Below are positions 1 through 64,000 of a stretch of DNA of 64,000 bases, in pieces. Within the stretch, counting starts at the first letter, position 1. The number at the start of each line of letters is the position of its first letter. The notes beneath the pieces were generated by a model. It was not told where the DNA came from. It worked only from the letters and a program-made list of their open reading frames with translations, and ran no database searches. Origin of the DNA: Lachnospiraceae bacterium (lineage in GTDB: Bacteria > Bacillota > Clostridia > Lachnospirales > Lachnospiraceae); NCBI GenBank assembly GCA_024692715.1, contig JAILMH010000015.1:1-64000 (forward strand). The letters are read 5' to 3'. The translations under genes were made by a program, and so were the position numbers.

Positions 1-115
1 CAGGAGGCTTCGAGCCTCGAGAGACCCCCTGAAGAGTACAGGGTAGATAGGATGGAGGTAGAAGTGCAGTGATGCATGTAGCTGACCATTACTAATAGGT
101 CGAGTGCTTGTCCAA
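1..115 (+). rRNA. 23S ribosomal RNA, 3' end (partial)
   Basis: Sequence ends with the typical 23S 3' terminal segment (...gctgaccattactaataggtcgagtgcttg); 3' boundary approximate. Confidence 0.85.
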
Positions 116-189
116 AGAAATCGGGAAGCAACAAGGATGTATTTAATGAGGTTTGATGTTCGGTTTTTAATTTTCAGTAATTTGAAGAG

Positions 190-215
190 AGAGCAGGATT
201 ACCTGTTCTTTTTTA
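190..215 (+). terminator. Intrinsic terminator downstream of 23S
   Basis: agagcagg-atta-cctgttct stem followed by T6. Confidence 0.7.
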
Positions 216-240
216 TTTGCCAGATAAATAAAATAATTAT

Positions 241-276
241 AAAAAAACGGTTTCCTTTAGGGAAACCGCTTTTTGT
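241..276. terminator. Bidirectional intrinsic terminator
   Basis: A7 - cggtttcc...ggaaaccg - ctttttgttttt; sits 3' of the minus-strand phosphoribosyltransferase gene. Confidence 0.75.
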
Positions 277-287
277 TTTTAAACTAT

Positions 288-929
288 TTAATTTATGGTA
301 GAGTATCCGAAACTGTTACATATAGCATCGATTTTTTTGCCAGCCTGACAAAGCTTACAATTATTGCTGTCGTAAGCTATGTAATCAGGGATATCCGATG
401 TGTCAAATAGATGGAATATAGGAATTCCACTGACTGAATTAGCTGCAGAAAATATTGCAGAAACACCTGTGATCTTTCCTCCATAATAGCGAATCGTATC
501 AATGGCTCCGGCGAGTGTCTTGCCGGTGGTGGCTGAAGCAAGGAGTAAAAGAACATGTTTATCTTTGATCATTGATTTGGTGTTCTCGCGGAAAATCATC
601 TGCCCTGTTGCTGTGAATTCTGGAACAGTTATATATATTGATTTGTGTGCATTCATAGATAATATACCTTCCTTAGCAAGATATTCTGCTAAGTATGCAC
701 CGATGACTTCACAGCCGTCAAGGCATAAAATAGTATCTACAATAGTTGTAGAACTATATTGCTCAGCAATCGCTTCAGCAACGGCATTTGCCTCAGATTG
801 GCGAGCTTTCATTGCGGCCATGTCAATATAGTAATTTACATGTGAATTGGGTGTTACAAAATGACCTTTTAATACACGAAGAATAATGTTCGGATAACGT
901 TCATTAGAAATTTTAATAACATTTTCCAT
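288..929 (-). CDS. Orotate phosphoribosyltransferase-like protein (PRTase fold)
   Basis: 213 aa; PRPP-loop-like region (HVLLLLASATTGKTLAGAIDTIRYYGG). Confidence 0.6.
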   Translation of the reverse strand: MENVIKISNERYPNIILRVLKGHFVTPNSHVNYYIDMAAMKARQSEANAVAEAIAEQYSSTTIVDTILCLDGCEVIGAYLAEYLAKEGILSMNAHKSIYITVPEFTATGQMIFRENTKSMIKDKHVLLLLASATTGKTLAGAIDTIRYYGGKITGVSAIFSAANSVSGIPIFHLFDTSDIPDYIAYDSNNCKLCQAGKKIDAICNSFGYSTIN

Positions 930-1099
930 AAATTATATATCCTCCTATACGTCTGCACGATCCCGAGAATACAGGGAATAGGTTTAATTGTGTCATTTAG
1001 TATTTTAAATACGTTTACTTATAGTATATCGATTATTTGTGAAAAAAAATTATAGTTTTCACAAATATATGCGGTATGTATTTATCAAATTGATGTTAT

Positions 1100-1438
1100 T
1101 TGCCGATAAATATGATAATATCAGGTTGCGTCTTTGAGGGGAGACAATGTACAATGAGTAAAATAAGTGAAGGTGGAGAAATTAATATGACATATTCGGG
1201 AATTCTCCACGATAAAAATGGTGAGCGCTTTGTCAGGATCAGGTTTGAGAGAGAAACGAGATCGGGTAATGTGTCTTACGCAGAGGCAATAGTTCCATCC
1301 GGAAAAATCACTGCAAATGAAGGTTTTGATCAGGATGAGATAAGGCGTATGGCGGACTATCTTAAGGAAAATAAGGAAGATATTATGTCGAAAGCATTTA
1401 AGATAAGTTCTTTTATGCATATTTTTAAGACTGAATGA
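1100..1438 (+). CDS. Hypothetical protein (true start may be an internal Met, e.g. MTYSGILHDKNG...)
   Basis: ORF with no recognised family. Confidence 0.45.
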   Translation: MPINMIISGCVFEGRQCTMSKISEGGEINMTYSGILHDKNGERFVRIRFERETRSGNVSYAEAIVPSGKITANEGFDQDEIRRMADYLKENKEDIMSKAFKISSFMHIFKTE

Positions 1439-1496
1439 TAGATTTCAATGTCTGCTTTACATAAAAAACAGTTATACTTGTAAGAAGGATTATAAA

Positions 1497-1763
1497 ATGC
1501 GAATTTGGTGTAAAGAATGGCATAAAGGTAAAATGTTAAGAGATTGCGTGATAGAGAATTTTGAAAATGATACGAGAACGCATAAGATTATGGGCGGACT
1601 TGAAGAAGCTTGCCGGAAATTTGATTTGGCGGTTCCTATATGGTTGGATTCGAATATAAGTGAGTTTAAGAAAAGCTCAAAAACGAGATTTCGTTCAGAT
1701 AGTTTTATAGAAGAAATCCCCTTCGATTATCTGGAGTTACAGGTAATCGAAGAGGATTATTAA
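1497..1763 (+). CDS. Hypothetical small protein (88 aa)
   Basis: ORF between 1438 and the converging minus-strand gene. Confidence 0.5.
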   Translation: MRIWCKEWHKGKMLRDCVIENFENDTRTHKIMGGLEEACRKFDLAVPIWLDSNISEFKKSSKTRFRSDSFIEEIPFDYLELQVIEEDY

Positions 1764-1765
1764 TG

Positions 1766-2407
1766 TCAGAATATAAGATTTATATTTTTTTCATCAGCGA
1801 TATCGACGAGTTCATCGAATAGCTCAGATTCTTTGTCTGCGTTACGACCGACATAGATTTTTCTTGGGGATATTGAAGAAACCAGTTTTCCGATATCGTT
1901 CGAATGCATATCGACTTTCCAAAGCCGCCACTCGTATTCGTCTGATTCATATTTAGGCTTTGACATCATAGTCATTACTGAACTATATTTGCTTGAAATA
2001 TCAAGTGGACTGTCAGCATAGCGGACAGGCGAGAAAAACATATCGTTATCTGTAGCAAATTGTGCAAGGTCATCTGCGGAGTATTCAAGACAAATGCCCT
2101 TTGCATTGTTTGCATACTCGCTCCACATACTGAGAGAGAAACGTCTGTCAGTGAAACATGCCACATAGCTTTTGAACATTGCCATGTCATTTGGTCTTTT
2201 GTTTCCAAAACGTATTGCTCTGCACAAATACAGTTGATCAAAACGTATGGTTGAAAGTTCAGCCATATTTAAGTCACGATACCTGTAAAAAAATCCAATA
2301 TCTTTTTCAAGCATAAGCTGCGCAATTAAAGAATTCGCAGCTTGTTTATTGTTTGCAAGGAATGCATTAAAAATGTCACTTCTAAGTTCATATTCCCACT
2401 TTTCCAT
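1766..2407 (-). CDS. DUF2971-like protein
   Basis: FYRYRDLN...CFTDRRFSLSMWSEYANNAKGICLEYS...YEWRLWK pattern typical of DUF2971. Confidence 0.6.
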   Translation of the reverse strand: MEKWEYELRSDIFNAFLANNKQAANSLIAQLMLEKDIGFFYRYRDLNMAELSTIRFDQLYLCRAIRFGNKRPNDMAMFKSYVACFTDRRFSLSMWSEYANNAKGICLEYSADDLAQFATDNDMFFSPVRYADSPLDISSKYSSVMTMMSKPKYESDEYEWRLWKVDMHSNDIGKLVSSISPRKIYVGRNADKESELFDELVDIADEKNINLIF

Positions 2408-2446
2408 TGAAACCCCACTTCAACCCTCGTATAAATATTGATTAGT

Positions 2447-3328
2447 TTAGAGACTCCATCTGCCGCTGGCACCGCAAGGAAGAACAAGTCCGGATTCTGA
2501 AACCGGAAGTCCTATCTCCTGGGCTTCAACCTTTCCTCCAAATTTAGGTTTAATAACGGTAGAGAGCATGTAGTTTAATACAGCAGGCTGCAGGCCTGTT
2601 GTGTATGAATTCACAAGGAAGAATAGAGGTTTATCGCTCAGCAGCTTAGATGCAAGCTGAATGAATGGATAAACAGATTCCTCAATTTTCCATATCTCAC
2701 CCTTTGGGCCTCTTCCATATGAAGGAGGGTCCATTAGTATACCATCATAGTGATTTCCTCTTCTGATCTCGCGTTCAACGAACTTTGTACAGTCGTCAAC
2801 CAGCCAGCGAAAATGATCTTCAGGGAGTTTTGAGAGTGCAGCATTTTCTTTACCCCATGCTACCATTCCCTTTGAAGCGTCAACATGTGTTACATGCGCA
2901 CCGGCCTCAGCACATGCAAGTGTAGCTCCGCCTGTATATGCAAAAAGGTTGAGAACTTTTATAGGACGGTTGGCGTTATGGATTTTATCACGCATCCAAT
3001 CCCAATTGACAGCCTGCTCCGGAAATAAACCGGTATGCTTAAACGAAAAAGGTTTAAGATTAAACCTGAGCTTGCCGTAATTTATGCTCCATTCTTCAGG
3101 GAGATCGAAAAATTCCCAGTTTCCGCCGCCTTTAGCACTGCGGTGATAGTGAGCATTGCATTTATTCCAACCCTTGTTATGCTTGGGTGTATTCCATATT
3201 ACCTGAGGATCTGGACGAACGAGAAGGTATTTTCCCCAGCGTTCAAGCTTTTCGCCTTCAGATGTATCTATTACTTCATAGTCTTTCCAATTATCTGCGA
3301 CCCACATAAAATTCCTTTCATTATACAA
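2447..3328 (-). CDS. Class I SAM-dependent rRNA-type methyltransferase
   Basis: NLFAYTGGATLACAEAGAHVTHVDAS and LMDPPSYGRG motifs. Confidence 0.75.
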   Translation of the reverse strand: MYNERNFMWVADNWKDYEVIDTSEGEKLERWGKYLLVRPDPQVIWNTPKHNKGWNKCNAHYHRSAKGGGNWEFFDLPEEWSINYGKLRFNLKPFSFKHTGLFPEQAVNWDWMRDKIHNANRPIKVLNLFAYTGGATLACAEAGAHVTHVDASKGMVAWGKENAALSKLPEDHFRWLVDDCTKFVEREIRRGNHYDGILMDPPSYGRGPKGEIWKIEESVYPFIQLASKLLSDKPLFFLVNSYTTGLQPAVLNYMLSTVIKPKFGGKVEAQEIGLPVSESGLVLPCGASGRWSL

Positions 3329-3430
3329 AATACTATAACATTACAATAATAATGTATAGCCTGCTTACTGTCAAAGTATATTGCAGAAAGGATGGCTAAA
3401 ATATATACTAACAGAAAAGAGAGGATATAA

Positions 3431-4216
3431 ATGGAGGAATTTATTTTGGTAAACAGAGACAGAGTAAGAAAAACTTTTGCTGATTATACAGATAGCTATA
3501 ATAGCAATGATATAAAAATAAAGCTTAAAATCGATCATACTTACAGAGTAGCAGAAATTGCCGATAGGATTGCGGTAAGTCTCAATATGAATGATGAAGA
3601 TCGTGATATTGCGTGGCTGCTTGGAATGCTTCATGATATTGGAAGATTTGAGCAGCTTAGAAGATACAATACTTTTGTGGATAGAGAATCGGTTGATCAT
3701 GCTGCTCTTAGTGCAGATATTCTTTTTGAGGATGGGAAAATAAGAGATTATATAGATGATGATAAGGATGATGCTCTTATAGAGAAGGCAATACGACTTC
3801 ATAACGTATATATCCTGCCGGAAAATCTGACAGAGAGGGAGAGGATATTTACGGATCTTTTAAGAGATGCTGACAAGGCCGATATTTTGAAGGTGAATTG
3901 TGATATACCGTTAAATGAGATTTATGGGTGCAGCGTAGAGGAGTATAAAAAAGCTTCTATAAGTGAGCATGTTTTAGAAGATGCATTAGCGCAGAGAAAT
4001 GTTGACAGGAATTATGCATCAACACCTGCGGATAAATTGGTAAGTACGATCTCGTTTATCTATGGGGTTGTATATCCTGAAAGTATTAGGATAATTGAGG
4101 AGCAGGGATATCTCAATGAAATGATGTCTTTTAAGAGTGAAAACAGTGAAACTGTGGAAAGACTTAAAAGGATAAAGCTTTGTGTGAATGATTATATTAC
4201 TAAAAGGACGTGTTGA
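3431..4216 (+). CDS. HD domain protein
   Basis: HTYRVAEIADRIA...LGMLHDIGRFEQ...DADKADIL HD signature. Confidence 0.75.
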   Translation: MEEFILVNRDRVRKTFADYTDSYNSNDIKIKLKIDHTYRVAEIADRIAVSLNMNDEDRDIAWLLGMLHDIGRFEQLRRYNTFVDRESVDHAALSADILFEDGKIRDYIDDDKDDALIEKAIRLHNVYILPENLTERERIFTDLLRDADKADILKVNCDIPLNEIYGCSVEEYKKASISEHVLEDALAQRNVDRNYASTPADKLVSTISFIYGVVYPESIRIIEEQGYLNEMMSFKSENSETVERLKRIKLCVNDYITKRTC

Positions 4217-4276
4217 GGCTGCAAAAGGCATGCACACATATGTTCGCAGAATGCCTTTTGTGATATAATTTTAACT

Positions 4277-5761
4277 ATGAATGATAATTATAGAAAAATT
4301 CAATTTAGAATAATAGTTTTGTTTTCTCTGGTGCTTTTGCTTCTTACATTTTTTCTGACTATAGTACCATATAAGCGTTCAGTTATTTCTATTCAAAACA
4401 ATTTTTCTAAGCTTATGACAGCAGGCGGAGGACAGCTTAGGGCAAATGTTGATACTTTTTTTCTCGGAACCGAGAAAACAGCAGCGCTGATGTTTTCTGA
4501 TGCTGATATTTATGAATATGATCCGGTAACTTCTTCGCTTGATGAATATGACAGACTTCAGATAAAAGAAAAGATCCTTAATCGTATTGATGAGTTGGGA
4601 AATATGGGAAATTATGTTGATTTTGGCATAATTTACAGCAATGATGAAACTGCAGGCTGGATATCGGAATCTATGTCTACGCAGTATATGAATGGTGGGC
4701 TGTATAAGGAATTTGAAAAGACAATATCGTATGGCGGCTCATTAGATGGCTGGTCTTTTGCACATAAGGGAAACTACGACAAGCTTTATTATGCTAAAAG
4801 GCTTAATGAAGATGCGATCATTGTAATGTCATTTTATGGGCATGAACTGGAAAGTATATTTGAATTTCCGGAGAAGATCAGTAAGGATATGATGGCTGTA
4901 CTGGTGGATTCTGATAACAGGATCCTTTATTCTAATAATACTGAGATAGTCGGCACCATACTTGATCCGGAAATTTCTAATATGTCATCATATGATTCAG
5001 ACAGGACTATTGTAGGCTCTAAATATATGGTCATGACTACTGAATGTATGAATGGATGGAGAATTATCTGCTCTGAACCGGTATCTTCTATGCTGGAGGA
5101 TTCACTCCGTTATCAGAAATTTATAATGTTTTTTGCACTTGGATGCTGTGTACTCTTTATAATTGCGGCTCAGTTTATGTTTATCAAGCTTTCCAAACCA
5201 GTCAAAGGACTTGTATCAGAACTTAATATTCAGGCAAGTGTCGATCAGCTTTCGGGAGTGCTTAATAAAAATACATTTCGTGAGCAGGTGGTGCTGCGTC
5301 TTACGCAGATGAAGCATGGTACGATACATAGTTTTTTGATGCTCGATATGGATAATTTCAAGCAGATAAATGATAATCTCGGACATGAATATGGAGATGA
5401 GGTTATTTCGAGGTTGGGACGTATTCTCAATGAAATGACAGGGTTTGACGTATTTGTAGGAAGAATCGGCGGTGATGAATTTGCTGTATTTTTGACACTT
5501 CCCGGAAACCATATGTTTTCTGCAGACAGGACAGCACACGATTTTGTGGATCAGCTGCTTATGTCATTTGACAGGAATTTTGAAGAAGAAAGGCGTAAAT
5601 ACGGACTTTCTATGAGTATCGGGGTAGTCACATCAACTGAGCATCTGACATATGATGATTTTTATCGGATGGCGGATGATATGATGTATCAATCTAAACG
5701 TACTGGTAAAGACAAAACCACGTATTGTGTTTATCCTGCAGAGGGAGGGGTAAGATCATGA
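4277..5761 (+). CDS. Membrane-anchored diguanylate cyclase (GGDEF) with extracytoplasmic sensor domain
   Basis: N-terminal TM, about 250 aa extracellular region, second TM, GRIGGDEFAVFL. Confidence 0.85.
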   Translation: MNDNYRKIQFRIIVLFSLVLLLLTFFLTIVPYKRSVISIQNNFSKLMTAGGGQLRANVDTFFLGTEKTAALMFSDADIYEYDPVTSSLDEYDRLQIKEKILNRIDELGNMGNYVDFGIIYSNDETAGWISESMSTQYMNGGLYKEFEKTISYGGSLDGWSFAHKGNYDKLYYAKRLNEDAIIVMSFYGHELESIFEFPEKISKDMMAVLVDSDNRILYSNNTEIVGTILDPEISNMSSYDSDRTIVGSKYMVMTTECMNGWRIICSEPVSSMLEDSLRYQKFIMFFALGCCVLFIIAAQFMFIKLSKPVKGLVSELNIQASVDQLSGVLNKNTFREQVVLRLTQMKHGTIHSFLMLDMDNFKQINDNLGHEYGDEVISRLGRILNEMTGFDVFVGRIGGDEFAVFLTLPGNHMFSADRTAHDFVDQLLMSFDRNFEEERRKYGLSMSIGVVTSTEHLTYDDFYRMADDMMYQSKRTGKDKTTYCVYPAEGGVRS

Positions 5762-7032
5762 GAAGCACTGTTTGTGTAAAGATCGCAGTGGCTCTTATCG
5801 CGTGTATTTTGTTTGTAAGCGGATGCGAACAGGCAGATGAAAATGAAGTTCTTTATGAAACAACTGTTGAACCACTTAGGCTTTCCTGGTGGGGAACAGA
5901 TGTAAGACATAGGTATACTCTTTTAGGTGCCAAACTTTTTGAGGAAAATAATCCCGGTGTTCAGGTGAAATGTGAATATAGTGTCTGGGATGGATTTGAA
6001 AGAAGAAACAGGATCGCTATGGTCTCACGGACAGCAGCTGATGTCATGCTTATAAATTATAACTGGCTGGATGCGTATTCCCGTGATGGTGAAGGATATT
6101 ATGATATTTATGAACTGAAGGATATTGTCGATCTCTCACAGTTTGATAAAACAGATCTGAAGTCTGGGGAGAGAAATGGAAAGCTAAATGGACTTCCACT
6201 GGCTTATAATGCAACCGTATTTTTTTATAATGCAGAGCTTTATGACCAGTATGGACTCGATATTCCGAAGACTTGGGATGATCTTTTCGAGGCGGCTAAG
6301 GTTATGAGAAAAGATAATATTTATCCGCTTGGTATGGTAAAGAAACACTTTTTTCTCGCCATGGTAGCTTATTTTGAACAGACTTCAGGAAAGCATTTCT
6401 TTACAAATGATGGGAAGCTAAACGTCACGGAAGAAGATATGCAGGAGATTTTGAAATTTTATAACAGGCTGATTGATGAGAAGGTAATCTGCCCTATAGG
6501 ACAATTTACTATAAATGATTTTCTTAAAAAAAATACCGCAGGAATAGCATGCTGGATAAATGATGGTATGAAATACGGCCGTGATCTTGAGGAAAATGGA
6601 TGCACAATGGTCTGCGGCGACATGATAGAAGCTAATGACAGCAAGTTATATGGATGGTATAGAAAACCTTCAACGCTGTATGCTATAAGTAAGAATACAG
6701 AAAATCCGGAAGCAGCTGCAGAACTATTGGAATTTCTTGTTAATAATGAGGATATGGCAAAGCTTCAGGGAGTTGAAAAAGGTTTCCCGGTCAGTAAGAA
6801 AGCACTTGCGGTTACGGAAAAATCTGTGGATAGTCCTGAATATGCAAGGTGTGCTAATGAAATGCTTTTGAACTCTAAAGCGAAATTTGAAAATATGAAT
6901 ACTGAGCTTGAAAATCCGGATGTAATCAAGAGCTTTCAAGCTGGTACAGACAGATATATTTATGGAAAGCAGAGTCTTGAGGATTGTGCTGCCCAGCTTG
7001 TGAAGGAGATCAGGGCTGCAGTGGAGGATTAA
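5758..7032 (+). CDS. Extracellular solute-binding lipoprotein (family 1, sugar-type)
   Basis: Lipobox [33 protein letters not shown]; start overlaps upstream stop (ATGA). Confidence 0.8.
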
Positions 7033-7034
7033 TA

Positions 7035-9023
7035 ATGGATCATTTTGAACTTCATTCACAGTATAAGCCTACAGGAGATCAGCCGCAGGCAATAGAAAAA
7101 CTGATCGAAGGATTTAATGCCGGAAACCAGTGTGAGACTTTGCTTGGTGTAACCGGTTCCGGTAAGACTTTTACTATGGCGAATATAATACAGGCCTTAA
7201 ATAAGCCTACGCTGATAATTTCTCATAATAAGACGCTTGCAGGACAGCTGTATTCTGAAATGAAGGAGTTCTTTCCGAAGAATGCAGTTGAGTATTTCGT
7301 ATCCTACTATGATTATTATCAGCCTGAAGCTTATGTGCCATCTACAGATACATATATCGAAAAAGATGCTTCTGTAAATGATGAAATCGATAAGCTAAGA
7401 CTTTCTGCGACAGCCGCGCTGACAGAAAGGAAGGATGTTATCGTTGTTGCTTCAGTTTCGTGCATATATGGACTTGGCTCACCGGATGATTACATGGCGA
7501 TGATCGTATCCTTGAGACCGGGAATGGAGAAAGACCGTGATGAAGTAATTCGCGAGCTTATCAATATTCAATATGAAAGAAATGAAATTGATTTTCACAG
7601 AGGAACTTTTAGAGTACATGGAGATGTTCTGGAGATATTTCCGGCTGAAGCAGATGATACGGCCGTACGGGTTGAGTTTTTCGGAGATGAAATTGATCGT
7701 ATAGTTCAGATAGATGTACTTACAGGTGATGTTAAGGCAGAGCTTAAGCATTTGTCAGTATTTCCGGCTTCTCATTATGTAATTCCGAGGGAAAAGATGG
7801 AAGCGGGAATTACTAAGATAAAGGCTGAACTTGAAGAACAGGTTAAGTTTTTTAGATCGAATGACAGGCTTATCGAGGCACAGCGCATATCTGAGAGAAC
7901 TAATTATGATATGGAGATGCTTGTAGAAACAGGTGTGTGCAATGGAATCGAAAATTATTCAGGACCTCTTTCGGGTCGGGCGCCAGGTACACCTCCGACT
8001 ACACTTATGGATTTCTTTCCGGATGATTTTCTGATCATTGTAGATGAGTCACATATCACAGTTCCTCAGATCGGAGGAATGTTCAACGGAGACAGGTCGA
8101 GGAAGAATACCCTTGTCGACTTTGGCTTCAGACTTCCTTCTGCTAAGGATAACAGACCGTTATGTTTTAGTGAGTGGGAGGAGAGGATCAATCAGATACT
8201 TTTTGTTTCTGCAACACCTTCCAAGTATGAAGCTGAACATGAAATGCTCAGAGCAGAGCAGATAATAAGGCCGACGGGGCTGCTAGATCCGCCAATAGTG
8301 GTGCGCCCGACAGAGGGTCAGATAGATGACCTTATCGGGGAGATAAATAAAGAGGTTAAGAAGAAAAATAAGGTTCTGGTAACGACATTGACGAAAAAAA
8401 TGGCTGAGGACCTTACAGATTATCTCAGAGAAAATGGAATAAGAGTCAAGTATCTGCATTCAGATATCGATGCATTGGAGAGAGCAGAGATAATAAGAGA
8501 TATGCGTCTTGATGTTTTTGACGTGCTTGTTGGAATTAATTTACTTAGAGAAGGTCTTGATATTCCTGAGGTTGCGCTCGTTGTTATTTTGGACGCTGAT
8601 AAGGAAGGCTTTTTAAGAAATACAACGTCACTTATACAGACTGTAGGAAGAGCCGCACGTAATGCTGAAGGACGTGTTATAATGTATGCGGATTCCATTA
8701 CTGATTCCATGAAGGTTTGTATAGAAGAAACAGAACGTCGGCGTGAAATACAGAAAAAATATAATGAGGAACATGGCATCACACCGCAGACGATCAAAAA
8801 AGCGGTAAGGGATCTTATAAGCATTTCTAAGAAAGTGACCAAGGCTCAGGCAGCACTTGAAAAAGATCCTGAATCCATGGGTAGGGATGAGCTTGAAAAG
8901 CTTATTAAGGATGTCGAGAAAAAAATGCGCTCGGCAGCGGCAGAGCTTGATTTTGAGGCGGCTGCAGAGCTTAGGGACAGAATGCTTGAACTGAAGAAAA
9001 ATCTTCAGATGTTAGATAGATAA
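7035..9023 (+). CDS. uvrB: Excinuclease ABC subunit B
   Basis: [20 protein letters not shown], Walker [12 protein letters not shown]-terminal UVR domain. Confidence 0.97.
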
Positions 9024-9054
9024 CCATTGGCTTAGAAAGGAAAGACTTGTAAGT

Positions 9055-9663
9055 ATGGCAGGAGAAACACACTTGGCGATCGGAGTTGCTTCAGTATTGG
9101 CAATTACGCAGCCCACAACCTTGAGAGGTGTTGTTTTGGCAATTGGAACCGGTGCGATAGGCGCCGTGATCAGTGATATCGATGTAGGTAGCAGTGGGTC
9201 GAGAAAGGGGGCAGATAAGGTTATCGCACTTACCGGACTGGCTATTATATTGATTTTCTTTGCTGATCATTTCCTGAATACGGGAATTTGGAACAGGATG
9301 GTTCAGAAGCAGGGAATTCCTGAGATTTTGATAGGATTGCTTCTTTTTGTTGGAACTTGTATATTTGGAATGGAACAGCCTCACAGGACATTTATGCATT
9401 CGCTATTAGCACTTTTAATGCTGGAGATCGCACTTAATATCATGCTGCCTTCGGCAGTGATCTATTTTGGAATTGGATTTTTGTCACATATTGTGACAGA
9501 TTTCTTCAATTATAAAAAGGTGCGGGTTTTCTATCCATTGAAACAGGGAATATGCTTTAAGATGTTTCATGCATGTGGTATTGCTAATTCCATTTTTCTG
9601 GGAGTAGGAATTTTAGTGAGCATTTATGAAATTTTTTCACTGATAATTCTAAAGAGATTGTAA
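9055..9663 (+). CDS. YdjM-like membrane-bound metal-dependent hydrolase
   Basis: MAGETHLAIGVA...HRTFMHSLLALLML...FGIGFLSHIVTDFF. Confidence 0.65.
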   Translation: MAGETHLAIGVASVLAITQPTTLRGVVLAIGTGAIGAVISDIDVGSSGSRKGADKVIALTGLAIILIFFADHFLNTGIWNRMVQKQGIPEILIGLLLFVGTCIFGMEQPHRTFMHSLLALLMLEIALNIMLPSAVIYFGIGFLSHIVTDFFNYKKVRVFYPLKQGICFKMFHACGIANSIFLGVGILVSIYEIFSLIILKRL

Positions 9664-9744
9664 AAATGTGCCGATAAAAAGTTTACAGTGATTATCTGAT
9701 TTAGGTGAACTTTTTATGAATTTAAGATTAAATTTAGAAAACAC

Positions 9745-9753
9745 TGTTATAAT
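9745..9753 (+). promoter_or_regulatory. Extended -10 promoter candidate (TGtTATAAT)
   Basis: Exact TGnTATAAT upstream of the secreted protein gene. Confidence 0.5.
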
Positions 9754-9780
9754 GAAGGGGAATTTAAAGGAGGAAAGAAA

Positions 9781-11115
9781 ATGATTTCTAAGAGATTGCG
9801 CAAGTCACTGACAGCGCTCCTTACTGCTGCACTTGTTGCTGCGACACTTGTTCCTGTTTCAGCTGCTGAAACGGCAAGTTCTGATTCAGTGAGCACTGAT
9901 TCAGCTATCGAAACAAGTACTGAGGAAGCTGATACAGAGACAGTAAGCGACGCTGATGCTGGAGAGTCAGAAGTCGAAGTAGAGAGCACAGAGGATGAAG
10001 AGGTTGATACTCAGTCTACAAATGCTCAGGTTTCAGGTGTAACAGTATCACTTGATGAGCCAGTATATATGAAGACCGGTTCAGCAATCAAGCCTACACC
10101 ACATGTAACAGTAAGCGGAACAACTGTTAGTGCAGGAACTTATACAGTTTCCTACCACAATAACACTAAGGTTGGTACTGCTGCAGTTGTAGTTAAGGGT
10201 GCTAACAAGGGTGATGTTAAGTGGACAGGTACATATTCTGCATCATTTAAGATCGTTAAGAAAAAGATCAGCCTTTCAAGCAAGGAGATCAAGGTTCTTG
10301 GCGTTGAGGACAGACAGTACACTCAGAGCGGAAACTACAAGCAGGACAATGTAAAGGTTTATTATATCAACCCTGAATCAGGCGATTACACAGAGCTTAG
10401 AGAAGGCGTTGACTATACAAAGACGATTACAGGTACATCTGCTGCAAATAAGAAGAAGATGAAGGTCGTTATCACACCTGCAAGTTCTTCAACAATATTC
10501 AAGGGCAAGAAGACTATCAAGTTCAGAACTTATGATAAGAAGAAGGTCCTTACTGATCCTGATAACATTACAGTAAGCGTTAGCTACAACAATAAATCAC
10601 TTGCTAACTATGAAGCAGTTGATCCTGTATTTAAGAACTCAACAAGCCTTGCACTTACAAAGATCAAGCCTTCAGTAACTCTTACTGATTCTGACGGTAA
10701 TAAGCTTACAGAGGGAACAGATTATAAGGTAACTTATAAGGCAAACAAGAACCCTGGAATTGCTTCTATCGTTGTTAAGCTTAAGAAGTCAGGTAAGCAG
10801 ACATACTATGGCAAGCTTATAAGATACTTCACTATCGAGCCTATCGAGATCACATCTTCTATGGTTACATACTGCCAGACAAAGTCAAGCAGCTACACAT
10901 ACACAGGTGATGAGATCATTCCTTCAATGAAGGTTAAGGTAAAGATCAACGGTAAGGTAAGAACACTTACTCAGGATACTGACTATTATGTTGCTTGCAT
11001 TAACAATGTAAAGAAGAGAAGTGCCTCAGCTACCAACCCTCCAACAGCTTATGTATTTGGAATGGGTAAGTATCAGGGATACATCGGTTCTGACACCTTT
11101 AGAATTAAAAAATAA
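9781..11115 (+). CDS. Secreted surface protein with acidic linker and Ig-like/repeat modules
   Basis: Signal peptide ending VSAAE, Ser/Thr/Glu-rich linker, repeated ..GTxYxVxYxxNxxxGxAxVVVK.. units. Confidence 0.7.
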   Translation: MISKRLRKSLTALLTAALVAATLVPVSAAETASSDSVSTDSAIETSTEEADTETVSDADAGESEVEVESTEDEEVDTQSTNAQVSGVTVSLDEPVYMKTGSAIKPTPHVTVSGTTVSAGTYTVSYHNNTKVGTAAVVVKGANKGDVKWTGTYSASFKIVKKKISLSSKEIKVLGVEDRQYTQSGNYKQDNVKVYYINPESGDYTELREGVDYTKTITGTSAANKKKMKVVITPASSSTIFKGKKTIKFRTYDKKKVLTDPDNITVSVSYNNKSLANYEAVDPVFKNSTSLALTKIKPSVTLTDSDGNKLTEGTDYKVTYKANKNPGIASIVVKLKKSGKQTYYGKLIRYFTIEPIEITSSMVTYCQTKSSSYTYTGDEIIPSMKVKVKINGKVRTLTQDTDYYVACINNVKKRSASATNPPTAYVFGMGKYQGYIGSDTFRIKK

Positions 11116-11136
11116 AATAACTGATCAGTTTTTTGA

Positions 11137-11172
11137 GAAGAGTATTTCCGGATGAAATACTCTTCTTTTTTT
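11137..11172 (+). terminator. Intrinsic terminator
   Basis: gaagagtattt...aaatactcttc 11-bp stem followed by T7. Confidence 0.9.
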
Positions 11173-11182
11173 ATAAGTACGC

Positions 11183-11212
11183 TTGACGTTTGACATATAG
11201 GACATTTATAAT
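11183..11212 (+). promoter_or_regulatory. Sigma-A promoter TTGACG-N18-TATAAT
   Basis: Near-consensus -35/-10 upstream of 11255 CDS. Confidence 0.55.
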
Positions 11213-11254
11213 TATATGGCTAATATTAGATAAAATAAGAAGGAACATTTCATT

Positions 11255-12019
11255 ATGAAGAAATTGTCAGTTGTAGTACCGACATACAATGAAAAGGGTA
11301 ATGTCGAGAACCTTGTTGAGCAGATTGGGGCTGCTCTTAATGGTATTGAATATGAAATAGTTTTTATTGATGATAGTAAGGACGAGACTCCACAAATTCT
11401 TGAACGCCTTTCAAAGGAGAATCCGCACGTAAGATACGAACATCGTGTTGGCGAAACAGGACTTGCTACAGCAGTAATACGAGGCTTTAGAATTGCTGAA
11501 GGTGATTTTCTTGCTTGTATGGACGCAGATCTTCAGCATCCACCGGCTATTTTAAGACCGATGTATGCGGCGCTCCTTTCAGGTGCAGATTTCTGCATTC
11601 CGTCCCGTTTGATTCCAGGCGGAGATGATGGCGGACTTAACTGGTACAGAAAGTTTGTATCAGGCACTGCAAGATGGATGGGTAAGATAGCACTTCCGTG
11701 CCTTAGAAAGATTTCAGATCCGACAAGCGGTCTTTTCATGTTTAGAAAAGAGTGTATCGCCAATGCAGATCTTAGACCGGTAGGCTGGAAGATCATGGTT
11801 GAAGTTCTTGCTATGAGTGAATATAAGAGTGTTATTGAGATACCTTATGCATTCCAGAACAGGACCTCAGGAGAGTCAAAGCTTTCATCAAAGGTTACGA
11901 TGCAGTATCTTGAACAGCTTTGGAAACTTATGTTTCGTGCAACTAAGCGCGGAGGCTACACAGTTACAAAGTGGACCAATGAACACACTGATGAAATGGT
12001 CAAAAAATATATAGGATAA
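11255..12019 (+). CDS. Family 2 glycosyltransferase (dolichyl-phosphate mannosyltransferase-like)
   Basis: [18 protein letters not shown]...MDADLQHPP. Confidence 0.85.
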
Positions 12020-12020
12020 A

Positions 12021-14864
12021 ATGGCTGATTATAGAAAATATATTAAGATCAGAGGGGCGCGTGCCCATAACCTAAAAAATATAAATATAGATATACCGAG
12101 AAATGAGTTAGTGGTGCTTACGGGACTTTCAGGGTCTGGTAAGTCATCGCTTGCTTTTGACACGATGTATGCGGAAGGACAGAGACGGTACATGGAGTCT
12201 CTGTCTTCTTATGCCCGTCAATTCTTAGGGCAGATGGAAAAACCTGATGTTGATTCAATAGAGGGTCTTCCGCCTGCTATATCTATCGATCAGAAATCAA
12301 CTAACAGGAATCCAAGATCTACTGTTGGAACTGTTACTGAGATATATGATTATTTCAGACTGCTTTTCGCAAGAGTCGGAGTTCCACATTGTCCAAACTG
12401 CGGAAAAGTAATTGAAAGACAGACTGTTGATCAGATGGCCGATAGAATCATGAAACTTCCTGAAAGAACACGGATTCAGCTTCTTGCACCTGTTGTAAGG
12501 GGACGTAAGGGAAGACATGAAAAGGTTCTTGAACAGGCTAAAAAGAGTGGATATGTAAGGGTACGTATAGATGGAAATCTTTACGATCTCTCTGAAAATA
12601 TCGTGCTTGAGAAAAACATCAAACATAACATTGATGTTATTGTTGATCGTCTTGTTGTCAAGGCGGGAATAGAGTCCAGACTGACTGATTCGATAGAAAA
12701 TGTTCTTAAGCTTTCAGATGGACTTATGACTGTTGATGTCATCGATGGTGAAGAAATTCATTTTTCTGACAGCTTTTCCTGCCCGGATTGCGGAATAAGT
12801 ATTGATGAGATCGAGCCTAGAAGCTTTTCGTTCAATAATCCCTTTGGGGCGTGCCCGGATTGTGCTGGACTTGGGTATCATATGGAGTTTGATGAAGACC
12901 TTATGATACCAGATAAATCTCTTTCATTTAATGAAGGCTGTGTTCAAGCTATGGGATGGCAGTCAGCAGCAAAGCCCGGAAGTTATACGCATGCTCTTTT
13001 AGAGGCACTGGCGGAACAGTATGATTTTTCACTTGATACTCCGTATGAAGAATTAAGTGATGAAGTTCGAGATATGTTCATAAATGGGACCAAGGGAACT
13101 ATCGTAAAGGTTCATTACAAAGGTAAAAGATCAGAAGGTGTCTATGATGAAGCTTTTGACGGACTTATCAGTAATATGGAACAGCGTTATAGAGAGACTT
13201 TTTCTGAGGCACAAAAGGCAGAATATCAGAAGTTCATGCTTGTAACACCGTGCTCCACATGTCATGGACAGAGATTGAAAAAAACATCTCTTGCGGTAAC
13301 GGTCGGAGATAAAAATATTGCTGAAGTAACATCACTTTCTGCAAGCAGGCTGCTTGATTATATGAATGGTCTTGAGCTTGACGATCATAAGATGATGATC
13401 GGAAAACGCATTATTAAAGAAATCGATAACAGAGTAAGATTTCTTGTTGATGTTGGATTGGAGTATCTGACATTGTCCAGAGCAACAGCGACACTTTCTG
13501 GAGGAGAGGCGCAGAGAATCCGTCTTGCAACACAGATAGGTTCGGGCCTTGTCGGTGTTGCTTATATACTGGATGAACCGTCGATAGGACTGCATCAGAA
13601 AGATAACGATAAACTTCTTGCGGCACTTAAGAGATTAAGGGACCTTGGAAATACTCTTGTTGTGGTCGAGCACGATGAAGATACTATGAGAGAAGCTGAT
13701 TTTCTTGTGGATATCGGACCTGGAGCCGGAACACATGGAGGCACGGTGGTTGCTTCGGGTACAGCAGAAGAGGTAATGGAAAATCCTGACTCCATAACCG
13801 GTAAGTATCTTAAGGGCGAGCTTAAAATAGATGTTCCGGGAACGAGGCGCGAACCGACTGGCTGGATCAAAATTCGAGGAGCGAAAGAAAACAATCTTAA
13901 AAATATAGATGTTGAAATACCGCTTGGAATTATGACAGTTGTTACCGGCGTGTCAGGTTCAGGAAAATCGTCGCTTATAAATGAGATTTTATACAAGAGC
14001 CTTGCAAGAAAGCTGAACAGAGCACTAACCAAGCCGGGAAAACATGATGGAATCGATGGAGTCGAACAGCTGGATAAGGTTATCGATATCGATCAGTCGC
14101 CTATAGGACGTACGCCAAGGTCAAATCCGGCTACTTATACAGGAGTTTTCGATCAGATAAGAGATCTTTTTGCGAATACTGTTGAGGCTAAGGCAAAGGG
14201 ATACTCAAAAGGCAGGTTTTCGTTTAATGTGAAGGGCGGACGCTGTGAAGCCTGCTCTGGTGACGGAATTGTTAAGATAGAAATGCATTTCCTCCCTGAC
14301 GTGTATGTACCCTGTGATGTTTGTCATGGCCAGAGATATAATAGAGAGACCCTTGAGGTAAGATATAAGGGCAAAAATACTTATGAAGTACTTGATATGA
14401 CAGTTGAAGAGGCGCTAGGCTTCTTTGAAAATATCGAGACTATAAGAAGAAAAATACAGACTTTATATGATGTAGGACTTGGATATATCAAACTTGGACA
14501 GCCTTCAACCGAGCTTTCGGGAGGAGAGGCGCAACGTATAAAGCTTGCAACAGAACTCTCTAAGAGAGGAACAGGAAAGACTATTTACATTTTGGATGAA
14601 CCGACTACAGGTCTTCATTTCGAAGATGTCAATAAGCTTGTAAAAATTTTAAGAAGACTTTCTGAAAGCGGTAACACTGTCGTAGTAATTGAGCACAATC
14701 TTGATGTTATCAAGTGCGCAGATTATATTATTGATATGGGACCAGATGGTGGTGACGGAGGCGGAACTGTAGTGACCTATGGTACGCCGGAAAAAGTCGC
14801 AAGAAGCCGTAAGTCATATACGGGAAAGTATATAAAAAAGATGCTCGACCGTGAAAAAAAATAA
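12021..14864 (+). CDS. uvrA: Excinuclease ABC subunit A
   Basis: [20 protein letters not shown], two ABC ATPase domains, CxxC zinc motifs. Confidence 0.98.
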
Positions 14865-14972
14865 AAGAAAATGTGAACTATGCATACATGGGGTTTATAA
14901 AAACCCGATACCGACCGATATAAAGTTAGAATTAAGTATTATAACGTTTTTGTGAAAAAATCAATGTGAATG

Positions 14973-15000
14973 TTGTAAATACATCGGTTTCGGTTATAAT
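14973..15000 (+). promoter_or_regulatory. Sigma-A promoter TTGTAA-N16-TATAAT
   Basis: Consensus -10 and partial -35 upstream of mreB-family gene. Confidence 0.55.
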
Positions 15001-15092
15001 TAAGATTGTATGCCTGTAATCAGCGCGCATTCATCTGGCAGATGAAGTGTTTGAAGAGGCGCGTTTTTACATAGATCGAAAGGGGAACCGAA

Positions 15093-16097
15093 ATGGTTGC
15101 AACAGATATCGGAATTGATTTAGGAACAGCTAGTATTCTCGTATACATCAGAGGCAAGGGCGTCGTACTTAAAGAGCCTTCAGTAGTTGCTTTTGACAGA
15201 GATAAAAATACAATTAAGGCTATTGGTGAAGATGCAAGATTAATGCTTGGACGTACACCTGGAAATATCGTAGCGGTAAGACCGCTCCGTCAGGGTGTTA
15301 TTTCTGATTATACAGTAACAGAAAAAATGCTCAAGTATTTTATTCAGAAGGCCGTTGGAAGAAGAACTTTCCGTAAGCCTCGTATCAGCATCTGCGTACC
15401 AAGCGGTGTTACAGAGGTAGAGAGAAAGGCTGTTGAAGATGCCGGATATCAGGCTGGAGCGAGAGAAGTAAGTATCATCGAAGAGCCTATAGCAGCAGCT
15501 ATTGGTGCAGGTATTGATATTTCAAAGCCATGCGGAAATATGATCGTTGATATAGGTGGTGGAACATCAGATATCGCAGTTATTTCACTTGGCGGAACGG
15601 TAGTATCTACTTCAGTTAAAATTGCAGGAGATGATTTCGACGAAGCTATCGTTCGTTATATGAGAAAGAAGCATAAGCTCCTTATCGGTGAACGTACAGC
15701 TGAAGATTTGAAGATAAAGATCGGCTGCTGCTTTAAGATGGCAGAGGCCGAGGAAATGGATGTCAGAGGACGTGACCTTGTTACAGGTCTTCCTAAGACA
15801 GTTAAAGTTTCAAGTGTCGAGACAGAAGAGGCACTTAGAGAGACCACATCCCAGATTGTGGAGGCAATTCATGGAGTACTTGAAAAGACTCCGCCGGAGC
15901 TTGCTGCTGATATTGCAGACAGAGGCATTGTTCTTACCGGAGGCGGAAGTTTGCTGCGTGGTCTTGAAGAGCTGATCTCTGATCGTACTGGAATCAATAC
16001 CATGACCGCAGAGGATCCGATGACTGCAGTAGCTATCGGAACAGGACGATATGTAGAGTTTATCGCTGGGGATAGAAGCGATTTCTCAATAAAATAA
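15093..16097 (+). CDS. Rod shape-determining protein MreB/Mbl family
   Basis: DIGIDLGTASILVYIRGKGVVLKEPSVVA; actin-like ATPase motifs; position before flhO/flhP-like genes resembles B. subtilis mbl. Confidence 0.93.
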   Translation: MVATDIGIDLGTASILVYIRGKGVVLKEPSVVAFDRDKNTIKAIGEDARLMLGRTPGNIVAVRPLRQGVISDYTVTEKMLKYFIQKAVGRRTFRKPRISICVPSGVTEVERKAVEDAGYQAGAREVSIIEEPIAAAIGAGIDISKPCGNMIVDIGGGTSDIAVISLGGTVVSTSVKIAGDDFDEAIVRYMRKKHKLLIGERTAEDLKIKIGCCFKMAEAEEMDVRGRDLVTGLPKTVKVSSVETEEALRETTSQIVEAIHGVLEKTPPELAADIADRGIVLTGGGSLLRGLEELISDRTGINTMTAEDPMTAVAIGTGRYVEFIAGDRSDFSIK

Positions 16098-16135
16098 ATC
16101 CTGACCTGCGGCGATTTACGAGGGGGTAATCGTTT

Positions 16136-16912
16136 ATGGTTAAGGGACTGTACACAGCATATACCGGCATGGTCAATGAACAGAACCGGCTGGATATTAT
16201 GACTAACAACCTGGCAAATGTTAATACAACAGGTTTCAAGAAGGAAGGATCTACTTCGCAGTCATTCGCCGATGTCCTTGCTTACAATATCAAGGATAAA
16301 TCGGAATTTTATCTTGCAAAGCGCATGGGAACCAATAATCCCGGCGTGAGGATAGGTGAAAATTATACTGACTGGCAGGAAGGTCCGCTTAAACAGACGG
16401 GAAATACGTATGACCTGGCGTTATCAGGTAATGGATTCTTTCAGATAGAGTTCACTGATAAGTCAGGAAATACGTCTACTAAATATACCCGTGACGGTTC
16501 ATTTACATTGAACAACAACGGGGAGCTGGTTACAAAGGACGGAGATTATGTCCTTGATGCAGATGGTGAGCGAATCACGATCGACCCGACACAGGACGCA
16601 GAGATCAATGGCCAGGGACAGATCTGGCAGAATGGTACATTGCGTGCGACTATCGGCTTAACAGACTTTGAAGATTATAATTATATAGAAAAATACGGTG
16701 AGAATTTATACCAGACTGTAGACGGAGCTACGGAGCAGGATGCAACAGCGACTGTAAATTCAGGTTATTTGGAGCAATCCAATGTGAATGTTGTTTCCGA
16801 GATGGTAACCATGATTGCGATACAGAGGCAGTATGAGTCAAATCAGAAGGTTATCAGAACTATGGACAGTTCTTTAGAGGTAGCAGTTAATAATCTTGGA
16901 AGAGTCAATTAA
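16136..16912 (+). CDS. Flagellar hook-basal body (rod) protein, FlgF/FlhO-like
   Basis: GLYTAYTGMVNEQNRLDIMTNNLANVNTTGFK; C-terminal SNVNVVSEMVTMIAIQRQYESNQK. Confidence 0.9.
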   Translation: MVKGLYTAYTGMVNEQNRLDIMTNNLANVNTTGFKKEGSTSQSFADVLAYNIKDKSEFYLAKRMGTNNPGVRIGENYTDWQEGPLKQTGNTYDLALSGNGFFQIEFTDKSGNTSTKYTRDGSFTLNNNGELVTKDGDYVLDADGERITIDPTQDAEINGQGQIWQNGTLRATIGLTDFEDYNYIEKYGENLYQTVDGATEQDATATVNSGYLEQSNVNVVSEMVTMIAIQRQYESNQKVIRTMDSSLEVAVNNLGRVN

Positions 16913-16939
16913 GACGGGACAACGTGAGGAGGATTTTTT

Positions 16940-17758
16940 ATGGTACGTTCACTTTGGTCAGCAGCCAGCGGCATGATAGCTCAGCAGAATAATGTTGATA
17001 CGATTGCAAATAATCTTGCAAATGTAAATACAACGGGTTATAAAACTGAGGTCAATGAATTTAAATCTTTACTTTATCAGACATTGCAGACAAACACGAC
17101 TACAGCAAATGGCGAAAATAAGCCGATAGGTGCTCAGGTTGGTTTGGGTGTAAGAAATTCGTCTATTACATCAGAATTCACACAGGGATCACTGCAGGCT
17201 TCTGATTCGAATACGGCACTTGCTATAAATGGTAAGGGCTTCTTTGCTATACGTGGTGCAGATGGAAATACCTATTATACAAGAAATGGTGATTTCACAT
17301 TTGCATTGCTTAATTCTGGTGAAATTACGCTTACGACAACTGATGGACTCCAGGTGCTTGATACTGACGGGAATCCAATGACTTTTGCAAGTACATATAT
17401 TGCGACCAGGTTTACTATTGGTGACGATGGAACGCTTTATTATCCGGATGATGATGGCGTACCGACTACTACGGGCGATACGATAGGACTTTATCAGTTC
17501 CAGAATCCTAAGGGCCTTAATAAGATTGGAAACAGTCTTTATTCGGTCACTGCTGCGTCAGGTGATGCACTTAATGAAAATGATAATGACAATATAGAAC
17601 CTTCTTCTCTTGCAGTGGGTTATCTTGAGGCTTCGAATGTTCAGATCGCAACTGAGATGGTCAATTTGATCATCGCTCAGAGAGCGTATGAGTCTAACTC
17701 TAAGGCAATTACGACAACAGATGATATGATGGCACTTGCTAACCAGCTCAAGAGCTGA
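16940..17758 (+). CDS. Flagellar hook-basal body (rod) protein, FlgG/FlhP-like
   Basis: RSLWSAASGMIAQQNNVDTIANNLANVNTTGYK. Confidence 0.92.
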   Translation: MVRSLWSAASGMIAQQNNVDTIANNLANVNTTGYKTEVNEFKSLLYQTLQTNTTTANGENKPIGAQVGLGVRNSSITSEFTQGSLQASDSNTALAINGKGFFAIRGADGNTYYTRNGDFTFALLNSGEITLTTTDGLQVLDTDGNPMTFASTYIATRFTIGDDGTLYYPDDDGVPTTTGDTIGLYQFQNPKGLNKIGNSLYSVTAASGDALNENDNDNIEPSSLAVGYLEASNVQIATEMVNLIIAQRAYESNSKAITTTDDMMALANQLKS

Positions 17759-17767
17759 TAGGAGGTC

Positions 17768-18133
17768 GTGATTATGGATATTTCGACAGATTATATTACC
17801 AGTATTGCCAATAATGCTTTAAGTGAGTCAGCAGCAGCAAAGGCTTCTACGATCGGTTCCGCAGAGACAGAATCAGACGAGGAGCTTTTAGAAGCGTGTA
17901 AATCTTTTGAACAATATTTCCTTGAACAGATATTCAAGGAAGCACAAAAAACTATAATGAAGGACGATAGTGATATGTCGGCTTCATCAAAAACGCTTCA
18001 GAGCTTTTATACTGACGGGCTTGCGGAGCATATAGCATCAGCATCTGTCGAACAGGGTGGTATCGGACTAGCACAGATGATGTATGAACAGATGAAGCGT
18101 ACTGAGGATTACATTGTTCCTTCAGAAAACTAA
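17768..18133 (+). CDS. Rod-binding protein (FlgJ N-terminal-like)
   Basis: LLEACKSFEQYFLEQIFKEAQKT...MSASSKTLQSFYTDGLAEHIA. Confidence 0.8.
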   Translation: MIMDISTDYITSIANNALSESAAAKASTIGSAETESDEELLEACKSFEQYFLEQIFKEAQKTIMKDDSDMSASSKTLQSFYTDGLAEHIASASVEQGGIGLAQMMYEQMKRTEDYIVPSEN

Positions 18134-18144
18134 AGGAAGAACAA

Positions 18145-20373
18145 GTGACAAATCTTGAAGGTTATGTAGAACATATAATATACAGAAATACAGAAAATGC
18201 CTACACAGTGTTGGATCTTTCCGTCGGAGATGGCGGAGAGATCACACTTGTAGGCATTTTTAGCTATATCGATGAAGGTGATTATATTGAAGCTGAAGGC
18301 GAATTTATAAGACATCCTTCGTATGGTGAGCAGTTTAAGGTGAGCTCTTATACTGTAAAAATGCCTGAAGGCAAGGAGGCTATGTTTAGGTATCTTGCTT
18401 CTGGCGGAGTAGATGGCATAAGGGAAGCCACTGCTAAGAAGATCATAAAAAAATTTGGTGACGATACTTTCAGGATCATGACCGAAGAGCCGGAACGTCT
18501 GGCTGAAATCAAAGGAATAAGCCTGAAAAAGGCGATCTCTATACATGATTCGTTTGTTGAAAAGGCGGGTGCCCGTCAGGCTATGATGTTCCTTCAAAAG
18601 TATGGAATATCTAATGCCATGGCAATGAAGGTGTATGAGAAATATCGCGATAATGTCTATAGGATAATCGAAGAAAATCCTTATAAGATATCAGATGATA
18701 TTGCTGGAATCGGCTTTAAGAAAGCAGATGAGATTGCTGAAAAGGCAGGGATAGAGCGGCATTCAGAATTTAGAATAAAGGCCGGGATAACGTATGCGCT
18801 CAGGCTTGCGACAGGTGAAGGTAATGTATATCTTCCACAAAGTGTGCTTGAAACGAAAGCCTCAGATCTTCTTTCGGTCGGCGCGGATGAAGTCAGCTCG
18901 GAACTGAATGATCTCGCTGTCAACAGGGAAATAATAATGCGTAAAGATGGGGAAGAATATAATGTTTACCTTCCTCAGTTTTACAATATGGAGATCGAGT
19001 GCGCAAAGATGCTGGATTCACTTGATCTAAAAACAGATGTTTCTCTTGAGAAAGCCGAGGACGATATTAAAAGGGTTGAGCTGAGAGCCGGACTTGAGTT
19101 GGATGAGGATCAGCGCAGAGCAGTTGTTTCGGCAATCGAGAATGGAGTATTTATCCTTACAGGAGGCCCGGGAACCGGAAAAACGACAACGCTCAGGGTA
19201 CTTATCAAATATTTTATTGTTCACGGAGAAAATGTTATGCTTGCTGCGCCTACGGGGCGTGCGGCAAGAAGGATGAGTGAAGCTACCGGGATGGCGGCGA
19301 GAACGATCCACAGGATGCTTGGAGTTGATGGAGGAGGAGACTCTTCTGACAATGATGCCGCACGCAGATTTGCAAGGAATGAAGAAGATCCTCTTGAAAC
19401 AGATGTTGTTGTCGTAGATGAAATGTCAATGGTTGACATAAGACTTTTCACGGCACTTTTAAGGGCAATTACGCCTGGAACCAGACTGATAATGGTTGGC
19501 GATGAGCATCAGCTGCCAAGTGTTGGGCCGGGAATGGTGCTCAGAGATTTGATAAAATCGGGCAAATTCAGCGTTGCAACCCTTGAAAAGGTCTTCAGAC
19601 AGGCGGAACTTAGTGACATTGTTATGAATGCACATGCGATTCTTCATGGGAGAGAACCGAAGCTTGACAATAAAAGCAAGGATTTCTTTTTTCTTGGACG
19701 CGATGATCCTGAGACGATTATTCAGGGGATAATATATCTTGTGTCTAAAAAACTGCCTCCGTATGTAAAAGCAGAGGCAGCGGATATTCAGGTCATGACA
19801 CCTATGAAAAAGGGTATGCTTGGAGTTGAAGTATTAAATCAGAGATTACAGGAAGCTTTGAATCCTAAGGAGTCGTGGAAGGCAGAAAAACCATTTGGGA
19901 ATGGCGTTTTACGAACCGGTGATAAGGTAATGCAGATAAAAAATAATTACCAGATCGAGTGGGAGATGGTAAAAGAAGATTCTGTACTTAAAGAGAAAGG
20001 AACCGGAGTTTTTAACGGAGATATGGGAATCGTTGAATCTATCGATCCGGGATTTGGCAATGTTACGGTACTTTTCGATGACGGGAGAAGAGTAGTATAT
20101 CCGGGAACTGATCTCAGCGAATTGGAGCTCGCTTATGCTATTACTATTCATAAATCGCAAGGGTCTGAGTATCCTGCTGTTGTTATGCCTATTTTCTCCG
20201 GACCGGAGATTCTTATGAATAGAAATTTATTATATACAGGTATCACAAGAGCAAAAAGCTGTGTTGTGGTAATTGGAAGGCGGGAAATTGTCGATAATAT
20301 GATTAGGAATACTCAGGAGCAAAAGCGTTATACCAGCCTTTCTGAGAGAATTATAGAAGTATTTGAAAGATAA
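18145..20373 (+). CDS. RecD2-type ATP-dependent helicase (GTG start)
   Basis: Tandem HhH N-terminal region, ILTGGPGTGKTTTLRVLI Walker A, VVDEMSMVD, AITIHKSQGSEYP. Confidence 0.9.
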   Translation: MTNLEGYVEHIIYRNTENAYTVLDLSVGDGGEITLVGIFSYIDEGDYIEAEGEFIRHPSYGEQFKVSSYTVKMPEGKEAMFRYLASGGVDGIREATAKKIIKKFGDDTFRIMTEEPERLAEIKGISLKKAISIHDSFVEKAGARQAMMFLQKYGISNAMAMKVYEKYRDNVYRIIEENPYKISDDIAGIGFKKADEIAEKAGIERHSEFRIKAGITYALRLATGEGNVYLPQSVLETKASDLLSVGADEVSSELNDLAVNREIIMRKDGEEYNVYLPQFYNMEIECAKMLDSLDLKTDVSLEKAEDDIKRVELRAGLELDEDQRRAVVSAIENGVFILTGGPGTGKTTTLRVLIKYFIVHGENVMLAAPTGRAARRMSEATGMAARTIHRMLGVDGGGDSSDNDAARRFARNEEDPLETDVVVVDEMSMVDIRLFTALLRAITPGTRLIMVGDEHQLPSVGPGMVLRDLIKSGKFSVATLEKVFRQAELSDIVMNAHAILHGREPKLDNKSKDFFFLGRDDPETIIQGIIYLVSKKLPPYVKAEAADIQVMTPMKKGMLGVEVLNQRLQEALNPKESWKAEKPFGNGVLRTGDKVMQIKNNYQIEWEMVKEDSVLKEKGTGVFNGDMGIVESIDPGFGNVTVLFDDGRRVVYPGTDLSELELAYAITIHKSQGSEYPAVVMPIFSGPEILMNRNLLYTGITRAKSCVVVIGRREIVDNMIRNTQEQKRYTSLSERIIEVFER

Positions 20374-20378
20374 ATTGT

Positions 20379-21101
20379 ATGGCAGTTGATGAGTTGATAG
20401 AGTTGGGAAAAGATATTTTGTTCCCTAGAAGATGCCCTGTCTGTGACGAGGTGATGGTATTTAGAAGCGGGCTTATATGTAAGACGTGTAAGCCAAGAGT
20501 TATTCCGGTAAGGCAACCGTTTTGCGCTTGCTGTGGGAAACCGCTGATAAGTAGTGAAGCTGAGCTTTGTAAAATCTGCATGGTGGAAAGCCGTGCGTTT
20601 GATAAAGCCAGAGCGGCTGTTATCTATAATGATGCGGCGGCCAGAATCATTCTTGACATGAAGGATAATAATAAGCGGGAAAATACGGATTTTATTGCTG
20701 AGTGTATTATAGAAAGGCTTTCTAAAGAATTAAAAATGTTTGGGGCGGAAGGGATAATTCCGGTTCCGTTGGATGAAGATGCTTATATGAGAAGGGGATT
20801 TAATCAGTCAGAGCTGATTGCCTTAAAATTATCTAAATATCTGCACATTCCGATATACAATTCTGTTGTCAAACGGTTGAAAGCCGCTAAACAACAGAAG
20901 TCTCTGGATTTAAACGGACGCCGTAAAAATTTGAAAAGGTCTTTTATAATACAGAAAAATGATGTAAAATTAAAAAGAGTTATACTCGTTGATGATGTAT
21001 ATACAACGGGTTGTACTGCGGATGAGCTGTCATCCGTTCTTAAAAGCAAGGGTGTAAATTCGGTTATGGTGGTTACTTTTGCAACTGGTGTACCGAAGTA
21101 A
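20379..21101 (+). CDS. ComF family amidophosphoribosyltransferase-like protein
   Basis: Zn-finger CPVCDEV...CKTC, RGFNQSELIA, VILVDDVYTTGCTADEL. Confidence 0.88.
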   Translation: MAVDELIELGKDILFPRRCPVCDEVMVFRSGLICKTCKPRVIPVRQPFCACCGKPLISSEAELCKICMVESRAFDKARAAVIYNDAAARIILDMKDNNKRENTDFIAECIIERLSKELKMFGAEGIIPVPLDEDAYMRRGFNQSELIALKLSKYLHIPIYNSVVKRLKAAKQQKSLDLNGRRKNLKRSFIIQKNDVKLKRVILVDDVYTTGCTADELSSVLKSKGVNSVMVVTFATGVPK

Positions 21102-21131
21102 GAACGCTGAAAAGACGAGGGGGTAAACAGA

Positions 21132-21548
21132 ATGAATGTAAAGAACTGCAGAAAGTGCGGAAAGATTTTTAATTATATTTCCGGACCGCCAATCTGTGAT
21201 TCCTGCAAGGCACACATGGAAGAGGATTTCCAGAAAGTTAAGGAATACATCAGAGCTAATCCTCATGCGACAGTTGTAGAAACTGCTGAAGAGTGTGAAG
21301 TTGATGTACAGCAGATTAAACAGTGGATTCGTGAAGAAAGATTAGAGCTTTCGACACCAGACGCATCAGGAATTGTCTGCGAACATTGTGGAAAACCTAT
21401 AGTTTCAGGCCGTTTCTGTGATGAATGTAAGAAGACAATGGCAAATGGATTAGATGCTTCGATAAAGAAGCCGGAATCTAAGCCGGAGCCTATAAAGAAA
21501 AAGGAGCCAAGTGGAAACAAGATGCGTTTCCTTGGAAGAAACAGCTGA
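21132..21548 (+). CDS. YvyF-family flagellar operon protein
   Basis: NCRKCGKIFNYISGPPICDSCK; located after comF as in Bacillus. Confidence 0.75.
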   Translation: MNVKNCRKCGKIFNYISGPPICDSCKAHMEEDFQKVKEYIRANPHATVVETAEECEVDVQQIKQWIREERLELSTPDASGIVCEHCGKPIVSGRFCDECKKTMANGLDASIKKPESKPEPIKKKEPSGNKMRFLGRNS

Positions 21549-21555
21549 TTAATTT

Positions 21556-21948
21556 ATGTTAAATAAAGATAAGATTATCTTGATGACAAGAATGGCGTCA
21601 TATGAGGCAACCGAAGGAAAAGAAATGATGAAGATCACAGATTACTTTAGAAGTGATTATGTGTGCATCAACATTCTTAAAACGGCTGTCTCTGTGACGT
21701 TGTCGTTTGTTTTGATAGTGGGAATATATGCATTGTGCAATGCAGACACTTTTATAGGTCAGTTTTATCAGACTGATTTTCAGGCACTGGTAGGGCGGAT
21801 ATTAAATTTGTATGCGCTTGTAATGGTGATGTATATTCTCGGGGCTTTTGTGATTTATTCATATCGATATACACGAGCCAGAAAAAGTGTCAGAATCTAC
21901 CAGAAGGCACTGAAAAAATTAATTTCGATGTATGGAAGGCAAGACTGA
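21556..21948 (+). CDS. Hypothetical membrane protein
   Basis: Two predicted TM segments; overlaps the next ORF. Confidence 0.55.
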   Translation: MLNKDKIILMTRMASYEATEGKEMMKITDYFRSDYVCINILKTAVSVTLSFVLIVGIYALCNADTFIGQFYQTDFQALVGRILNLYALVMVMYILGAFVIYSYRYTRARKSVRIYQKALKKLISMYGRQD

Positions 21949-22894
21949 CATGGACAGTATGATTTTAATTAGAGATCAGATAAAAACAATATATTCGCGA
22001 TATGCTGTTTACATTGATCCGGCATTGAAGTTTATACTGGCACTGATAACATATATTGCAATAAATGGAAGCGTAGGGCACATGAGGATACTTAAAAATC
22101 CTGTACTTGTTTTTTTGGTGGCACTGCTTAATGCGGTACTTCCTGCAAGCGCTATACTTCCGATTGCATGTATGTCAGTTATTCTGCACATGTATTCTAT
22201 ATCGTTGCTCTGTGCGGTAATAGTCGGAGCACTTTTCACGCTTCTTTTTCTTTTATATTTTCGATTTGCTCCGAAAGATTCAGTGCTGGTCCTTGTTACG
22301 CCGCTGGCATTTATTTTTCATATTCCATACGCAGTACCTATATGCGCAGGCCTTCTTGGCAATGCATATTCATGTGTATCAGTAGTGTGCGGAGTTGTGG
22401 CATATTATGTAGTTATATATGTTGCAAAAAGCGGTCTCACGATCGAAGGAACAGATATTGAGAAGATAACGGCAGCACTTAGGACTTTCTTTAGTGGAAT
22501 CACAGGAAATAAAACAATGATTCTTGTCCTGGTTGCTTTTGCAGCAACGACATTGCTTGTGTACCTTATACGCCGTCTTAGCATAGACTATGCGTGGTAT
22601 TTAGCAATTGGTTCAGGAGTTGTAACAGATTTCCTCATAATCCTGATAGGAAATTCCATGATGAATCTGGAAGTATCACTTTTAGCACTCTTTATAGGTT
22701 CAATCATAGCAGTACCGATAGCATTGATCGTTAAGTTTTTCTGTTTTTATCCGGATTATGCAAAGACTGAGCTTCTTCAGTTTGAGGACGATGAATATTA
22801 TTATTATGTAAAAGCAGTTCCTAAGCTTTCAGTGATAAGTGAAAAAGGAAAATCGAACCGATCTGCAGAAAGGAATTTCAGGCGGGGTTCATGA
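21932..22894 (+). CDS. Multi-spanning membrane protein upstream of cdaA
   Basis: About 8 hydrophobic segments; C-terminal LLQFEDDEYYYYVKAVPK; ATGA-type coupling with cdaA. Confidence 0.65.
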   Translation: MEGKTDMDSMILIRDQIKTIYSRYAVYIDPALKFILALITYIAINGSVGHMRILKNPVLVFLVALLNAVLPASAILPIACMSVILHMYSISLLCAVIVGALFTLLFLLYFRFAPKDSVLVLVTPLAFIFHIPYAVPICAGLLGNAYSCVSVVCGVVAYYVVIYVAKSGLTIEGTDIEKITAALRTFFSGITGNKTMILVLVAFAATTLLVYLIRRLSIDYAWYLAIGSGVVTDFLIILIGNSMMNLEVSLLALFIGSIIAVPIALIVKFFCFYPDYAKTELLQFEDDEYYYYVKAVPKLSVISEKGKSNRSAERNFRRGS

Positions 22895-23775
22895 CTACTG
22901 GATTAAATGCGATAATTGATGCGATAAGAAAATACATATCTTTTGACGCTGTACCGAGAATGGTGATAACGGATTATGTTGAGATCATAATCATTGCTTT
23001 TTTGATTTACGAGGTGATGGTCTGGATCAAGAATACTAAGGCGTGGTCACTGCTTCGCGGTATTATTGTCATTGTGCTTTTTACACTTTTTGCATACATT
23101 TTCCAAATGAATACGATCGTTTGGATAGTGCGTAATGCATTGAATGTAGCGATCATGGCTGTAATTGTTATTTTTCAGCCGGAGCTGCGTAAAGCACTGG
23201 ATATTTTAGGAAGAAAGAATATTATAGCTTCTTTTGTGCAGCTCAATTCTCCACAGGGCTCTAAAGGAAGATTTTCAGATAGAACGATCTCGGAAATAAT
23301 CAAAGCCAGTTATGAGATGGGAAGAGCAAGAACAGGTGCTCTTATCGTTATAGCAAAGGAAGATCCATTGATTGAATATGAACGAACCGGAATTCCTGTT
23401 GATGCTATTGTAAGTAATCAGTTGCTGATCAATATTTTTGAACATAATACTCCGCTTCACGACGGAGCTGTAATTATAAAAGGTGACAGAGTCACTTCTG
23501 CAACATGTTATCTGCCGCTTTCAGATAACATGGACCTTTCGAAGGAACTTGGAACAAGACACCGTGCCGGTGTTGGTATATCAGAAGTAACAGATACGTT
23601 TACGATAATCGTTTCCGAGGAAACGGGTTATGTATCCGTTGCGTATGGCGGAGAGCTGTACAGAAATGTTGATTCAGATTACCTTAGGGAACGCATGGAG
23701 ATGCTTCAAAATAAGCCTAACGAAGATTCGCGAAAGTTTCGTCTTTGGCATCAGAAAGGGAGGGCTGGGAAATGA
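22891..23775 (+). CDS. cdaA: Diadenylate cyclase CdaA
   Basis: DAC motifs PLHDGAVII and GTRHRAGVGISE; 3 N-terminal TM helices. Confidence 0.95.
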   Translation: MTTGLNAIIDAIRKYISFDAVPRMVITDYVEIIIIAFLIYEVMVWIKNTKAWSLLRGIIVIVLFTLFAYIFQMNTIVWIVRNALNVAIMAVIVIFQPELRKALDILGRKNIIASFVQLNSPQGSKGRFSDRTISEIIKASYEMGRARTGALIVIAKEDPLIEYERTGIPVDAIVSNQLLINIFEHNTPLHDGAVIIKGDRVTSATCYLPLSDNMDLSKELGTRHRAGVGISEVTDTFTIIVSEETGYVSVAYGGELYRNVDSDYLRERMEMLQNKPNEDSRKFRLWHQKGRAGK

Positions 23776-25232
23776 CCACATTGAAAGCTTTCCTGAAAAA
23801 AATAACTGAAAATTTTTCGTTAAAATTATTGTCACTTGGGCTTGCTGTGCTGCTTTGGATCGTAGTTGTAAGCATTGATAATCCGGTGATGACGCTTCCG
23901 TTTTCTCCAATTACCGTAGATGTTGTAAATGCTGATATAATGGAAAGTGATGGTAAAGCTTTTGAACTTTCAGATTCCTCGCGTTCTATAGGTATCAGCG
24001 TTAAGGCAGAAAGGTCTGTCCTTTCAGAACTTTCAAGGGATGATTTTGTAGCAACTGTAGATATGGAGAATATTGAAGGCAACAGGGTGCCGATAGAGGT
24101 CAAAGCTACTCGTTACGCGGATAAAATTCAAAGTATCACTCCAAGGCAGAAGTATGCAACGGTGATGGTTGAGAATCTTAAGTCACAGCAGTATAAGATT
24201 CAGGTAGTTACTACAGGAGAGGCTCCAGATGGGTATGCTGTTGGAAATTCATCACTTACGACTAATGTTGTAAGAGTATCCGGTCCAGAATCAATAGTTT
24301 CTACCATCGACAGAGCCGAAGTGCATGTTAATGTTTCAAACATGACAAGTGAGATACATTCTATTGAGAAGATAATACTTTACGATAAGAATGGCAGTAC
24401 TGTAGATGCTTCTACACTGACGTTTTCCATAACGGAGACAGAAGTTAAGGTTGAAATGTGGAAGACAAAAGAGATTTCTGTTAAGGCAGGGTATACCGGA
24501 AATCCGGCAGCGGGTTATGCGGTGTCGGGAACACTTAAACAGTCTTTCTCTTCTATATTGGTAAAGGGCACAGATTCAGCTCTGGATGAGATATCGTCTA
24601 TTACAGTGCCTTCAAATCTGGTCAATATTGACGGTGCTACAAGCAAAGTAACAAAGACTGTCAGTATTGCGGGGTACCTGCCTTCGGGAATTTATCTTGT
24701 TGATTCTGATGAGGATACGGAACTGGCGCTTACGGTCAATGTTGAAGCGCTTCAGGCCAAAGAAATTGAGGTACCTGTTTCGAATATTGCATTTGTAAAT
24801 GTTCCGGAAGGCCTGACGGCATCATTTGCTGATAATACGGCATCAGTTAAGGTGGCTGTGACAGGATTGGCAGCTGATATTGCCAATATAAATGCGGCAG
24901 CAGTTACCGGTACAGTAGATATAACAGCTTTGAAACAGCAAAAAGGTGTTGACACGCTAACGGCAAATGTTTATGATTCGAGTGTTGTCTTTAGTTTACC
25001 GACCGGTGTTACACAGGGGACAAATCCGACAGTTTCTGTTTTGATCCAGGGAGAGGAAAAGGTAGAGGTCTCTGATAATAATGCCGATACTGCTGAGAGT
25101 GAGAATGATTCATCAGAGGAGACTTCAGATCATAGTAATGAAAACTCAGAAAATAATTCTGAAGAAAAATCGGATGACGGTGCTCAGGAAGCAGATGCCG
25201 AAGAGGCAAATTCAGACGCTGACAGCGAATAA
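23772..25232 (+). CDS. cdaR: YbbR-domain protein CdaR with acidic C-terminal tail
   Basis: NFSLKLLSLGLAVLLWIVV plus YbbR repeats; between cdaA and glmM. Confidence 0.9.
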   Translation: MTTLKAFLKKITENFSLKLLSLGLAVLLWIVVVSIDNPVMTLPFSPITVDVVNADIMESDGKAFELSDSSRSIGISVKAERSVLSELSRDDFVATVDMENIEGNRVPIEVKATRYADKIQSITPRQKYATVMVENLKSQQYKIQVVTTGEAPDGYAVGNSSLTTNVVRVSGPESIVSTIDRAEVHVNVSNMTSEIHSIEKIILYDKNGSTVDASTLTFSITETEVKVEMWKTKEISVKAGYTGNPAAGYAVSGTLKQSFSSILVKGTDSALDEISSITVPSNLVNIDGATSKVTKTVSIAGYLPSGIYLVDSDEDTELALTVNVEALQAKEIEVPVSNIAFVNVPEGLTASFADNTASVKVAVTGLAADIANINAAAVTGTVDITALKQQKGVDTLTANVYDSSVVFSLPTGVTQGTNPTVSVLIQGEEKVEVSDNNADTAESENDSSEETSDHSNENSENNSEEKSDDGAQEADAEEANSDADSE

Positions 25233-25284
25233 AATTTAATTAATTATAGAGTATGTGCGTTATGCAGTATACGGAAGGAGTATA

Positions 25285-26634
25285 ATGGCTAGGTTATTTG
25301 GAACGGACGGAGTAAGAGGTGTAGCAAATCAGGAGCTTACACCACTTCTTGCGATGCAGCTTGGTGCAGCAGGTGCTTATGTACTTACGGAGCAGAATGA
25401 TTATCGTCCGACAATTATGGTAGGATGTGATACACGAGTTTCCGGAGACATGCTTGCAAATGCATTAATGGCAGGTATCTGTTCCGTTGGGGCAAATGCG
25501 GTTTATGTTGGGGTCATTCCAACTCCGGCAGTTGCTTATCTTACTCGTAAGTATAAGGTTGATGCAGGTGTTGTAATTTCTGCATCACATAATCCTGTAG
25601 AATTCAATGGTATCAAGTTCTTTAACGGTGATGGTTATAAACTTTCAGATGAACTTGAGGATAAAATTGAATCTTATATCAGAAATGGTAATAAGGATCT
25701 TCCGCACCCGACCGGTTCAGGAGTAGGTAAGATCAAATATCGCCGTGATGCGCGTGAAGAGTATATCAATCACTCAATGAAGCAGATCAGTACAAGCCTT
25801 CGTGGACTTAAGATAGTTGTAGACTGTGCTGAAGGTGCATCTTCTTATACGTCAGTAGAGACACTTAAGGAGCTTGGTGCGGATGTTATAGCAATTCATA
25901 ACAATCCTGACGGCACAAATATTAATGCAAACTGTGGTTCTACACATATGGAAGAGCTTTGTGCCAGAGTTGTAATGGAAAAGGCTGACCTTGGTCTTGC
26001 TTTTGATGGTGATGCAGATCGTCTTCTTGCTGCGGATGAAAACGGTAAAATCGTTAACGGTGATGAGATCATGGCTATTATCGGAACACACATGAAGGAA
26101 AAAGGAGAGCTTAGCAATAATACTATTGTAGTAACTGTTATGACTAATCTTGGCTTTATACTCATGTGTAAAGATAAGGGTATTAAGGTAGATCAGACAA
26201 AGGTCGGAGACCGTTATGTTCTTGAGCATATGAGAGAGATAGGCGGTGCGATCGGTGGAGAGCAGTCAGGACATATTATTTTCCTTAAGGAAAATACTAC
26301 CGGGGATGGCCTCCTTTCAGCACTTCATCTTTTGGAGGTAGTAAAGGAAAGTGGTAAGAAGCTTTCAGAACTTTCTAAAGTAATGCAGGTCCTTCCACAG
26401 GCTCTTTATAATGCAACGGTTCCGAACCATAAAAAGGATAAGTATCTTGAGTATCCTGAAATCAAGCAGGCAATTGAAGATCTAGAGGCTAAGTATGCCG
26501 GAGAGGGAAGAGTTTTGATTCGCCCTTCAGGTACTGAACCGCTTGTTCGTGTCATGATCGAGGGTAAAGATCAGAAGGTCATTGATGATGATGCGAAGAA
26601 ACTTGCTGAGTTGATCGAGAAAACTGTGATTTAA
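25285..26634 (+). CDS. glmM: Phosphoglucosamine mutase
   Basis: [33 protein letters not shown]. Confidence 0.97.
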
Positions 26635-26783
26635 CTCAGTCGTGGTAAACTCTGACTGAGTTAAAGCGCTCCGCGAGGATGCGCACGGGTTCGGGAAGAA
26701 AGTGTGTCTTCACGGCAAGCCCGAATTCTATACGCAAGACTCGCAAGCGAGTCATGACGTTTAAGTTTTTTAAAGGAGTAGGG
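26631..26783 (+). other. Structured intergenic element with several hairpins
   Basis: ttaactcagtc/gactgagttaa; gcgctcc-GCGA-gga-t-gcgc; ttcggg/cccgaa; gactcgc-aa-gcgagtc. Confidence 0.6.
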
Positions 26784-27047
26784 ATGGTTAGTAAGAGAGT
26801 TGTTGTTAAAAATCCTACTGGACTTCACCTTCGTCCCGCAGGCATCCTGTGTCAGGAGGCAATGAAATTTAGTTCACTTATTACCTTCAGATTCAGAGAG
26901 AATACGGCAAATGCGAAAAGTGTTCTTAGTGTTTTGGGTGCATGCGTAAAAAGTGGGGATGAGATTGAGCTTATGTGTGAAGGTGCAGACGAACAGGAAG
27001 CACTGGACGCCTTGGTGGGAATAATAGAAGACGGATTAGGCGAATAA
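26784..27047 (+). CDS. HPr family phosphocarrier protein
   Basis: VVVKNPTGLHLRPAGILCQEAMKF; start corrected from upstream ORF. Confidence 0.88.
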   Translation: MVSKRVVVKNPTGLHLRPAGILCQEAMKFSSLITFRFRENTANAKSVLSVLGACVKSGDEIELMCEGADEQEALDALVGIIEDGLGE

Positions 27048-27063
27048 GAGAGGCATAATTATA

Positions 27064-27942
27064 ATGAAAAAGCTTTTAATAACAGGAAGTAACGGTCAGC
27101 TTGGCCGTGCGATTAATCTTGAACTTGCAGGAAGCAGTGAGTTTGAGCTTTATAACACTGATGTAGCTGAGGGAGATGGTATTCATTCTCTTGATATCAC
27201 AGATGTAGATGCTGTAACATCACTTGCACGTGAGATCAAGCCATATGCAATTATTAACTGTGCAGCATACACAGCAGTAGATGCGCAGGAAAAAGATAGA
27301 GATCTTTCTTATAAGATCAATGCAATTGGACCTAGAAATCTTGCAATAGCTGCAACTGATACAGGAGCAAAGCTTGTGCATGTTTCTACTGATTATGTGT
27401 TCCCGGGAAATGCTTCAAAACCATATACAGAGTTTGATGAGGTTGGACCTGTCAGTGCGTATGGTATCACAAAGCTTGCAGGAGAAAATTTTGTCAAGCA
27501 GTTTGCTAAAGATTTCTTCATTCTTAGAACAGCATGGCTTTATGGCGATGGTAAGAATTTTGTAAAAACAATGCTCAGACTTTCTGAGAATCATTCAGAA
27601 GTCAGCGTAGTAAAGGATCAGCTTGGAACACCTACAAGCACTAAGGAGCTTGCGAGAGCAATTCATACATTGCTTCCGACTGAGAATTACGGGCTCTTCC
27701 ATGCAACATGTGAGGGCGATACTAACTGGGCTGATTTTACGGAAGAGATTTTCAGACTTGCCGGTAAGGATACAAAGGTTAACCATGTAACTACAGCTGA
27801 GTATACGGCAAAGAATCCACAGAGTGCTCCAAGACCGGCATATTCTATTCTTGATAACTATATGCTTCGTCTTACAGGCAGCTATACTTTTGCTGACTGG
27901 CACGATGCAATTGCAGACTATATTAAAAATCTTAATATTTAA
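27064..27942 (+). CDS. rfbD: dTDP-4-dehydrorhamnose reductase
   Basis: KKLLITGSNGQLGRA; HVSTDYVFPG; YGITKLAGE. Confidence 0.9.
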   Translation: MKKLLITGSNGQLGRAINLELAGSSEFELYNTDVAEGDGIHSLDITDVDAVTSLAREIKPYAIINCAAYTAVDAQEKDRDLSYKINAIGPRNLAIAATDTGAKLVHVSTDYVFPGNASKPYTEFDEVGPVSAYGITKLAGENFVKQFAKDFFILRTAWLYGDGKNFVKTMLRLSENHSEVSVVKDQLGTPTSTKELARAIHTLLPTENYGLFHATCEGDTNWADFTEEIFRLAGKDTKVNHVTTAEYTAKNPQSAPRPAYSILDNYMLRLTGSYTFADWHDAIADYIKNLNI

Positions 27943-27956
27943 GTAGAGGACTAAAT

Positions 27957-28289
27957 ATGATTTTCCGTGCAGGACTGATTCTAATCGGAATAATCCTCAT
28001 TCTGACGCGAAAGCATACTGCGCCGCTGCTCGACAGGCTGGCGGCGCTTTTTTTGTCTGGCGGTGTAGAATTAGAGGTAAAAGATATAACAGCGGAGGAT
28101 GACATCTTGAACAACAAGACGAAGTGGAGAATGATCGTTATCGGCTATGTGATTTTTATTTTATTTGCCGTATTTTCAATCGTATCCATATTTACGCTGA
28201 ACAGCAAAATTAATACACTTTATGGCAGTGTGCAGAATCTTGAAGAAACAGTTCAGGAAATGCAGGCAGTAAGGGAGAGCACGGATTAA
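27957..28289 (+). CDS. Small membrane protein; start uncertain (in-frame TTG at 28107 with GGAGG is an alternative)
   Basis: ORF with hydrophobic segments; strong terminator-like hairpin lies inside its 5' part. Confidence 0.45.
   Translation: MIFRAGLILIGIILILTRKHTAPLLDRLAALFLSGGVELEVKDITAEDDILNNKTKWRMIVIGYVIFILFAVFSIVSIFTLNSKINTLYGSVQNLEETVQEMQAVRESTD
28020..28054 (+). terminator. Intrinsic terminator-like hairpin inside ORF 27957-28289
   Basis: gcgccgc-N14-gcggcgc followed by T7. Confidence 0.8.
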
Positions 28290-29378
28290 GTGACACTTCA
28301 GATGTTAATGGGTATCATGATGATACCTGCCAATTTAATTTTATATTTTTTATTTGGTTCGCTTATCACAGCAAGGCGTGGAAATAAAGATTTTTCAATA
28401 TCCATGACTGTTTTGACAGGCTTTTTTGTGTATTATTGTTTATTTGATATACCTTGTCTCGTGATCATGCTGAACTGGCGCCCGTTAAGCTGGCTTGGAA
28501 ATCTCTGGGGAGTTTTAATGGGTATCATTTGCATAATTTCATGTATATTTAACCATAAGGTATGGAAAGATAAGTTTTCTCGGCTCATTGTGCTTCTAGC
28601 AAAGCATAAGGCATTTGCAGCTGCAGTTATTGTAATTGTTGCGGCGCAGCTTGCCATTATTTTGAATGCGTATCAGTTTACCCTTGATGCAGCGTATTAT
28701 GTTGCAAATGTTACAACGTCGCTTCAGACCAATACGATGAATATCTATGATCCGTATACAGGTGATTGGCTCAATCATTTTGAAATGAGATATTTGTTTG
28801 CAACATATCCGATGAATGATGCGGTATGGTGCTATTTGACGGGAATTCATCCGCTGCTTTGGACAAAGACGATCATGGCAGGTACTGCGCTGGTCATAAG
28901 TAATATCATATATTATCGAATTGCATTAGAGCTGTTTGGAAGGAAAACTTCAGCGATAGGCTCAATGTTATTTTTTGCAGGAGTTGTTAACTTTTTTTAT
29001 ATATCAATATTTACAAGCTCAAACTTCATGCTTACAAGAACATACGAAGGCAAGTCTTTGATAGGAAATATTGTCATGCCTATGATAATTTATATTTTCA
29101 TCAAGCTTAATGAAGAACATATAAGCCGCAGATTCTGGAGATTGCTGTTTCTGGTGTGCCTAGGATCAACAATACTTTCGAATTCGGCAAACATGCTTGT
29201 TCCGGCAATGGTTGGAGTATTTGGACTTCCCCTCGCGATTAGAAAGCGGAGTATAAAGGTAATTGTTAATTGCCTGATATGTATTATTCCGTGTGTGATA
29301 CTTTTACTTGCGTATGTAGGATACGTTAAGGGATTGTTCGTCTTTTATACATACCCGCCACTTTTTGGAAAGCATTGA
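28290..29378 (+). CDS. Polytopic membrane protein (DUF6077-like N-terminal portion)
   Basis: Multiple TM segments; polysaccharide cluster context; GTG start. Confidence 0.55.
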   Translation: MTLQMLMGIMMIPANLILYFLFGSLITARRGNKDFSISMTVLTGFFVYYCLFDIPCLVIMLNWRPLSWLGNLWGVLMGIICIISCIFNHKVWKDKFSRLIVLLAKHKAFAAAVIVIVAAQLAIILNAYQFTLDAAYYVANVTTSLQTNTMNIYDPYTGDWLNHFEMRYLFATYPMNDAVWCYLTGIHPLLWTKTIMAGTALVISNIIYYRIALELFGRKTSAIGSMLFFAGVVNFFYISIFTSSNFMLTRTYEGKSLIGNIVMPMIIYIFIKLNEEHISRRFWRLLFLVCLGSTILSNSANMLVPAMVGVFGLPLAIRKRSIKVIVNCLICIIPCVILLLAYVGYVKGLFVFYTYPPLFGKH

Positions 29379-29392
29379 TAGGGAAATAGATT

Positions 29393-30292
29393 ATGCAGAC
29401 GTTAACTGTCGCGGAAAGCGGCTTTTTATATATTTTTAAGTGTATAGAATATTATAGCAGTGGTTGTTTTTATCTGCTCCTTTATGCTGCAGCACTTGCT
29501 TTTATATTTTTTAAAGGAACAGAAAAAGAAAAAGCTGTTTTTTTGTGGCCGGGTATCGTCACATTATTAACAGTATTTAATCCTTTGACTCCGGTTGTTA
29601 TTAACAGCATTTTTGATATCAACAAGGAATATTATAGATTTTTGTGGATCGCACCTGTTACATTGGTACTTGCGTATATATCTGCAAGGTTTGTGGCACA
29701 GATGAATACGACCGGTGAAAGAATCATTGCTGCTGCAGGTATATGTTTGATACTTGCAGGGAGTGGAGTTTATCTTTATTCATCCGGATATACTAAAGCT
29801 GCTAATATTTATAAAATGCCTGAAGAAGTTATTCAGGTTGCGGATATTATTCATAAAGATAGTGATCACGAATATCCCAGAGCAGTATGCGATTACAATA
29901 TGAATATGGAGCTGAGACAGTATGATGCTTCGATAATGCTCACGGTAGATCGTGAAGCGTATATGAATGCTGTAGCCGGAGGAATCACAGATGATATGCT
30001 CAAATATGATGAAAATCCTGTAAACAGAATACTTGGAGTAGTAGTTATGGGAAGACAGATTCCTAAAGAGGATTTCATCAAAGCAATGGACGACAGCAAT
30101 ACCGAATATATCGTGCTCGATCATTATAGTTCGATGCAGTATTACTTAAAAAAAGCCGGCCTTAAAAAAATTGGTGAGACCGGGACAAGGGTGATATATC
30201 GTTATACTTCAAAAAATACGGAGGTATTTACTCTGCCTGATTACAGCGAAGTCTGGAAACAGCAGAAGTTTTTAAGTTTATGGCAGCATTAA
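29393..30292 (+). CDS. Membrane protein (possible C-terminal half of the preceding ORF's family)
   Basis: TM segments followed by a soluble C-terminal domain; 14 nt after the preceding stop. Confidence 0.5.
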   Translation: MQTLTVAESGFLYIFKCIEYYSSGCFYLLLYAAALAFIFFKGTEKEKAVFLWPGIVTLLTVFNPLTPVVINSIFDINKEYYRFLWIAPVTLVLAYISARFVAQMNTTGERIIAAAGICLILAGSGVYLYSSGYTKAANIYKMPEEVIQVADIIHKDSDHEYPRAVCDYNMNMELRQYDASIMLTVDREAYMNAVAGGITDDMLKYDENPVNRILGVVVMGRQIPKEDFIKAMDDSNTEYIVLDHYSSMQYYLKKAGLKKIGETGTRVIYRYTSKNTEVFTLPDYSEVWKQQKFLSLWQH

Positions 30293-31146
30293 CAGTATTT
30301 ACACCTACATATAACAGAGCGGGACTTTTACAAAGAGTCTATGATAGTTTAGCAGAACAGACGAATCATGATTTCGAATGGCTCATTGTTGATGATGGAT
30401 CAACAGATTCAACAGAGAGTGTAGTAAAGAGATTTATAGCAGAAAATAAGATAGAAATACACTATTTCCACCGTGAAAACGGTGGGAAGATGCGTTCGCA
30501 TAACGACGGAGTTAAAAATGCAGCTTCGCCGCTTTTTGTGTGTCTTGATTCAGATGATTGTTTTACAAAGACAGCAGTTGATGATATATTGAATGCATGG
30601 AAAAAGTGCAGAGAAGATAAAAAGTGTGCCGGTATTGTAGCACATAAGGGTGTTAGTGAAACAGAGATCCTGTACAATGAAGAGTTTCCGGAGGTTGAGA
30701 AAACTTCGCTTTTGGATCTGAGAATAAGAGGATTCAATGGAGAAACAACGCTGGTGTTCAGGACGGAAGTTCTTAAAGATAATCTTTTTCCTGAAATTGA
30801 TTATGAAAAGTACGTTCCGGAGGATTATGTATATGATCTTATCGGACAAAAATATTATCTTAAGGTGTTGCCTAAAATTTTGACAATATGCGAGCTTGTA
30901 GAAGAGGGTTATACTGCAAAAGTGGATGAGTTAAGATGGAATAATCCTACAGCATGGTACTTATACTATGTGAATAGAGCAAAGTTTACTCCGTGGTCTG
31001 CACTTAAGCTGAAATATGCAGCACATTGTCTTAGATTTGCGTTGATGGCAGAAAGTGATTATAAGCAGAAAAATCGACTTCCCTTTTTGTTAATTCTAGC
31101 GGGAGTGCCGGGATTTTTACTGCTTTCATTGAGAAGAAAGCTATAA
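30280..31146 (+). CDS. Family 2 glycosyltransferase
   Basis: LTVFTPTYNRAGLLQRVYDSL...WLIVDDGSTDST. Confidence 0.88.
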   Translation: MAALTVFTPTYNRAGLLQRVYDSLAEQTNHDFEWLIVDDGSTDSTESVVKRFIAENKIEIHYFHRENGGKMRSHNDGVKNAASPLFVCLDSDDCFTKTAVDDILNAWKKCREDKKCAGIVAHKGVSETEILYNEEFPEVEKTSLLDLRIRGFNGETTLVFRTEVLKDNLFPEIDYEKYVPEDYVYDLIGQKYYLKVLPKILTICELVEEGYTAKVDELRWNNPTAWYLYYVNRAKFTPWSALKLKYAAHCLRFALMAESDYKQKNRLPFLLILAGVPGFLLLSLRRKL

Positions 31147-32535
31147 ATGAGACGAATAAAATCAGAAGAGGCGCTTAAGCGCTTATATACTTTAGCGGCA
31201 TGTACGGTAATGATAGCAGTGGATGCGTTATTAGCACTGTATGTGCTTCATAATGTTTATAATAATGAATTCAGAACACAGCTGTACTTTAGAGGACATC
31301 TCTTTGTAATGACGATGTATGTAGGAGTTGTCCTTTTTCTGGGACAGGTATTTGGAGGCTTGCTGGTCGGAGTAAGGCGAGCGGGTGAAGTGATGTTTTC
31401 CTTTGTATTTACAGCAGTTATGTCAGATGCCTTTTTTTATCTGATAGCAATGTTGTTGTCATATAAGGTTCCTAACCCGTTTCCGTTGATATTGGTCTTT
31501 GGATTACAGATCTTATTTAGTTGTGGCTGGATTTCTGCTACGGCAGCTTTTTATAGGAACAGATTTAAGCCGTATGATGTGCTGCTTATATATGGTGGAG
31601 AGTCGATACATAATTTTGTCGAAAAACTTGCCACAAGAAGGGATCAGTTTCATATAGCCGAGTCAGTCAGTGCTTCTGAGGAAGAGAAGAAGATACAGGC
31701 GCTTATAGATTCATATAATACAATAATGTTGTGGGATATTCCGACAGATCAGAGAAATCCTATCTATAAGTATTGTTATGAACGTTCGAAACGTATATAT
31801 GTAATGCCAAAAATATCAGATATCATACTGAATGGTTCTGAACCGGTGCATTTGTTTGATACGCCATTACTGCTTACGGATTCTAATCCTTTACAGTATG
31901 AGGAACGTGTTATTAAACGATTGATGGATATAGTGATAGCTTCTATATTGCTGGTGCTTACTTCTCCATTTATGATAATTACAGCGCTTGCAGTCAAGCT
32001 TTACGATGGTGGGCCGGCTCTGTACAAACAGGTCAGGTGTACGGTCAATGGACGAAAATTTTATATATATAAATTCAGAAGTATGATCATGAATGCTGAA
32101 AAGGCTGGTGTGGCAGTGCTTGCAGCAGAATCAGATCCAAGAATCACTCCGGTAGGACGATTCATCAGAGCATGTAGACTGGATGAGCTTCCGCAGCTTA
32201 TAAATGTGCTGAAAGGTGATATGTCTTTCGTAGGCCCCAGACCTGAAAGACCTGAATTTATAGAAAAATATTCGGAAACAATGCCTGAATTTACTTATAG
32301 AATGAAGGTAAGAGCGGGTATTACGGGTTATGCGCAGTTATATGGTAAATATAATACATTGCCATACGACAAGCTTAAATTTGATTTGTACTATATTGAG
32401 CAGTATTCATTATGGCTCGATATAAAGCTTATGATTCTTACAGTAAAAATACTATTCATGAAAGAAAGCACAGAAGGTGCTCATGAAAAAGTAACTGCAG
32501 GGGTGCAGAAAAATTCTTCCAGTGAAGAAGATTAA
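31147..32535 (+). CDS. Polyprenyl-phosphate sugar-1-phosphate transferase
   Basis: RLMDIVIASILLVLTSPFM...FYIYKFRSM...ELPQLINVLKGDMSFVGPRPERPEF. Confidence 0.92.
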   Translation: MRRIKSEEALKRLYTLAACTVMIAVDALLALYVLHNVYNNEFRTQLYFRGHLFVMTMYVGVVLFLGQVFGGLLVGVRRAGEVMFSFVFTAVMSDAFFYLIAMLLSYKVPNPFPLILVFGLQILFSCGWISATAAFYRNRFKPYDVLLIYGGESIHNFVEKLATRRDQFHIAESVSASEEEKKIQALIDSYNTIMLWDIPTDQRNPIYKYCYERSKRIYVMPKISDIILNGSEPVHLFDTPLLLTDSNPLQYEERVIKRLMDIVIASILLVLTSPFMIITALAVKLYDGGPALYKQVRCTVNGRKFYIYKFRSMIMNAEKAGVAVLAAESDPRITPVGRFIRACRLDELPQLINVLKGDMSFVGPRPERPEFIEKYSETMPEFTYRMKVRAGITGYAQLYGKYNTLPYDKLKFDLYYIEQYSLWLDIKLMILTVKILFMKESTEGAHEKVTAGVQKNSSSEED

Positions 32536-32552
32536 CCCGGAGGGTACAGAGA

Positions 32553-33320
32553 ATGGCAGAAGTTTCGGTAATTATTCCTGTTCATAATGCAGGACGTTTT
32601 ATAGAAGATACGGTTCGTTCTGTAATGGCAGAGACGTATAGTGACTGGGAAATATTGCTGGTCGAGGATCACTCGACTGATAACAGTCTGAAATGTATAG
32701 GCTATATAATGGAGGAATTCCAGACAAAAGGGCTTGAAGGCAGAATCCGGTTATTGATGACCGGTGAGAAAAGAGGCGCGGCTGCGGCCAGGAATGTAGG
32801 TATAGAGGCAGCAGAAGGAAGATATATAACTTTTCTTGATGCAGATGATCTATGGGAACCGCCAAAGCTTAAAATGCAGCTTGATTTTATGCATAAGATG
32901 AATGCAGCGTTTTCCTTCACAGGCTATGAGTTTGCAGATGAGACAGGCGTGGGAATCGATAAGATAGTCAGAGTTCCGCAAAAGATGAGTTACAAAGATG
33001 CTTTGAAGAATACTACTATTTTCACCAGCACAGTTATGTTTGATACGGCAAAGATAGATAAAGACATTATAATGATGCCGGATGTTCCGAGTGAAGATAC
33101 AGCTACATGGTGGAAAGTGCTTAAGGAAGGCTATACTGCATATGGACTTAACAGACCGCTTACGCTTTATCGCAGAAGCAGTGGAACTCTTTCTTCTAAT
33201 AAAAACGAGGCCATTAAAAGAATTTGGAATTTATATCGAAACGTTGAAGGTATGGGGATATTAAGAAGTGCCTGGTGCTTTTCTTTCTATGCACTGCATG
33301 CAGTCTGGAGACGTTTATGA
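32553..33320 (+). CDS. Family 2 glycosyltransferase
   Basis: VSVIIPVHNAGRFIEDTVRSVMAETYSDWEILLVEDHSTD. Confidence 0.9.
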   Translation: MAEVSVIIPVHNAGRFIEDTVRSVMAETYSDWEILLVEDHSTDNSLKCIGYIMEEFQTKGLEGRIRLLMTGEKRGAAAARNVGIEAAEGRYITFLDADDLWEPPKLKMQLDFMHKMNAAFSFTGYEFADETGVGIDKIVRVPQKMSYKDALKNTTIFTSTVMFDTAKIDKDIIMMPDVPSEDTATWWKVLKEGYTAYGLNRPLTLYRRSSGTLSSNKNEAIKRIWNLYRNVEGMGILRSAWCFSFYALHAVWRRL

Positions 33321-34138
33321 ATAATAGTAACAGCGTCAGCCGTCTGGAGGTTTTGCTTTCATGCATGCATCTGGACGGCTGGAATTATATAAACCACCTG
33401 AATATCAAAGGAAATGTGACTTTGATAAATCAATGTGATCATGATTCTGAAGAATATATTGAGGACGGTTCTAGAAAAATCAATTATATATCGACGGTTG
33501 AGAGAGGACTTTCTAAAAGCAGAAATATGGCTTTGAAGAAGGCATCTTCTGAGTTTTGCATATTCGCGGATAACGACGTATGTTATGTTGATGATTATGA
33601 GGAAATAATCACCAGAAGTTTTGATGAAAATCCGGAAGCTGATATAATTGCCTTCTTTATAGAAAGACCGGAGAGACATCAGCCAATATATGATAAAGTA
33701 CGTTTTATGGAACGCTTTCATACGATGAAGATTTTTTCGCCTGAAGTTGCATTTAGGCTTGATACGGTCAGAAAAAAGGGGCTCTGTATGGATGAAGCAT
33801 TTGGAGCAGGAGCCGAATTTTCAATGGGGGAAGAAAATATTTTTTTGTTTGATGCCATGAGAGCAGGGCTTAAAATATTATATGTTCCAATTAAAATTGC
33901 GGGTTTACTTGATACAGAATCAACCTGGTTTAAGGGATATACGGAGAAATTTTTCAGAGATCGCGGTGCGGGATATTATAGAATGTGGAAGTGGGGGCAT
34001 CACTTATTAATATGGCAGTTCGCGATCAGGAAATATAAAGTTTATAAAAACGATATGTCACTTTTAAAGGCAATCGGATGCATGTATAAGGGGGTAGCGG
34101 AGTATGAGCGATGTAAGAGTTTTTCTTATAGGGGATGA
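33317..34138 (+). CDS. Glycosyltransferase family 2-like protein
   Basis: ERGLSKSRNMALKKASSEFCIFADNDVCY; ATGA overlap with upstream gene. Confidence 0.7.
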   Translation: MNNSNSVSRLEVLLSCMHLDGWNYINHLNIKGNVTLINQCDHDSEEYIEDGSRKINYISTVERGLSKSRNMALKKASSEFCIFADNDVCYVDDYEEIITRSFDENPEADIIAFFIERPERHQPIYDKVRFMERFHTMKIFSPEVAFRLDTVRKKGLCMDEAFGAGAEFSMGEENIFLFDAMRAGLKILYVPIKIAGLLDTESTWFKGYTEKFFRDRGAGYYRMWKWGHHLLIWQFAIRKYKVYKNDMSLLKAIGCMYKGVAEYERCKSFSYRG

Positions 34139-35117
34139 TTGGTCAGGAACAGGACCGGCAAATGTAACAAGGGCATATCGAGACCATTTGCCTGAAAATA
34201 CGCTGTATCTTAAAGAAAAAAATAAAGTAAAGCGTGCTATAGAGCTGGCAGTTAAAATGAAGAAGGCTGATTGTGCATTTTTTTCAGGGCACTCAAGACA
34301 AAATATACTGGGAATGAAGCTTGCAGCTATGAAGGGGATTCCGAGTATTTATCTGATGCATGGATGTGTCGAGTATGAAAACATGCTTAACCGTGTTCCT
34401 AATGACAGGATGGCTGATGACGAGAAGGAAATGATGGAAAGAGCTGATCTTCTTCTTGCTGTTTCAAGACAGTTTGAGACATGGCTTAAGGAACATTATC
34501 CTAAGTATAAGGATAAGATCAGTCATCTGACTAATGGTATAGATTGGGACAGCTTAAAGGTAAACGAAAATGTTGAGAAGCATGGAGAATTTTCAATAAT
34601 TTCAGTTGGCGGAGGTATGCCAAGAAAGAAGATTATAAATATCTGTAAGGCAATTGATATACTCAGAAAGTCAGGGGTCAGCGGCATAACGCTTACAGTG
34701 GCAGGTGCTGATGGCGCTGATACAGAAGAAATCAACAAGTACGAATTTGTAAACAATGTTGGGCTTGTTAGAGCAGATAAAATGCTTGAGTTATATAGTA
34801 AGTCGAGAATTTTTGTGCAAAATAGTGTTTTTGAGACATTTGGTCTGGCACCTGTAGAAGCTTTGCTTTCAGGATGCGATATATTATTGTCGCGTAAATG
34901 CGGCGTTTTATCAAGTCTTGGAGGCATAAATGATACGGACCTGATAAATGATTATGAGGATGTTGATGAAATCGCATCTAAACTTAGAGAAATATTGCTT
35001 AAAGGCAATAATGCCAGAATTCTCTCTAATACAAATAAGGAGCATACATCATGGGAAAATCGATCGAAAGAACTTATGACGATCGCAGAGAAAATGGTAA
35101 GTCAAGGTCAATCCTGA
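34104..35117 (+). CDS. Family 4 (GT-B) glycosyltransferase
   Basis: C-terminal NSVFETFGLAPVEALLSGCDILLS. Confidence 0.85.
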   Translation: MSDVRVFLIGDDWSGTGPANVTRAYRDHLPENTLYLKEKNKVKRAIELAVKMKKADCAFFSGHSRQNILGMKLAAMKGIPSIYLMHGCVEYENMLNRVPNDRMADDEKEMMERADLLLAVSRQFETWLKEHYPKYKDKISHLTNGIDWDSLKVNENVEKHGEFSIISVGGGMPRKKIINICKAIDILRKSGVSGITLTVAGADGADTEEINKYEFVNNVGLVRADKMLELYSKSRIFVQNSVFETFGLAPVEALLSGCDILLSRKCGVLSSLGGINDTDLINDYEDVDEIASKLREILLKGNNARILSNTNKEHTSWENRSKELMTIAEKMVSQGQS

Positions 35118-36217
35118 CTTGGGCAGCATTAATTATTTTAATGATTTTTTATATGGGAACGTGGACGTTTCCGCTTTTTTATCACTACACAGAGAAATTT
35201 AATACGCTGATAGTATTCGTTTCTCTTGGAATGCTTTTTTTAGCACATGTGGATATTATAGAAAAGTTAAAAAGCAGAGAACCACAGTTTATAGTTCTTG
35301 CGGCTACGCTGGTTCTGGCAGCTGTAAATCTATTTATAATAGGTTCAAATAAAGGCTGCATACTGATTCTTGCCAATTTTTTGATAATATGGTATCTTGC
35401 GCCGTTCGTAAAATTTGACAGCAGGCAGCAAAAGGCTTTAGAAGTGTTCTTTTTAATTATGTTTGCTTCATGGTTTGTTTATGACAGAGCTTTTTCGTAC
35501 AATTCCAATACCGGAGCTACAGTAACTGTATTTACATTTCTTGGCGCTATGATACTTCTTACAAAGCTGACGGCCAAAAAAGAAATCTACGGATTTTTCA
35601 TAGTACTTGCTTCAATTCGTGTTGTTACATTGGTGCTCTGGCATTTGGCCAGGGGTGCATTTATAGCATTTGCGCTGTATATGACATTTTATTATATTGT
35701 TCCAAAGAAATGGTGGAGCGGAAGAAAGCGTTATTTAGCCTTAACACTTTTTGCGACCTTTGGATCGATTGGGTTTGTTATATTTTACGTTGCTCTTGCA
35801 TCTACAGGATTTAATATGCAGCTCCCTTTCTTTTATAAGAGTATCTTTTCGGGAAGAGAGCAGATATGGCTGGAAGTTTGGGACATACTGAAGAATAATA
35901 TATTGACAGGAATTGGTTCCGGAAGACAGCTCAAGTCTTTTGTAGAATACAATATGCATAATGCAATGTATGATATCCTCGCAGTTCATGGCCTGCCGGT
36001 ATTTCTGCTTTCCATGTATCTGATAGTATCAAGGCTTAGATTACTTCAGACCGGACTTGAGAACATGGACAAGATCAGAATATGCGCTGCTGCAGCTATA
36101 TTTGCAATATTTATAGAATCATTTATCGATATGGATCTTATGTGGGCTGATTATTCGCCATTGTTAATATTCCTTACAACTACTGCATTTTCTGGAAGAG
36201 AGGAAAGCAATGGTTGA
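35051..36217 (+). CDS. O-antigen ligase/polymerase (Wzy-like) membrane protein
   Basis: Polytopic; SGREQIWLEVWDILKNNILTGIGSGRQLKSF...HNAMYDILAVHGLPVF. Confidence 0.75.
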   Translation: MGKSIERTYDDRRENGKSRSILTWAALIILMIFYMGTWTFPLFYHYTEKFNTLIVFVSLGMLFLAHVDIIEKLKSREPQFIVLAATLVLAAVNLFIIGSNKGCILILANFLIIWYLAPFVKFDSRQQKALEVFFLIMFASWFVYDRAFSYNSNTGATVTVFTFLGAMILLTKLTAKKEIYGFFIVLASIRVVTLVLWHLARGAFIAFALYMTFYYIVPKKWWSGRKRYLALTLFATFGSIGFVIFYVALASTGFNMQLPFFYKSIFSGREQIWLEVWDILKNNILTGIGSGRQLKSFVEYNMHNAMYDILAVHGLPVFLLSMYLIVSRLRLLQTGLENMDKIRICAAAAIFAIFIESFIDMDLMWADYSPLLIFLTTTAFSGREESNG

Positions 36218-37622
36218 AGGAAAATATAAATATCTGTTTAAGAATATGGCGCTTTTTACCATAAGCAGTTTTGTTTCAAAGCTGCTGGTATTTTTGCTGG
36301 TGCCATTTTATACTTCTGTACTTACAGAGGCTGAATATGGTATTGCTGATGTAATGCAGACAACCTTGCTGTTGCTTGTACCGCTTTTAACATTAAATGC
36401 AGGAGAGGCAGCGCTCAGGTTTGGATTAGATCCGGATTCCAATAAAGGCGAGATACTTAGATCCGGAATCAATCGTGTATTAAGATCAGATGTGATCGTT
36501 GTTGTGATTAGTGCTTTTGCGATAATTCTATCGGGAATAGGTTTTATAGATATAGAGCAGCAATATATTTTATTTTTTATATTGCTGTTTATTTGTGATA
36601 GTTTTTATGAGTATATGCTTCTTTATTGTCAGGGAACAGAAAGAGTTCAGATAATGATAATGGGAAGTGTTTCATGTACATTTTTTGTAATAGTGTCAAA
36701 CCTGATTTTTCTTTTAGGCCTTAATCTGGGACTGTATGGATATCTTATAGCGCAGATGATAGCATATGTTGGATCTGGGGTATTGATGTTCAATCTTTCA
36801 GAGGGACCGAAGTTATTAAGAGAAAATTCGGTTAATAGGCGGCTTGACGGAGAGATGAAAGAATATGGATCGTCAATGCTGCTTTACTCGACTTCGAGTT
36901 GGATAAACAATGCGCTGGATAGATATTATATACTGGCTTTACTCGGAGCAAGTCAAAATGGATTATATGGTGCGGCATATAAAATCCCTGCAATCCTACA
37001 GGTGTTCCAGGGGATTTTTGCCCAGGCATGGCAGATGTCAGCTGCTAAAGAGTATCAAAGAGAACAGCGTGATAAATTCTTTTCTAACATGTATCGTGTT
37101 TATAATGCATGTCTGGTCGTAGGATGTGCGGGATTGATATGGCTATTAAAAATCATAGCTGGGTTTATGTTCCAGAAATCTTTTTTTGAAGCATGGGTGC
37201 TTGTTCCTCCGCTGCTTATTTCGGTAATATTCGGTGCGTTGGAAGGATTTCTCGGAAGTATATGTCTTGCGTTTAAGGATGGAAAAAGTATAGGAAGAGC
37301 TACGGGCGCAGGTGCGATCGTTAACATAGTATTGAATTATTTCTTTATTTTAGAGTTCAGTACTATGGGAGCAGCAATGGCTACACTTGCTTCATATTTT
37401 ACAATGTTTATACTGGCATTGATCATGGTGAGAAAATATGTAAAATTACGAATACATTTATTTAGAGATATCGTAGCATATGCATTATTGATTATAGAAG
37501 CGCTGCTGGTCATATTTAATATGAAGAATTATATGACATTAAACGGGATGATCGTGGTTATCCTTTCGGCTATGTATATCCAGGAGTTGACGGAAATGGT
37601 GAAAAAATGTCTGAAAAAATGA
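36210..37622 (+). CDS. Oligosaccharide flippase (Wzx-like)
   Basis: LFKNMALFTISSFVSKLLVFLLVPFYTSVLTEAEYGIADV. Confidence 0.88.
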   Translation: MVEGKYKYLFKNMALFTISSFVSKLLVFLLVPFYTSVLTEAEYGIADVMQTTLLLLVPLLTLNAGEAALRFGLDPDSNKGEILRSGINRVLRSDVIVVVISAFAIILSGIGFIDIEQQYILFFILLFICDSFYEYMLLYCQGTERVQIMIMGSVSCTFFVIVSNLIFLLGLNLGLYGYLIAQMIAYVGSGVLMFNLSEGPKLLRENSVNRRLDGEMKEYGSSMLLYSTSSWINNALDRYYILALLGASQNGLYGAAYKIPAILQVFQGIFAQAWQMSAAKEYQREQRDKFFSNMYRVYNACLVVGCAGLIWLLKIIAGFMFQKSFFEAWVLVPPLLISVIFGALEGFLGSICLAFKDGKSIGRATGAGAIVNIVLNYFFILEFSTMGAAMATLASYFTMFILALIMVRKYVKLRIHLFRDIVAYALLIIEALLVIFNMKNYMTLNGMIVVILSAMYIQELTEMVKKCLKK

Positions 37623-38707
37623 AAAGATTATCGAATTACTTTTTTGGAATAATATTTATCTGGTTCATTTTATCTTCTTTTATTACTCAAAAATTTTATG
37701 GTGAGACCACTAAGTATGCAACGCTGATTGTGTTTATGGCATTTGCGGCAATCATAATAATAAGTGTCGATAAAAGCAGGGTTTCTAAGACAGAGATGTT
37801 GGCGGCCATACTAACTATTATAATATCAGGAGCTAATCTCGTGCTTATAGGATCAAATAAAGGAGCGATGCTTGTTCCGTCTGATATGGCACTGATGCTG
37901 GCCGCGCTTCCCTTTATCCCTAAGGACCTTCCTATAAATAAAATCATGATGGGCGCCGGGGCAATGTTGATGATGTGGTGGTATGCCTGGATACACTGGG
38001 AATATGGATTCAACATGTCGGGACTCGCATTTATTACATTTATGACATGCGGCGAACTTTTTTTTGAATATCTGAAACGCGATCTTGAAATAGATGAGAT
38101 CAAGTATATACAACTATTATTCTGGATAGTTACAATACTTTTCTGCATATGTTATCATGCAAGATCAGCGGCTATGAGCTGCATAGCGTATGGAATTCTG
38201 TGGATGATAATGCCTAAGGTCTGCACTTCTAAATTTTTGTCATGGCTGCTCATTCTTGGAAGCACCATTGGGAGTTTACTTTTTACCGGTCTTTATATAA
38301 TACTGGGAAAGACGGGTATAGATATTAATATTTTATATAAAAGTATTCTTTCAGGCAGACAGGATATCTGGAGTGAACTGTGGGAAGAGTTCTTAAAGCA
38401 TCCGGTTACAGGAATCGGTTCATCGTATCATATGAAAAGCTTTTTTATATTTGAAGTTCACAATGGTATGCTTGATATACTTGTCGTACACGGTATCATA
38501 GTATTTCTGCTGGTTGGCTATTTACTTATTAAAAGGTTAAGAGAACGTACATATATTAATAGGAATTGTACGGAAATAGAAAGGCTTGCAATGGCAGGCG
38601 TATATACCTGGCTTGCTGCCTCCTTTTTTGAAAATGGATTTATAGTACCTCCATATTGTGTTATATTTATTGCATTGCTTAATCAGTCTGGAGATTTAAA
38701 CGATTGA
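37607..38707 (+). CDS. Second O-antigen ligase/polymerase (Wzy-like) paralog
   Basis: SGRQDIWSELWEEFLKHPVTGIGSSYHMKSFF..VHNGMLDILVVHGIIVF parallels the 35051 ORF. Confidence 0.72.
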   Translation: MSEKMKRLSNYFFGIIFIWFILSSFITQKFYGETTKYATLIVFMAFAAIIIISVDKSRVSKTEMLAAILTIIISGANLVLIGSNKGAMLVPSDMALMLAALPFIPKDLPINKIMMGAGAMLMMWWYAWIHWEYGFNMSGLAFITFMTCGELFFEYLKRDLEIDEIKYIQLLFWIVTILFCICYHARSAAMSCIAYGILWMIMPKVCTSKFLSWLLILGSTIGSLLFTGLYIILGKTGIDINILYKSILSGRQDIWSELWEEFLKHPVTGIGSSYHMKSFFIFEVHNGMLDILVVHGIIVFLLVGYLLIKRLRERTYINRNCTEIERLAMAGVYTWLAASFFENGFIVPPYCVIFIALLNQSGDLND

Positions 38708-38737
38708 AAAGCATATAAATTTATACAAAAAAATGTC

Positions 38738-38769
38738 ACAAAAATCCGTAGAAAATTCGGAATTTTTGT
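38738..38769 (+). terminator. Weak intrinsic terminator after exopolysaccharide cluster
   Basis: acaaaaatccg/cggaatttttgt stem with one bulge; T5 lies in the 3' arm. Confidence 0.45.
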
Positions 38770-38802
38770 ACAAAATTATTTTTTAAAATTTGTAAAAAGT
38801 GC

Positions 38803-38831
38803 TTGAAAATGTAGGGAATTACATGTATAAT
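38803..38831 (+). promoter_or_regulatory. Sigma-A promoter TTGAAA-N17-TATAAT for the S10 operon
   Basis: Near-consensus hexamers with ideal spacing. Confidence 0.8.
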
Positions 38832-38840
38832 AGCACTTGC

Positions 38841-39060
38841 TGTGACATTGATAGCGTAGAAGCGTGAAGTTGCTGACATGGTCAGGTATCTCCGTGGAGC
38901 GAATGTCAAGTTAGGAAACTGGCGACAAGTCACTGTACGTAATTTAGTTCACTTAGTTGGAGAACGGCCGTTTTGTGTCTATTGCAGCAAGGACACACAC
39001 GGGAACGTGTACAGTCACCGCTTGTCGTACTTAAAAAAGTGCGAAAAGGAGGCGACTTTT
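38841..39060 (+). promoter_or_regulatory. Structured 5' leader of S10 operon
   Basis: About 220-nt leader; long-range pairs cgacaag(38923)/cttgtcg(39021), ctgtac(38933)/gtacag(39009), tgtgtc(38974)/gacaca(38992). Confidence 0.6.
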
Positions 39061-39063
39061 TTT

Positions 39064-39381
39064 ATGGCAAATCAGGTTATGAGAATCACATTAAAAGCCT
39101 ATGATCATCAGTTAGTTGATGCATCAGCCAGAAAAATCATCGAAACAGTCAAGAAGAACGGATCTGAGGTCAGCGGACCAGTACCCCTTCCTACAAAGAA
39201 AGAGGTAGTTACAATCCTTCGTGCTGTACATAAGTACAAGGATAGCCGTGAGCAGTTCGAGCAGAGAACTCATAAGAGACTCATCGACATCATTGCTCCG
39301 ACACAGAAGACAGTAGATGTTCTTTCAAGACTGGAGATGCCCGCAGGTGTCTATATTGACATCAAGATGAAGAACAAGTAA
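39064..39381 (+). CDS. rpsJ: 30S ribosomal protein S10
   Basis: [25 protein letters not shown]; start corrected. Confidence 0.97.
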
Positions 39382-39440
39382 TTAAGATTAATGTATGAAC
39401 GTATCTCGGGCGATATGTTCCAATGCAGAAAGGTGAAAAG

Positions 39441-40124
39441 ATGACAAAAGCTATCTTAGCAAAGAAAATCGGTATGACACAGATTTTCGATGAGAACGGA
39501 GTAGTAACACCTGTAACTGTTCTCGAAGCTGGTCCATGTGTAGTTACACAGATCAAGACAGAAGAGAACGACGGATACAACGCAGTTCAGGTTGGATTCG
39601 GCGAAAGCAAAGACAAGGTTGTTGAGAAGGATGCAAGCGGCAAGGTTAAAGTTGCACACGCTCACGGAACAACAAAGCCACTCGCTGGCCACTTCAAAAA
39701 GGCTGGTGTTGAGTCTAAGAAATTCGTTAAGGAATTCCGTTTTGATAATGCAGCTGAGTATCAGCTTGCACAGGAAATCAAGGCTGATATCTTCGCAGCC
39801 GGCGACATGATCGACGCAACTGCTATCTCAAAGGGTAAAGGTTTCCAGGGTGCAATCAAGAAGAATGGTCAGCACAGAGGACCTATGATGCACGGTTCTA
39901 AGTTCCACAGACATCAGGGTTCAAACGGCGCAAGCTCATATCCTTCAAGAGTATTCAAGGGTAAGGGAATGCCTGGTCACATGGGTGCTAAGCAGATCAC
40001 TGTTCAGAATCTTGAAGTTGTACGTGTAGATGCCGAGAAGAACCTCATCCTCGTTAAGGGATGCGTTCCGGGTGCAAAGAAGGCACTTGTTACCATCAAA
40101 GAGACATGCAAGAAGAATAAATAA
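39441..40124 (+). CDS. rplC: 50S ribosomal protein L3
   Basis: [13 protein letters not shown]. Confidence 0.97.
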
Positions 40125-40150
40125 TATTCGAAGGAAGGAGGATTCAGATA

Positions 40151-40771
40151 ATGGCTAACGTATCAGTTTATAATATGACAGGAAGCGAAGTTGGAACACT
40201 TGAGCTGAATGACGAGATTTTCGGTATTGAAGTTAACGAAAACCTTGTACACCAGGCAGTTCTCCAGCAGCTTGCTGATAATCGTCAGGGAACACAGAAA
40301 GCTAAGACTCGCTCTGAAGTAAGAGGCGGCGGAAGAAAGCCTTGGAAGCAGAAGGGAACAGGCCATGCACGTCAGGGATCAACAAGATCTCCACAGTGGA
40401 CACATGGTGGTGTTGTATTTGCTCCAGTACCAAGAGATTATTCTTTCAAGATGAACAAGAAAGAAAAGAGAATCGCTCTTAAGAGTGCTCTTACATCTCG
40501 TGTTCAGGACAACAAGTTCATCGTACTTGACGAGCTTAAGTTCGAAGGCATTAAGACAAAGAAATTCCAGGAGGTGCTTGATGCACTCAAGGTTAACAAG
40601 GCTCTTGTAATCCTTGATGAGATGGATCAGAATGCAATCCTTTCTGCTAGAAATATTCCTAATGTCATCACAGCTCAGATCAACACGATCAACACATATG
40701 ACATTATGAAATACAGCACAGTTATTGCTACAAAGGCAGCTGTTGCAAAGATTGAGGAGGTATACGCATAA
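40151..40771 (+). CDS. rplD: 50S ribosomal protein L4
   Basis: [26 protein letters not shown]. Confidence 0.97.
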
Positions 40772-41067
40772 TGGCAACTCTTAATTATTATGATGTTATC
40801 CTTAAGCCAGTAGTTACTGAGAAGTCAATGAATGGCATGGCTGATAAGAAGTATACATTCCTCGTTCACCCTGAAGCTAACAAGACTCAGATCAAAGAGG
40901 CTGTTGAGAAGATGTTCGATACAAAGGTTGCTAAGGTCAACACAATGAACATCCAGGGCAAGAAGAAGAGAAGAGGAATGGTTGTTGGAACAACTGCTAA
41001 GCAGAAGAAGGCAATCGTTACACTTGCAGCTGATAGCAAAGATATCGAAGTATTCGCAGGACTTTAA
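40771..41067 (+). CDS. rplW: 50S ribosomal protein L23
   Basis: [12 protein letters not shown]; operon position. Confidence 0.96.
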
Positions 41068-41142
41068 TTCTAAGTAATGCGATAACACCGCGTACAGGAC
41101 AAAATTAAAATTATCTGTATGTGAGAAATAAAGGAGAAAAAA

Positions 41143-41991
41143 ATGGGAATCAAAACTTATAACCCATATACACCTTCCAGAAGGAATATGACAGGTTCTG
41201 ATTTCAGCGAGATTACAAAGAGCACTCCTGAGAAGTCTCTTGTTGTAAGACTTGCAAATAAGTCAGGACGTAACAACCAGGGTAAGATCACTGTTCGTCA
41301 TAAGGGCGGCGGAAACAAGGCTAAGTATAGAATTATCGATTTCAAGAGAAACGATAAGGATGGAATGGCTGCTAAGGTTATTGGTATCGAGTACGATCCA
41401 AACAGAACAGCTAACATCGCTCTTGTTTGCTACGAAGATGGTGAGAAGAGATACATCCTTGCACCTCAGGGTCTTACAGATGGTATGAAGATCATGAACG
41501 GACCAGAAGCTGAAGTACGTGTTGGTAACTGCCTTCCACTTTCAGCAATTCCAGTTGGTTCAAGCATCCATAACATCGAGCTTCATCCTGGTAAGGGCGG
41601 ACAGATGGTTCGTTCAGCAGGCGTAAGCGCACAGCTTATGGCTAAAGAAGGTAAGTACGCTACAGTTAAGCTTCCTTCAGGCGAAATGAGAATGGTTCCG
41701 ATCGAGTGCAGAGCTACAATCGGTACAATCGGAAATATTGATCATAACCTTATTAACTATGGTAAGGCTGGTCGTATTCGTCACATGGGCATTCGTCCTA
41801 CAGTTCGTGGTTCTGTTATGAACCCTAACGATCACCCACACGGTGGTGGTGAAGGTCGTGCACCTATCGGACGTCCAGGCCCGAGCACACCTTGGGGCAA
41901 GCCGGCTCTTGGTCTTAAGACTAGAAAGAGAAAGAAGGCTTCAAACAAGCTCATCGTAAGAAGAAGAAACGGCAAAGCTCTTAGCGTATAA
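41143..41991 (+). CDS. rplB: 50S ribosomal protein L2
   Basis: [38 protein letters not shown]. Confidence 0.98.
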
Positions 41992-42002
41992 GGAGGATTA
42001 AT

Positions 42003-42275
42003 ATGTCACGTTCACTTAAAAAGGGACCGTTCGCTGACGAGAGCCTTCTGAAGAAGGTTGATGCGATGAATCAGAGCGGCAGTAAAGAAGTCATTAAGAC
42101 TTGGTCACGTCGTTCAACAATCTTCCCATCATTCGTTGGTCACACCATCGCAGTACATGATGGAAGAAAGCACGTTCCGGTTTACATTACAGAAGATATG
42201 GTTGGACATAAGCTTGGTGAATTTGTTGGTACACGTACTTACAAAGGACATGCTTCAGTTTCAACTGTTAAATAA
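42003..42275 (+). CDS. rpsS: 30S ribosomal protein S19
   Basis: [18 protein letters not shown]. Confidence 0.97.
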
Positions 42276-42303
42276 TAGGATAATCTGAAAGGAGGTTTTA
42301 TCC

Positions 42304-42693
42304 ATGGCAAGAGGACATCGTTCCCATATTAAAAGAGAAAGAAATGCAGTTAAGGATACCAGACCGTCAGCAAAGTTATCCTATGCTAGAATTCCGGTAC
42401 AGAAGGCATGCTTCGTACTGGATGCTATCAGAGGCAAGAGCTATACTGAAGCAAAAGGTATTCTGATGTACAATCCGAGATACGCTTCTAGCGTTATTCT
42501 GAAGCTCCTCGAATCTGCTGCAGCAAATGCTGAAAACAACAATGGTCTTAATAAGGCTGGTCTTTACATCGCTGAGTGCTATGCAAGCCAGGGACCGATC
42601 ATGAAGCGTATTCAGCCTCGTGCACAGGGCAGAGCTTACAGAATTGAGAAGAGAATGAGCCACATTACTCTCATTCTTGACGAGAAGAACTAA
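42304..42693 (+). CDS. rplV: 50S ribosomal protein L22
   Basis: family sequence and operon position. Confidence 0.96.
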   Translation: MARGHRSHIKRERNAVKDTRPSAKLSYARIPVQKACFVLDAIRGKSYTEAKGILMYNPRYASSVILKLLESAAANAENNNGLNKAGLYIAECYASQGPIMKRIQPRAQGRAYRIEKRMSHITLILDEKN

Positions 42694-42715
42694 GGCGTAG
42701 AAAGGAGATCATTCA

Positions 42716-43393
42716 ATGGGTCAGAAAGTAAATCCCCACGGCTTAAGAGTCGGTGTTATTAAGGATTGGGATTCTAAATGGTATGCAGAAGGCGACTTCG
42801 CAGATTACCTTGTAGAAGATTACAAGATCAGAACATATTTGAAGAAGAAGCTTTACTCAGCAGGTATCTCCAAGATCGAAATCGAGAGATCAGCTGGTAA
42901 GGTTAGAGCTACAGTTCTTACATCTAGACCTGGTATCATCATCGGTAAAGGTGGTAAGGACATCGAAGCTACAAAGAAGCAGCTTGCAAAAGAGACAGGC
43001 AAGAACGTAGATATCGAAATCAAGCAGATTAAGCGCCCAGATATGGATGCTCAGCTTGTCGCTGAGAACATCGCTAACCAGCTTGAGAACCGTGTATCAT
43101 TCAGACGTGCTATGAAGTCTGCTATGCAGAGAACACTTAAGAATGGTGCTAAGGGTATCAAGGCATCTTGTTCAGGACGTCTTGGCGGTGCTGATATCGC
43201 TCGTCGTGAGTTCTATTCAGAGGGTACTATTCCTCTTCAGACTCTTCGTGCTGATATCGACTATGGTTTCGCTGAGGCAAACACAACTTATGGTAAAGTC
43301 GGTGTTAAAGTATGGATCTATAAGGGTGAAGTACTTCCCGGAAAAAAACAGACTGCTGATCGCAAGGCAGCTAAGGAAGGGAGCGATAAATAA
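42716..43393 (+). CDS. rpsC: 30S ribosomal protein S3
   Basis: [24 protein letters not shown]. Confidence 0.98.
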
Positions 43394-43395
43394 CT

Positions 43396-43845
43396 ATGTT
43401 AATGCCAAAGAGAGTTAAGCATCGTAAGCAGATGCGTGGTTCACTTAGAGGTAAGGCTAACAGTGGTAACAGAGTTACTTACGGTGAGTTCGGTATGGTT
43501 GCTCTTGAGCCTTGCTGGATCAGATCTAATCAGATCGAAGCAGCCCGTGTTGCTATGACTAGATACGTAAAGCGTGGTGGTCAGGTATGGATCAAGATCT
43601 TCCCTGACAAGCCAGTTACAACAAAGCCCCTCGGAACTCGTATGGGATCTGGTAAGGGTGCTGTTGATCACTGGGTAGCAGTAGTAAAACCAGGCCGTGT
43701 AATGTTTGAAATCGCAGGCGTTCCGGAAGAGACAGCAAGAGAAGCACTTCGTCTTGCTTCACACAAGCTTCCGTGCAAGGTTAAGATCGTGTCCAAGGCT
43801 GATTTAGATGCAGCCGTAGCAGCTAAAGAAGGCGGTGAAGCATAA
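43396..43845 (+). CDS. rplP: 50S ribosomal protein L16
   Basis: [15 protein letters not shown]. Confidence 0.97.
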
Positions 43846-44051
43846 TGAAGACTGATAAGTATGTTGCAGATTTAAGAGCAAAGTCAGTTTCTGAGCTTTC
43901 AGAAGAGCTGACAGCAGCAAAGAAAGAGCTTTTCAATTTAAGATTCCAGAATGCGACAAACCAGCTTGACAACACCAGCAGAATCAGAGAAGTGAGAAAG
44001 AATATCGCAAGAATTCAGACAGTCCTCACTGAGAATGCTGCGAAGGCCTAA
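43845..44051 (+). CDS. rpmC: 50S ribosomal protein L29
   Basis: [30 protein letters not shown]. Confidence 0.96.
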
Positions 44052-44071
44052 GGCGTCGGGAAGGAGATAAA

Positions 44072-44329
44072 ATGGCAGAAAGAAATCTCAGAAAGACACG
44101 TACCGGTAAGGTTGTCAGCAACAAGATGGACAAGACCATCACGGTAGCGGTTGTCGATAATGTTAAGCATCCTCTTTACAAGAAGATCGTAAAGAAGACA
44201 TATAAACTTAGAGCTCAGGATGAGAATAACGAGTGCAATATTGGTGATACAGTAAGAGTAATGGAGACAAGACCTCTTTCAAAAACCAAGAGATGGAGAC
44301 TCGTAGAGATCATCGAGAGAGCTAAATAA
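44072..44329 (+). CDS. rpsQ: 30S ribosomal protein S17
   Basis: [16 protein letters not shown]. Confidence 0.96.
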
Positions 44330-44354
44330 CTCAGGTGAAAGGAGAATTGTCAGC

Positions 44355-44723
44355 ATGGTACAGCAGGAAACAAGATTAAAAGTCGCAGATAATACCGGCG
44401 CCAAGGAAATCCTTTGCATCAGAGTTTTAGGCGGCTCAACCAGAAGATATGCAAGTATCGGCGATGTTATCGTTGCTTCTGTTAAAGATGCAACACCAGG
44501 CGGTGTTGTAAAAAAGGGTGACGTAGTTAAGGCTGTTGTAGTACGTACAGTAAAGAGCGTTCGTCGTAAGGATGGTTCATATATCAGATTTGATGAAAAC
44601 GCAGCAGTTGTTATCAAAGATGATAAAACACCAAGAGGAACTCGTATCTTTGGACCGGTTGCTCGTGAACTTCGTGATAAAGGCTTCATGAAGATCGTTT
44701 CACTTGCACCGGAAGTATTATAA
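44355..44723 (+). CDS. rplN: 50S ribosomal protein L14
   Basis: [28 protein letters not shown]. Confidence 0.98.
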
Positions 44724-44737
44724 GGAGGTGTCACCAA

Positions 44738-45049
44738 ATGGCAATGTCAAAGATCAAGAAGGGTGATACCGTTCAGGTAATCGCCGGCAAAGATAAAGGC
44801 AAGAGCGGAAAGGTTCTTTCCGTTGATGTAAAGAAGAATAAGGTTGTAGTTGAAGGTGTTAACATGATTTCTAAGCATGAGAAGCCTTCAGCAGTTAACC
44901 CTGATGGTGGTATCGTACACAGAGAAGCAGCATTTGACCTTTCTAACGTTATGTATCTTGCAAACGGAAAGCCTACCAGAATTGGTTTCAAGGTTGAAGG
45001 TGATAAGAAGGTACGTTTCGCTAAGTCAACAGGCGAAGTAATTGACTGA
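44738..45049 (+). CDS. rplX: 50S ribosomal protein L24
   Basis: [21 protein letters not shown]; start may be 44744. Confidence 0.96.
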
Positions 45050-45065
45050 GGAAAGGAGGAAATAA

Positions 45066-45605
45066 ATGAGCAGACTTAAAGATCAGTATAAGAGCGAAAT
45101 CGTCGATGCAATGACGAAGAAGTTCGGATATAAGAATATTATGGAAGTCCCGAAGATCGTTAAGATTGTCGTTAACATGGGTGTTGGTGAAGCTAAGGAG
45201 AACGCAAAGGTTCTTGACAGCGCAGTATCAGACCTTGAGACAATCACAGGTCAGAAGGCAGTAACAACAAAGGCAAAGAAGGCCGTTGCTAACTTCAAGA
45301 TCAGAGAGGGTATGCCGATCGGATGTAAGGTTACTCTTCGTGGCGAGAAAATGTATGAGTTCCTTGATCGTCTCGTAAACCTTGCTCTTCCTCGAGTACG
45401 TGACTTCCACGGAGTAAACGCTAACTCATTTGATGGCAGAGGTAACTATGCCCTTGGTATCAAAGAGCAGCTTATCTTCCCGGAAATCGAGTACGATAAG
45501 ATCGATAAGGTAAGAGGTATGGACATCATTGTTGTCACAACTGCAAAGACAGACGAAGAAGCACGTGAGCTTCTTAGACTGTTCAATATGCCTTTCCAGA
45601 AATAA
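45066..45605 (+). CDS. rplE: 50S ribosomal protein L5
   Basis: family sequence and operon position. Confidence 0.97.
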
Positions 45606-45618
45606 GGAGGATTAATTC

Positions 45619-45804
45619 ATGGCTAAGTTATCTATGAAGCTGAAGCAGCAGCGCAAACCTAAGTTTTCTACAAGGGCATATACACGCTGCAGAATCTGTG
45701 GCCGTCCGCACTCAGTTCTTCGTAAGTATGGTATCTGCAGAGTATGCTTCCGCGAACTTGCATATAAGGGACAGATTCCTGGCGTTAAAAAAGCGTCTTG
45801 GTAA
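45619..45804 (+). CDS. rpsZ: 30S ribosomal protein S14 type Z (zinc-binding)
   Basis: 61 aa with [21 protein letters not shown]. Confidence 0.96.
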
Positions 45805-45840
45805 GTTCGATAAGTACTGACAGATCATAAGGAGGTTAAA

Positions 45841-46242
45841 ATGACAACAAATGATCCGATTGCAGATATGCTTACAAGAATTCGTAATGCAAATACTGCA
45901 AAACACGATACAGTTGATATTCCTTCATCTAAGATGAAGGTTGCTATAGCTGATATCCTTGTTGATGAAGGTTACATCAAGAAGTATGAGATGGTAGACA
46001 ACAACGGTTTTAAGGATATCCGCATCACTTTGAAGTATGCTGATGACAAGCAGAAGAGAATCATCACAGGACTTAAGAGAATCTCTAAGCCTGGTCTTCG
46101 TATTTACGCAGGCAAGGATAAGCTTCCTAGAGTTCTTGGTGGACTTGGTATCGCTATCATCTCTACTAACCAGGGTGTTGTTACTGATAAAAAAGCAAGA
46201 GAACTCAATGTTGGCGGCGAAGTACTCGCCTTTGTTTGGTAA
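45841..46242 (+). CDS. rpsH: 30S ribosomal protein S8
   Basis: [19 protein letters not shown]. Confidence 0.97.
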
Positions 46243-46262
46243 TTAATTAGGAGGTAGCGGGC

Positions 46263-46802
46263 ATGTCACGAATCGGAAAAATGCCTATCGCAATTCCTGC
46301 TGGTGTAACAGTAGAAGTTGCAGAAAATAATAAAGTGACTGTTAAAGGACCAAAGGGAACTCTGGAAAGAGTTCTTCCTTCAGTTCTTACAATTAAGGTT
46401 GAAGACGGTCATGTCGTTGTAGAGAGACCTAATGATGAGAAAGAGACCAAGGCTCTGCACGGTCTTACAAGATCCCTCATCAATAACATGGTTGTTGGTG
46501 TCCATGAAGGTTATAAGAAGGTTCTTGAAATCAACGGTGTTGGTTTCAGAGCTCAGAAGCAGGGTAAGAAACTGACAATGTCTCTTGGATTCTCTCATCC
46601 AGTAATTATGGAAGATCCAGAAGGAATTGAGACAAAGGTCGTTGATAATAAAATCGAAGTCGAAGGTATCGACAAAGAAAAAGTCGGTCAGTATGCGGCT
46701 GTAATCAGAGATAAGAAGAGACCTGAACCATATAAGGGTAAGGGTATTAAGTATATCGATGAAACTATCAGACGTAAAGTCGGCAAGACAGGTAAGAAGT
46801 AA
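46263..46802 (+). CDS. rplF: 50S ribosomal protein L6
   Basis: [15 protein letters not shown]. Confidence 0.97.
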
Positions 46803-46818
46803 GGAGGAGCGATAGGAA

Positions 46819-47187
46819 ATGATTAGCAAGAAATCAAGAACTGAAGTTCGTGAAAAGAAGCACCTTAAAGTTCGCAATCGTTTCAGCGGCACACCTGAGA
46901 GACCACGTCTGTCAGTTTTCAGAAGCAATAAGCACATGTATGCTCAGATCATCGATGATGTTGCTGGAAAGACACTGGTTGCTGCTTCTACTGTTGAAAA
47001 GGCTGTAAGTTCTGAGCTTAAGTTCACAGACAATGTTGAAGCTGCTACATATCTTGGATCAGTAATCGGCAAGAGAGCAATCGAAAAGGGTATCAAGCAG
47101 GTTGTCTTCGACAGAGGCGGTTTCATTTACCAGGGTAAGATTAAGGCACTGGCAGATGCAGCAAGAGAAGCCGGACTCGAATTCTAA
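46819..47187 (+). CDS. rplR: 50S ribosomal protein L18
   Basis: [29 protein letters not shown]. Confidence 0.97.
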
Positions 47188-47204
47188 TACGAAAGGAGAA
47201 GACA

Positions 47205-47714
47205 ATGAATCACTCTAAAATCGATGCAAGCAGCCTTGAGCTGATTGACAGAGTAGTAACCATCAAGCGTGTTACCAAGGTTGTAAAAGGTGGACGTAAC
47301 ATGCGTTTTTCAGCTCTCGTTGTAGTAGGCGATGGCAACGGTCACGTTGGTGTTGGCCTTGGTAAAGCAGCTGAAATTCCTGAAGCAATCCGTAAGGGAA
47401 GAGAAGATGCATCTAAGAAGCTTATCAGCGTAACACTTGATAAGAATGGATCAATCTCTCACGATTTCATCGGCAAGTTCGGTGGAGCTTCCATCCTTCT
47501 TAAGAAGGCTCCGGAAGGTACTGGTATCATCGCTGGCGGTCCTGCACGTATCGTTTGCGAAGTAGCAGGTATCAGAAACATCCGTACTAAGTCACTTGGT
47601 TCAAACAACAAGCAGAACGTAGTTCTTGCAACTATCGACGCTTTATCACAGCTTAAGACTCCGGAAGAAGTTGCAGCTAACCGTGGTAAGTCCGTTGAAG
47701 AAGTACTGAGCTAA
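47205..47714 (+). CDS. rpsE: 30S ribosomal protein S5
   Basis: [27 protein letters not shown]. Confidence 0.97.
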
Positions 47715-47737
47715 GTTCTTACGAGATGGAGGTTACA

Positions 47738-47923
47738 ATGGCTGACAAGAAATTAAAAGTTACATTAGTTAAATCAACAATCGGTGCAATTCCGAAGCAC
47801 AGAAAGACTGTAGAAGCTCTCGGACTGCACAAGACTTACAATTCGGTTGAGCTGCCTGATAACGATGCTGTTCGCGGCATGGTTAATGCTGTTCGCCACC
47901 TTGTAAAGGTTGAAGAAATCTAA
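47738..47923 (+). CDS. rpmD: 50S ribosomal protein L30
   Basis: [26 protein letters not shown]; start is the internal Met (MADKK). Confidence 0.95.
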
Positions 47924-47940
47924 TTATAGGAGGTGTAGAG

Positions 47941-48384
47941 ATGGAATTAAATAATTTAAGACCAGCTCCTGGCAACAAGCACACAGCTAACTTCAGAAAA
48001 GGCCGTGGTCATGCTTCAGGAAACGGAAAGACTGCTGGATATGGCCACAAGGGTCAGAAGGCACGTTCAGGCGCTCCTCGTCTTGGATTCGAAGGTGGTC
48101 AGATGCCACTGTACAGAAGACTTCCTAAGAGAGGCTTCACAGATCCTAACTCTAAAGAAATCGTTGCTATTAATCTTAGCACACTTGAGTATTTCTATGA
48201 GGATGGCGAGACTGTAACAGTTGAGAATCTTCTTGAAAAGGGCGTTATCAAGAAAGTTAATGATGGCGTTAAGGTTCTTGGCAATGGTGAGCTTACAAAG
48301 AAGCTTACTGTTCAGGTAAATGCTTTTTCAGCATCTGCTAAAGAGAAAATTGAAGCTGTAGGTGGGAAAGCTGAGGTGATCTGA
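47941..48384 (+). CDS. rplO: 50S ribosomal protein L15
   Basis: [11 protein letters not shown]...[22 protein letters not shown]. Confidence 0.97.
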
Positions 48385-49715
48385 TGTTTCAGTCGGTTCG
48401 TAATGCTTTCAAGATAAAGGACGTTAGAGACAGAATACTCTTTACGTTTGTAATGCTGATTTTTATAAGAGTAGGATGTCAGCTTCCGATTCCGGGTGTG
48501 AACCGTGAGTACTTTTCTCAGTGGTTTTCAAACCTGACAGGAGATACATTTACATTCTTTAATGCATTTACAGGCGGTTCATTTGAGAACATGTCCATTT
48601 TTGCTTTGAACATCACGCCGTACATTACATCATCTATCATCATTGAGCTACTTACTATAGCTATTCCATATTTGGAAGAAAAACAGCGTGATGGTGAGGA
48701 GGGCCGTAAGGTTCTCATCTCCATCACGCGTTATGTAACAGTAGGACTTGCGCTGATTGAATCTGCTGCAATGGCTATTGGATTTTACAATCAGGGAATT
48801 TTCGATGGTACTATGAATCCATGGCTTACAGGTTTCATGATTGTGACAGGACTTACTGCTGGTTCCGCATTACTTATGTGGATAGGTGAGCAGATTACGG
48901 AAAACGGTGTGGGAAATGGTATATCAATTGTTTTGGTTATAAACATCATTTCTAGAATGCCTTCAGATCTTTGGAGCCTTTTCAATATGTTTGTAAAGAG
49001 CAACTTTGATTCAGGCAAAGCACTTATGGGCGTCGTAGCTGCAGTTGTAATAATAGCTATTATTCTTGCAACAGTTGTTCTGACTCTGATTCTTAATGGA
49101 GCAGAAAGACGTATTCCGGTACAGTATGCTAAAAAAGTTGCCGGAAGAAAAATGATCGGCGGTAATTCTACTAATATTCCGCTTAAGGTAAATACAGGTG
49201 GAGTTATTCCTATCATCTTTGCATCATCATTGATGCAGTTCCCAATTGTCATTTGCCAGCTTTTTGGTATTAATGGCGGTGATTCATTGGGAGGAATGGT
49301 CCTTCGTATGTTGAATTCCGGTAATTGGTGCAATCCAGCACAGCCGGTATATACAATAGGACTTCTTGTATATATTGTCCTGGTTATTTTCTTTGCTTAC
49401 TTCTATACATCTATTACTTTCAATCCACTGGAGGTTTCAGATAATCTGAAGAAGCAGGGTGGCTTTATTCCTGGTATTCGTCCGGGTAAGCCTACCAATG
49501 AGTATCTGACAAATATATTGAATTATGTAATATTTATCGGTGCAGTAGGGCTTGTCATCGTTGCTGTTATTCCGATTTTCTTCAACGGTGTATTCGGTGC
49601 AGATGTTTCGTTTGGTGGAACTTCACTTATCATCATCGTTGGAGTTATCCTTGAAACATTGAACCAGGTTGAGTCAAGAATGCTCGTAAGAAGTTACAAA
49701 GGATTCCTTGGATAA
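48384..49715 (+). CDS. secY: Preprotein translocase subunit SecY
   Basis: family sequence, 10 TM segments, operon position. Confidence 0.98.
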   Translation: MFQSVRNAFKIKDVRDRILFTFVMLIFIRVGCQLPIPGVNREYFSQWFSNLTGDTFTFFNAFTGGSFENMSIFALNITPYITSSIIIELLTIAIPYLEEKQRDGEEGRKVLISITRYVTVGLALIESAAMAIGFYNQGIFDGTMNPWLTGFMIVTGLTAGSALLMWIGEQITENGVGNGISIVLVINIISRMPSDLWSLFNMFVKSNFDSGKALMGVVAAVVIIAIILATVVLTLILNGAERRIPVQYAKKVAGRKMIGGNSTNIPLKVNTGGVIPIIFASSLMQFPIVICQLFGINGGDSLGGMVLRMLNSGNWCNPAQPVYTIGLLVYIVLVIFFAYFYTSITFNPLEVSDNLKKQGGFIPGIRPGKPTNEYLTNILNYVIFIGAVGLVIVAVIPIFFNGVFGADVSFGGTSLIIIVGVILETLNQVESRMLVRSYKGFLG

Positions 49716-49745
49716 GAATAAATTCAATGTTGGAGGATAAAATTA

Positions 49746-50387
49746 ATGAAGATCATTATGCTTGGAGCGCCTGGAGCAGGTAAAGGTACACAGGCTTCCA
49801 GAATTGCTGAAAAATTTGGTATTCCGCATGTTTCTACAGGAGATATCTTCCGTGCAAACATTAAAAACGGAACTGAACTTGGCAAAGAAGCAAAAAAGTA
49901 TATGGATCAGGGCCAGCTCGTTCCTGACGAGTTGACAGTTAAGATTCTGCTGGACAGAGTTGCACAGGATGATTGCAAGAACGGATATGTTCTTGACGGA
50001 TTCCCACGTACGATTCCTCAGGCAGAGGTACTTGATTCTGAGCTGACAAAGCTTGGCACAAGCGTTGATTATGCAATAAATGTGGAAGTGCCTGATGACA
50101 ACATCATAGGAAGAATGTCTGGCAGACGTGCTTGTCTCAAGTGCGGTGCAACATATCATATTGTTACTCTTAAACCTAAGAAAGAGGGAATCTGTGACAA
50201 ATGTGGCAGTGAACTCGTTCTCAGAGATGACGATAAACCGGAAACTGTAAAAAATCGTCTGAGTGTATATCACGATCAGACACAGCCGCTCATCGATTAT
50301 TATAATAAGAAGGGCGTGCTCAAAGAGGTTGATGGAACAATTGCTCCGGACGACGTATTCAAAGCAATCGAAGAGATATTAAAGTAA
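49746..50387 (+). CDS. adk: Adenylate kinase
   Basis: MLGAPGAGKGTQASRIAEKFG; DGFPRT; zinc Cys4 lid. Confidence 0.98.
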   Translation: MKIIMLGAPGAGKGTQASRIAEKFGIPHVSTGDIFRANIKNGTELGKEAKKYMDQGQLVPDELTVKILLDRVAQDDCKNGYVLDGFPRTIPQAEVLDSELTKLGTSVDYAINVEVPDDNIIGRMSGRRACLKCGATYHIVTLKPKKEGICDKCGSELVLRDDDKPETVKNRLSVYHDQTQPLIDYYNKKGVLKEVDGTIAPDDVFKAIEEILK

Positions 50388-50394
50388 TTGCTTG

Positions 50395-50419
50395 GCGGGA
50401 GCTGCAGCGCGGCTCCCGC
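50395..50419 (+). other. GC-rich hairpin in adk-infA spacer
   Basis: gcgggagc-N9-gctcccgc. Confidence 0.65.
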
Positions 50420-50438
50420 AACTGACATGGAGGAGTTA

Positions 50439-50657
50439 ATGTCAAAAGCAGATGTAATCGAAATTGAAGGCAGAGTAGTAGAAAAGCTTCCCAATGCCAT
50501 GTTCCAGGTTGAATTGGAAAATGGTCATCAGGTGCTTGCTCATATCAGTGGAAAACTTAGAATGAACTTTATCAGAATCCTTCCGGGTGATAAGGTAACA
50601 CTTGAGATGTCACCTTATGATCTTTCAAAAGGAAGAATTATCTGGAGAGATAAGTAA
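50439..50657 (+). CDS. infA: Translation initiation factor IF-1
   Basis: [39 protein letters not shown]. Confidence 0.97.
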
Positions 50658-50681
50658 TTCATTAAATTTTATTAAAATTAC

Positions 50682-50710
50682 TTGCAGTAAAACACTGAAT
50701 ATGTTAGTAT
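50682..50710 (+). promoter_or_regulatory. Promoter TTGCAG-N17-TAGTAT with extended -10 (TGt)
   Basis: Upstream of rpmJ. Confidence 0.5.
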
Positions 50711-50778
50711 TAAATTCGGCTCTTTTCGGAGAACCGTATCCTCGTGTGCAGTTTTTTAAATGAGATTGGAGGAAGACA

Positions 50779-50892
50779 ATGAAGGTAAGATCTTCAGTTA
50801 AACCTATGTGCGAGAAGTGCAAGGTTATCAAAAGAAAAGGCAAGATTAGAATTATCTGCGAGAACCCAAAGCATAAGCAGGTTCAGGGATAA
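50779..50892 (+). CDS. rpmJ: 50S ribosomal protein L36
   Basis: [37 protein letters not shown] (absent from ORF track, 37 aa). Confidence 0.95.
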
Positions 50893-50937
50893 TATTTTTG
50901 CGTACTATATGTAGAAAGAAGGAGGTTCATACTCACT

Positions 50938-51306
50938 ATGGCTCGTATCGCTGGTGTTGATTTACCAAGAGAAAAGCGTGTTGAGATCGGTCTTACATAT
51001 ATCTATGGTATTGGCAGATCTAGCTCAACAAGAATTCTGGCTGAGGCAGGAATTAATCCTGACACACGTGTAAGAGACCTTACAGAGGAAGAAGTAGCAA
51101 AGCTTCGTGATGTTATTGACAAAACACAGACTATCGAAGGTGATCTTCGTAGACAGATTGCAATGGACATCAAGAGACTGACAGAAATCGGTTGCTACAG
51201 AGGCGTTCGTCACAGAAAGTCACTTCCATGTCGTGGACAGAAGACAAAGACCAATGCAAGAACATGCAAGGGTCCAAGAAGAACAGTAGCAAATAAGAAG
51301 AAGTAA
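50938..51306 (+). CDS. rpsM: 30S ribosomal protein S13
   Basis: [26 protein letters not shown]. Confidence 0.97.
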
Positions 51307-51364
51307 TTCTCTTATCGGCGTAGTTACTTATTAACAAGATTAGAGAAAGTAGGTTAGTTTTAAT

Positions 51365-51766
51365 ATGGCTAAACAGCAGGCTAGCGCGAAAAAGGTTACA
51401 AAAAAGCGCGTTAAGAAAAACGTTGAACACGGACAGGCACATATTCAGTCATCTTTCAACAACACTATCGTTACTCTGACAGATGCACAGGGAAATGCCC
51501 TTTCATGGGCTAGTGCCGGCGGTCTTGGTTTTAGAGGTTCAAGGAAATCTACTCCATATGCAGCTCAGGTAGCAGCAGAGACAGCTACAAAGGCAGCTCT
51601 TATCCATGGTCTTAAGTCAGTTGACGTTATGGTTAAAGGTCCTGGATCAGGAAGAGAAGCAGCAATCCGTGCATTATCCGCAGCAGGTCTTCAGGTAACA
51701 AGCATTAAGGACGTAACTCCAGTTCCTCATAATGGATGCCGTCCACCTAAGAGAAGGAGAGTGTAA
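51365..51766 (+). CDS. rpsK: 30S ribosomal protein S11
   Basis: [27 protein letters not shown]. Confidence 0.98.
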
Positions 51767-51770
51767 GCAT

Positions 51771-52364
51771 ATGGCAGTTAATAGAGTACCTGTTCTTAAG
51801 AGATGCAGATCCCTTGGTATGGAACCGGCATATCTTGGACTTAGTAAAACATCCAACAGAAACCTTACCAGAGCCAACAGAAAGGTAAGTGAGTACGGAC
51901 TTCAGCTTCGCGAAAAGCAGAAGGCTAAGTTTATATATGGTGTTCTTGAGAAGCCTTTCCGTAATTACTACAAGAGAGCTGAGCGCATGAAGGGAATGAC
52001 AGGTGAAAACCTTATGACTCTTCTTGAGCGCAGAATCGATAACGTAGTATTCCGCCTTGGTTTCGCTAGAACAAGAAGAGAAGCTCGTCAGATGGTTGCT
52101 CATAAGGCATTCACACTTAACGGAAAGATCGTAAACATCCCTTCTATCCTTGTTAAGCCTGGCGATGTTATCGAAATTAAAGAGAAGTCAAGAGCTTCTC
52201 AGCACATCAAGGACATCTTTGATGTTACAGCAGACAGAGCAGTTCCGGCATGGTTAACTGGTGATCATGACAACTTCAAGGGAACTGTTAATGAACTTCC
52301 TTCCAGGGACCAGATTGATGTTCCTGTAAATGAATTGGCTATCGTCGAGTTGTATTCTAAGTAA
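51771..52364 (+). CDS. rpsD: 30S ribosomal protein S4
   Basis: S4 domain [27 protein letters not shown]; start corrected. Confidence 0.96.
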
Positions 52365-52374
52365 GATGTTATAA

Positions 52375-52401
52375 TCAGGTACGCATACTATGCGTACCTG
52401 A
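52375..52401 (+). other. Perfect 12-bp hairpin between rpsD and rpoA
   Basis: tcaggtacgcat-act-atgcgtacctga. Confidence 0.85.
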
Positions 52402-52437
52402 CATTGTTTTCTTAGAACCCCAAAGGAGGTACATAGT

Positions 52438-53397
52438 TTGTTTGAGTTTGAAAAACCTAAGATTGAGATTACAGATGTATCAGAAGATAGCAAATATGCA
52501 AGGTTTGTTGTAGAGCCTCTTGAGCGCGGTTACGGCATTACACTTGGAAATTCGCTCAGACGAATCATGCTTTCATCTTTACCTGGCGCAGCAGTAAGCC
52601 AGATTAAGATCGAGGGAGTTCTTCATGAGTTCAGTTCTATTCCTGGAGTTAAGGAAGATGTAACTGAAATCGTTCTTAACATCAAGAATCTTGCAATCAG
52701 AAACAACAGCTCTTCTGATGAACCTAAGACTGCTTATATTGATTTTAGCGGTGAAGGTGAAGTAACAGCTGCTGATATTCAGGTTGATCAGGATATTGAG
52801 ATCATCAATCAGGACCAGCATATTGCTACACTTAATGGTGGCGCTGATTGCAGACTTTACATTGAATTGACTATCACAAAGGGTCGTGGATATGTAAGTG
52901 TTGACAAGAATAAGTCAGATGATCTTCCAATCGGTGTTATAGCTGTCGATTCTATCTACACACCTGTTGAGCGTGTAAACTTAAGCGTTGAGAATACACG
53001 TGTAGGTCAGGTGACAGATTACGATAAGCTCACACTTGATGTTTATACTAACGGTACATTGGCTCCACAGGAGGCAGTAAGCCTTGCAGCTAAGGTTCTT
53101 AGCGAGCATCTCAGTCTGTTTATCGATCTTTCAGATGCAGCAACTAAGGTTGATGTTATGGTTGATAAGCCGAATGATGAGGCAGCTAAGGTTCTTGAGA
53201 TGAATATTGATGAACTTGAGCTTTCAGTTCGTTCTTATAACTGTCTCAAGAGAGCAGGAATCAATACTGTTGCAGAATTGATCAATCGTACTCCTGATGA
53301 CATGATGAAGGTTCGTAATCTTGGTCGTAAGTCATTAGAAGAGGTTCTTGCTAAGCTTAATGAGCTTGGTCTTGAACTTAATAAAAGCGAAGAATAA
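52438..53397 (+). CDS. rpoA: RNA polymerase alpha subunit (TTG start)
   Basis: [28 protein letters not shown] 7 nt after AAAGGAGG. Confidence 0.97.
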
Positions 53398-53414
53398 CTT
53401 ATAAACGGTTTTCG

Positions 53415-53476
53415 CAGTAAGACCATTGGGCATGTGAACACCACTCACGCATGGACAGTAAGACCAATAGGCATGT
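53415..53476 (+). repeat. Two imperfect 21-nt direct repeats in rpoA-rplQ spacer
   Basis: cagtaagaccattgggcatgt (53415-53435) and cagtaagaccaataggcatgt (53456-53476). Confidence 0.8.
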
Positions 53477-53509
53477 TCGTGTATCTTAAATGAGAAAGAG
53501 GAAATAATT

Positions 53510-54097
53510 ATGGCAATGTACAGAAAGCTTGGTCGTACAGCATCTCAGAGAAAGGCTCTTCTTAGAAGCCAGGTAACAGCTCTTATCGCTAACGGTAAGA
53601 TTAAGACAACAGCAGCTAAGGCTGAAGAAGTTCAGAAGATCGCTGAGCGTCTTATCACAAAGGCAATCCGTGAAAAGGATAACTTTGAAACAGTTAAGGT
53701 TTCAGCTAAGGTTGCTAAGAAGGATAAGGACGGCCGTCGTGTAAAGCAGATCATCGACAAGGATACAAAGGCTGTTCTTTCTGAGACTCACCGTGATGAG
53801 AACGGTAAGGTAAAGAAGATCGAAAACGGTAAGACAGTTACTGTTTACGAGACAGTTGAGAAGGAAATCAAGAAGGATCTTCCTTCAAGACTTCACGCTA
53901 GACGTGAAATGCTTAAGGTTCTTTATCCTGTAGTTCAGGGTGAAGGCAAGAAGGCTAAGGAAGTTGATCTTGTTGCAAAGCTTTTTGATGAGATCGCTCC
54001 TAAGTATGCTGACCGTAAGGGTGGTTATACAAGAATCGTAAAGATCGGCCTTCGTAAGGGCGATGCAGCTATGGAAGTACTGCTTGAGCTTGTATAA
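53510..54097 (+). CDS. rplQ: 50S ribosomal protein L17 with long internal insertion
   Basis: [29 protein letters not shown]...LHARRE...[25 protein letters not shown]; 195 aa. Confidence 0.95.
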
Positions 54098-54118
54098 TTT
54101 TTTATGCACATTACTATG

Positions 54119-54148
54119 AGGAAGAGCTTCGGCTCTTCCTTTTTTTTA
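54119..54148 (+). terminator. Intrinsic terminator of ribosomal superoperon
   Basis: aggaagagc-ttcg-gctcttcct + T8. Confidence 0.93.
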
Positions 54149-54236
54149 TATGTCAATGTATAATGACGTGGTAGTAAAAAACAGGTTATTAATACTGCAC
54201 ACATCATAGCATGCTATGAGTGGGACAGGACGGGAC

Positions 54237-56027
54237 ATGGGAATAGTAGAGACAAAAGATTTAAGATTTGAATATATACGAAGAGATGAAGATGGCAATG
54301 TAGAAGGTATAACAAAAGCTATTGACGGTGTATCTCTTAGCATAAAAAAAGGTGACTTTGTTGCAGTTTTAGGTGGAAACGGTTCTGGTAAATCTACATT
54401 TGCAAAGCATATTAATGCTATTTTATACCCTACAGAAGGACGTGTTACGGTTGACGGGAAGGATACCTCTGCCGCTGAAAATACATGGAGTATAAGGCAG
54501 CTTGCGGGAATGATCTTTCAGAATCCGGACAATCAGATAATTGGTAATGTTGTTGAAGAGGATGTAGGTTTTGGACCTGAGAATATTGGTATCCCAACTG
54601 AAGATATTTGGAAAAGAGTTAAGGGTGCCTTAAAGACTGTTAAAATGGAGAGATATAGTAAGCATTCTCCAAATAGACTTTCAGGTGGACAGAAGCAGAG
54701 GGTTGCAATTGCCGGTGTGGTTGCAATGCAGCCTAAATGCATTATTATGGATGAACCGACTGCAATGCTTGATCCATCTGGAAGAAATGATGTTATTAAT
54801 GCAGCAAGTGAGCTCAATAAAAACGAGAAAGTTACAGTTATTCTGATCACGCATTACATGGAAGAGGTAATACGTGCAAATCGTGTATTTGTAATGAATC
54901 ATGGCAAACTTGCACTCGAAGGAACACCAAGAGAAATTTTTTCTGATGTTGATAAACTTAGAGAGTTGAGACTTGATGTACCGCAGGCTACATTACTTGC
55001 ATGGTATCTTAAGAATGCAGGGATACCGATTAAAAATGCAATATTGAGCAAGGAAGAGCTTACTGAGGAGCTTAAGAGAATCAAGGCAGAATCCTTTAGG
55101 TTGAGTAATGCGGATAGCATAATTTCAAAATATATGAAGTCTGCAGGAAACAGAGAATCAGCAGTTAATAAGAATGAAAAGCCTTTGCTCATATTAGATC
55201 ATGTGAGCTATACATACAGTAAAGGAACATCAGATGAGATAAAAGCACTTGATGATGTTTCGTTTACTATACGTAAGGGAGAGCTGATCGGTATTATCGG
55301 TCATACCGGTTCAGGAAAATCGACACTTGTGCAGCACTTGAACGGACTAAATAAGGCCACTTCGGGTACCGTATATTTTGATGGTAAAGATGTATATGAC
55401 AAAGACTATGACATGAGGTCATTGAGATTTCACGTTGGACTTGTTTTCCAGTATCCTGAACACCAGCTTTTTGAAGAAACTGTATTTAAGGATGTATGCT
55501 TCGGACCTAAAAATATGGGGATGTCAGAGAAAGATGCTGAACTTGCAGCATATACGGCATTAAGAGCAGTTAAACTGCCGGAAGAATGTTACTATGCTTC
55601 GCCATTCGAACTTTCGGGTGGGCAGAAAAGAAGAGTAGCTATTGCAGGTGTACTTGCTATGAAGCCGGATATTCTTGTTTTGGATGAACCTACAGCTGGA
55701 CTTGATCCTCAGGGAAGAGATGAGATATTGGGACTTGTAAGGGAATTGCACGATGAGCAGGGAATAACTGTAGTCCTTGTTTCTCATAGTATGGAGGATG
55801 TTGCAAATTACGTAAATAGAATCATGGTCGTTGATGATGGAAAGATATTTATGGACGGCACACCTCATGAAGTCTTCAGTCATTACGAAGAACTGGAAAA
55901 TATAGGATTGGCTGCACCACAGGTAACTTATATTATGAACGATCTGAAAAAAGAGGGATTTGATCTCAGCACTGACGTTACAACAATAGATGAGGCAATT
56001 CCGGAAATTCTTAGGAGCTTTAAGTAA
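54237..56027 (+). CDS. Fused energy-coupling factor transporter ATPases (EcfA1-EcfA2 in one chain)
   Basis: Two complete ABC ATPase domains (GGNGSGKSTF/LSGGQKQR and GHTGSGKSTL/LSGGQKRR); followed by ecfT and truA. Confidence 0.9.
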   Translation: MGIVETKDLRFEYIRRDEDGNVEGITKAIDGVSLSIKKGDFVAVLGGNGSGKSTFAKHINAILYPTEGRVTVDGKDTSAAENTWSIRQLAGMIFQNPDNQIIGNVVEEDVGFGPENIGIPTEDIWKRVKGALKTVKMERYSKHSPNRLSGGQKQRVAIAGVVAMQPKCIIMDEPTAMLDPSGRNDVINAASELNKNEKVTVILITHYMEEVIRANRVFVMNHGKLALEGTPREIFSDVDKLRELRLDVPQATLLAWYLKNAGIPIKNAILSKEELTEELKRIKAESFRLSNADSIISKYMKSAGNRESAVNKNEKPLLILDHVSYTYSKGTSDEIKALDDVSFTIRKGELIGIIGHTGSGKSTLVQHLNGLNKATSGTVYFDGKDVYDKDYDMRSLRFHVGLVFQYPEHQLFEETVFKDVCFGPKNMGMSEKDAELAAYTALRAVKLPEECYYASPFELSGGQKRRVAIAGVLAMKPDILVLDEPTAGLDPQGRDEILGLVRELHDEQGITVVLVSHSMEDVANYVNRIMVVDDGKIFMDGTPHEVFSHYEELENIGLAAPQVTYIMNDLKKEGFDLSTDVTTIDEAIPEILRSFK

Positions 56028-56028
56028 A

Positions 56029-56835
56029 ATGCTGAGAGATATTACAATTGGACAATACTATCAGGCTGATTCAAATATACATAAGCTTGATCCAAGAACT
56101 AAGCTTATAGGTACGCTTGTATTTTTAATTTCACTTTTTCTTTTTAGGAATGTAACTGCTTTTGCGATAGCTACTGTTTTTCTTGCAGTTATGATAAAGA
56201 TTTCAAAGGTGCCCTTCAGATTCATGATGCGAGGAATGAAGAGTATCTTTGTGATCATGTTGATCACGGTTATTTTTAATATGTTTATGACTCCCGGAGA
56301 TGCACTGGTAAAGGTCTGGAAGTTTACGATCACTGTGCAGGGCGCGGAGAATGCGGCATATACTGCAGTGAGATTGATATATTTAATAATCGGAGCTTCG
56401 CTGATGACATTGACAACAACGCCAAACCAGCTTACAGATGGTTTGGAAAGTTTGATGGGACCATTCAAAATTTTTAAGCTTCCTGTGCATGAAATAGCTA
56501 TGATGATGTCGATCGCATTGAGATTTATCCCGATCCTACTGGATGAGACAGATAAAATTATGAGAGCGCAGGCAGCCAGAGGAGCTGATTTTGAGCATGG
56601 AAATATCATTCAGCGTGCAAAAGCATTAGTTCCGATTCTTGTACCACTGTTCGTATCGGCATTCAGAAGAGCTAATGATCTTGCAATGGCCATGGAAGCC
56701 AGATGTTATCGAGGCGGAGAGGGAAGAACAAAAATGAAGCCTCTCAAATATTCATCCGGCGACAGGATAGCATTTCTTATACTTGTGATTTATCTCGCTG
56801 CAGTCATTGCAGCAGGCAGGTTTGGATTTATATGA
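56029..56835 (+). CDS. ecfT: Energy-coupling factor transporter transmembrane protein EcfT
   Basis: LDPRTKLIGTLVFL; RIMRAQAARGADF-type motif (KIMRAQAARGADFEHG). Confidence 0.92.
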   Translation: MLRDITIGQYYQADSNIHKLDPRTKLIGTLVFLISLFLFRNVTAFAIATVFLAVMIKISKVPFRFMMRGMKSIFVIMLITVIFNMFMTPGDALVKVWKFTITVQGAENAAYTAVRLIYLIIGASLMTLTTTPNQLTDGLESLMGPFKIFKLPVHEIAMMMSIALRFIPILLDETDKIMRAQAARGADFEHGNIIQRAKALVPILVPLFVSAFRRANDLAMAMEARCYRGGEGRTKMKPLKYSSGDRIAFLILVIYLAAVIAAGRFGFI

Positions 56836-57581
56836 AAAGAGTTTTGTTAAAGGTAGCTTATGATGGTACTAATTATCACGGATGGCAGGTTCAGGACGGG
56901 TCTGCCACGATTGAAAGTGAGCTCAATCGTGCAATAAATGAAATAACACATGAGCAGATTGAGGTAAGCGGTGCCAGCAGAACAGATGCAGGAGTCCATG
57001 CAAGAGGAAATCTGGCGGTATTTGATACAAATGCAAGAATGCCTGCAGAAAAATTTTCGTATGCGTTAAACACAAGGCTCCCGGAAGATATTCGTGTGGT
57101 TGAATCAAGTGAAGTTTCAATGGAATTTCATCCGAGGTTTGTAGATACTGAAAAGACTTATATGTATCGAATCTGTAATGCAGAATTTCCTGACCCGCTT
57201 AAGCGTTTATATACTTTTTTCTCGTATACAAAGTATGATGTGGATAAAATGCAGAAGGCTGCAGAGTATCTGACAGGTGAGCATGATTTTAAGAGCTTTG
57301 CGTCTATACACACTCAGGCGAAAACGACTGTAAGGGAAATAACAGGTATAAAAGTAGAGCGGGCAGATAATGAGATTCAGATCACCGTAAAAGGTTATGG
57401 ATTCCTTTACAATATGGTTCGGATCATTGCAGGTACGCTATTAGAAATAGGGGCCGGTAAGTATGCGCCGGAGAGTATAAAAGATATTTTAGAGGCATGT
57501 GATAGATCAAAAGCCGGACCGACAGCTCCTGCCCAAGGATTAACATTGATTGAAATCAAGATATTGGATGGCACTGTGTGA
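56832..57581 (+). CDS. truA: tRNA pseudouridine synthase A
   Basis: YDGTNYHGWQVQDG; GASRTDAGVHARGN. Confidence 0.96.
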   Translation: MKRVLLKVAYDGTNYHGWQVQDGSATIESELNRAINEITHEQIEVSGASRTDAGVHARGNLAVFDTNARMPAEKFSYALNTRLPEDIRVVESSEVSMEFHPRFVDTEKTYMYRICNAEFPDPLKRLYTFFSYTKYDVDKMQKAAEYLTGEHDFKSFASIHTQAKTTVREITGIKVERADNEIQITVKGYGFLYNMVRIIAGTLLEIGAGKYAPESIKDILEACDRSKAGPTAPAQGLTLIEIKILDGTV

Positions 57582-57587
57582 TATAAT
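57579..57587 (+). promoter_or_regulatory. Extended -10 promoter candidate TGaTATAAT overlapping truA stop
   Basis: Exact TGnTATAAT 33 nt upstream of the nifH-like start; no clear -35. Confidence 0.5.
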
Positions 57588-57620
57588 TGTTAAAAAGTTA
57601 TCAATCAAGGAAAAGTTTGT

Positions 57621-58379
57621 ATGTTAAAGTTAGCAATTTATGGAAAAGGCGGAATAGGAAAATCAACGACGACTGCGAACCTCGCGGCCGCCTTTTCTCT
57701 ATTAGGGAAAAAAGTAATACAGATCGGATGTGATCCAAAGGCGGACTCTACAATGAATTTGCTTGGTGGAGAACCTGTTGGCTCAGTTATGGATTACATG
57801 AGAAAAAATGATGCTCTGCCGGAAGACTACCATGAAGTTGTAAAGGAAGGATTCGGTGGAGTTCTTTGTATAGAAACAGGAGGTCCTACACCGGGGCTTG
57901 GCTGTGCCGGAAGAGGAATCATTACAACATTTCATCTTCTGGATGATCTGGAGCTTTTTGAAAAGGAAAAGCCGGATGTGGTTTTGTATGATGTTTTGGG
58001 AGATGTTGTCTGCGGCGGCTTTGCAGCCCCTATAAGAGAGGGTTATGCAGAGCAGGTACTAATAGTCACATCAGGAGAAAAAATGGCTCTGTACGCTGCG
58101 AGAAATATCAATGAAGCGGTAAATAATTTCCAGGACAGGGGATATGCAAAGGTTCGAGGAATCATTTTGAACCATAGAAATGTTAAAGATGAAAATGCAA
58201 AAGTAGAAGCGTTTGCGAAGGAAAATGGGCTCAATGTGATCGGAGAGATCCCTCGAAGTGATGATATTATTTTTTATGAAGAAGCAGGAAAAACAGTAAT
58301 AGAGGGAGATCCTGAGCTTGAAGTGAGCAGGCACTATATTGAGCTTGCAAAGAAATTATTGGCGGAGGATGCACAATGA
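57621..58379 (+). CDS. NifH/BchL-family nitrogenase iron protein-like reductase
   Basis: [28 protein letters not shown] (C95) and [12 protein letters not shown] (C131) Fe-S ligands. Confidence 0.93.
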
Positions 58380-60706
58380 GCAATGGAGCTGTCTGCTATA
58401 CCGTAAAAGAGCTTTCAGAAAGAAATGATATTCCCTCAGAATTTACACTGTCATCGCATCTGATCTATAGTTCACCGGCCACACTTGCATATAATTCTCC
58501 GGGAGCAAAGGGGTTTGGCGTTAAAAGAGCAGGACTTTCTGTTCCGGATTCGGTGATGCTTATAATTTCTCCTGGATGCTGCGGACGAAATACATCAGAA
58601 CTCAGTAATTTGCCGCAGTATAAAAACAGATTCTTTTATCTTACCATGAGTGAGACAGATCTTGTTACAGCAAGACATTTAACGAGTATCCCGAAAGCCG
58701 TAAAGGGAATACTGGAAAGTCTGAATAAAAAGCCTTCGGTTGTAATGCTTTGCGTTACCTGCGTAGATGCCCTGCTTGGCACAGATATGGATAGGGTTGC
58801 AAAGAAATGCGAGGAACAGTGCGGTGTCAGGGTAAGACCATGCTATATGTATGCGCTGACAAGAGAAGGGAGAAAACCGCCGATGGTGCATGTCAGAGCA
58901 TCGATCTATTCGCTTTTGGAAAAGAGACGGCGTCGCAGTAATGCGGTCAATCTTCTCGGATTTTTTGCAAATCTTAATGACTCATCGGAATTATATGACC
59001 TTCTGAAAAGTTCAGGAGTTAAACATATTCGAGAGATCTCACGATGTGAAAATTATGAAGCCTTTGAGGAAATGGCTGAGGCAAGCTTTAACGTGGTCTT
59101 AAATCAGGAAGCACGGCATGCGGCGGATGAATTGTCAGAAAGACTTGGACAGCCTTATATAGAGCTGAAAAGGTTCTACAGTGCGGAACGTATACATCGC
59201 CAGTATAGAGCTTTTTTTAATGCGATAGGATCTCAGGTGAATGATGATGAATTTTTTGAAAAAGCTAAAGCAGCTGAGAAAGATTTTTCTGAAAAATATA
59301 AGGGATTGAAAGTATCGATCGGAGAAAGCGTCAATGCAGATCCTTTTGAACTTGCATTTTCGCTCGCCTGCCTAGGTGCTGAGGTCAGAGAGATCTTCGG
59401 CGTGGTTACAGGCGAAGCAATGGTATGGATAAATAAACTTGCGGAGATAAGTCCTGAAACAAAAGTATATTGTAATCAGGACCCGTCAATGCTGCATTAC
59501 GAGTCGGGGAATTCAGAAGTTGATCTGACTATCGGTAAAGATGCATCGTACTATCACCCGGAAACAAAGCATCTTTTATGGAATGAAGATGAGCAGCCGT
59601 TTGGATTTGATGGTCTAGTCAGGCTTCTTAAAGCAATAGCTGATACTGTGAAAAGTTCCGCAAGCAAGGAAAAATCAAAGACTGAAACAGAAATAGAAGT
59701 AAAAGATGAATTAAAACTCACTGAAAGCGGAAATATAAGAGGCTTTAGAAGAGTTCTGACACCTTTTGCACCGGACCAGAGCGGCGCAGTCTCATATGTT
59801 TACAGTAAGGGCGGAATGATAGTTATCATTGACGCAGGAGGCTGCACAGGAAATATATGTGGGTTTGATGAGCATCGCTGGGTAAGTGCAGGAATGGGTG
59901 CGAGAACAGCAGTATTCAGCGCCGGTCTTAGGGATATGGATGCTATTCTCGGACGAGATAAGGAGCTTGTCGAAAAGCTCAGTTCAGCGGCGGAAGCTAT
60001 AAAACCGAAATTCATAGCTTTGATCGGAACTCCGGTGCCTTCAGTGATCGCAACAGATTATATGGCGCTCAAACGTATGAGTGAAAAGTCATGCGGAGTT
60101 AAAACGATCACTATCCAGACAAATGGCATGGAGCTCTATGATAAGGGAATAGAGCGTGCTGCCGGGGCAATCGGGTCTGAAGCAATAAGCAGTGGAGATA
60201 TGGTGGGGTTCACACCGATGGATTTTGCAGAATTCAGAGAGGATGATGTGAAAGAAGCGTGGAAGGCTGATAAAGCGGCAGATATTCTTGCATTGTCTCC
60301 TGCAGTACTGAAGGTTGTTCGTGAAGTTTGTAAAAATAAAGGACTTTCGTATGAATATGGATTTCCGAAGGCTGGTGAATGGCTCGAGAATGTGCCGGAT
60401 TTATCCGGAAAGAAAGTTCTTATAGTGCATCAGCAGGCTGCAGCGCATTCTTTGAGAAAAGAGATCGAGAAAAGATATCGTGGAACGGATGTTACCGTGG
60501 CTTCATTTTTTATGATGGATAGTGAGTATAAGCGGGAACAGGATGTAAAACTGAAAGAAGAGTATGATCTAACGGACCTTGCAGGACGTGAAAATTACGA
60601 TGTCATATTTGCAGACCCGATAATGAAACCCCTTGTGAAGACAGAATGTGAATGGATAGATATGATGCATTTTGCGGTTTCAGGGCAGAGACCGGAAGGA
60701 ACGTGA
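58376..60706 (+). CDS. Nitrogenase component 1-like protein with two tandem NifD/K-type domains in one 776-aa chain
   Basis: N-half SPGCCGRNT and [13 protein letters not shown]; linker [20 protein letters not shown]-half [16 protein letters not shown] and [20 protein letters not shown] overlap with NifH-like gene. Confidence 0.8.
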
Positions 60707-60709
60707 GAA

Positions 60710-63019
60710 ATGGAAACACGTAGATTAAGAGTTCATGGTATCGTTCAGGGAGTGGGATTCAGGCCTGCAGTAGCGCGTTTAGCTGCAAAATATAAATTAA
60801 CCGGCAATGTAAGCAATAGAGGACCTTTCGTAGAAATTTTCCTACAGGGGGAAAGCAGTGCAATAGATGAGCTGAGCTTGGAGCTTCGTGAAAATTCCCC
60901 TGAAAGAGCTGAGATCATAAGAATCGAAGAAGAACATATAGAGGCTTCGAATGTTTATGATACTTTTTCTATAGTTGAAAGTGAAAAAACCACCGGAGAA
61001 ATTTACATTCCGCCGGATATAGCTATATGTGAAAAGTGTGCAGAGGAACTTTTTGATCCAAAGGACCGGAGGTATCTTCATCCATTCATTAACTGTACTT
61101 CATGCGGGCCAAGGCTTACCATATTAGAGCATTTGCCATATGACAGGGAGAGGACTTCGATGAAGCATTTCCCCATGTGTGAGAAATGTGCAGAAGAGTA
61201 TAGATCACCAAAATCTCGAAGATATGATGCGCAGCCTGTCTGCTGTAATGATTGTGGTCCGGAAGTATATGTGCTTGAAAAAAACGGAGATATAAAGATT
61301 AAAGGCTCTGCAGCGATCCTTAAGGTAAGAGAAGTTTTAAGAAATGGAGGAATAGCTGCTGTCAAAGGGATAGGCGGTTTTCATCTTTGCTGTGATGCTT
61401 CAGATGAGGCAGCGGTCAGGCTTTTAAGACAGAGAAAACATAGGCCGGTAAAGCCGTTTGCAGTTATGGCGGCAGATGAAAAAGCTGTAAGACGCATAGC
61501 AAGGGTAGAACCGGAAATGGAACCCGTTCTAAAAGGGCATCAGAAGCCGATAATTTTAATGCGGCGGCTTAAAGATTCCGGACTTGCAGATTCATTATGC
61601 CCGGGAAATCCCAAAATAGGTATAATGCTTCCGTATACACCGCTTCACATGCTGCTTTTTAAATACCCGGATGGTAAAACTTTTCCCGGGACTTTAGTTA
61701 TGACAAGCGGAAATGTTTCAGGAGCACCGATATGCGTGAGTGATGATGAAGTACTTCGGGAACTGTCGGGATTTGTTGATATCATACTTTCACATGATAG
61801 AGAAATATTGACGCGTGCTGATGATTCCGTGATGGATTTTTACAGGAAAAAGCCATATATGATAAGGCGTTCGCGAGGGTATGCTCCGCTTCCGTATCAG
61901 ATCTCATCCATAACTGAAGGTGAGGTTCTGGCCGTTGGAGGTGAGTTAAAAAATACGTTTTGCATCGGCAAAAATGGCTTGATGTATCCCTCGGCATATA
62001 TAGGGGACCTTGCCGATGTAAGGTCTCTTAAGGTTTTAGAAAAGACTGCAGATAGAATGAAGGATATGCTTGAAAGCAATCCTGAGATCGTTGCCTGTGA
62101 TCTTCATCCGGCATATCATTCCACAGAATTTGCAGAGAGTATCGGAAAAGAAGTTTTTAAGGTTCAGCATCATTATGCACATATTCTTTCGTGCATGGCT
62201 GAAAATGATGTTTCAGAAAAGGTGATCGGTGCGGCCTTTGACGGAACAGGATACGGAACGGACGGAAATATCTGGGGCGGTGAACTGCTGCTGGCAGATC
62301 CGTATGGCTTTAAGAGAGCCGGAAGTATTGTGCCGTTCAGGCAGGTCGGAGGAGATGGAGCTTCGAAAGCCGGATGGAAAATAGCAGCTTCGATGATAAG
62401 CTCACTTTACGGTAAGGAAGCAGCTTCAGAAATTGTAGAAAATCTGCATATTACGGATAGGGTACAGCTTAATGTTATAGCCAAAATGGCCGAAAAAGGA
62501 CTTAACACAGTGACTTCGACCAGTGCAGGAAGGCTTTTTGACGCGGTCAGTGCTGTGCTTGGAATAGTGAGAGAATCTACTTTCGAAGGAGAAGCTTCAA
62601 CAGCACTTCAGTATACTGCAGAAAGATGCAAAAACCGTGATATAATTCAACTGCCGGAGCTTATTACTGAAAACAATGGATTTGTAAATATCAGGACAGA
62701 TAATATTTTCAGGCAGATAGTGGAGGACAGATCGTCCGGTATGCCGATAGAAAAATGTGCGTATGAATTCCATGCATGGCTTGCAGAGGGAATTTCAGAA
62801 GCATTGATCAGAATAAGGAATTTGTCAGAGATAAATATTGCCGCTTTAAGCGGAGGAGTATTTCAGAATACGCTGCTGCTGGGACTTGTTGAAGCAAAGG
62901 CAGAGGCAGCGGGGCTTAAAGTGCTTAAGCATAGTCTTGTTCCGCCTAACGACGGAGGGATAGCTTTAGGACAGGCATTTGCGGCAGCAGCTAAGCTGCA
63001 GCAGAGAGCGGAAAGATAA
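60710..63019 (+). CDS. hypF: Carbamoyltransferase HypF
   Basis: Acylphosphatase domain GIVQGVGFRPAVARLA, two Cys4 Zn motifs, YrdC-like domain, Kae1-like domain VQHHYAHILSCMAEN. Confidence 0.96.
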   Translation: METRRLRVHGIVQGVGFRPAVARLAAKYKLTGNVSNRGPFVEIFLQGESSAIDELSLELRENSPERAEIIRIEEEHIEASNVYDTFSIVESEKTTGEIYIPPDIAICEKCAEELFDPKDRRYLHPFINCTSCGPRLTILEHLPYDRERTSMKHFPMCEKCAEEYRSPKSRRYDAQPVCCNDCGPEVYVLEKNGDIKIKGSAAILKVREVLRNGGIAAVKGIGGFHLCCDASDEAAVRLLRQRKHRPVKPFAVMAADEKAVRRIARVEPEMEPVLKGHQKPIILMRRLKDSGLADSLCPGNPKIGIMLPYTPLHMLLFKYPDGKTFPGTLVMTSGNVSGAPICVSDDEVLRELSGFVDIILSHDREILTRADDSVMDFYRKKPYMIRRSRGYAPLPYQISSITEGEVLAVGGELKNTFCIGKNGLMYPSAYIGDLADVRSLKVLEKTADRMKDMLESNPEIVACDLHPAYHSTEFAESIGKEVFKVQHHYAHILSCMAENDVSEKVIGAAFDGTGYGTDGNIWGGELLLADPYGFKRAGSIVPFRQVGGDGASKAGWKIAASMISSLYGKEAASEIVENLHITDRVQLNVIAKMAEKGLNTVTSTSAGRLFDAVSAVLGIVRESTFEGEASTALQYTAERCKNRDIIQLPELITENNGFVNIRTDNIFRQIVEDRSSGMPIEKCAYEFHAWLAEGISEALIRIRNLSEINIAALSGGVFQNTLLLGLVEAKAEAAGLKVLKHSLVPPNDGGIALGQAFAAAAKLQQRAER

Positions 63020-63029
63020 GGAGAAAGAT

Positions 63030-63242
63030 ATGTGTGTCGGATTATCAGCAAGAGTATTAAAGGTCAGTAATGGAACAGCTATCATTGACGCATCAGGAGC
63101 TAAAAGAAGTGTTTCATCAGAACTTATCGCAGATCTTGAGCCGGGAGATTATGTTATGGTCCATGCAGGATCTGCAATTGCTAAAATAACGGATGATGAT
63201 GTAAATGAATCAGATGAGTTGATGAAGGAGTTCATGAATTAA
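63030..63242 (+). CDS. hypC: HypC/HupF family maturation chaperone
   Basis: MCVGLSARVLKV...DLEPGDYVMVHAGSAIAKI; between hypF and hypD. Confidence 0.88.
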   Translation: MCVGLSARVLKVSNGTAIIDASGAKRSVSSELIADLEPGDYVMVHAGSAIAKITDDDVNESDELMKEFMN

Positions 63243-64000
63243 TGACAGAAGAAGTAAAGAAAGGCATCGAGTTCCTTAAAAATTATGATGGTAAGAAGCT
63301 TAGGATAATGGAAGTGTGCGGAACCCATACGCATGAGATTTTTCGTCTTGGGATCAGAAAGCTTCTTTCTGACAAAATAGAACTCATTTCGGGACCGGGA
63401 TGTCCGGTGTGCGTTACACCTGCAGGGTTTATCGACAGTGCGGTAGAGCTTGCGCTTGATCATGGTGTGACTATATGTACCTTTGGAGATCTTGTGCGTG
63501 TTCCGGGTTCTGAGACAAGCCTTCAGAAGGCAAGGGGGATTGGTGCAAAGGTCAAGGTGGTATATTCTCCGCAGGACGCCGAAAAGTACGCTGAGGAGCA
63601 TCCTGAAGAGGAAGTGGCTTTCCTTTCAGTTGGCTTTGAAACGACCACGCCCTCTTCATGCATTGCTGTAAGGGATGCCGAGGCAGCGGGGATAAAGAAT
63701 TTTTCTCTGGTCACAGCAAATAAGACCATGCCGGGGGCATATGAGGCCATGGCGGATTATACAGATATTTATTTATATCCGGGACATGTCCATGCGATAA
63801 CAGGCCTTAAGGACTGTGAGGACATGCTTAAAAAAGGAATGAGTGGCGTTGTGGCCGGCTTTACGGCGTCTGAGCTTATTTCAGCACTTGCGATAGCTGT
63901 AAAGAAGTATCAGAGCGGAGAGCCGTTTCTTGTAAATGCATACCCAAGAGTTGTAACAGAAGAGGGAAGTCTGAAAGCAAAAGAACTGGTAGAGCATTAC
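63242..64000 (+). CDS. hypD: Hydrogenase maturation factor HypD (truncated by window end)
   Basis: RIMEVCGTHTHEIFRLGIRKLL; GPGCPVCVTP; no stop before 64000; TAATG overlap with hypC. Confidence 0.95.
   Translation, partial: MTEEVKKGIEFLKNYDGKKLRIMEVCGTHTHEIFRLGIRKLLSDKIELISGPGCPVCVTPAGFIDSAVELALDHGVTICTFGDLVRVPGSETSLQKARGIGAKVKVVYSPQDAEKYAEEHPEEEVAFLSVGFETTTPSSCIAVRDAEAAGIKNFSLVTANKTMPGAYEAMADYTDIYLYPGHVHAITGLKDCEDMLKKGMSGVVAGFTASELISALAIAVKKYQSGEPFLVNAYPRVVTEEGSLKAKELVEHY

Follow-up and report, generated by a model that had tools for sequence, protein, structure and literature searches.

The operon at the end of the analysed stretch is likely to encode the first half of an alternative pathway, independent of HydG, by which the [2Fe] subsite of the [FeFe]-hydrogenase H-cluster is made. 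Comparative sequence data give good support to the replacement of HydG, in the maturation of this enzyme, by a module of nitrogenase-like (Nfl) and Hyp proteins. Compared with the HydE/HydF/HydG maturation system, genomes with this module contain HydE, HydF and HydA that are ordinary family members, but they lack HydG and have HypCDEF and two nitrogenase-like complexes in its stead.

The window, that is the whole stretch of 64,000 bases analysed here, corresponds to positions 1-64000 of a 67381-base contig (C65) in a draft genome of 2.09 Mb (G000; 79 contigs, 90% complete). The genes of the operon, including those that follow the window on the contig, are listed below.

57621..58379, + strand: nflH, NifH-like Fe protein, 252 aa; PF00142 (Fer4_NifH), 4.7e-88
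58376..60706, + strand: nflDK, nitrogenase component 1 with its D-like and K-like halves in one protein, 776 aa; PF00148 (Oxidored_nitro) in two stretches
60710..63019, + strand: hypF, carbamoyltransferase; TIGR00143, 749.8 bits; five Pfam domains, the full domain set
63030..63242 (Met start 63030), + strand: hypC, nfl-linked type of this chaperone (MCVGLSA..., with Cys2 retained); TIGR00074 over cut-off
63242..64000 in the window (253 of 348 aa; end at contig position 64288), + strand: hypD; TIGR00075 over cut-off
contig 64316-65320 (L003:7317-8321), outside the window: hypE; TIGR02124, 406 bits
contig 65335-66414 (L003:8336-9415), outside the window: hydE; TIGR03956, 554 bits

The five genes from nflH to hypD lie on one strand, at the positions given in the preliminary description, and its spacings of -4, +3, +10 and -1 nt were correct. 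It had proposed to extend the sequence past position 64000 in order to find hypE, hypA and hypB. The extension revealed hypE, together with an unforeseen hydE, and neither hypA nor hypB was seen in the cluster. HydE is a maturase of the [FeFe]-hydrogenase H-cluster and has no part in the [NiFe] pathway. On the contig, hydE is followed by rplM and rpsI.

The sequence of NflH contains the Walker A motif and both [4Fe-4S] cysteine motifs, and scores below the cut-offs of the curated NifH, CfbC and BchL models. No nifB, nifE/N, bch/chl or cfb gene had been noticed previously; no nif, bch or cfb model reached its curated cut-off. In NflDK, conserved cysteines are located at C68/C69 and C126/C129 of the D half and at C490 of the K half. 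No invariant Cys/His pair resembling the FeMo-co ligands was seen among the conserved positions of NflD and NflK. An AlphaFold model built from four aligned sequences was of low quality (pLDDT 57) and was left unused. The fusion is found in the window, and in most relatives nflD and nflK are separate genes. A second set, nflH2-D-K, is located on contig C39 of the same genome, and in the tree its NflH2 groups with the H protein of the second pair of other clusters. NflH1 proteins form a clade of their own (29/29 rows, support 100), to which NifH, BchL and the Fe protein of Mar do not belong. The possibility that the window's pair belongs to a characterised clade had been raised at the outset; its place is outside the Mar, Nif and Bch clades that were tested, and CfbCD was judged by HMM cut-off.

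The distribution of the module was assayed by running an NflDK profile (A1) over 396 genomes drawn evenly from the family, with a threshold of E<=1e-60. Matches were obtained in 33/396 genomes, of which 30 carry the window's Nfl clade and three (G068, G112 and G356) a separate Nfl clade linked to ABC transporters. The hyp genes were visibly linked to nfl in 27/30 genomes of the window's clade. In the other three, the locus reaches a contig end (G155 and G376) or consists of nflH with a shortened nflDK (G375). The arrangement is thus not limited to a single genome, and a one-genome oddity, which the preliminary description had kept in view, is rejected on the basis of these 27 recurrences. Within the same draw, a second nitrogenase-like pair was present inside the cluster in 22/27 genomes and hydE and/or hydF in 15/27, or in 18/30 when G061, G063 and G033 are counted. 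In the range covered, roughly one third of the clusters, or more, had hydE and hydF unlinked (~12/30). No other recurrent gene of the nfl-hyp clusters appeared as an obvious client.

Gene order varied between relatives. The KH1T2 isolate (G061, L005) displays the same order as the window. In RUG11089 (L006), the order is nflH-nflDK-hypF-C-D-E-nflD3-nflK3-hydF-hydE; RUG14439 (L007) is arranged in the same way, but with nflD and nflK split and with hydF as last gene. In G293 (L130 2106-4430), hydE and hydF are inserted between nflD and nflK in the same operon. Finally, the main operon of G033 ends with nflD3-hydF, and nflK3 adjoins hydE at a second locus.

HydG (TIGR03955 over cut-off) was detected in 0/30 Nfl genomes versus 20/39 comparison genomes, the latter being 36 Nfl-negative controls and the three transporter-clade genomes of the same draw, counted regardless of HydA. 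Fisher's test gives p=1.2e-6, which is optimistic because the species are related; the 30 Nfl genomes span many genera (more than 25). HydG was also not found in the KH1T2 isolate, in G063, in G064 or in G033, whose assembly is 99% complete in 3 contigs. It is present in 31/61 genomes of the draw of relatives to which G033 belongs. A diverged HydG overlooked by the model is unlikely, since even ThiH scores about 190 bits. No match fell between the ThiH and HydG levels in Nfl genomes, and the weaker matches were read as HydE and ThiH. Two genomes of the transporter clade, G356 (99% complete) and G112, contain HydA over cut-off (loci L162 and L168) without HydG and without an nfl-hyp operon. Therefore HydG loss can have another cause, and these genomes indicate that at least one other solution exists, or an assembly gap. 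Nine genomes negative for both HydG and Nfl, tested within the genus, contained no HydA over cut-off.

In trees, the HydE and HydF proteins of Nfl genomes are intermixed with those linked to HydG, and the alignments reveal no fixed difference between the two groups. This suggests that the intermediate handled downstream is unchanged; an exchange confined to the upstream module would indeed be expected to leave HydE and HydF ordinary. HydF was present in G033, G061, G062 and G063, and was not found in the draft metagenome-assembled genomes G000 and G064. In the established pathway, HydG is described as required for H-cluster synthesis; it delivers Fe(Cys)(CN)(CO)2, with 1 CN:2 CO, to HydE, which performs reduction and dimerisation to yield the diiron [2Fe]E for HydF (PMC12752695). 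With HydE and HydF in the absence of HydG, activation in vitro is about 1%, far below that of a working pathway (PMC9431212). In Hyp systems, carbamoyl phosphate is the source from which HypF and HypE produce cyanide, and Fe(CN)2CO, with 2 CN:1 CO, is assembled on HypCD; the anaerobic source of this CO is unknown and has been termed the most pressing open question of the field (PMC12134894). The HypCD synthon thus differs from the HydG product in its ratio of CN to CO, and added CO or ligand remodelling is therefore needed. An ATP-driven low-potential reductase could be the kind of enzyme able to add CO or to remodel the ligands. Searches confined mostly to open-access papers yielded no description of a route that does without HydG in nature.

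We propose the following sequence of steps. HypF and HypE would convert carbamoyl phosphate to cyanide, and the dedicated HypC-HypD pair would assemble an Fe-CN-CO unit. Low-potential electrons would be given by two ATP-driven complexes, NflH with NflDK and NflH2 with NflD3/K3. With these electrons, the HypCD unit would become the HydG-type product, in which Fe carries a single CN and two CO ligands. CO might arise at the iron of HypCD through reduction of CO2 or of a C1 unit; alternatively, the Fe(CN)2CO unit might be remodelled reductively. The Fe synthon would then be handed to ordinary HydE, HydF and HydA. In this scheme, both the formation of the HydG product by the module and the step assigned to Nfl are inferences; the Nfl complexes probably provide extra CO or reduction. 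Its most specific form has, in our judgement, slightly less than an even chance of being right: a tyrosine-independent H-cluster pathway in which dedicated HypCDEF and two Nfl reductases replace HydG, one of the reductases making CO at the HypCD iron.

Other roles have to be considered for these proteins. Nfl might work in the manner of NifEN, as a scaffold or insertase for the joining or reduction of two Fe units, with HypCD using CO from a still unknown anaerobic source. HydG would again be replaced by the module, so that this is a variant within the preferred explanation and not exclusive of it; we regard it as possible, but rather doubtful. It is consistent with the cysteines kept by NflD and NflK, which could hold an Fe-S cluster without a ligand pair of the FeMo-co type, with the presence of two Nfl pairs, and with the unresolved anaerobic CO source of HypCD (PMC12134894). 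However, a further scaffold for dimerisation would duplicate HydE, which already reduces and dimerises (PMC12752695) and in which no fixed differences are seen here. More distant from the preferred explanation is service of the module to a [NiFe] (Ech-type) hydrogenase, in which ordinary Hyp proteins would be accompanied by a passenger nitrogenase-like redox pair; a redox enzyme co-regulated with such a hydrogenase had been suggested in the preliminary description. The hypFCDE genes are genuine Hyp genes: as in [NiFe] assembly, nfl-linked HypF, HypC, HypD and HypE score over their curated cut-offs and keep the catalytic residues, including the C-terminal PRIC of HypE (27/27) and the active-site and cluster cysteines of HypD (all rows of the alignment). 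Moreover, HypD is frequent in the genus and in some genomes lies beside Ech-like genes. However, the [NiFe] large subunit (PF00374) is absent from 24/30 Nfl genomes, the window's genome included, and also from G061-G064. HypCDEF are therefore without a known client in most Nfl genomes. In G033 and several other Ech-bearing genomes, it is a second, separate hypC-D-E set that adjoins the Ech-like gene. In the HypD tree, the nfl-linked proteins form a single clade (27/27, SH-aLRT 100) that excludes the ten other HypD, most of which are Ech-linked, and the separation holds for both copies of single genomes. A clade-specific cysteine occurs at residue 257 in 26/27 nfl-linked HypD (L003:6243-7289). 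Nfl-linked HypC (L003:6031-6243) keeps Cys2, mostly has LSA replacing LPG and lacks the GCIxQK motif, which also sets it apart from the [NiFe] system. Cys257 of HypD and the LPG to LSA change of HypC are possible signs of an interaction with a new partner. Given the missing large subunit, the separate hyp set beside Ech and the distinct HypD clade, service to an Ech or other [NiFe] hydrogenase is rejected as very improbable.

Two parts of the earlier interpretation thus fared differently: the idea of a nitrogenase-superfamily enzyme that acts in the assembly of a metallocofactor has gained support and become stronger, but the [NiFe] link falls, and the data favour the [FeFe]-hydrogenase H-cluster, with loss of HydG. 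HydA-like sequences were found in 29/29 Nfl genomes tested in the draw, 24 of them over the curated cut-off. HydA is also present in G000, G033, G061, G062 and G064, with intact L1, L2 and L3 motifs in G000, G033 and G061. At one locus (L069, ~9096-15101), HydA lies beside a gene for a 615-aa partner and apparent rnf genes. A last possibility is that the Fe-CN-CO cofactor made by nfl-hyp is destined for some enzyme that is not [FeFe]-hydrogenase, hydE and hydF being neighbours through shared regulation and the H-cluster diatomics being sourced elsewhere. The separation of the Hyp clade from [NiFe] systems, the ~12/30 clusters with unlinked hydE and hydF, and the existence of genomes with HydA but neither HydG nor the module (G356 and G112) would all fit with this. 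The linkage to hydE or hydF nevertheless recurs in 18 genomes, HydG is avoided completely, a HydA-like sequence occurs in every genome tested and no other obvious client recurs. Service to another enzyme is consequently unlikely, although less so than service to a [NiFe] hydrogenase, and replacement of HydG is the reading that we retain.

Known nitrogenase-like systems were also compared with Nfl. The methylthio-alkane reductase MarHDK (PDB 9FMG, PMC12552129) likewise combines a nitrogenase-like Fe protein with a DK-type partner, and NflH aligns well to chain D of 9FMG. However, the 9FMG H protein falls outside the NflH clade, NflDK has no match to the 9FMG chains at E<0.1, and the gene context differs; Nfl does not group with MarH/MarDK. 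CfbCD and BchLNB are also ATP-driven reductases composed of NifH-like and NifDK-like proteins, and act on a cofactor precursor. The CfbC, CfbD, BchL, BchN and BchB models nevertheless remain well below cut-off, which led us to reject F430 or chlorophyll synthesis, and no tetrapyrrole gene was seen in the window's cluster. Nitrogen fixation was rejected as well, with the nifH model reaching 306 of the 394 bits needed and the D and K parts below all cut-offs.

The transporter-linked nflHDK trio of Treponema and Sporomusa plasmids and of G356, G068 and G112 also belongs to the Nfl superfamily, but it forms a separate group whose neighbours are iron/B12-type ABC transporters and not hyp or hyd genes. 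Such nflH-nflD-nflK loci were observed in Spirochaetes, Negativicutes and Lachnospiraceae (L009, L205, L146, L147, L149 and L206), including the Treponema saccharophilum plasmid pTS1 (L009) and a Sporomusa termitida plasmid (L205). Their context suggests that a metal complex is imported and then processed by reduction. One of them, an 8.5 kb record from human faeces labelled 'Bacteriophage sp.' (L206, MT836848.1), looks bacterial and not phage. Phage and plasmid records contained only this transporter-linked clade or true NifH/BchL.

Altogether, if the replacement of HydG by the Nfl-Hyp module is correct, one of the most active H2 catalysts would be accessible by two routes, the second of which avoids HydG across more than 25 genera. 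The question of the CO source would become testable at a single genetic locus, and an uncharacterised branch of the nitrogenase superfamily would gain a function. It would also mean that evolution swaps entire organometallic modules.

Follow-up and report, generated by a model that had tools for sequence, protein, structure and literature searches.

A NifDK-like fusion protein of a gut-type bacterium, encoded in one operon with hydrogenase maturation genes, is probably, judging from sequence comparisons and gene content, part of a hybrid Nif-Hyp-Hyd pathway in which the diiron H-cluster of [FeFe] hydrogenases is assembled independently of HydG. HydG supplies the Fe-bound CO/CN unit to HydE and HydF delivers the finished diiron site; to our knowledge, the CO and CN ligands of all well-studied [FeFe] hydrogenases come from HydG acting on tyrosine. 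HypCDEF, for their part, build Fe(CN)2CO. With confidence only a little better than even, we also favour a wider reading, namely that a complete tyrosine- and HydG-independent H-cluster biosynthesis has been assembled from Nif, Hyp and Hyd parts, in which NifEN-like complexes would convert a Hyp-made Fe-cyano-carbonyl into the HydE substrate, and that this system would be widespread in Clostridia of several families, where HydG would have been displaced more than once. The features in and beyond the window (the whole stretch of 64,000 nucleotides that was analysed) are collected in Table 1.

Table 1. Features of the operon, with positions counted from the first nucleotide of the contig.
Feature	Position	Strand	Basis and remarks
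nifH-like gene, ATP-dependent Fe protein, 252 aa	57621..58379	+	PF00142, E 4.7e-88
NifD/K (NifE/N)-like single-chain fusion	58376..60706	+	776 aa; two PF00148 stretches; whole-length Foldseek match 9i0g_A
N-terminal D/E-like domain of the fusion	58376..59650	+	invariant C68, C69, C126, C129, C156
Charged linker, about residues 426-455	59651..59740	+	low model confidence; most relatives are two genes, split here
C-terminal K/N/BchB-like domain	59741..60703	+	invariant C490, C495; GTPVP replaces third Cys motif
hypF, carbamoyltransferase (cyanide ligand synthesis)	60710..63019	+	TIGR00143, 750 bits (cut-off 466); all domains in Pfam
hypC, begins MCVG	63030..63242	+	TIGR00074, 60.7 bits (cut-off 48)
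hypD	63242..64000, continuing to contig position 64288	+	TIGR00075, 238 bits, counting only the portion inside the window
hypE	64316-65320, same contig past the window		405 bits
hydE	65335-66414, same contig past the window		HydE TIGR03956, 554 bits (cut-off 254.6)

The operon reads nifH-like, NifDK-like fusion, hypF, hypC, hypD, hypE, hydE. The last four bases of the nifH-like gene overlap the start of the fusion (ATGA), the gaps between called frames downstream of the fusion range from -41 to +27 bases (the largest overlap being due to an upstream start picked for hypC), and rplM and rpsI, named from sequence, lie 3' of hydE. The nifH-like product finds its best NCBIfam match in nifH at 306 bits, under the cut-off of 394, and carries the P-loop GKGGIGKS together with both Cys motifs. 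HypF, HypC, HypD and HypE all exceed their curated cut-offs; HypE ends in PRIC and HypC starts with MCxG in every copy collected, so that the Hyp enzymes for cyanide synthesis appear intact. Neither hypA nor hypB was recognised in the operons, which hold the nickel-free half of the Hyp set only. No RNA element exceeded the Rfam thresholds between positions 50000 and 64000, and promoters and terminators were found no more often than in shuffled sequence. It is likely this hypFCDE-hydE context, to which the original prediction had not linked the protein, that carries the meaning of the fusion.

The source genome encodes one group A [FeFe] hydrogenase with all three canonical H-cluster motifs and one group B protein. 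A [NiFe] large subunit was not found there (PF00374 gave no match), nor was HydG, for which the sole match was the HydE of the operon itself (72 bits against a cut-off of 312), and no HydF exceeded its cut-off in this draft, which is 90.5% complete. A second NifH-D-K trio is present as separate genes on another contig (locus L019 on C39, 672-5296). This trio lies near genes for a PFL2-type glycyl radical enzyme and PduB/EutM-like microcompartment shell proteins on the opposite strand.

To examine how the fusion is distributed relative to the hydrogenase genes, we compared 150 genomes of the same family plus the source genome, eight of which carry the hyp-linked pair. HydG exceeded its cut-off in none of these eight carriers, hypD was found in all of them and HydF in seven, i.e. 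in all but the source genome. Among the HydF-containing genomes, HydG was present in 0 of 7 carriers versus 70 of 78 others (Fisher p 1.3e-6, with relatedness ignored and with a partial HydG match under the cut-off in G047 counted as present). Among the hypD-containing genomes, a [NiFe] large subunit was present in one of eight carriers versus 14 of 15 others (Fisher p 2.5e-4, relatedness again ignored), a difference that arises partly by construction because carrier status was itself assigned by orthology to the hyp-linked pair; the only carrier with a [NiFe] enzyme, G069, has an additional hypD gene located elsewhere. The sample includes drafts, which can miss genes, and absence from it is never proof. 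A HydF tree, which serves as a partial control for kinship, placed the carriers in at least three backgrounds, including positions inside HydG-type clades, and contained one large carrier clade. The HydF of G124 groups with HydG-type HydF (support 0.96) and those of G091 and G136 fall inside a mixed, mostly HydG-type clade (support 0.92). Such a scatter over several HydF backgrounds is as expected of functional replacement.

Against HydG replacement stand five genomes that have HydF, lack HydG and contain no detectable homologue of the fusion (G011, G114, G122, G128 and G142). Two of the five are less than 90% complete, and the HydF of G142 (locus L130) falls inside the carrier clade; G122 (L129) and G114 (L131) still stand as exceptions. 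The lack of a HydF above its cut-off in the source genome likewise speaks against the proposed pathway. ThiH-like matches of about 190 bits, considered as a possible hidden HydG, were set aside: they score under the cut-off, occur also in genomes with HydG, and are absent from G000 and G069. A third kind of pair occurs with an importer in G048, which lacks HydG and has no other kind, and together with HydG in the importer-type genomes G072 and G143, so that loss of HydG cannot be predicted from the mere presence of a PF00148 pair. It is the hyp-linked pair that predicts it in the 150-genome sample. A member of the source genus (G079, 99% complete) has hypD and a short PF00374-like match, with no [FeFe] hydrogenase and no homologue of the fusion, which makes the system patchy within the genus.

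A class-wide search of 391 genomes recovered strong orthologues in three more families. Genes at the loci of these relatives were labelled by blastp against representative proteins, several of them confirmed with NCBIfam models, and the HydE, HydF and TM1266 representatives tested exceeded their curated cut-offs. The relatives add a second NifHDK-like set, hydF and TM1266, and one of them also hydA: at locus L101 a single plus-strand run reads hydA-nifH-D1-K1-hypF-hypC-hypD-hypE-TM1266-D2-K2-hydF-hydE. Four loci from one genus of another family (L095-L098) read nifH-D1-K1-hypFCDE-(TM1266)-D2-K2-hydF, with TM1266 seen in L095, L096 and L097 and not detected in L098, and with hypC and hypD of L096 not recovered by a simple ORF picker. 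Both trios accompany hyp, hydE, hydF and TM1266 at L094 and hyp at L092 and L093; L020 and L022 have similar neighbourhoods. No hydG was recognised in the carrier runs examined, and standard hydG genes were found adjoining hydE and/or hydF at L112, L113 and L125.

The pair orthologous to the fusion (pair 1) adjoins hypF and the second pair (pair 2) adjoins hydF. A single nifH was seen per locus in the genus of L095-L098 and at L101, suggesting that one reductase may serve both pairs. In a variant at three loci (L028 of G117, L108 of G376 and L031 of G134), NifHDK proteins of the second-pair type occur with a FecB/FecCD/FecE importer and hydF, without hyp and without pair 1; hydE and TM1266 are also present at L028 and L108. 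Genome searches of G117 and G134 found neither HydG nor hypD. As the importer variants of G117 and G134 also lack HydG, Hyp is not the only partner, and pair 2 is the more constant element. What Hyp and pair 1 produce elsewhere may here be taken up through the FecBCD-type importer.

HydG is missing from the sampled carriers, which have HypFCDE and ATP-driven NifEN-like complexes instead; on the most economical interpretation, it is these that supply the Fe-CN-CO unit. HypF and HypE would make cyanide from carbamoyl phosphate, and HypC-HypD would hold the iron and put together an Fe(CN)x(CO)y unit in the manner of [NiFe] maturation, where HypC-HypD build Fe(CN)2CO (PMC6886295). The NifH-like protein would pass ATP-driven, low-potential electrons to the two NifEN-like pairs, which would act as scaffold and reductase, making CO and/or converting the unit built by Hyp into the iron synthon for which HydE usually depends on HydG. 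HydE and HydF would then complete the diiron site, and we infer that the H-cluster is the product. The positions of pair 1 next to hypF and of pair 2 next to hydF suggest a split of partners, in which pair 1 (here the fusion) would work beside Hyp and HypCD and pair 2 beside HydF, handing over to HydE/HydF. As to which pair makes CO, which is the scaffold and what the intermediate is, any single assignment is speculative, and we would sooner bet against each version than for it. If this reading is right, the system occupies the same place in the pathway as HydG, a radical SAM tyrosine lyase, as the source of Fe-bound CO and CN for HydE/HydF, although the NifEN-like and Hyp proteins are unrelated to HydG, which is absent in every sampled carrier. 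It likewise resembles HypCDEF-dependent [NiFe]-hydrogenase maturation in its full hypF-C-D-E set with intact motifs, but differs in that seven of the eight carriers lack a [NiFe] large subunit and no hypA or hypB was recognised in the operon.

A narrower version of this explanation, which is no alternative to HydG replacement, would have the nitrogenase-like pairs only make CO (e.g. by reducing CO2) or recharge a redox step, while HypCDEF and HydE/HydF do all of the synthon assembly. It is in keeping with the known handling of C1 substrates by nitrogenase proteins and with the standing question of where anaerobic Hyp systems obtain their CO. We regard it as rather unlikely, however: one pair adjoins hypF and the other hydF, and the retention of both, each with its own Cys set, points to more than a single generic source of CO. 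Quite improbable, in our estimate, is that some other enzyme receives a separate Fe-CN-CO cofactor from the NifHDK-like and Hyp proteins, and that HydE and HydF are encoded nearby for reasons of regulation. In several genomes, including the source genome, the second trio and some of the maturases are indeed unlinked, but HydE, HydF, TM1266 and once hydA share the same run in several genera, HydG is missing from all sampled carriers, and we recognised no further conserved enzyme in the clusters that could be the target.

An H-cluster route through Nif-like and Hyp proteins would touch on earlier work at several points. The link between Nif-like proteins and hydrogenase maturation is not new in outline, since the available text of Dos Santos et al. 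(2012; PMC3464626) describes NifHEN-like genes beside unspecified hydrogenase maturation genes and proposes a possible role in metallocluster assembly. The NifHEN-like proteins of Coprococcus catus and Dorea longicatena in that text resemble those described here in forming two linked sets and in having a single Cys in the N/K-like subunit, and their genes are likely true orthologues; unlike the present account, the same available text does not mention HydG, HydE, HydF or Hyp by name, or a D-K fusion. In the part of the open-access literature searched, we found no report of HydG replaced by nif-like and hyp genes, of the absence of HydG from carriers, of Hyp without a [NiFe] hydrogenase, of the hydA-to-hydE cassette or of the fusion. 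In a defined in vitro system, no activation took place when HydG was left out (PMC3457958), and about 1% activation with HydE and HydF alone has been discussed (PMC9431212). A second natural route, if true, would change the picture of H-cluster biosynthesis, extend the function of HypCDEF beyond [NiFe] enzymes, assign a role to nitrogenase-like proteins of an orphan branch, and put right how hydrogen metabolism is annotated in those gut and rumen Clostridia that seem to be deficient in HydG; it would also open to testing the notion that the original task of nitrogenase-like proteins was to build metalloclusters.

The fusion itself is one open frame that starts with ATG and has no internal stop. 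Pfam places PF00148 on it twice (135.8 bits, E 2.5e-39, best stretch residues 47-425), and a genome scan gave 104.9 bits for the N-terminal half (58514-59650) and 33.7 bits for the C-terminal half (59903-60502), both against a cut-off of 28.6. These two profile matches bear out the original prediction of two such domains joined by a charged linker, across which a structure model falls below pLDDT 50 (residues 428-467). The further claim that the halves form a D/K-like pseudo-heterodimer within one chain gains support from the same matches, from orthologues in which the halves are separate genes, and from a whole-length match of the chain to holo-GmNifEN, a natural NifEN fusion (9i0g_A; Foldseek E 2.2e-23, 14% identity). 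The N-terminal domain aligns with NifEN chain B over 353 residues (Z 23.6, rmsd 4.0), and the C-terminal half folded alone is closest to BchB (Z 17.7, rmsd 3.9, 280 aligned). Structure models built from 9- and 6-row alignments reached mean pLDDT values of 70 and 74, but most of the cluster loops scored under 50.

The cysteines C68, C69, C126, C129, C145, C149, C156, C490 and C495 all lie where they had been placed, but the C-terminal half, said to have only the last two, also contains C573, C652 and C758. These three are not conserved, so that claim holds for conserved residues: all 11 orthologues compared share C68, C69, C126, C129, C156, C490 and C495, and C145 and C149 recur in 2 of 11. C129 aligns with the Cys of the NifE motif NTCVPALIGDD, and the sequence GTPVPAVIGTD of the C-terminal half aligns with the same motif, with Pro where NifE has Cys. 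The view of this half as degenerate did not survive comparison, as GTPVP is invariant among the C-terminal halves of the orthologue group (group motif GTPVPxxI) and a related motif, xPxPxxxxxD, recurs in paralogous K-like proteins; we are dealing with a conserved feature and not with decay. In the paralogous second pair the invariant set comprises three Cys in D and one in K, and three plus one is the pattern of NifEN and BchNB. The asymmetric P-cluster-like site that had been proposed is plausible as a cluster site of this 3+1 type, in which C68/C69, C129 and C490 would form one interface [4Fe-4S] site and C126, C156 and C495 would be extra, pair-specific cysteines. The FeMo-co ligands are Cys275 and His442; in our alignment no His of the fusion falls in the NifE-type FGYAG region, where P-F-G stands at residues 408-410.

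By score the fusion belongs to none of the NifDK, NifEN, CfbD or DPOR families. NifE is the best named NCBIfam model, at 85.3 bits against a cut-off of 505, and the scores are likewise below cut-off for bifunctional NifEN (45.7 vs 1229), N2-ase-Ialpha (45.7 vs 486), nifK (11 vs 427), CfbD (30.9 vs 268), BchB (35.7 vs 490) and BchN (28.1 vs 420). It is like the FeMo-co assembly scaffold NifEN in its two PF00148 domains (on a single chain, as in GmNifEN), in the match of C129 to the NifE Cys motif and in its predicted use of a NifH-like reductase, and unlike NifEN in the extra invariant C126, C156 and C495 and in its place in a hydrogenase-maturation operon rather than a nif operon. To DPOR BchNB and CfbCD it is similar in fold, the C-terminal half being nearest to BchB, and in its putative 3+1 style cluster site, but it misses their equivalog cut-offs and has another gene context. 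These low scores and the lack of recognised tetrapyrrole genes in the operons leave a metal- or tetrapyrrole-reducing enzyme of the CfbCD/DPOR kind, with no tie to hydrogenases, very improbable in spite of the weak Cfb and Bch family matches and the BchB-like fold. We give practically no credence to a nitrogen-fixing enzyme or an ordinary NifEN, to which PF00148 and PF00142 membership and the NifE match point, since the NifE score is so far below its cut-off and the only PF00148 genes in the source genome are the fusion and the second D-K pair.

The single chain, considered as the key novelty of the protein, turned out to be only mildly special. Four of the first 11 loci compared are fused (the window, L005, L006 and L034) and seven are split, with the halves encoded by neighbouring, often overlapping genes, and a natural NifEN fusion has already been solved. 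In trees the fused members do not form one clade: the split L007 is sister to the fused L006, and the fused L034 lies elsewhere, indicating that fusion or fission occurred more than once. A further divergent NifDK-like pair, found at L033 (G124, contig C249) and L105 (G417), branches near pair 1. A fusion of another kind is encoded at L094 of G358 (10708-12804), where a NifH-like protein is joined to the second D-like subunit in one chain of 698 aa.
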